The position numbers and the translations under genes are program-made. A stretch of DNA of 24,552 nucleotides from an uncultured Rikenellaceae bacterium (lineage in GTDB: Bacteria; Bacteroidota; Bacteroidia; Bacteroidales; Rikenellaceae), in the NCBI GenBank assembly GCA_947074135.1, contig CAMTOL010000004.1:1-24552 (forward strand), given 5' to 3'. Below, piece by piece: positions 1 through 24,552 of the stretch (within the stretch, counting starts at the first letter, position 1; each line of letters starts with the position of its first letter). A model generated the notes under the pieces. It saw nothing but the letters and a program-made list of their open reading frames with translations. It made no database searches and was not told the DNA's origin.

Positions 1-98
1 CCTTTTTTACTCACTCTATTTTCAACTATATAAAAATCGACAAACTCACAAGCAAATACAGATACATGACCCAAAACAAAGAGTTATGGGTAAGATAA

Positions 99-3107
<3,009 letters not shown>

Positions 3108-3180
3108 TAAGCACAAAATAGTGCCAAAACAACTTTAGCACATAAAAAGCTCGTTTTTCAATAAAATAAACCTCAGAACA

Positions 3181-5037
3181 ATGATAAAGATACTATCTGC
3201 ATTAACACTCACAGCCTCGTTAGGGCTCATATCGTGTACCAATAACACAACTCAAGACCTAGCTCTCAACTACCCAAACATTATTGAGATTGACACTACT
3301 CCACAAACAGTAAGAGGTTGTTCTGGACTTTACACCGAACAAGGAGCTTGGATAGGATTTACAACGCCCAAATCATCAGATGCAACAGGATTTAGTGGAC
3401 CTTTCGATATCGACAACCGCAACTGGTTAAGTCGAACAATAGTAGGCGTAGATGACTTTAAAATCGATAGTTCGAGATACTACCCTGGCAAATTAATAAT
3501 GTGGGGTAAAGATAACGACGGCAGACAAATCACACAAACACTTTTCTTTACTGATATAAACTGCGCTATCATTGAACTGATTGCAGACAGTGGCAAAGAG
3601 TGGAGACTCAGTGGCGATATCTGGTACAACAAAGCATTAAAATCATTTGCCAACGATGGCATTACTATTAGTCTGCCTCGAGGCGAACAGTGCCAACTGA
3701 CACTACCCAAATTCAGAGTAAGCAAAACCAGTGATTCGACCTATAGCGCAACAAAAGATAGTAAGAGCGAAAAAGCATACGCCTACATCTCGTTTTTCAA
3801 TAGCGAAAACGAGATAAGTCCAATTCCCAATACCTCAATCGAGGAGCTAAAACAACAACACACCAACCGTTGGAATAGCTATATCACTTCGATTCTTCGC
3901 AAAGATATGCCACAAGAGTACAACCGAATAGCTGTAAAGTGTTTAGTAACCCTCATTAGCAATTGGCGCAGCGCAAAGGGTGACCTGTTTCACGACGGTA
4001 TAGTACCATCACACGCTGTGAACTACTTTGTAGGTTTTTGGGGCTGGGACTCGTGGAAACACGCAGTTGCAGTGGCAATGTTCGACAAAGAGTTGGCTAA
4101 AAACCAGATTAAGGCAATGTTTGACTACCAAAACGAAGATGGAATGATTATCGACTGCATATACAGTGACAAAAACGAAAACAATGCTCGTGACTCTAAA
4201 CCTCCACTCGCTGCTTGGGCTGTAGCTACCATCGATGACAAAGATTTTACTGCCGAAATGTATCCAAAACTATTGAAATACTACAACTGGTGGTACATTT
4301 CTCGCGACAACAACCAAAATGGCATACCTGAATTTGGCTCAACCGATGGAACACTCGAAGCTGCTGCTTGGGAGAGCGGAATGGATAACGCAGTTCGTTA
4401 TGACGATGCTGGTATGGTCAAAAATCACGAAGGAGCGTGGAGTTTTAATCAAGAATCTGTCGATTTGGCGGCATATCTTGTCTATGAATACGAACTACTA
4501 CAACAGATGGCAGCACAACTTGGGATTGAATGCACCGCTACTCCAATTGAAAAAGAAAGAGTAGCGAACTATTTCTTCGATACCGAAGATGGTTTCTTCT
4601 ACGACAAACGCCTCGCTGATGGCTCTTTTGTTAAGGTACAGGGTTGCGAAGCATACACTCCTTTATGGAGTGGTATCGCTACGAAAAATCAAGCCGATGC
4701 TGTTTATAAAGTATTGAGCGACACATCAAAATTTTCGACCTATATCCCAATGCCAACACTTTCGGCTGCCGAACCTAAGTTTATGCCTAAAGGATACTGG
4801 AGAGGTCCAATTTGGTTAGACCAAACTTATTTCGGTATTTCCGGACTTCGCAAATATGGCTACAAAGAGGCTGCTGATAAATACACAACTCAAGTCTTTG
4901 ACCGTCTATATGGATTAAAAAATGGTGCTCCAATCCACGAAAACTACGGCACTCACACAGGCGAACTGCTCAAAGCTCCACATTTTAGCTGGTCGGCGGC
5001 CCACCTACTAATGCTCTACCACGAATACGGAAAATAG
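3181..5037 (+). CDS. MGH1-like (GH63/GH37-type) alpha/alpha-barrel glycoside hydrolase, lipoprotein
   Basis: A 618-residue lipoprotein with an (alpha/alpha)6-barrel catalytic domain of the GH63/GH37/mannosylglycerate-hydrolase-like type; Bacteroides homologues are often annotated as trehalase-like or putative isomerase. The signal peptide ends in the lipobox GLISC (C19), so the enzyme is membrane-anchored, probably periplasmic or surface-exposed. Residues 30-240 form a beta-rich N-terminal domain. The barrel carries GFWGWDSWKH (285-294), the clan motif WESGMDN (397-403, D402 the probable general acid), GPIWLDQTYFG, and HENYGTHTGE near the C-terminus, which should supply the base Glu (about E587). 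The substrate cannot be read from the sequence; alpha-glucosides or alpha-mannosides are typical of relatives. It follows the GH2 gene by 73 bases, and a strong hairpin follows its stop, so the two form a transcription unit. Confidence 0.82.
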   Translation: MIKILSALTLTASLGLISCTNNTTQDLALNYPNIIEIDTTPQTVRGCSGLYTEQGAWIGFTTPKSSDATGFSGPFDIDNRNWLSRTIVGVDDFKIDSSRYYPGKLIMWGKDNDGRQITQTLFFTDINCAIIELIADSGKEWRLSGDIWYNKALKSFANDGITISLPRGEQCQLTLPKFRVSKTSDSTYSATKDSKSEKAYAYISFFNSENEISPIPNTSIEELKQQHTNRWNSYITSILRKDMPQEYNRIAVKCLVTLISNWRSAKGDLFHDGIVPSHAVNYFVGFWGWDSWKHAVAVAMFDKELAKNQIKAMFDYQNEDGMIIDCIYSDKNENNARDSKPPLAAWAVATIDDKDFTAEMYPKLLKYYNWWYISRDNNQNGIPEFGSTDGTLEAAAWESGMDNAVRYDDAGMVKNHEGAWSFNQESVDLAAYLVYEYELLQQMAAQLGIECTATPIEKERVANYFFDTEDGFFYDKRLADGSFVKVQGCEAYTPLWSGIATKNQADAVYKVLSDTSKFSTYIPMPTLSAAEPKFMPKGYWRGPIWLDQTYFGISGLRKYGYKEAADKYTTQVFDRLYGLKNGAPIHENYGTHTGELLKAPHFSWSAAHLLMLYHEYGK

Positions 5038-5061
5038 AGTTCAACAATCAATCTAAATTAT

Positions 5062-5112
5062 AAGTTAAGTTATAGTGTATAATACTAATTCAGACTATAA
5101 CTTAACTTTTTT
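5062..5112 (+). terminator. Rho-independent terminator after the GH2-glycosidase unit
   Basis: A perfect 15-bp inverted repeat (AAGTTAAGTTATAGT at 5062-5076 and its complement at 5094-5108) encloses a 17-base loop and runs into T residues up to 5112. It starts 25 bases after the glycosidase stop codon and separates that unit from the downstream lipoprotein gene. Confidence 0.8.
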
Positions 5113-5143
5113 AGGTAAACAGAGAAAAATTCAATATAAATAA

Positions 5144-5174
5144 TTTTAAATTCAGTACATTTAAAGTATATTTG
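5144..5174 (+). promoter_or_regulatory. Bacteroidetes-type promoter of the DUF5106 lipoprotein gene
   Basis: TATATTTG at 5167-5174 matches the Bacteroidetes -7 consensus TAnnTTTG. A TTTT at 5144-5147, 19 bases upstream, is a near match to the -33 TTTG element. It lies after the preceding terminator and about 65 bases before the ATG at 5243, implying a leader of roughly 60 bases. Confidence 0.6.
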
Positions 5175-5242
5175 CGGTTGGTTTATAGGTTATAGAAAAT
5201 ATCTAAACGTCAACTGAACATAACATAAACTAACATAAAACT

Positions 5243-6151
5243 ATGAATAAAATAATAAAACTATCAGTCACCCTACTACTGTTTACAGCGTCACTCACAA
5301 CTCAATCGTGCGGCAATACTGAACCTCAAAAACAGCAAGAAAACACAGAAAAAAAATTCACTCTCCCTGCAATTCCAGCTGTATTAACAACTCCAGGACA
5401 AAGAGTTGAGTTTTTGTTGCTTAACTACTGGAATAATTTTAATTATGCTGATACTTCACTTATCAACAATGCTGATTATACCTAACAAGCTTTTACAGAT
5501 TTTATTTACATATTCCCTAACGCTACCGAACAAATAATTAAGTCGAGTATCAACAAGAACATAGTTGAAGCTTTAGAAGGTTCACCTGAAATGTTAGACT
5601 ATTTTATGGAGTTGTACGAAAAATACTTTTACGACCCCAACTCTCCGATGCGCCAAGAGGACTTCTATATTATGTACCTACAAAATATAATAGCAAATGA
5701 CAAGATTGATGATATGCTTAAAATAAGACCAAAATATCAACTTGAGATGTCGCTCAAAAATCGTCCAAACGATATAGCTACCAACTTCAGTTTTGAACTT
5801 AGAAATGGGCAAACACAACAACTAAAATCTATTAAGAGTAATTACACCATACTATTTTTCAATAATCCAGATTGCACAGACTGTAAAAGAGTTAAAGAGT
5901 TATTCGAAGATAATAGAATGCCTAACACAAAGATTGTAGCCATTTATTGTGACGACGACAAAGAGCTTTGGAGAAACACAGAGTATGACAAAGAGTGGAT
6001 CAATGGTTACTCTAAAAAGGTGTCAGACGACAAAATTTACGACCTACGAGCTATACCTGCTTTATACCTTTTGGACAAAGACAAAAAAGTTATACTAAAA
6101 GATGCTACTGCTGAGATGATTCTCAGCTATATTTACCAGAACAACAATTAG
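5243..6151 (+). pseudogene. DUF5106/thioredoxin-fold lipoprotein gene interrupted by one nonsense codon
   Basis: One reading frame runs from ATG 5243 to the stop at 6149-6151 (302 codons) but contains a single TAA at 5483-5485, after NNADYT. The residues after it (QAFTDF) continue in the same frame without further damage. The first part has a lipoprotein signal ending in TTQSC (C23) and a DUF5106-like start (RVEFLLLNYWNNFNYADTS). The second part carries a TlpA-like thioredoxin domain with CTDC (about C211 and C214 of the full frame) and the cis-Pro segment RAIPALYLL. Family members usually have Glu-Gln-Ala-Phe here, so GAA to TAA would explain the stop by one change. The intact protein would be a periplasmic, membrane-anchored thiol-disulfide protein. 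Either the gene is recently inactivated, the base is a sequencing error, or the stop is read through; restart at ATG 5591 would lack the export signal. Confidence 0.8.
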
Positions 6152-6193
6152 TCATCTTCTAGGTTCTCAGAGCACATCACCACCCTACCATAG

Positions 6194-6267
6194 AAACACC
6201 TCAAAATCAATCAGATATATACCTTTACAAAAGGTATGTATCAAAGAAGATTGAATTTGAGGTGTTT
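6194..6267. terminator. Long composite hairpin between convergent genes
   Basis: A 19-bp inverted repeat with one mismatch (6194-6212 against 6249-6267, outer arm AAACACCTCAAA) encloses an inner hairpin ATACCTT/AAGGTAT with a 5-base loop. It lies 43 bases after the lipoprotein frame stop and upstream of the convergent esterase 3' end. Termination on the plus strand is the likely role, although the T-run is broken (GTTTGTTTG). Confidence 0.55.
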
Positions 6268-6322
6268 GTTTGAATATATCACCCTCCTTGAAAATGCCAT
6301 CTAATAACTAAGTGCTACTAAA

Positions 6323-6367
6323 TAAAGATGGTGACGACAGGTTTTACCATATTCGTCACCATCTTTA
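6323..6367 (-). terminator. Terminator-like hairpin at the end of the esterase/GH3 operon
   Basis: A perfect 15-bp inverted repeat (TAAAGATGGTGACGA at 6323-6337, complement at 6353-6367) lies 27 bases beyond the esterase stop. The T-tract on the minus strand is short (TTTATTTAG), so termination efficiency is uncertain. Confidence 0.6.
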
Positions 6368-6393
6368 AAAGAGAAGTGTATTACAAATCGTTA

Positions 6394-7362
6394 TTACTTC
6401 ATATTGGCTTTAAAGAAGTTATCTACCAAATCGAACAACTCTTTTGTCCAAAACTCCCAACTTCCGTGGTCTGCACCCTCGATTTTATAGAACTTATAGT
6501 TATATCCACACTCTTCAAGCTTATCGGCCATAATAACACTCTGCTCAAATGGAAGGACATTATCTCGATTTCCAGTCACAATGACGATAGGAACAGTATT
6601 TACAGCTCTATCTTTACTTACATAACTAACAGGATTTGCAACTCTAATTTTTTCGAGGTTATCGTTCACTTTAACGCCACCGAACAGCACACCAGTAGGA
6701 CTTTTTTCCGAGATATGATCCATATAGTCAGGTGCAAACTCTTGCACACGAGTTAAGTCTGAAACTGGATAGTATGCCACACAAGCATTTACAGCTATTG
6801 ACTCTTCGGCAAACTCTTCTGCCGTATCAAGTGCTTCGATATCTTGAGTTAACGCTCCCAAAAGCGACAAATGACCACCCGAAGAGTCACCCCAAATAAA
6901 TAGATTATTTACATCAATTCCATATTTTTGAGCATTTTTACGCACAAATCTTATAGCACTCTTAACATCTTGAATTTGGGCTGGGAAGTTGGCTGTTGTC
7001 GATGGACGATACTCCACACTAACAATTGCATATCCACGATTACTAAACTCAATCAGTTTTGGTAGAGCTGCATAACAATTTTGTTTGAACCAAGCCGAAC
7101 CTTGAATATAAACTACACAAGGAAGTTTTTCCTCTTTGGCTCTATCAGGAAGTATCACTTGCAGATGAAGATCCATATCGCTTCGGTTGGCATAAACTAC
7201 ATCTTTGATATAGTGCGGAATTGATCGTTTTGTCAACTGATCGGCTGTTATTGTTGTCATCTTTTTAGCCTCAGCTTTCGATGGTTCTATCCCCTTGAAC
7301 TGCTGAGCATATATCGACGCTGTCGATAATAGGAATAGTATTAGAAATAGATTTATTTTCAT
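6394..7362 (-). CDS. Exported alpha/beta-hydrolase esterase (BD-FAE-like)
   Basis: A 322-residue secreted serine hydrolase of the alpha/beta fold, resembling the BD-FAE/carbohydrate-esterase-like lipases of Bacteroidetes. The signal peptide is MKINLFLILFLLSTASIYA followed by QQ. The nucleophile elbow is GDSSGGH (S160), with the acid probably D267 in TGNRDNVLP and the His H299 in GADHG. The oxyanion-hole strand reads YIQGSAW (85-91) in place of the usual HGGG. It is the last gene of a minus-strand unit, 116 bases downstream of a GH3 gene with a stem-loop between. Next to two GH3 enzymes it plausibly removes acyl decorations (acetyl or feruloyl) from the glycan they attack. That role is inferred from context; a peptidase-like role cannot be excluded. 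Confidence 0.85.
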   Translation of the reverse strand: MKINLFLILFLLSTASIYAQQFKGIEPSKAEAKKMTTITADQLTKRSIPHYIKDVVYANRSDMDLHLQVILPDRAKEEKLPCVVYIQGSAWFKQNCYAALPKLIEFSNRGYAIVSVEYRPSTTANFPAQIQDVKSAIRFVRKNAQKYGIDVNNLFIWGDSSGGHLSLLGALTQDIEALDTAEEFAEESIAVNACVAYYPVSDLTRVQEFAPDYMDHISEKSPTGVLFGGVKVNDNLEKIRVANPVSYVSKDRAVNTVPIVIVTGNRDNVLPFEQSVIMADKLEECGYNYKFYKIEGADHGSWEFWTKELFDLVDNFFKANMK

Positions 7363-7396
7363 TGTTTATTCTTTTTATTACAATATATCTATAAAC

Positions 7397-7441
7397 TTAT
7401 ATTGGTGTAGCAAGCCCAATAGCAATACCACACCAATATAA
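7397..7441 (-). other. Intercistronic stem-loop between GH3 and esterase genes
   Basis: A perfect 12-bp inverted repeat (TTATATTGGTGT at 7397-7408, complement at 7430-7441) with a 21-base loop lies in the 116-base gap. No T-run follows on the minus strand, so it looks more like an mRNA-processing or stability element, or a partial attenuator, than a full terminator. Confidence 0.5.
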
Positions 7442-7478
7442 ACCAAATATTACACTTTATGACTTTACGCCACAAAGA

Positions 7479-9791
7479 TTACTGCATTTTGAGCACATCG
7501 TGGCATTTTATACTCTTAGTGTCTGCTTTGAACTCAACTTTTAGTCCTGTATCAACCGACGAAGCCGCAAAACGAGCAGTGTACACTCCACCATCTGTCA
7601 CATACGATTGAATTGACTCATCGTAAGATGCCAAATCATAGTTTGTAAAGTTCATCACAATAGTTTGACTCTCACCCGGCTCTAACTCTTTAGTTTTGCC
7701 AAACGCTTTAAGTTCAAATGCTGGTTTTTCAAGTTTACCTTTTGGAGCAGTCACATATAGTTGAACAGCCTCTTTACCACTACGTTTGCCAATATTCTTA
7801 ACTGTAACAGTAGCAATGAAGCCATCTTTGCTCTTTTGAACTTTAGCATCGCTATATTCGAATTGGGTGTAACTCATACCGAAACCGAATGGATATGCAA
7901 CTTTTTTGTCAAATGTTTGGAAATAACGATAACCAACATTTAAACCCTCGTCATATCTTGTTTCGCCAACGCTGTGCATTTTATTAAGCTCTGCCACAGG
8001 CACAAAAATCTCCTCTCTCCAAGAAACTCCTTGAGGGAAGTTTTTAGTCGAAGGCACATCTTCGAGTTTGACAGGCCAAGTCATTGGCAGTTTACCAGAT
8101 GGGTTAGATTTACCAGTCAACACATCAACAATTGTATTACCTGCTTCGAGTCCCGGCTGCCAAGCCAACAAAATAGCATCGGCATACTGTCCAATCTCCG
8201 CACTCTCGATAACTCCACCAACATTGAGAATAACAATAACTTTTTTACCTTTTTTATGGAAAGCATTGTAGGTCTGCTTCAACATATCGATTTCGTCACT
8301 GTTAAGTCTGAAATCCTCAAATTCACGATCACTACCCTCGCCAGAGCTACGACCAACAGTAACGATTGCAAACTCAGCACGTTCAGCAGCATTAATATAG
8401 GCATAAGTACCCATTTGAGGCTCTTTGATACGAGGACGAGGAAAGTAACCATTAGGAGCGAATACGCCCATTTCAGCATCACCTTCAGCTTTTGCAAAGT
8501 CACGATATTTAGCATAAAGCGAGTTAAGCATATCGTCAATTACGTATCCTGCACCGTTCAACCCCTCTACCAAATCGACAACATAAGGTTTGTTCACATT
8601 ACCCGAACCAGTGCCACCGGCATAGAGATTATAAGACGTATGACCAAAAAGCGCAACTTTTTTTAGCGATGGGTCGAGCGGCAAAACATTACCTTCGTTT
8701 TTGAGTAATATCATACCATCAGCCGCAGCAGTGCGAATAAGCGCAGCATTAGCTTTCAGATTTGGTTTATTCGAGTATTGATAACCTTTGAAACGAGGAG
8801 TCTTAACAACATACTCCAAAATACGTTTAACATTGCGATTTACATCAGCAATTGCAATTGTTCCATTGTTAACACCCTCGATAATTTGTTGTATCTGTTC
8901 AGCGTTACCAGGAGCTAACAGGTCATTACCTGCGTGAACTTGAGCAGCTGTGTTTCGAGTATTAGTCCAGTCAGTTACGACAATATTTTTGAAGCCCCAC
9001 TCTTTACGTAGAATAGTTTCGAGCAGTTCATAGCTCTCTTGAGTATATTGTCCATTGATGTAGTTGTAACTACTCATTATTGTCCAAGGTTGGCTCTTAC
9101 GAACAGCAATCTCAAACCCTTTGAGGTACAACTCACGCAATACACGTTGGCTTACAATCGAGTTGTTATGAGTACGATTAGCCTCTTGATTGTTGGCAGC
9201 AAAGTGTTTAGCCGACACACCAACACCTTGACTCTGAATACCGTTAATAATTGCAGCACCAATAAGTCCAGTCAAGAATGGGTCTTCAGAATAGTACTCA
9301 AAATTGCGTCCACACATAGGATTACGCATAAGATTCATACCAGGTCCAAGTATAACATCTACGCCATACTCCTTAATTTCGTCCCCCATAGCTACACCTA
9401 GACTATGCACAAGTTCAGTATCCCAAGTTGCTGCAACAAGAGTTCCGATAGGGAAACCAGAGCAGTAATAATCATTAGGGTCGTCTGGTCGTTTGCCCGA
9501 AATATGCACCCCTGCAGGACCATCGGCAAGAACAGTGTGAGGAATACCCAATCTTTCGATTTTGGCAGTGTTACCAGCAGCACCTAGCACAATAGCACCA
9601 GCGTTTGGGTCTGGATTAGTTGGAAGTCCCCAATATGATTGACCAAAGGTATATCCGACCAACATATTGGCTTTCTCTTCAAGAGTCATCTCTTTGATAA
9701 CTTTATCTATATTTTTTGGCGTTAGTTTTACTTGTGCCACTAGCGGCAAAGCAAACAACGAAACAACTAAAGTGACTATTATCTTTTTCAT
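7479..9791 (-). CDS. Secreted GH3 beta-glucosidase-type glycosidase
   Basis: A 770-residue exported retaining glycoside hydrolase of family GH3, probably a beta-glucosidase. The signal peptide is MKKIIVTLVVSLFALPLVAQ. The TIM-barrel domain shows LADGPAGV (D90), GPGMNLMRNPMCGRNFEYYSEDP, the Lys-His pair in AKHFAANNQE (K195, H196) and the nucleophile Asp in VVTDW (D274). The alpha/beta sandwich domain carries the acid/base Glu in GEGSDRE (E485). A fibronectin-type-III-like domain closes the protein. All expected catalytic residues are present. It starts 24 bases after the stop of a second GH3 gene on the same strand, so the two are almost certainly co-transcribed. GH3 also includes xylosidases and N-acetylglucosaminidases; the EGSDR acid/base and long length favour the beta-glucosidase group. 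Confidence 0.92.
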   Translation of the reverse strand: MKKIIVTLVVSLFALPLVAQVKLTPKNIDKVIKEMTLEEKANMLVGYTFGQSYWGLPTNPDPNAGAIVLGAAGNTAKIERLGIPHTVLADGPAGVHISGKRPDDPNDYYCSGFPIGTLVAATWDTELVHSLGVAMGDEIKEYGVDVILGPGMNLMRNPMCGRNFEYYSEDPFLTGLIGAAIINGIQSQGVGVSAKHFAANNQEANRTHNNSIVSQRVLRELYLKGFEIAVRKSQPWTIMSSYNYINGQYTQESYELLETILRKEWGFKNIVVTDWTNTRNTAAQVHAGNDLLAPGNAEQIQQIIEGVNNGTIAIADVNRNVKRILEYVVKTPRFKGYQYSNKPNLKANAALIRTAAADGMILLKNEGNVLPLDPSLKKVALFGHTSYNLYAGGTGSGNVNKPYVVDLVEGLNGAGYVIDDMLNSLYAKYRDFAKAEGDAEMGVFAPNGYFPRPRIKEPQMGTYAYINAAERAEFAIVTVGRSSGEGSDREFEDFRLNSDEIDMLKQTYNAFHKKGKKVIVILNVGGVIESAEIGQYADAILLAWQPGLEAGNTIVDVLTGKSNPSGKLPMTWPVKLEDVPSTKNFPQGVSWREEIFVPVAELNKMHSVGETRYDEGLNVGYRYFQTFDKKVAYPFGFGMSYTQFEYSDAKVQKSKDGFIATVTVKNIGKRSGKEAVQLYVTAPKGKLEKPAFELKAFGKTKELEPGESQTIVMNFTNYDLASYDESIQSYVTDGGVYTARFAASSVDTGLKVEFKADTKSIKCHDVLKMQ

Positions 9792-9815
9792 TTTTTATTC
9801 TAAATAATTATTTGA

Positions 9816-12077
9816 CTAGATTTCGATTTGGGTTTTAAGTGGCAATTCAACCGAAGAGCCTCCGACCAATATTTCGATTTTACCATTTTCGAGCGTCCAG
9901 CTGTTTGTAGCCTCGTTCCAGTAGCTCAACTCTTTAACTGGGAATTGAAGTGTAACCTCTTTAGTTTGTCCTTCTTGTAGAGTTACTCTTTCGAAAGCTT
10001 TCAACTCTTTATATGGCCACTCAACCTTAGAATCAAGACGACGAACATACAGCTGAGCAACCTCATCAGCCACCATCGAACCATTGTTTATCAACTCAAA
10101 TGTCACTTTAACAACATCGTCTTTACCATACTTCGTTTTATCACTCTTAATTCCATCATAACCAAAATCTACATACGACAGACCATAGCCAAATGGGAAC
10201 ATTACAGGTTGGTTTTTAGTATCGAACCAACGATAACCAACCAACGAACCCTCGCTGTAATAAGCAGTAGGTCCTTTTTTCTTTTCGTTCAAATCTGATT
10301 GACCATCGATATCAGGACGATATTGAGTACCAAAGATATCTCCTTCAACACCCTCTTTTTGAGGGAAATTTCCGAGCGCATAAGCTGGAGAGTCTTCGAG
10401 TTTGATAGGGAGAGTGAACGGAAGTTTACCAGATGGAGCAATAGTACCTAGCAGAACATCTGCAAGTGCGTGACCGCCTTCAAGTCCGTTCCACCAACCT
10501 TGAACAATTGCTGGAGAGTACTTGTTAACCACATTCAAATCGACAGGTCCACCAGAAATAATAACGGTAACGATATTAGGGTTAACGGCCGCCAGCTCTT
10601 CTATAATCTTATCTTGCGAAACTGGCAACATTATATCTTTACGGTCACTACCTTCAGTTTCGATAGATTTGTTTGTACCACCAAAGAAGATAACCAAATC
10701 AGCACCGTTAACAGCTTTCTTAGCCTCTGCCAAAAGTGCAGGTTGAACAGCCTCATTGATACTATCAGCCAACACTTCGCCCTCTTTTGCACCCCAAAGC
10801 GCAAACATACCTTTAAAGTTGCGGTAAGCTGGAGCATAAACAATCTCTATATCGTTGCCAACTCTATTTCTAAGTCCTTGAAGCGGAGTAATTTCGTAAG
10901 GAGTTTTCACACCTGCCCCCATACCACCTGAACCTGTGATTAGCTCTGCATTAAGTCCGATAACTGCGATTTTTTTAACTTTCTCTTTATTGACTGGCAG
11001 AAGATTACCATTATTTTTGAGCAATACTATAGATTTAGTAGCAACATCATAAGCAATTTGTTGCTGCTCTGGAAGTGATGGGTTCTTCTGATTAGCAACA
11101 TCATCAGCAACAGCTTCAACAGCAAAACGAACACGAAGAATATTGCGAACTTTTTCATCAACAATCTCCTCTGCAACCTCGCCATTTTTCACGGCATTAT
11201 AAAGTGCTTCGCCAAAAAATGTATTATCAGGCATTTGCACATCAAGACCACCAACAGCAGCGCCAACAGTACTGTGAGTTCCACCCCAGTCTGAAACTGT
11301 AAAGCCTTTAAAGCCCCATTCGCCACGCAGAATTTCATTATTTAGATGCACATTCTCAGAGCCATAGTAACCATTAACTTTATTGTAAGCAGGCATTACG
11401 CTCATCGCACCACCCTCTCGAATTGCAGCTTCAAACGCTTTGAGATAAATTTCACGCATTGGGCGTTCTGCAATTACAACATCGACAGTACCACGATTTG
11501 TTTCTTGATTATTGAGTGCATAGTGTTTAAGACAGACAGCAGTACCCTCTTTTTGAGAACCTAAAGTATATTGGACTGCAAGAATTGCGTTTAGATGTGG
11601 ATCTTCGCTCAAATACTCATAAGTACGACCACCAACAGGCAGACGCTGAATATTCATAGCAGGACCAAGTATAACATCTTTGCCTCTTAATCGTCCCTCT
11701 ATACCCATAGCACGACCATATTGGTAAGCCAATTCACCCGACCAAGTTGCAGCAAGAGCAGAACCTGTTGGGAAGTATGTTGCAGAGTCTGTTTTCCATT
11801 TCAGAGGCACAAATCTATCGCCTACCTCTTCGCGAATACCAAACGGTCCATCTGTATAACGTATCTCTTGGATTCCAAGCCTAGGCACACCTTCAGAGGA
11901 CATATTTGTCTTACCGTGAAGCATTTTAACCTTCTCTTCAAGTGTCATTTGAGAGATAATCTCATTAATTTTTTTGTCATTCTTAGTTAACTGCTCTTGC
12001 AGAGTTAATTCAGCACAGCCAAAGAACATAAATCCACAAATAGATAAAATTGTGGTTTTACAGAATTTCTGTTTCAT
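9816..12077 (-). CDS. GH3 glycosidase lipoprotein (beta-glucosidase-type)
   Basis: A 753-residue family GH3 enzyme, the first gene of the minus-strand unit. Its N-terminus has a lipoprotein signal with lipobox FFGC (C21), so unlike its neighbour it should be anchored in a membrane. Motifs in order: YTDGPFG, GPAMNIQRLPVGGRTYEYLS, LKHYALNNQETNR (K184, H185), nucleophile Asp in TVSDWGG (D263), acid/base Glu in IETEGSDR (E475), and a C-terminal fibronectin-type-III-like domain. The two GH3 proteins share architecture but differ throughout, so they are paralogues rather than a recent duplication. Membrane-tethered and soluble forms side by side suggest successive or compartment-specific cleavage of the same glycoside. 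Substrate is not determinable here. Confidence 0.92.
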   Translation of the reverse strand: MKQKFCKTTILSICGFMFFGCAELTLQEQLTKNDKKINEIISQMTLEEKVKMLHGKTNMSSEGVPRLGIQEIRYTDGPFGIREEVGDRFVPLKWKTDSATYFPTGSALAATWSGELAYQYGRAMGIEGRLRGKDVILGPAMNIQRLPVGGRTYEYLSEDPHLNAILAVQYTLGSQKEGTAVCLKHYALNNQETNRGTVDVVIAERPMREIYLKAFEAAIREGGAMSVMPAYNKVNGYYGSENVHLNNEILRGEWGFKGFTVSDWGGTHSTVGAAVGGLDVQMPDNTFFGEALYNAVKNGEVAEEIVDEKVRNILRVRFAVEAVADDVANQKNPSLPEQQQIAYDVATKSIVLLKNNGNLLPVNKEKVKKIAVIGLNAELITGSGGMGAGVKTPYEITPLQGLRNRVGNDIEIVYAPAYRNFKGMFALWGAKEGEVLADSINEAVQPALLAEAKKAVNGADLVIFFGGTNKSIETEGSDRKDIMLPVSQDKIIEELAAVNPNIVTVIISGGPVDLNVVNKYSPAIVQGWWNGLEGGHALADVLLGTIAPSGKLPFTLPIKLEDSPAYALGNFPQKEGVEGDIFGTQYRPDIDGQSDLNEKKKGPTAYYSEGSLVGYRWFDTKNQPVMFPFGYGLSYVDFGYDGIKSDKTKYGKDDVVKVTFELINNGSMVADEVAQLYVRRLDSKVEWPYKELKAFERVTLQEGQTKEVTLQFPVKELSYWNEATNSWTLENGKIEILVGGSSVELPLKTQIEI

Positions 12078-12801
12078 AATTTTTTGTTTAGTTTATGAGT
12101 AGGTTTGGTTTAGTATATCTACAAGAAAACGGAGGTAAACATCACAAACAAGCGCACAAGGTTGGTTACAACTTATCAATACACCACAGAATTTTATCAA
12201 AGCTTGTTAAGAATGTTTTACACATAGTGTGTTAGACACTTATAATTGTAAAGTTACAAATTTTTTTGAAAATATTAATACTCTTTTCAAAAAAAACTTA
12301 CAATAACAGAGTTTATTTAGAAATTATTAGCAGAATCAAGCACTACACATACCAAAATGGACTTTCTAGCGGTAAGTACAGAGTCAATTCGGCAATAAAA
12401 GTTACCTTTAAAAGACGGAAAGAAAAAATTGCAGCAGAAAGTTTAAAGAGAACGCAGTTAAGTTGAGTAATGAGCCTTAGTCAAGGTGTTGGACATCTCA
12501 TCGACCTTGCTTATCAAGCGTTTTTGAATATGATTAATCGAGTTCTCAAAGACTAGTAGTTGAACGTCTGACGAGTGAACAGCACAGGATTAAGAATCTT
12601 GAAAACGCTCCTAGAAACAAATAAGTTATAGATATAGAAAATCTCCGAGATAGACAAGTAAGATATCCATTTATGGATAATCGCAAGGGCTCTATTCGAT
12701 AGAAATGATGGCTCGTGCATTATTACAAACGAGGTAAATATACTGTTCATACTAAAATCTCTATGATTCAGGAGTTCGCCTGCAGTTACCGTTGAAAAGT
12801 C
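12078..12801. other. About 720-base stretch with no supportable gene
   Basis: This gap lies upstream of the GH3 operon and downstream of the terminator of the HAMP-protein gene. It must contain the GH3-operon promoter, but no full TAnnTTTG box was found on the minus strand; the nearest are one-mismatch sites at 12198-12205 (AAGCTTTG) and 12249-12256 (TAACTTTA). Short frames on both strands (plus 12266-12466, minus 12553-12840) are low-complexity or overlap the terminator and match nothing I recognise. It could hold the eroded remains of a gene. Confidence 0.5.
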
Positions 12802-12834
12802 AAAAAAAAGAGAGTTACAGTTACGCAACTCTCT
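12802..12834 (-). terminator. Rho-independent terminator after the HAMP-protein gene
   Basis: On the minus strand GAGAGTTGC, a 6-base loop and GTAACTCTC (12825-12833 and 12810-12818, one G-T wobble) are followed by eight T residues (12809-12802). It begins about 20 bases after the stop codon of the gene ending at 12855 and closes the carA-carB-HAMP unit. Confidence 0.8.
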
Positions 12835-12854
12835 TCTCATATACTAAGGTCATA

Positions 12855-13592
12855 CTACTTCTTAGAACGAGCAACTAGTAGTTCAATTTGGTTCTTTAGG
12901 CTCAGCAACTCATCTTTAGTGTTAACCTCAACCGAGAACGGAAACCCCTTCTCTAAATGACGTTTTAACGAATGCTCCATAACCATAACAGGTTGAATAT
13001 AGAATAAGTTGAGTAGATAATAGAATAACACCACCAATAAAATACCACCTGCAAGAGCAATGATACCTACCATTGATGCTCTAAAAGCATTACTCTCAAC
13101 CTTTGATGCAGAGTCAATTATACCATTTTCATTAGCAATCATAAAATTCTTAATCGAGGCTGTCAACTTGTTGTATGTCGTGCGATAAACCTGCACAAAC
13201 CACTCCAAATCTGTATCATTACTAACTTGATTAAAGATAGTATTATAGTCAAATGCTGTCTTTTCAATTTTCAGAATTTCGCTAGTCAATTCGACGTTTC
13301 CTTCAAAAACCTCTTTGATAGTTTGCAGTGTAGCGTTGAACCGAACTCTCGACTCAGCAATTTCATTTCTGTAATTAATAGTACTATCCGTAATAGTGGT
13401 TAGCAACATTGTATTTTGGTCTTGAACAGCGTCTAATAGATTTTTACTCAGTTCAATATTACCTCTCGAAGCGTGTAGTAGTTCTGAAGTTGCACGATTA
13501 AGACGTATTAGTTCAATCGAACTAATAATACCGCTCAAAAAGAGCAGTGCACCAATGAGGATAAATCCTCTAATTATTTTACGCTTAATCAT
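12855..13592 (-). CDS. Two-TM receptor-like protein ending in a HAMP-like segment, no output domain
   Basis: A 245-residue membrane protein not assigned to a named family. Residues 8-29 form a first membrane segment (GFILIGALLFLSGIISSIEL). Residues 30-170 are a helical periplasmic region resembling the four-helix-bundle sensor of chemoreceptors and histidine kinases. Residues 174-198 form a second membrane segment (IIALAGGILLVVLFYYLL). Residues 199-240 look like a HAMP linker (IQPVMVMEHSLKRHLEKG, then KDELLSLKNQIELL). The protein then stops: there is no kinase, cyclase or methyl-accepting domain, and a terminator follows directly. It may be a naturally short sensor acting through protein contacts, or the remnant of a longer kinase. 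It follows carB by 89 bases on the same strand, separated by a hairpin, and may share the carAB transcript. Confidence 0.7.
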   Translation of the reverse strand: MIKRKIIRGFILIGALLFLSGIISSIELIRLNRATSELLHASRGNIELSKNLLDAVQDQNTMLLTTITDSTINYRNEIAESRVRFNATLQTIKEVFEGNVELTSEILKIEKTAFDYNTIFNQVSNDTDLEWFVQVYRTTYNKLTASIKNFMIANENGIIDSASKVESNAFRASMVGIIALAGGILLVVLFYYLLNLFYIQPVMVMEHSLKRHLEKGFPFSVEVNTKDELLSLKNQIELLVARSKK

Positions 13593-13603
13593 CTTTTCTT
13601 ATG

Positions 13604-13668
13604 TAATGATTAATGGTAAATAGTTTGTAATATGTATTTTATCGCTAACCATTTACCATTTATCATTA
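13604..13668. repeat. Intercistronic inverted repeat between carB and the HAMP-protein gene
   Basis: An 18-bp inverted repeat with one mismatch (13604-13621, TAATGATTAATGGTAAAT, against 13651-13668) encloses 29 bases. The right arm lies in a run of related units (AACCATTTACCATTTATC, then ATTAACCATTAA). No T-tract follows in either direction. It resembles REP-like intergenic repeats that stabilise or process mRNA more than a terminator. Confidence 0.55.
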
Positions 13669-13681
13669 ACCATTAATAAAT

Positions 13682-16600
13682 TTATTTGTACTCTGACCAG
13701 CTCTTGATTCTAAGATCTTGTTCCGTAGTGTTGCAGAACGCCATTATAAAGTCATTTGCCAATCGAGCATTGGTACACAACGGCACATTGAAGTCAATTG
13801 CCGAGCGGCGGATTATATAGTCGTTGTTCAACTCATCTTTAGTGTGGTTTTTAGGAATATTAACCACAAAGTCAATCTTACGCTCTTTGATGTAATCCAG
13901 CACGTTTGGTTCGCCATTACCAGCTTGGTCTGGCCAACTTAGAATAGCCGAAGCAACGCCATTTTTAGCCATGAACTCCGAAGTACCTTTTGTTGCATAA
14001 ATCGTATAACCGCACTTTTGAAGCTCTTTAGCTGCTTCTAGTGTTTGAGTTTTAGACTTTTGGTCACCAGTACTAAGTAGAACTGTCTGCTTTGGAATAC
14101 GATAGCCAACCGAGAGCATAGCTTTAAGAATTGCTTCGTAGTAATCCTCGCCGATACAACCAACCTCGCCAGTCGATGCCATTTCGACACCTAGCACAGG
14201 GTCAGCCTTTTGAAGACGACTAAACGAGAACTGCGAAGCTTTAATACCAACGTAATCAAGTTCGAACGCCGATTTTGCAGGTACATTTGGTTCAACTCCA
14301 AGCATTACTCTTGTTGCAATGTCGATAAAGTTAACTTTCAGCACTTTGCTCACAAATGGGAACGAGCGAGAAGCGCGTAGGTTACATTCGATTACTTTAA
14401 TAAAGTTATTTTTTGCCAACAACTGCATATTGAAAGGACCTGAGATGTTTAACTCACGAGCAATCTCACGAGCAATCTTCTTAATTTTGCGGACAGTTTC
14501 GATATATAGCTTTTGAGCAGGGAAAACCAACGTAGCATCGCCAGAGTGAACTCCTGCAAACTCAACGTGTTCCGAAATTGCGTAAATCAACACCTCGCCA
14601 TCTTTTGCAACAGCGTCAATCTCAATCTCTTTAGCATTTTCAATAAACTCGGTCACAACTACAGGGTGTTGTTTACTTACATTTGTTGCCAATTGCAAGA
14701 AGTGCTCCAACTCCTCTTTATTAGAAACGACATTCATCGCCGCACCCGAAAGCACGTAAGAAGGACGAATCAAAAGAGGGAAACCTACCTCATCTGCAAA
14801 TTCATAAATCTCGCTCATCGACGACAGCTCTTTCCAACGAGGTTGGTCGATGCCTAGTGAGTCGAGCATTGAAGAGAATTTGTGACGATCTTCTGCTCTG
14901 TCAATATTAGCAGCAGTTGTACCGAGAATAGTCACATTAGCATCTGCAAGGCGGGTAGCCAAGTTATTTGGAATCTGCCCACCTACCGACACAATAACAC
15001 CTTTAGGAGCTTCCAAGTCAGCGATATCAAGCACACGCTCTAGCGTCAACTCATCGAAGTATAGACGGTCACACATATCGTAGTCAGTCGAAACTGTTTC
15101 AGGATTGTAGTTAATCATAATCGAGCGTAAACCCTGTTCACGAACCGAGTTGATAGCCGAAACCGAACACCAGTCAAACTCAACCGAGCTACCAATGCGA
15201 TAAGCACCCGAACCAAGCACAATAACCGAGCGGTCATCGTGTGCAAAATCGATATCGTGAGCCGAACCGTTATACGTTAAATATAGGTAGTTAGTTTGTG
15301 CAGGATATTCAGCTGCTAGAGTGTCGATTTGTTTAACCACAGGGAGTACACCTCTACTCTTACGCCACTCACGAACGGCATTAATACCTTCTTGCATCTT
15401 CAGGTCGTCAGTTTTGAGTACCGTTCTTGCAATCTGGAAGTCAGAAAAACCTTTTTGTTTAACTTCGCGAAGTAGAGCTGTTGGAACTTGTTCTAATTCA
15501 CTATATTTCTCCATATCGCCTTCGAGTTCAATAATGCCACGAAGTTTGTTCAAGAACCACTTATCGATTTTAGTTAGTTCGTGAATTTTATCAACCGAAT
15601 AGCCTTGTTTCAAAGCTGCCGCAATAATAAATATACGTTTATCAGTCGGACGGTTAAGTTCGCTTTCGATGTCGTCAATCACAAAATCTTTGTTTGCCAC
15701 AAAACCGTGCATACCCTGACCAATCATACGCAATCCTTTTTGAACCGCCTCTTCGAAGTTGCGACCAATTGCCATAATCTCGCCTACCGACTTCATAGAT
15801 GAACCAAGTTCACGACTAACGCCTTTGAACTTACCTAAATCCCAACGAGGAATCTTACAAACAATATAGTCAAGTGCAGGTTCGAAACAAGCAGTTGTAG
15901 TACGAGTTACGCTGTTTTTAAGTTCGTGAAGTCCATATCCAAGACCAAGTTTAGCGGCTACAAAAGCAAGTGGATAACCTGTTGCCTTTGATGCCAATGC
16001 CGATGAGCGGCTCAAACGAGCGTTAACCTCGATTACTCGATAATCTTCACTTTCAGGGTCAAGAGCATACTGAACATTACACTCACCAACGATACCGATG
16101 TGGCGAATAATACGAATTGCGATTTCGCGCAATTTGTGGTACTCTTTGTTAGTAAGAGTTTGTGAAGGAGCAACCACAATCGACTCTCCGGTGTGAATAC
16201 CAAGCGGGTCAAAGTTCTCCATATTACAAACTGTCAAACAGTTATCATATTTATCACGAACAACCTCATACTCAACCTCTTTCCAGCCTTTCAGTGATTT
16301 TTCGACCAAGATTTGAGGTGAATATGTAAAGGCTTTGGCCGCCATAGTGTCCATATCTGCGTCATTGTCACAGAAGCCCGAACCTAGTCCACCAAGAGTG
16401 TAGGCAGCACGAATAATTACAGGATAACCCAACTCGTTTGCAACACGTTTTGCATCTTCGACATTGGTTACTGCCTCACTTTTAATAGTTTTAACATCGA
16501 TTTGGTCGAGTTTTTGAACAAACAAATCGCGGTCTTCGGTGTCCATAATTGCTTGAACGGGTGTTCCAAGCACTCGGATATTATATTTTTCTAGCACACC

Positions 16601-16909
16601 GCTTTTATAGAGTGCCACACCACAGTTTAGTGCAGTTTGACCACCAAAAGCAAGTAGAATACCATCTGGACGTTCTGTTTCGATTACTCGCTCCACAAAA
16701 TCGGGAGTAACAGGTAAAAAATATACCTTATCGGCAATACCATCGCTAGTTTGTACTGTTGCAATATTTGGGTTTATAAGAACGGTATAGATACCCTCCT
16801 CTTTCAAGGCTTTAAGTGCCTGCGAACCAGAGTAATCAAACTCCCCTGCCTCGCCAATTTTAAGTGCGCCGCTACCCAGTAGTAATACTTTATTTATCTT
16901 CTCTTGCAT
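13682..16909 (-). CDS. carB: Carbamoyl-phosphate synthase large subunit
   Basis: A 1,075-residue cytoplasmic enzyme subunit that makes carbamoyl phosphate from bicarbonate, two ATP and ammonia passed from CarA, feeding arginine and pyrimidine synthesis. Length is standard. The N-terminus MQEKINKVLLLGSGALKIGE is the conserved start. Two homologous ATP-grasp halves are visible: the first with AAYTLGGLGSGFCDND and ECNVQYALDP, ending in EVNARLSRSSALASKATGYP; the second starting at VIVLGSGAYRIGSSVEFDW and ending in ECNLRASRSFPFVSKV. The last 130 residues or so form the methylglyoxal-synthase-like allosteric domain (TVLLSTGDQKSKTQT, then YATKGTSEFMAKNG), the usual seat of control by nucleotides or ornithine. 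Its ATG lies one base after the carA stop, which indicates translational coupling. Confidence 0.98.
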   Translation of the reverse strand: MQEKINKVLLLGSGALKIGEAGEFDYSGSQALKALKEEGIYTVLINPNIATVQTSDGIADKVYFLPVTPDFVERVIETERPDGILLAFGGQTALNCGVALYKSGVLEKYNIRVLGTPVQAIMDTEDRDLFVQKLDQIDVKTIKSEAVTNVEDAKRVANELGYPVIIRAAYTLGGLGSGFCDNDADMDTMAAKAFTYSPQILVEKSLKGWKEVEYEVVRDKYDNCLTVCNMENFDPLGIHTGESIVVAPSQTLTNKEYHKLREIAIRIIRHIGIVGECNVQYALDPESEDYRVIEVNARLSRSSALASKATGYPLAFVAAKLGLGYGLHELKNSVTRTTTACFEPALDYIVCKIPRWDLGKFKGVSRELGSSMKSVGEIMAIGRNFEEAVQKGLRMIGQGMHGFVANKDFVIDDIESELNRPTDKRIFIIAAALKQGYSVDKIHELTKIDKWFLNKLRGIIELEGDMEKYSELEQVPTALLREVKQKGFSDFQIARTVLKTDDLKMQEGINAVREWRKSRGVLPVVKQIDTLAAEYPAQTNYLYLTYNGSAHDIDFAHDDRSVIVLGSGAYRIGSSVEFDWCSVSAINSVREQGLRSIMINYNPETVSTDYDMCDRLYFDELTLERVLDIADLEAPKGVIVSVGGQIPNNLATRLADANVTILGTTAANIDRAEDRHKFSSMLDSLGIDQPRWKELSSMSEIYEFADEVGFPLLIRPSYVLSGAAMNVVSNKEELEHFLQLATNVSKQHPVVVTEFIENAKEIEIDAVAKDGEVLIYAISEHVEFAGVHSGDATLVFPAQKLYIETVRKIKKIAREIARELNISGPFNMQLLAKNNFIKVIECNLRASRSFPFVSKVLKVNFIDIATRVMLGVEPNVPAKSAFELDYVGIKASQFSFSRLQKADPVLGVEMASTGEVGCIGEDYYEAILKAMLSVGYRIPKQTVLLSTGDQKSKTQTLEAAKELQKCGYTIYATKGTSEFMAKNGVASAILSWPDQAGNGEPNVLDYIKERKIDFVVNIPKNHTKDELNNDYIIRRSAIDFNVPLCTNARLANDFIMAFCNTTEQDLRIKSWSEYK

Positions 16910-16910
16910 C

Positions 16911-18002
16911 TTATTTCTTACTTTTTTTTACTTCGTCAATAAACTTATCAAATAGGTTTTCGCTATCCACTGGGCCACTAGTTGCCTCGGGGTGGAATTG
17001 CACAGAGAAGAACGGTCCGCTCTTGTGTTTAATTCCCTCCAAAGTGTCGTCATTGAGGTTAGTGAAATATGGTTCCCAATCTGCACCCAAATTCGATGGA
17101 TCGATAGCGTAACCGTGGTTTTGTGAAGTGATACAAGCCGAATTTGTGCCACACTCTAGAGCTGGTTGGTTATGCGAACGGTGACCGTACTTCATTTTGT
17201 AGGTAGTTGCCCCTGCAGCACGAGCCAATAACTGATTACCAAGACAGATACCAAAGATTGGTTTGCCCTTTTCGATTCCTCGTTTAATGTTTTCAACCAC
17301 AACATCTAGCAGAGCTGGGTCGCCAGGACCATTACTTAGCATCACGCCGTCGTACTCCATTTTCGAGAAGTCTGTGTCCCAAGGTACACGCACAACAGTT
17401 GCGCCACGTTCAATTAAGCAGCGAATAATATTATATTTAGCACCGCAGTCAACCATAACGATACGAAGATCGCCATCGCCATACTCACTAATTTCGTTAC
17501 ACGACACTTCTGCAACTAGATTACGTTTGTTGTGGTCCTCGAACAAAGCAGGTTCTTCGCTGCCGTCAACCACAATTTTGCCCAACATAACACCACGCTC
17601 GCGGATTATTTTTGTAACCTCTCTAGTGTCGATTCCAAAGATTGCTGGTATATTCTCATCGTTCAACCATTGACCTAAGCTACGCTCATTGTGCCAGTGT
17701 TGAGGTTCGAAAGCGTAGTCGCTCACAACAAGTGCTTTGACGTGAATTTTGTCGCTCTCAAAGTTGAGAGGTAATCCCCATTTGGTTTCGTCCTTAACTG
17801 GAACTCCATAGTTGCCAACTAGAGGAAAAGTCATTACGAGAATTTGACCACTGTACGATGGGTCAGTTAGTGACTCAGGGTATCCGGTCATAGCAGTAGT
17901 AAACACTACCTCGCCCGAAACAGAGTGTGGTGCGCCAAAAGAGTAGCCCTCAAACGTAGAACCGTCTTCGAGAACTAATCGCGCAGGTTTCGATGTAATC
18001 AT
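16911..18002 (-). CDS. carA: Carbamoyl-phosphate synthase small (glutaminase) subunit
   Basis: A 363-residue class I glutamine amidotransferase that hydrolyses glutamine and channels ammonia to CarB. The N-terminal half (ARLVLEDGSTFEGYSFG, TGYPESLTDPSYSGQ) is the CarA-specific domain. The C-terminal half holds the catalytic triad: Cys in FGICLGNQ (about C253) and His and Glu in QFHPEATSGP (about H337, E339). I place the start at the ATG at 18002 (MITSKPARL). An in-frame ATG at 18044 would add 14 low-complexity residues and would itself lie inside the TACCTTTG promoter box at 18049-18042, so it is unlikely to be transcribed. It is the first gene of the carAB unit and divergent from an rRNA methyltransferase gene. 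Confidence 0.97.
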   Translation of the reverse strand: MITSKPARLVLEDGSTFEGYSFGAPHSVSGEVVFTTAMTGYPESLTDPSYSGQILVMTFPLVGNYGVPVKDETKWGLPLNFESDKIHVKALVVSDYAFEPQHWHNERSLGQWLNDENIPAIFGIDTREVTKIIRERGVMLGKIVVDGSEEPALFEDHNKRNLVAEVSCNEISEYGDGDLRIVMVDCGAKYNIIRCLIERGATVVRVPWDTDFSKMEYDGVMLSNGPGDPALLDVVVENIKRGIEKGKPIFGICLGNQLLARAAGATTYKMKYGHRSHNQPALECGTNSACITSQNHGYAIDPSNLGADWEPYFTNLNDDTLEGIKHKSGPFFSVQFHPEATSGPVDSENLFDKFIDEVKKSKK

Positions 18003-18041
18003 TGATATATATTTAGTAAAATTATTGTTATTACTAAGGTG

Positions 18042-18049
18042 CAAAGGTA
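18042..18049 (-). promoter_or_regulatory. -7 box of the carA promoter
   Basis: On the minus strand TACCTTTG matches TAnnTTTG. It ends 39 bases upstream of the carA ATG at 18002, predicting a leader of about 30-35 bases. No clear TTTG -33 element is seen at the expected distance, where the sequence overlaps the divergent methyltransferase promoter. Confidence 0.55.
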
Positions 18050-18061
18050 GATAAAATTTTC

Positions 18062-18069
18062 TACATTTG
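18062..18069 (+). promoter_or_regulatory. -7 box of the RNA methyltransferase gene
   Basis: TACATTTG matches TAnnTTTG and ends only four bases before the ATG at 18074, so transcription would begin at or next to the start codon and the mRNA would be leaderless or nearly so. It is separated by 12 bases from the opposing carA box, so the two polymerases probably exclude each other. Confidence 0.5.
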
Positions 18070-18073
18070 CAGT

Positions 18074-18775
18074 ATGATTACTACTAATGAGATAAAAAAA
18101 ATTCGTACTCTTGCCTCAAAAAAAGTTAGAAGTGAGTTAGGACTTTTCATAGCCGAAGGCGATAAGTTGATAAGTGAACTTTTACCATTAATGCAAGTTG
18201 CTGAAATCTACGAAGTTGGAGCTAATTGCACCGACGCTCAAATGCAACGTATCTCGCAGCTCAAAACTCCAACGACAAAATTAGCTCTATTTCGAATTCC
18301 AACTTACGATCTAAAAAATAGTGTTCGAAGCGACGAAAAAGTTTTGGTTCTCGATTCCGTTCAAGATCCCGGCAATTTAGGGACTATTCTTCGAACAGCC
18401 GATTGGTTTGGCATCAAAACCGTTGTTTGTTCGCCTCAAACCGCCGATGTTTTCTCTTCTAAAGTTGTTCAAGCTACGATGGGTTCGATAGGTCGAGTTA
18501 GGGTGCTATATACCAACCTCGAAGAGTGGCTAATAGAGCGCCAAAAACACTTTCCGAATTCGATTTACGGCACATTTTTGGAGCGAAGTACACTACTTAA
18601 CGATACTAAGTTTGATAGTTATGCTACTATTGTAATGGGTAATGAGGGAAATGGCATTTCGGCTGAGGTAGAGAAATTTATATCGAACAGAATTACTATC
18701 CCACGAGCCAAGAACGGCACAGGAGAATCTCTAAATGTGGCAATTGCGACCTCAATTATTCTTTCGAGATTGTAA
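18074..18775 (+). CDS. SPOUT-class (TrmH/SpoU family) RNA 2'-O-methyltransferase
   Basis: A 233-residue cytoplasmic RNA ribose methyltransferase using S-adenosylmethionine, probably acting on rRNA. The N-terminal part (IKKIRTLASKKVRSELGLFI, then AEGDKLI) is the SpoU substrate-binding domain. The catalytic SPOUT knot shows the three signature motifs: DPGNLGTILRTADWFG with N101 and R107, VMGNEGNGIS (187-196), and IPRAKNGTGESLNVAIA (209-225). Start at MITTNEIKK agrees with the usual N-terminus of the family, even though the promoter box abuts it. The gene is divergent from carA and stands alone, followed by a strong palindromic terminator. The target nucleotide cannot be told from the sequence. 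Confidence 0.92.
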   Translation: MITTNEIKKIRTLASKKVRSELGLFIAEGDKLISELLPLMQVAEIYEVGANCTDAQMQRISQLKTPTTKLALFRIPTYDLKNSVRSDEKVLVLDSVQDPGNLGTILRTADWFGIKTVVCSPQTADVFSSKVVQATMGSIGRVRVLYTNLEEWLIERQKHFPNSIYGTFLERSTLLNDTKFDSYATIVMGNEGNGISAEVEKFISNRITIPRAKNGTGESLNVAIATSIILSRL

Positions 18776-18800
18776 ATCCACTCTCCGATATAATACTCAC

Positions 18801-18838
18801 AAAACAGGTCTTTGTAGTGCACTACAAAGACCTGTTTT
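18801..18838. terminator. 38-bp perfect palindrome, bidirectional terminator
   Basis: AAAACAGGTCTTTGTAGTG at 18801-18819 is followed directly by its exact reverse complement, giving 19 bp per arm with no spacer (a practical loop of TGCA). Both ends finish in four T residues on the outgoing strand. It sits between the convergent methyltransferase and GH97 genes. Confidence 0.75.
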
Positions 18839-18861
18839 ATTGAAAGCTGCGTATATATTCA

Positions 18862-18899
18862 CAAAAAAGGGAAAGTAGTTAAATCTCTACTTTCCCTTT
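18862..18899 (-). terminator. Rho-independent terminator of the GH97 gene
   Basis: A perfect 13-bp inverted repeat (AAAGGGAAAGTAG at 18866-18878, complement at 18887-18899, 8-base loop) lies just after the GH97 stop. On the minus strand it runs into TTTTTTGT. Confidence 0.8.
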
Positions 18900-18917
18900 A
18901 CAATGTCAAAATATCAA

Positions 18918-20897
18918 CTATTTCGAGAGTTTCATTGCCAAACCGCCACCGCTATTTAGTTTGAATTTCATCTTCATAGCTTTAGTGACTTTAACCTCTT
19001 GACGTTTGTAGTCGGTTGCATCTCTATCAGAATTAATGCCGTCTGTAAAAATCTCAGCACTATACTCTCCATCGCCTAGGAACGAAAAATCGACCTCAAT
19101 CTCACGCTCTTGCCACGAAGTCATTGCCCCAACATACCAATTCACCCCGTTACGACGAGCAATCGACACCCACTCGCCAACACTGCCCGAAAGAGCAACC
19201 GTTTGGTCAAAAACTGTAGGTACCGAAGCTATATATTTAGTACACTCTGGTTCTGCCATATATGCTGATGGAGAGTCCGCCAACATCTGAAGAGGTGCTT
19301 CAAAGATTGTGTACATTGCCAATTGGTGGCAACGAGTGCCCATACTCATCGGTTTGTTGTTGTTTGGGCGATAGTAATCTTTTGTAGCGTTTGTCATTGC
19401 TCCCGGCGTATAGTCAACCGCACCAGCCAACATACGGATATATGGCATTGTAACATCATACAGAGGAGCGTCATATTGACCCCATTTTGAGTTTTCAAGC
19501 CCTTTAACACCCTCGAAGTTGACAACATTGGGGTACATAGCCATAAAACCAGCTGGTTTAAAAGCACCGTGGTAGTCAATCAACATCTTGTACTTAGCAG
19601 CCATCAAAGCAATCTCGACACAGCTCTCAACAGCCTCTTGGTCATCTCTATCTATAAAGTCTATCTTCCAACCCTTAGCTCCCATAGCCGAGTATTTCTC
19701 CATAGCCTCAACCAGATGGTCTTTCATACCTCTCCAGCCCGACCATAGAATAACACCTACATTTTTGTTGCGTCCATAATCAATAATTGTTTGAAGATCA
19801 ATCTGCGGAACGATATTGAGAATATCATACGTATTTACACTCCAACCCTCGTCCAAAATAATATACTCAATACCTTGCGAGGCAGCAAAATCGATATAAT
19901 ATTTATATGTTTGGGTATTTATACCCGCCTTGAAATCGACACCACGAATATTCCAGTTATTCCACCAATCCCACGCCACTTTGCCCGGTTTAACCCACGA
20001 AACATCTTCGATTTTCGATGGAGCAGAGAGTTTATAGACCATATCGTTATCCAAAAGTTCCTTATCGTCAGTCGAGATAACAACAACTCGCCAAGGCAAA
20101 ATTGTTTTACCGCTAATACGAGCAATATAGTCAGCACGTTTTGTTGGCATCAGGTTTAGACTATTGAATCCTCCAACTCTGGTTTCAAGCGGATATTGAC
20201 CAAAGACACCTCTAAATGCTGTACGATTGTCGTTTTCGACTCTAAGAAACATTCCTGCATAGCTGTTATTAGCAGCATCTGTAATAACTGCTTTTTTGCC
20301 GTCAGCAAGAGCTATTAACGTTGGCGACATAGCTAGTGAGTCGCTATTAAACTTTGAGATAGGCGTTACCTCATATAGAGCCTCGTGCGCCATAACCATA
20401 AGATCATCATCAGAACGCAAATCAGTTACGTAAGGATAGTAGGCTGTGTAGTCGCTAGCAAAACAGAACTCTGCTTTTTCAGACATAACCTTATTTTCGC
20501 CCTTTTTGTTAATTACAAACCTATATGCAACACCATCATTGTAGGCACGAAACTCCAAAACCCAATCACCCGAAAAGGCGAGTGTAAGCCCATTGTAGTT
20601 ATCTACAATTTCAGTTTTTTTGTACAAATGCGATGTGAACAGACGATTCTCAGTTGATGTTTTAGCCTTAACAACTCTATTCTTTGAACCAAGAACTTCG
20701 TTTGAAAGAGTCATCGAGATTTGCGACGGTGTTATCACTTTGGTAGATTGGTGATCGACGCTCCAGGTTATCTTTTCGCCAACTTCAACTCTAAGGTTTA
20801 CCTTGTTATCGGGTGACGACAGTGTGTAATTTTTGTTATTACCGGTAGCAGTTGCAACCACCATAATCGCAATTAAGGTTAGTAGGATTTGTTTCAT
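18918..20897 (-). CDS. Exported GH97 glycoside hydrolase (alpha-glucosidase/alpha-galactosidase type)
   Basis: A 659-residue secreted enzyme of family GH97, which in Bacteroidetes includes SusB and cleaves alpha-glucosides or alpha-galactosides. The signal peptide is MKQILLTLIAIMVVATATG. Residues 25-290 form the beta-super-sandwich domain, 300-570 the TIM barrel (KVAWDWWNNWNIRG, EYIILDEGWS, GVILWSGWRG), and the rest a C-terminal beta domain. KIDFIDRDDQE (411-421) places Asp413 where retaining GH97 enzymes have their nucleophile, and NFEGVKGLE (E462) carries a conserved catalytic-region Glu. The Asp suggests the retaining rather than the SusB-like inverting mechanism; that assignment rests on memory of the family, not alignment. 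The gene is monocistronic, with its own promoter and terminator. Confidence 0.9.
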   Translation of the reverse strand: MKQILLTLIAIMVVATATGNNKNYTLSSPDNKVNLRVEVGEKITWSVDHQSTKVITPSQISMTLSNEVLGSKNRVVKAKTSTENRLFTSHLYKKTEIVDNYNGLTLAFSGDWVLEFRAYNDGVAYRFVINKKGENKVMSEKAEFCFASDYTAYYPYVTDLRSDDDLMVMAHEALYEVTPISKFNSDSLAMSPTLIALADGKKAVITDAANNSYAGMFLRVENDNRTAFRGVFGQYPLETRVGGFNSLNLMPTKRADYIARISGKTILPWRVVVISTDDKELLDNDMVYKLSAPSKIEDVSWVKPGKVAWDWWNNWNIRGVDFKAGINTQTYKYYIDFAASQGIEYIILDEGWSVNTYDILNIVPQIDLQTIIDYGRNKNVGVILWSGWRGMKDHLVEAMEKYSAMGAKGWKIDFIDRDDQEAVESCVEIALMAAKYKMLIDYHGAFKPAGFMAMYPNVVNFEGVKGLENSKWGQYDAPLYDVTMPYIRMLAGAVDYTPGAMTNATKDYYRPNNNKPMSMGTRCHQLAMYTIFEAPLQMLADSPSAYMAEPECTKYIASVPTVFDQTVALSGSVGEWVSIARRNGVNWYVGAMTSWQEREIEVDFSFLGDGEYSAEIFTDGINSDRDATDYKRQEVKVTKAMKMKFKLNSGGGLAMKLSK

Positions 20898-20935
20898 ATT
20901 AACAGTTTCTTATTATAATAAATTGGGTAATCAAA

Positions 20936-20964
20936 CAAAGTTAGTAAATATTATTCGAAACCAA
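20936..20964 (-). promoter_or_regulatory. Promoter of the GH97 gene
   Basis: On the minus strand TAACTTTG (20943-20936) matches TAnnTTTG, with a TTG (20964-20962) 18 bases upstream as a -33 candidate. The -7 box lies 38 bases upstream of the ATG, giving a leader of about 30 bases. Confidence 0.55.
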
Positions 20965-20975
20965 GCCACAGACAC

Positions 20976-21007
20976 AAAAAAAAGTGCACTCCGAAATGAA
21001 GCGCACT
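20976..21007 (-). terminator. Terminator of the outer-membrane protein gene
   Basis: On the minus strand AGTGCGCT (21007-21000) pairs with AGTGCACT (20990-20983) with one mismatch and a 9-base loop, followed by a T-tract at 20982-20976. It is 24 bases beyond the stop at 21032. Confidence 0.7.
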
Positions 21008-21031
21008 CTTCCTTATTATTTTGTCTAAGTC

Positions 21032-21595
21032 TTAGAAACCAACTTGCAAACCAACGTTAATGATACCTTTGAAACCATATCCAAGATCAAGAAAACCAGC
21101 AATTGCGTTGTTACCTATACGCATACCGATTGGAGAAAAGTGAAAAGTAAATGATGGGCTAATGTCTGATGAATTATCGAACATAGCACCAACTGAAGCA
21201 GAACCATAAAGTCTAAAAATACCGCTTTTCTTATAGTAGCAAGTAGCTGTTGGAGCTACGTTAAACAGACTCACATTATCAGTTTTGCCGTCTTTGTAAG
21301 TAGCCTGCATTGACGAATAGCCTAAATCAAGACCGAAAGCCCAACGCTCGTTGTTGATAACACGATTATATGACAGTGTAAAGGTACCGATTGTATTAAA
21401 GTTTTCGAACTTATTGTCAATCATTTTAATCCAAATACCCCCTCCAACATTCATAGCGGCGGTGTACCAAGAGTTATCACCCCACGAGATGCTAATACGG
21501 TTAGGATTAAAGTCGTCACCTGATTGAGCTTTAGCAATATTTGTACTGTTTAAAAGGGCGATAGCACAAATAAGAGCAAGTAGAATTTTTTTCAT
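21032..21595 (-). CDS. Small outer-membrane beta-barrel-like protein
   Basis: A 187-residue protein with signal peptide MKKILLALICAIALLNSTNI, then AKAQS. The mature part alternates short amphipathic strands (TIGTFTLSYNRVI, WAFGLDLGYSSMQ, FRLYGSASVGAMF, GFLDLGYGFKGIINVGLQVGF-like end) and finishes in Phe, the classic C-terminal signature for outer-membrane barrel assembly. Eight strands would fit this length. No function can be assigned from the sequence; relatives in Bacteroidetes are annotated as outer-membrane beta-barrel proteins. It is transcribed alone from a promoter with a repeat-bearing leader and ends at a terminator before the GH97 promoter. Confidence 0.75.
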   Translation of the reverse strand: MKKILLALICAIALLNSTNIAKAQSGDDFNPNRISISWGDNSWYTAAMNVGGGIWIKMIDNKFENFNTIGTFTLSYNRVINNERWAFGLDLGYSSMQATYKDGKTDNVSLFNVAPTATCYYKKSGIFRLYGSASVGAMFDNSSDISPSFTFHFSPIGMRIGNNAIAGFLDLGYGFKGIINVGLQVGF

Positions 21596-21606
21596 TTTTT
21601 TATTAA

Positions 21607-21635
21607 GTTATATTAGGTTATATTAGGTTATATAG
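21607..21635. repeat. Tandem 10-bp repeats in the leader of the outer-membrane protein gene
   Basis: GTTATATTAG occurs at 21607-21616 and 21617-21626, then a shorter GTTATATAG at 21627-21635. The run lies between the -7 box and the ATG at 21595, in what should be the 5' untranslated leader. Confidence 0.7.
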
Positions 21636-21637
21636 TA

Positions 21638-21645
21638 CAAATATA
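21638..21645 (-). promoter_or_regulatory. -7 box of the outer-membrane protein gene
   Basis: On the minus strand TATATTTG matches TAnnTTTG, 42 bases upstream of the ATG. No TTTG -33 element is seen at the usual spacing. Confidence 0.5.
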
Positions 21646-21717
21646 CATATTTCTTGTTTAGTTGTATATTATTCATTGAGAAACTTTTGTTACAACTTAA
21701 TAATTTAGCAATTAACG

Positions 21718-22580
21718 TTAATTATCGAACGTTAGTAATACCCCACTGCTTTCAACTTTTAGTTCGACCTCACCACCTAAGTAGAAAGATAAGTTCGACG
21801 ATTCGTGACCAGCAGGAAACCCGAATGCAACTGTGATTTTATACTGTTAGAAACATCTTCAAAAAAAAGGATATAATCCCCTCTACGCATATCAATATCA
21901 TAGTCAGTGCCAATTGCCGAAGCAATCAATGAAAGATTGCCTCCAATCAACCGACCACGACACTGTCCATACTGATTAAATGGATTTGGCGCAACCTCAA
22001 TCTACCGAAGTTCGCCACTCAACGCCCCAATCAATGAAATAACCCCTACACTATCCAATGTGCCGTCGTTATCGAAAAACTTGACAGGCATAGTAGAGTG
22101 AATACTCTTAATTCCTTGCCTCGAGAGAGCTAAATGAATAGCAGTTACATCACTAAATCCAGCTATCCATTTTTTAGAACTACGCACCCTACCCCATTCA
22201 ATATAATCAAACACTCGAACTGCACCATAACCGCCTTTATACATCAAAATAGCCTTAACATTTGGATCGTCAATCATAGACATAAACTCCCCTGCCCGTT
22301 CAATATCAGTCGCACCAAAAGAGTTATCATGCTGCGATAGTAGATGTTTCCCGTATTTTACAGCAAAACCCAAAGAGTCTAATAGTTTGGTTAACGCTGC
22401 GGTGTCGCTCTGTTCTGCAACCTTGGTCGATACAGATATTATTCCAATTGTATCTCCTCTTTGCAGAGAGTTTGGAGTGATAGTGTTGCGGGTATGTTTT
22501 TGTGGTATCTTGTTTTGAGAATACAAATCAACAGATATTAGTGTTAGAGCGGCTATTAGAGTGAGTTTTAATTTTAACAT
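21718..22580 (-). pseudogene. Decayed exported S66 LD-carboxypeptidase-type gene
   Basis: Family S66 serine peptidases cleave tetrapeptides of peptidoglycan between L- and D-residues. This one has a signal peptide (MLKLKLTLIAALTLISVDLY) and reads intact for 192 codons, including KGGYGAVRVFDYI and the nucleophile Ser in AGFSDVTAIH (S143). A TAG at 22004-22002 interrupts it after GELR. The same frame continues with IGGNLSLIASAIGTDYDID and FFEDV (the catalytic Glu region), then shifts frame: FGFPAGHE with the catalytic His, and a normal C-terminus ending at 21718, are in another frame. Only about 18 residues separate FFED from PAGH where about 65 are expected, so roughly 150 bases are also missing. 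At least two lesions make it a pseudogene. Confidence 0.88.
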
Positions 22581-22606
22581 TCCGATTACAGTACTTTAAT
22601 TTTAGT

Positions 22607-22614
22607 CAAAGATA
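22607..22614 (-). promoter_or_regulatory. -7 box of the S66 pseudogene
   Basis: On the minus strand TATCTTTG matches TAnnTTTG, 26 bases upstream of the ATG at 22580. It lies 9 bases from the opposing mnmE box. The promoter appears to have survived the decay of the gene. Confidence 0.5.
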
Positions 22615-22623
22615 ATTATTTTG

Positions 22624-22631
22624 TAGCTTTG
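22624..22631 (+). promoter_or_regulatory. -7 box of mnmE
   Basis: TAGCTTTG matches TAnnTTTG. A TTTA at 22601-22604, 19 bases upstream, is a partial -33 match. The box ends 26 bases before the ATG at 22658, giving a leader of about 20 bases. Confidence 0.55.
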
Positions 22632-22657
22632 CAGAGATATTAACAAGTAATTTGACA

Positions 22658-24082
22658 ATGATAAATAGTTTTGACAGTACAATTGTAGCGCTTTCAACTG
22701 CTACAGGCGGTGCACTTTGCGTTGTTCGTCTTAGTGGCTCACACGCATTAGAGATAGTTAACAAACATTTTGGAAATTCTCTTGAAGATAGATTAGCATC
22801 ATTTGGAATATTTCGCAACGAACAAGGTGAACCGTTAGACGAGGTTGTCTGTACATTTTTTAAGGCTCCTCGTTCGTTTACAGGCGAAGATTTGGTCGAG
22901 ATTTCTTGTCACGGTTCTGCATTTATAGCATCTGAAATAGTACGATTGTGTGTTTTGAGCGGTGCGAGAGTTGCAACGGCTGGAGAGTTTTCAAAACGAG
23001 CCTTTTTGAATGGCAAGATGGATTTGAGTCAGACCGAAGCAGTTGCAGATATGATAGCTTCGAGCAGTCTGGAGTCGGCACGAATGGCGCTTAATCAGAT
23101 GCGAGGAGGTTATTCGGCGGAGCTGAGCGGATTAAGGGGTAAGTTACTGAATATTAAATCATTATTGGAGTTGGAGTTAGATTTCGGAGATGAAGATGTA
23201 GAGTTTGCTTCGAGGGAGGACTTAGTGCGATTATTGGGAGAGTTGAGGGATAGGTGTAGTAGTTTGGCGGAAAGTTTTTCAGTTGGCAATGCGATTAAGA
23301 GTGGCGTTGCAGTAGCAATAGTTGGCAGGCCAAATGTAGGAAAATCCACACTTCTAAATGCTTTAGTTGGAGAGCAGAGAGCGATAGTTTCGAGTGTTGC
23401 AGGCACGACGAGGGATTACATTGAAGAGCGAGTAGTGATTAATGGCATTGAATTTCGGTTTGTGGACACAGCGGGGATACGTGCAACAGAAGATGAGATA
23501 GAAGCGATTGGTGTAGAGCGTTCATTAGAGCGAATGCGTAGGTCAAAGATAGTTTTACAGTTGGTTGACAGCGATGATTATGATAGGGTTGAGATTACAG
23601 AGGGTCAGGAGTTGCTGGTAGTAATGAATAAGTCAGATTTGGTTGACAATAAAGAGTTAGCGTTAAATTCAGTAAGAACTACAAGCGTCACTAGTACATT
23701 TTCTCTTGTTTCTGTTAGTTCCACCCTAGCTACGACTAGTGTTTCTTCTGCCAAAGATGGTAATGGAATTGACATTTGTATAAGTGCAAAGTATGGGATT
23801 TGTATTGATGAGTTACGGGAGCGTTTGGTTGATTTGAGTGGATTGGGGTTTATTAGTTTAACACAGGATGTTGTAGTAAGTAACGAGCGTCATTGGGAGT
23901 TATTGAGCAAGGTAGTAGATTCGGCGGAGTCTGCGATAGAGTCTATAGAGTTAGGTGAGAGCGGTGATTTGGTTTCTTTTAGGATAAGTTCCGCGTTAGA
24001 GTATTTAGGTGAGATAACAGGCGAGTTCACCACCGACGAGATCCTCGGCACGATTTTCTCCACTTTCTGCATCGGAAAATAA
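22658..24082 (+). CDS. mnmE: tRNA uridine-5-carboxymethylaminomethyl modification GTPase
   Basis: A 474-residue GTPase that, with MnmG, modifies U34 of certain tRNAs. I chose ATG 22658 (MINSFDSTIVALSTATGGAL); a TTG at 22652 would add only two residues. Residues 1-120 form the folate-binding N-terminal domain. The helical domain is split around the G domain, which has G1 GRPNVGKS (223-230), G2 region GTTRDYIEE, G3 DTAG, G4 NKSD (324-327) and G5 SAK (376-378). Between G4 and G5 lies an unusual Ser/Thr-rich insert (about 338-368). The C-terminus ends in the catalytic FCIGK motif. The last 20 codons are markedly richer in C-ending codons than the rest. A terminator follows. The gene's 3' end appears to serve as an integration site. 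Confidence 0.97.
   Translation: MINSFDSTIVALSTATGGALCVVRLSGSHALEIVNKHFGNSLEDRLASFGIFRNEQGEPLDEVVCTFFKAPRSFTGEDLVEISCHGSAFIASEIVRLCVLSGARVATAGEFSKRAFLNGKMDLSQTEAVADMIASSSLESARMALNQMRGGYSAELSGLRGKLLNIKSLLELELDFGDEDVEFASREDLVRLLGELRDRCSSLAESFSVGNAIKSGVAVAIVGRPNVGKSTLLNALVGEQRAIVSSVAGTTRDYIEERVVINGIEFRFVDTAGIRATEDEIEAIGVERSLERMRRSKIVLQLVDSDDYDRVEITEGQELLVVMNKSDLVDNKELALNSVRTTSVTSTFSLVSVSSTLATTSVSSAKDGNGIDICISAKYGICIDELRERLVDLSGLGFISLTQDVVVSNERHWELLSKVVDSAESAIESIELGESGDLVSFRISSALEYLGEITGEFTTDEILGTIFSTFCIGK
24008..24082 (+). other. Putative attachment site: intact copy of the mnmE 3' end
   Basis: These 75 bases encode the MnmE tail from GEITGEFTTDEIL to FCIGK and stop. Two degenerate copies of the same segment lie 326 and 370 bases downstream, just before a mobile-element-type gene. 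The last 18 bases (TTCTGCATCGGAAAATAA) are the same FCIGK-stop segment that SGI1 integrase uses as attB in gamma-proteobacteria. The exact crossover point cannot be fixed from one junction. Confidence 0.5.
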
Positions 24083-24125
24083 CACGCTGATTTTCAGTAA
24101 ATTGAATTAAAATAGACTTTACTTT

Positions 24126-24150
24126 AAGTGCTCATAATGAGCACTTTTTT
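24126..24150 (+). terminator. Rho-independent terminator of mnmE
   Basis: A perfect 9-bp stem, AAGTGCTCA (24126-24134) with TGAGCACTT (24138-24146), 3-base loop TAA, followed by T residues. It begins 43 bases after the mnmE stop. Between it and the decamer repeats at 24279, the sequence shows no gene. Confidence 0.85.
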
Positions 24151-24278
24151 TATGTCCTGTCCTCATTTCGGTAAAACCATTTTTACTCTGTTTTACTTCG
24201 TTTTCCGAACATTTTTGACCAAAATCGTAAGTCTGTGTCAGATTGACTTTACTTCTTTACCCTAAAATGTCGTCAGTT

Positions 24279-24328
24279 TAGACGAGCATAGACGAGTGTG
24301 TACGAAGATAGACAGACTTAGACGGAGA
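24279..24328. repeat. Five tandem 10-bp degenerate direct repeats
   Basis: Consecutive decamers read TAGACGAGCA, TAGACGAGTG, TGTACGAAGA, TAGACAGACT and TAGACGGAGA. All five keep T..AC, and four keep TAGAC. The exact 10-base period puts each copy on the same face of the helix. Position beside the putative attachment site suggests accessory binding sites for a recombinase or excisionase, which is an inference. Confidence 0.7.
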
Positions 24329-24333
24329 TAACA

Positions 24334-24375
24334 AGTGAAATAACCGGCGACATCTTTGGAGATATATTTAGGACT
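24334..24375 (+). repeat. Degenerate mnmE 3'-end copy (second)
   Basis: Read in the frame starting at 24334, this gives SEITGDIFGDIF then RT, matching the GEITGE...LGTIFST segment of MnmE with about five or six codons missing. A 9-base GAGATAACA at 24325-24333, identical to the start of the mnmE tail at 24011, may be the edge of a further copy. It has no start codon and is not expressed as a gene. Confidence 0.55.
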
Positions 24376-24377
24376 AA

Positions 24378-24452
24378 GGTGAAATAACTGGCGAAGTAAT
24401 CACCGATGATATTCTTAGTAATATATTGACATATTTCCAACCACAAATATAA
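24378..24452 (+). repeat. Full-length diverged mnmE 3'-end copy (third)
   Basis: Exactly 75 bases, as in mnmE 24008-24082, and ending in a stop codon at the same position. It encodes GEITGEVITDDIL (10 of 13 residues identical to the MnmE tail) and then diverges, with FQPQI replacing FCIGK. By hand count 46 of 75 bases match. Unlike the tail attached to mnmE it keeps the local AT-rich codon style. Confidence 0.7.
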
Positions 24453-24462
24453 TAAAAAAATT

Positions 24463-24552
24463 ATGAGTAGCAATTTAGAAATCACAAAGATCTGTGAGCT
24501 TTGTGGCAGTAGCTTTATTGCCAAAAAACTCACTACCCAATACTGTTCCCAT
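24463..24552 (+). CDS. N-terminus of a zinc-ribbon mobile-element-type protein (cut by window edge)
   Basis: Thirty codons from ATG 24463 to the window end encode MSSNLEITKICELCGSSF then IAKKLTTQYCSH. The spacing CxxC (residues 11 and 14) and CxH (28 and 30) forms a small zinc ribbon. I associate this type of N-terminus with Bacteroidales proteins that have a zinc ribbon followed by a helix-turn-helix, found beside tyrosine integrases of conjugative and mobilisable elements; that is from memory and the rest of the gene is not visible. It begins ten bases after the third mnmE-tail copy and reads away from mnmE, as expected for the first gene of an integrated element. Confidence 0.65.
   Translation, partial: MSSNLEITKICELCGSSFIAKKLTTQYCSH

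Follow-up and report, generated by a model that had tools for sequence, protein, structure and literature searches.

The 3′ end of mnmE as an integration site in Bacteroidota, and a probable element end carrying an mnmE-like sequence in an uncultured Rikenellaceae bacterium

According to two published reports, SGI1 integrates into the last 18 bp of thdF (PMC2297512), and the SGI1 family, represented by SGI1 and MGIVchHai6, uses the 3′ end of this gene, also called mnmE or trmE, for integration and forms tandem arrays there (PMC2297512, PMC5704250). In open-licence titles and abstracts we found no description of mnmE as an attB site in Bacteroidota. The window analysed here, the entire contig C4 of 24,552 bp, belongs to an assembly of 2.09 Mb in 264 contigs that is 84% complete, and carries mnmE close to its right end. 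A preliminary description had seen three tandem copies of the mnmE tail in the window (copies 1, 2 and 3 below) and proposed that each insertion at this site pushes the previous tail downstream; the site and copy 3 proved to be real, copy 2 is better described as short repeats, and the displacement of tails is not supported. We consider it probable (about 0.7) that the sequence following the mnmE core to the right represents the near end of an integrative element put in by a tyrosine integrase, and that copy 3 is borne by this element and is no pushed-down tail. The element is probably an integrative mobilizable element or a defence island.

The end of mnmE and the interval behind it

The mnmE frame is 45–53% identical to MnmE homologues across most of its length, and what had been taken for its intact tail is indeed the 3′ end of the gene (Table 1). 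Codons ending in C make up 0.65 of the last 20 codons (24020–24082) and 0.08 of those before, with a change-point at 24020, and no other 19-codon stretch of the gene matches this jump (0/439). Judged by codon usage, the end of mnmE looks as if it had been brought in from elsewhere. A similar but longer jump is present at locus L089. Changes at p ≤ 0.01 occur in 16 of 53 mnmE genes with a zinc-ribbon gene behind them and in 13 of 87 without; the jump is suggestive only and was rejected as proof of a long replaced tail. Elsewhere in the window, inspection by eye showed an S66-peptidase-like frame (21760–22580, minus strand) with a stop after 192 codons, past which homologous-looking sequence resumes in frame, so that the gene may be broken; two neighbouring ORFs of 80 and 186 aa (5243–6151, plus strand) may likewise be one broken thioredoxin-like gene.

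Table 1. Features of the right end of the window
Feature	Position	Strand	Basis or remark
mnmE (tRNA modification GTPase gene), target of the element	22652..24082	+	476-aa frame
Copy 1, intact mnmE 3′ end, GEITGEFTTDEILGTIFSTFCIGK*	24008–24082	+	
18-bp att core, last mnmE codons (FCIGK*)	24065..24082	+	far-end core repeats in relatives G072, G061 and G077
Terminator-like hairpin and T run	24126..24151		by eye; self-inverted match
Two-unit 10–11-bp repeat TTTTTACTC..TTTTACTTC	24180..24200		relatives have their GTACC-type repeat pair here
10-bp iterons	24277..24325	+	lag-10 identity 0.55, 0/2000 base shuffles
12-bp GGNGANAT repeat region, includes copy 2	24319..24372	+	lag-12 identity
Copy 3, core-less element-borne mnmE-tail homologue, GEITGEVITDDILSNILTYFQPQI*	24378–24452	+	profile score, recurrence in relatives
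Start of zinc-ribbon gene, cut by contig end	24463..24552	+	30 residues; relatives also with excisionase-like HTH

Copy 3 is a genuine homologue of the mnmE tail, far past chance. Its score is 31.8 on a profile made from 105 MnmE tails, while 1500 first-order shuffles of the 470-nt interval gave a mean of -18.1 (SD 4.4) and a maximum of 2.0, and the best place in the window outside copies 1 and 3, on both strands, reaches -4.4. As had been reported, it equals copy 1 in length and ends in a stop, here TAA, in register with it. A DNA comparison of copy 3 with relatives that was shifted by 3 nt from the frame is not used. It corresponds to mnmE codons -24 to -9 from the end. The DNA of the two copies is identical at 46 of 75 positions, 37/57 ahead of the core and 9/18 within it. 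An in-frame TAA (24375–24377) lies directly upstream of copy 3, and a frameshift interrupts the related copies of L195 and L211; on these grounds the copies seem to be untranslated, and their translation was rejected.

Copy 2 (24334–24375), described earlier as another tail, scores -7.1 on the 105-tail profile, within the range of the shuffles, and was rejected as such. Since the stretch 24319–24372 is periodic at 12 bp (lag-12 identity 0.55, equalled by 1 of 2000 base shuffles), copy 2 is better described as part of a short tandem repeat of GGNGANAT, a unit that the codons GEITGEIT also spell; the array is absent from the output of Tandem Repeats Finder. The 10-bp period next to it is common to the leaders of 25 relatives (mean lag-10 identity 0.52). 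The idea of one HTH domain per iteron was abandoned, the number of HTH repeats showing no correlation with iteron span in 42 leaders. The two-unit repeat nearer to mnmE is a possible arm-type integrase site.

The gene that had been noticed as starting ten bases past copy 3 is an ORF which opens with MSSNLEITKICELCGSSFIAKKLTTQYCSH and belongs to a family marking such elements. Its 30 residues match A1/L035 at E 2.3e-6 and A2 at 1.6e-12; taken alone, they match no Pfam family. A search of the assembly, complete to 84%, did not recover the remainder of the gene. Five PF00589 matches are present there (the ORFs of three were inspected), and they do not lie beside a zinc-ribbon gene, as no other such gene was found in the assembly. 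Two elements of genome G002 have near ends with which the interval can be aligned as far as the contig end (71% over 532 nt and 68% over 512 nt), and a chimeric junction is therefore unlikely. In 5 of 17 other genomes (L277, L279, L283, L284 and L287) the contig stops about 0.6 kb or less past the zinc-ribbon gene.

Elements at the mnmE 3′ end in relatives

A first survey comprised 109 mnmE loci, from 80 named genomes and 29 relatives. In 108 of these, mnmE could be followed to its end, and with a strict motif a same-strand zinc-ribbon gene was recognized behind it in 16, a number that a later profile search raised. The gene family is present in 62 of 268 genomes of the taxonomic family, 69 of 393 in an order sample and 41 of 395 in a class sample, the three having been searched with different cut-offs and the 62 not all being located at mnmE. 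A full mnmE tail stands upstream of 107 of 129 distinct genes of the zinc-ribbon family (median gap 258 nt), and at least a core-like end upstream of 113 of 129; both counts are given because the core pattern is loose (shortest gap 63 nt), and they are not unbiased rates, since the fetched loci were mostly the best-scoring ones. With this frequency of the marker and its position behind the mnmE tail, mnmE is a recurrent integration site of Bacteroidota islands, and the repeated use of the site that the preliminary description postulated is borne out, also by stacked elements.

The zinc-ribbon protein of L035 has HTH_17 domains and a match to the excisionase model TIGR01764, and its gene is followed by that of a tyrosine integrase (PF00589, PF13102, PF17293). 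At L036 the order is zinc-ribbon gene, integrase (by eye) and genes of DUF3987 and DUF6371 proteins. An integrase was also recognized downstream of the zinc-ribbon gene by Pfam in G072 and by eye in G061, G092 and G251. A scan of IMG/VR for the zinc-ribbon protein gave 65 pattern matches, none of which was confirmed.

Three elements could be read at both ends: those of G072 (6.5 kb), G061 (7.7 kb) and G077 (19.4 kb). Their far ends repeat the last 18 bp of mnmE only, with 18/18, 15/18 and 15/18 matches, respectively, and each of the three far cores is preceded, at about 55 bp, by a GTACC-type repeat pair. The proposal that the mnmE 3′ end serves as an integration site, made earlier by analogy with SGI1-type islands, is thus upheld for Bacteroidota in the form of an 18-bp core. 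No empty site was demonstrated in a search by far-flank synteny.

Stacked elements occupy the site in G002, G251, G236, G259 and G432. Behind the mnmE of G002 comes an integrase element that has no zinc-ribbon gene. The first element of G002 (18.4 kb) has its own integrase, a relaxase (PF03432) and a type I methyltransferase, and behind it come a second core and a zinc-ribbon element. Two zinc-ribbon elements lie 18.8 kb apart in G251, the cores of G259 are spaced by 13.6 and 8.1 kb, and in G236 and G432 zinc-ribbon elements follow a core that is not that of mnmE. A defence scan of the proteins of three elements found, between two cores of G251 (locus L234), matches to Drt3a and Drt3b, the reverse-transcriptase pair of DRT3, together with a type IIG restriction enzyme, in the first element of G002 the type I methyltransferase, and weak matches only in the element of G092. 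With the content of the G251 element, mnmE may house defence islands.

In the window's own genome, the search for a far end gave 30 core-like sites at ≤2 mismatches, the window's own included. Among the 20 of these 30 that were scanned, a tail-like flank scoring above 20 occurs only on contig C36 (L344). There, on the minus strand at about 3665–3860, a relic resembling the mnmE tail, GELSTDDIYKYTFSIFCTRK*, whose core is degenerate, lies about 140 nt ahead of a second core-like sequence, between pflA-like and restriction-like genes. It is possibly an old or far junction. The locus has no match in three genus-mates, two of which are 65–68% complete.

mnmE-like sequences within the elements

Sequences resembling copy 3 recur in other elements. 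Two elements of G002 do not lie directly behind mnmE, yet they carry mnmE-like sequence between the iterons and the start codon. When up to 190 nt upstream of the gene were scanned on both strands, the window and G002 gave strong copies, while those of G174, G156, G144, G160 and G187 proved to be reverse-oriented; reverse-oriented copies occur in at least six hosts. Other families contribute a forward copy, DVRAILHYPGEIIGEIITD, at L259 of G327, and a reverse copy with a partial inverted repeat at L324 of G947. The leaders of L324 and of L328 (G879), 405 and 415 nt long, have the mnmE-like sequence within an inverted repeat.

A 455-column MnmE profile was run on 115 sequences (104 leaders and 11 far ends), with 220 internal windows as control. 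The 13 best of the 115 sequences all map within codons -43 to -7 from the mnmE end and score 25.4–50.9, above the control maximum of 25.1. In an enlarged set, 10 of 129 leaders exceed this maximum and 119 fall below it; L321, the next leader at 24.6, maps outside the relevant stretch of the profile. At the other end of the elements, a copy about 150–230 bp before the core is present in 4 of 11 far ends, above both the control windows and 780 own-length shuffles, the far arms tested being 260 nt and the control windows 190 nt long. The weaker far arm of G432 (18.0, p 0.004 against own-length shuffles) is left out of these four, and the set of 11 was obtained after dropping G251 20474 and G092 714, which are genuine mnmE genes whose tail is a variant one. 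None of the above-control copies, in leaders or far ends, includes an intact core.

The preliminary description would have been contradicted by the same repeats in relatives with no element downstream. Among 74 mnmE loci without a zinc-ribbon gene, which include genomes not proven element-free, none scores above the control; the best, at 24.0, maps elsewhere in the profile, L091 reaches 23.3 within the relevant stretch, and the row for L110 is an artefact of a misplaced core. The clade-mates L189, L190/L192 and L041 have no long copy.

Copies and the mnmE of their own hosts agree at 0.63–0.88 of codon positions 1 and 2 and at 0.26–0.48 of position 3 (the third-position comparison covers the 7 of 9 copies whose host tail was usable), while mnmE tails of different genomes agree with each other at 0.73 and 0.33, respectively. 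Third-position identities to other hosts have means of 0.29–0.36; the own-host values of L195, L211, L213 and the G002 far arm (0.47–0.48) are slightly above the mean and below the maximum. Recent copying from the mnmE of the present host is not clear from these values, and the variant tail of G251's own mnmE is mismatched to the copy in its element. The G002 far-arm copy contains a stop, as the copies of L195 and L211 contain the frameshift. Between L193 and L195/L213 the mnmE-like part is 66–67% identical and other parts 51–63%, which hints at retention of the copy. The window and G002 do not share a conserved arrangement (identity 0.45, compared with 0.64–0.67 nearby), a hint of turnover.

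The short motif GGNGAAATNA, which is the DNA of the codons GEIT, occurs in the forward orientation in 36 of 78 non-redundant linked leaders, and in 31 of 71 once strong copies are removed; 200 shuffles gave a mean of 0.41 and a maximum of 3. It is present in 1 of 13 unlinked leaders, a contrast confounded by the unlinked genes being also more distant relatives, and in 16 of 1500 element-internal windows. It starts 9–119 nt upstream of the start codon. Bacteroides faecichinchillae JCM 17102 (L035) and Bacteroides mediterraneensis (L036) have the motif or a variant of it and lack a long copy. Since its flanks are A-rich and the next base is usually other than the C of mnmE, the motif may be unrelated to mnmE; coincidence is possible for GGNGAAATNA, but not for the long copies.

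Origin of the copies and comparison with known systems

In relatives, the integration site and its core, the order of the genes and the fact that copies recur are all demonstrated. How the copies arose can be explained in several ways. Successive insertions stacking old tails downstream of mnmE would account for the full 75-nt length and in-register stop of copy 3, and the stacking of elements at mnmE, the odd codon usage of the last 20 mnmE codons, as expected of a replaced tail, and the C36 relic with its degenerate core point the same way. However, what is duplicated at the three elements read at both ends is the 18-bp core rather than a tail of 75 nt, copies 2 and 3 are core-less and inside the element, and the copies of relatives stand between the iterons and the HTH gene, sometimes reversed; we therefore regard displaced tails as improbable. 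Chance similarity within an AT-rich leader, which would suit copy 2 alone, is effectively refuted for copy 3, which lies about 11 SD over the shuffle mean, and with recurrences converging on one stretch of the profile it deserves almost no weight.

A stronger contender, to which we assign a little less than even odds, is that the copies are captured, decaying DNA: functionless mnmE fragments of earlier hosts at the same element-borne position. At about the same odds, illegitimate events such as template switching at GGNGAAAT microhomology would have brought them into the leader or the far arm. The match to mnmE at codon positions 1 and 2 and hardly at 3, as between genera, the frameshift and the stop, the restriction of the copies to a minority of elements in both orientations, and the differing arrangement in the window and G002 all agree with capture and decay. 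Against it stand the recurrence, in several lineages, of one mnmE segment at one place, and the higher identity of the copy than of its surroundings between L193 and L195/L213. A tentative alternative, to which we give rather less credence, is mimicry of the target flank: mnmE islands of Bacteroidota would carry copies of the mnmE DNA adjacent to the att core, placed in the leader of the excisionase-type gene and at times at the far arm, and acquired by lineages separately and in either orientation, and an element protein binding both would recognise the target beyond the core and sense integration by looping. On present comparisons we read copy 3 as a recognition site or as captured, decaying DNA, side by side.

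Whichever of these applies to copy 3, the repeats visible in the window, where the copy and the gene family are seen directly, are best taken as belonging to the regulatory end of a single element. In our preferred reading of the locus, that of an element's near end, a tyrosine integrase would insert the element at the 18-bp core made of the last codons of mnmE, which gives the order core, terminator, putative arm-type repeat, 10-bp iterons, GGNGANAT repeats, copy 3 and zinc-ribbon/HTH gene. The integrase gene is predicted to come next, beyond the contig, and the element is presumed to be mobile. Entire elements would stack at the core, each contributing about 18 bp of mnmE end, and copy 3 would be an element-borne duplicate of the mnmE stretch flanking the core, with the core itself left out. 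As to its role, we place narrowly first that of a recognition site which the target gene would have in common with the leader of the excisionase-type gene; an element protein bound to the mnmE flank and to the leader copy could then bridge the two or register that the element is integrated. Against such a role count the lack of an above-control copy in 119 of 129 leaders and 7 of 11 far ends, the clade-mates named above included, the mismatch in G251, the unconserved arrangement between the window and G002, the possibly unrelated short motif, and the HTH repeats not following the iteron span. The copies show that target-gene repeats next to an island are not necessarily insertion scars, and their recurrence opens a question that can be tested, namely how such integrases find their site or regulate it.

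In the choice of the last 18 bp of mnmE and in the formation of tandem arrays, the elements of the relatives resemble the SGI1 family, with which they were compared by site; they differ in their Bacteroidota hosts, in the zinc-ribbon/HTH gene and iterons at the near end and in the copies of the mnmE flank. With integrative mobilizable elements that accrete at the 3′ end of core genes they share a tyrosine integrase with an arm-binding domain, an excisionase-like gene, stacking and, in the first element of G002, a PF03432 relaxase, whereas copies of the target flank inside the element set them apart. A lambda-type attP contains arm-type integrase sites and Xis sites. The elements described here are similar to it in having short repeat pairs to either side of the core (three elements) and an excisionase-type gene with periodic sites, but their extra sites resemble the target gene beside attB.
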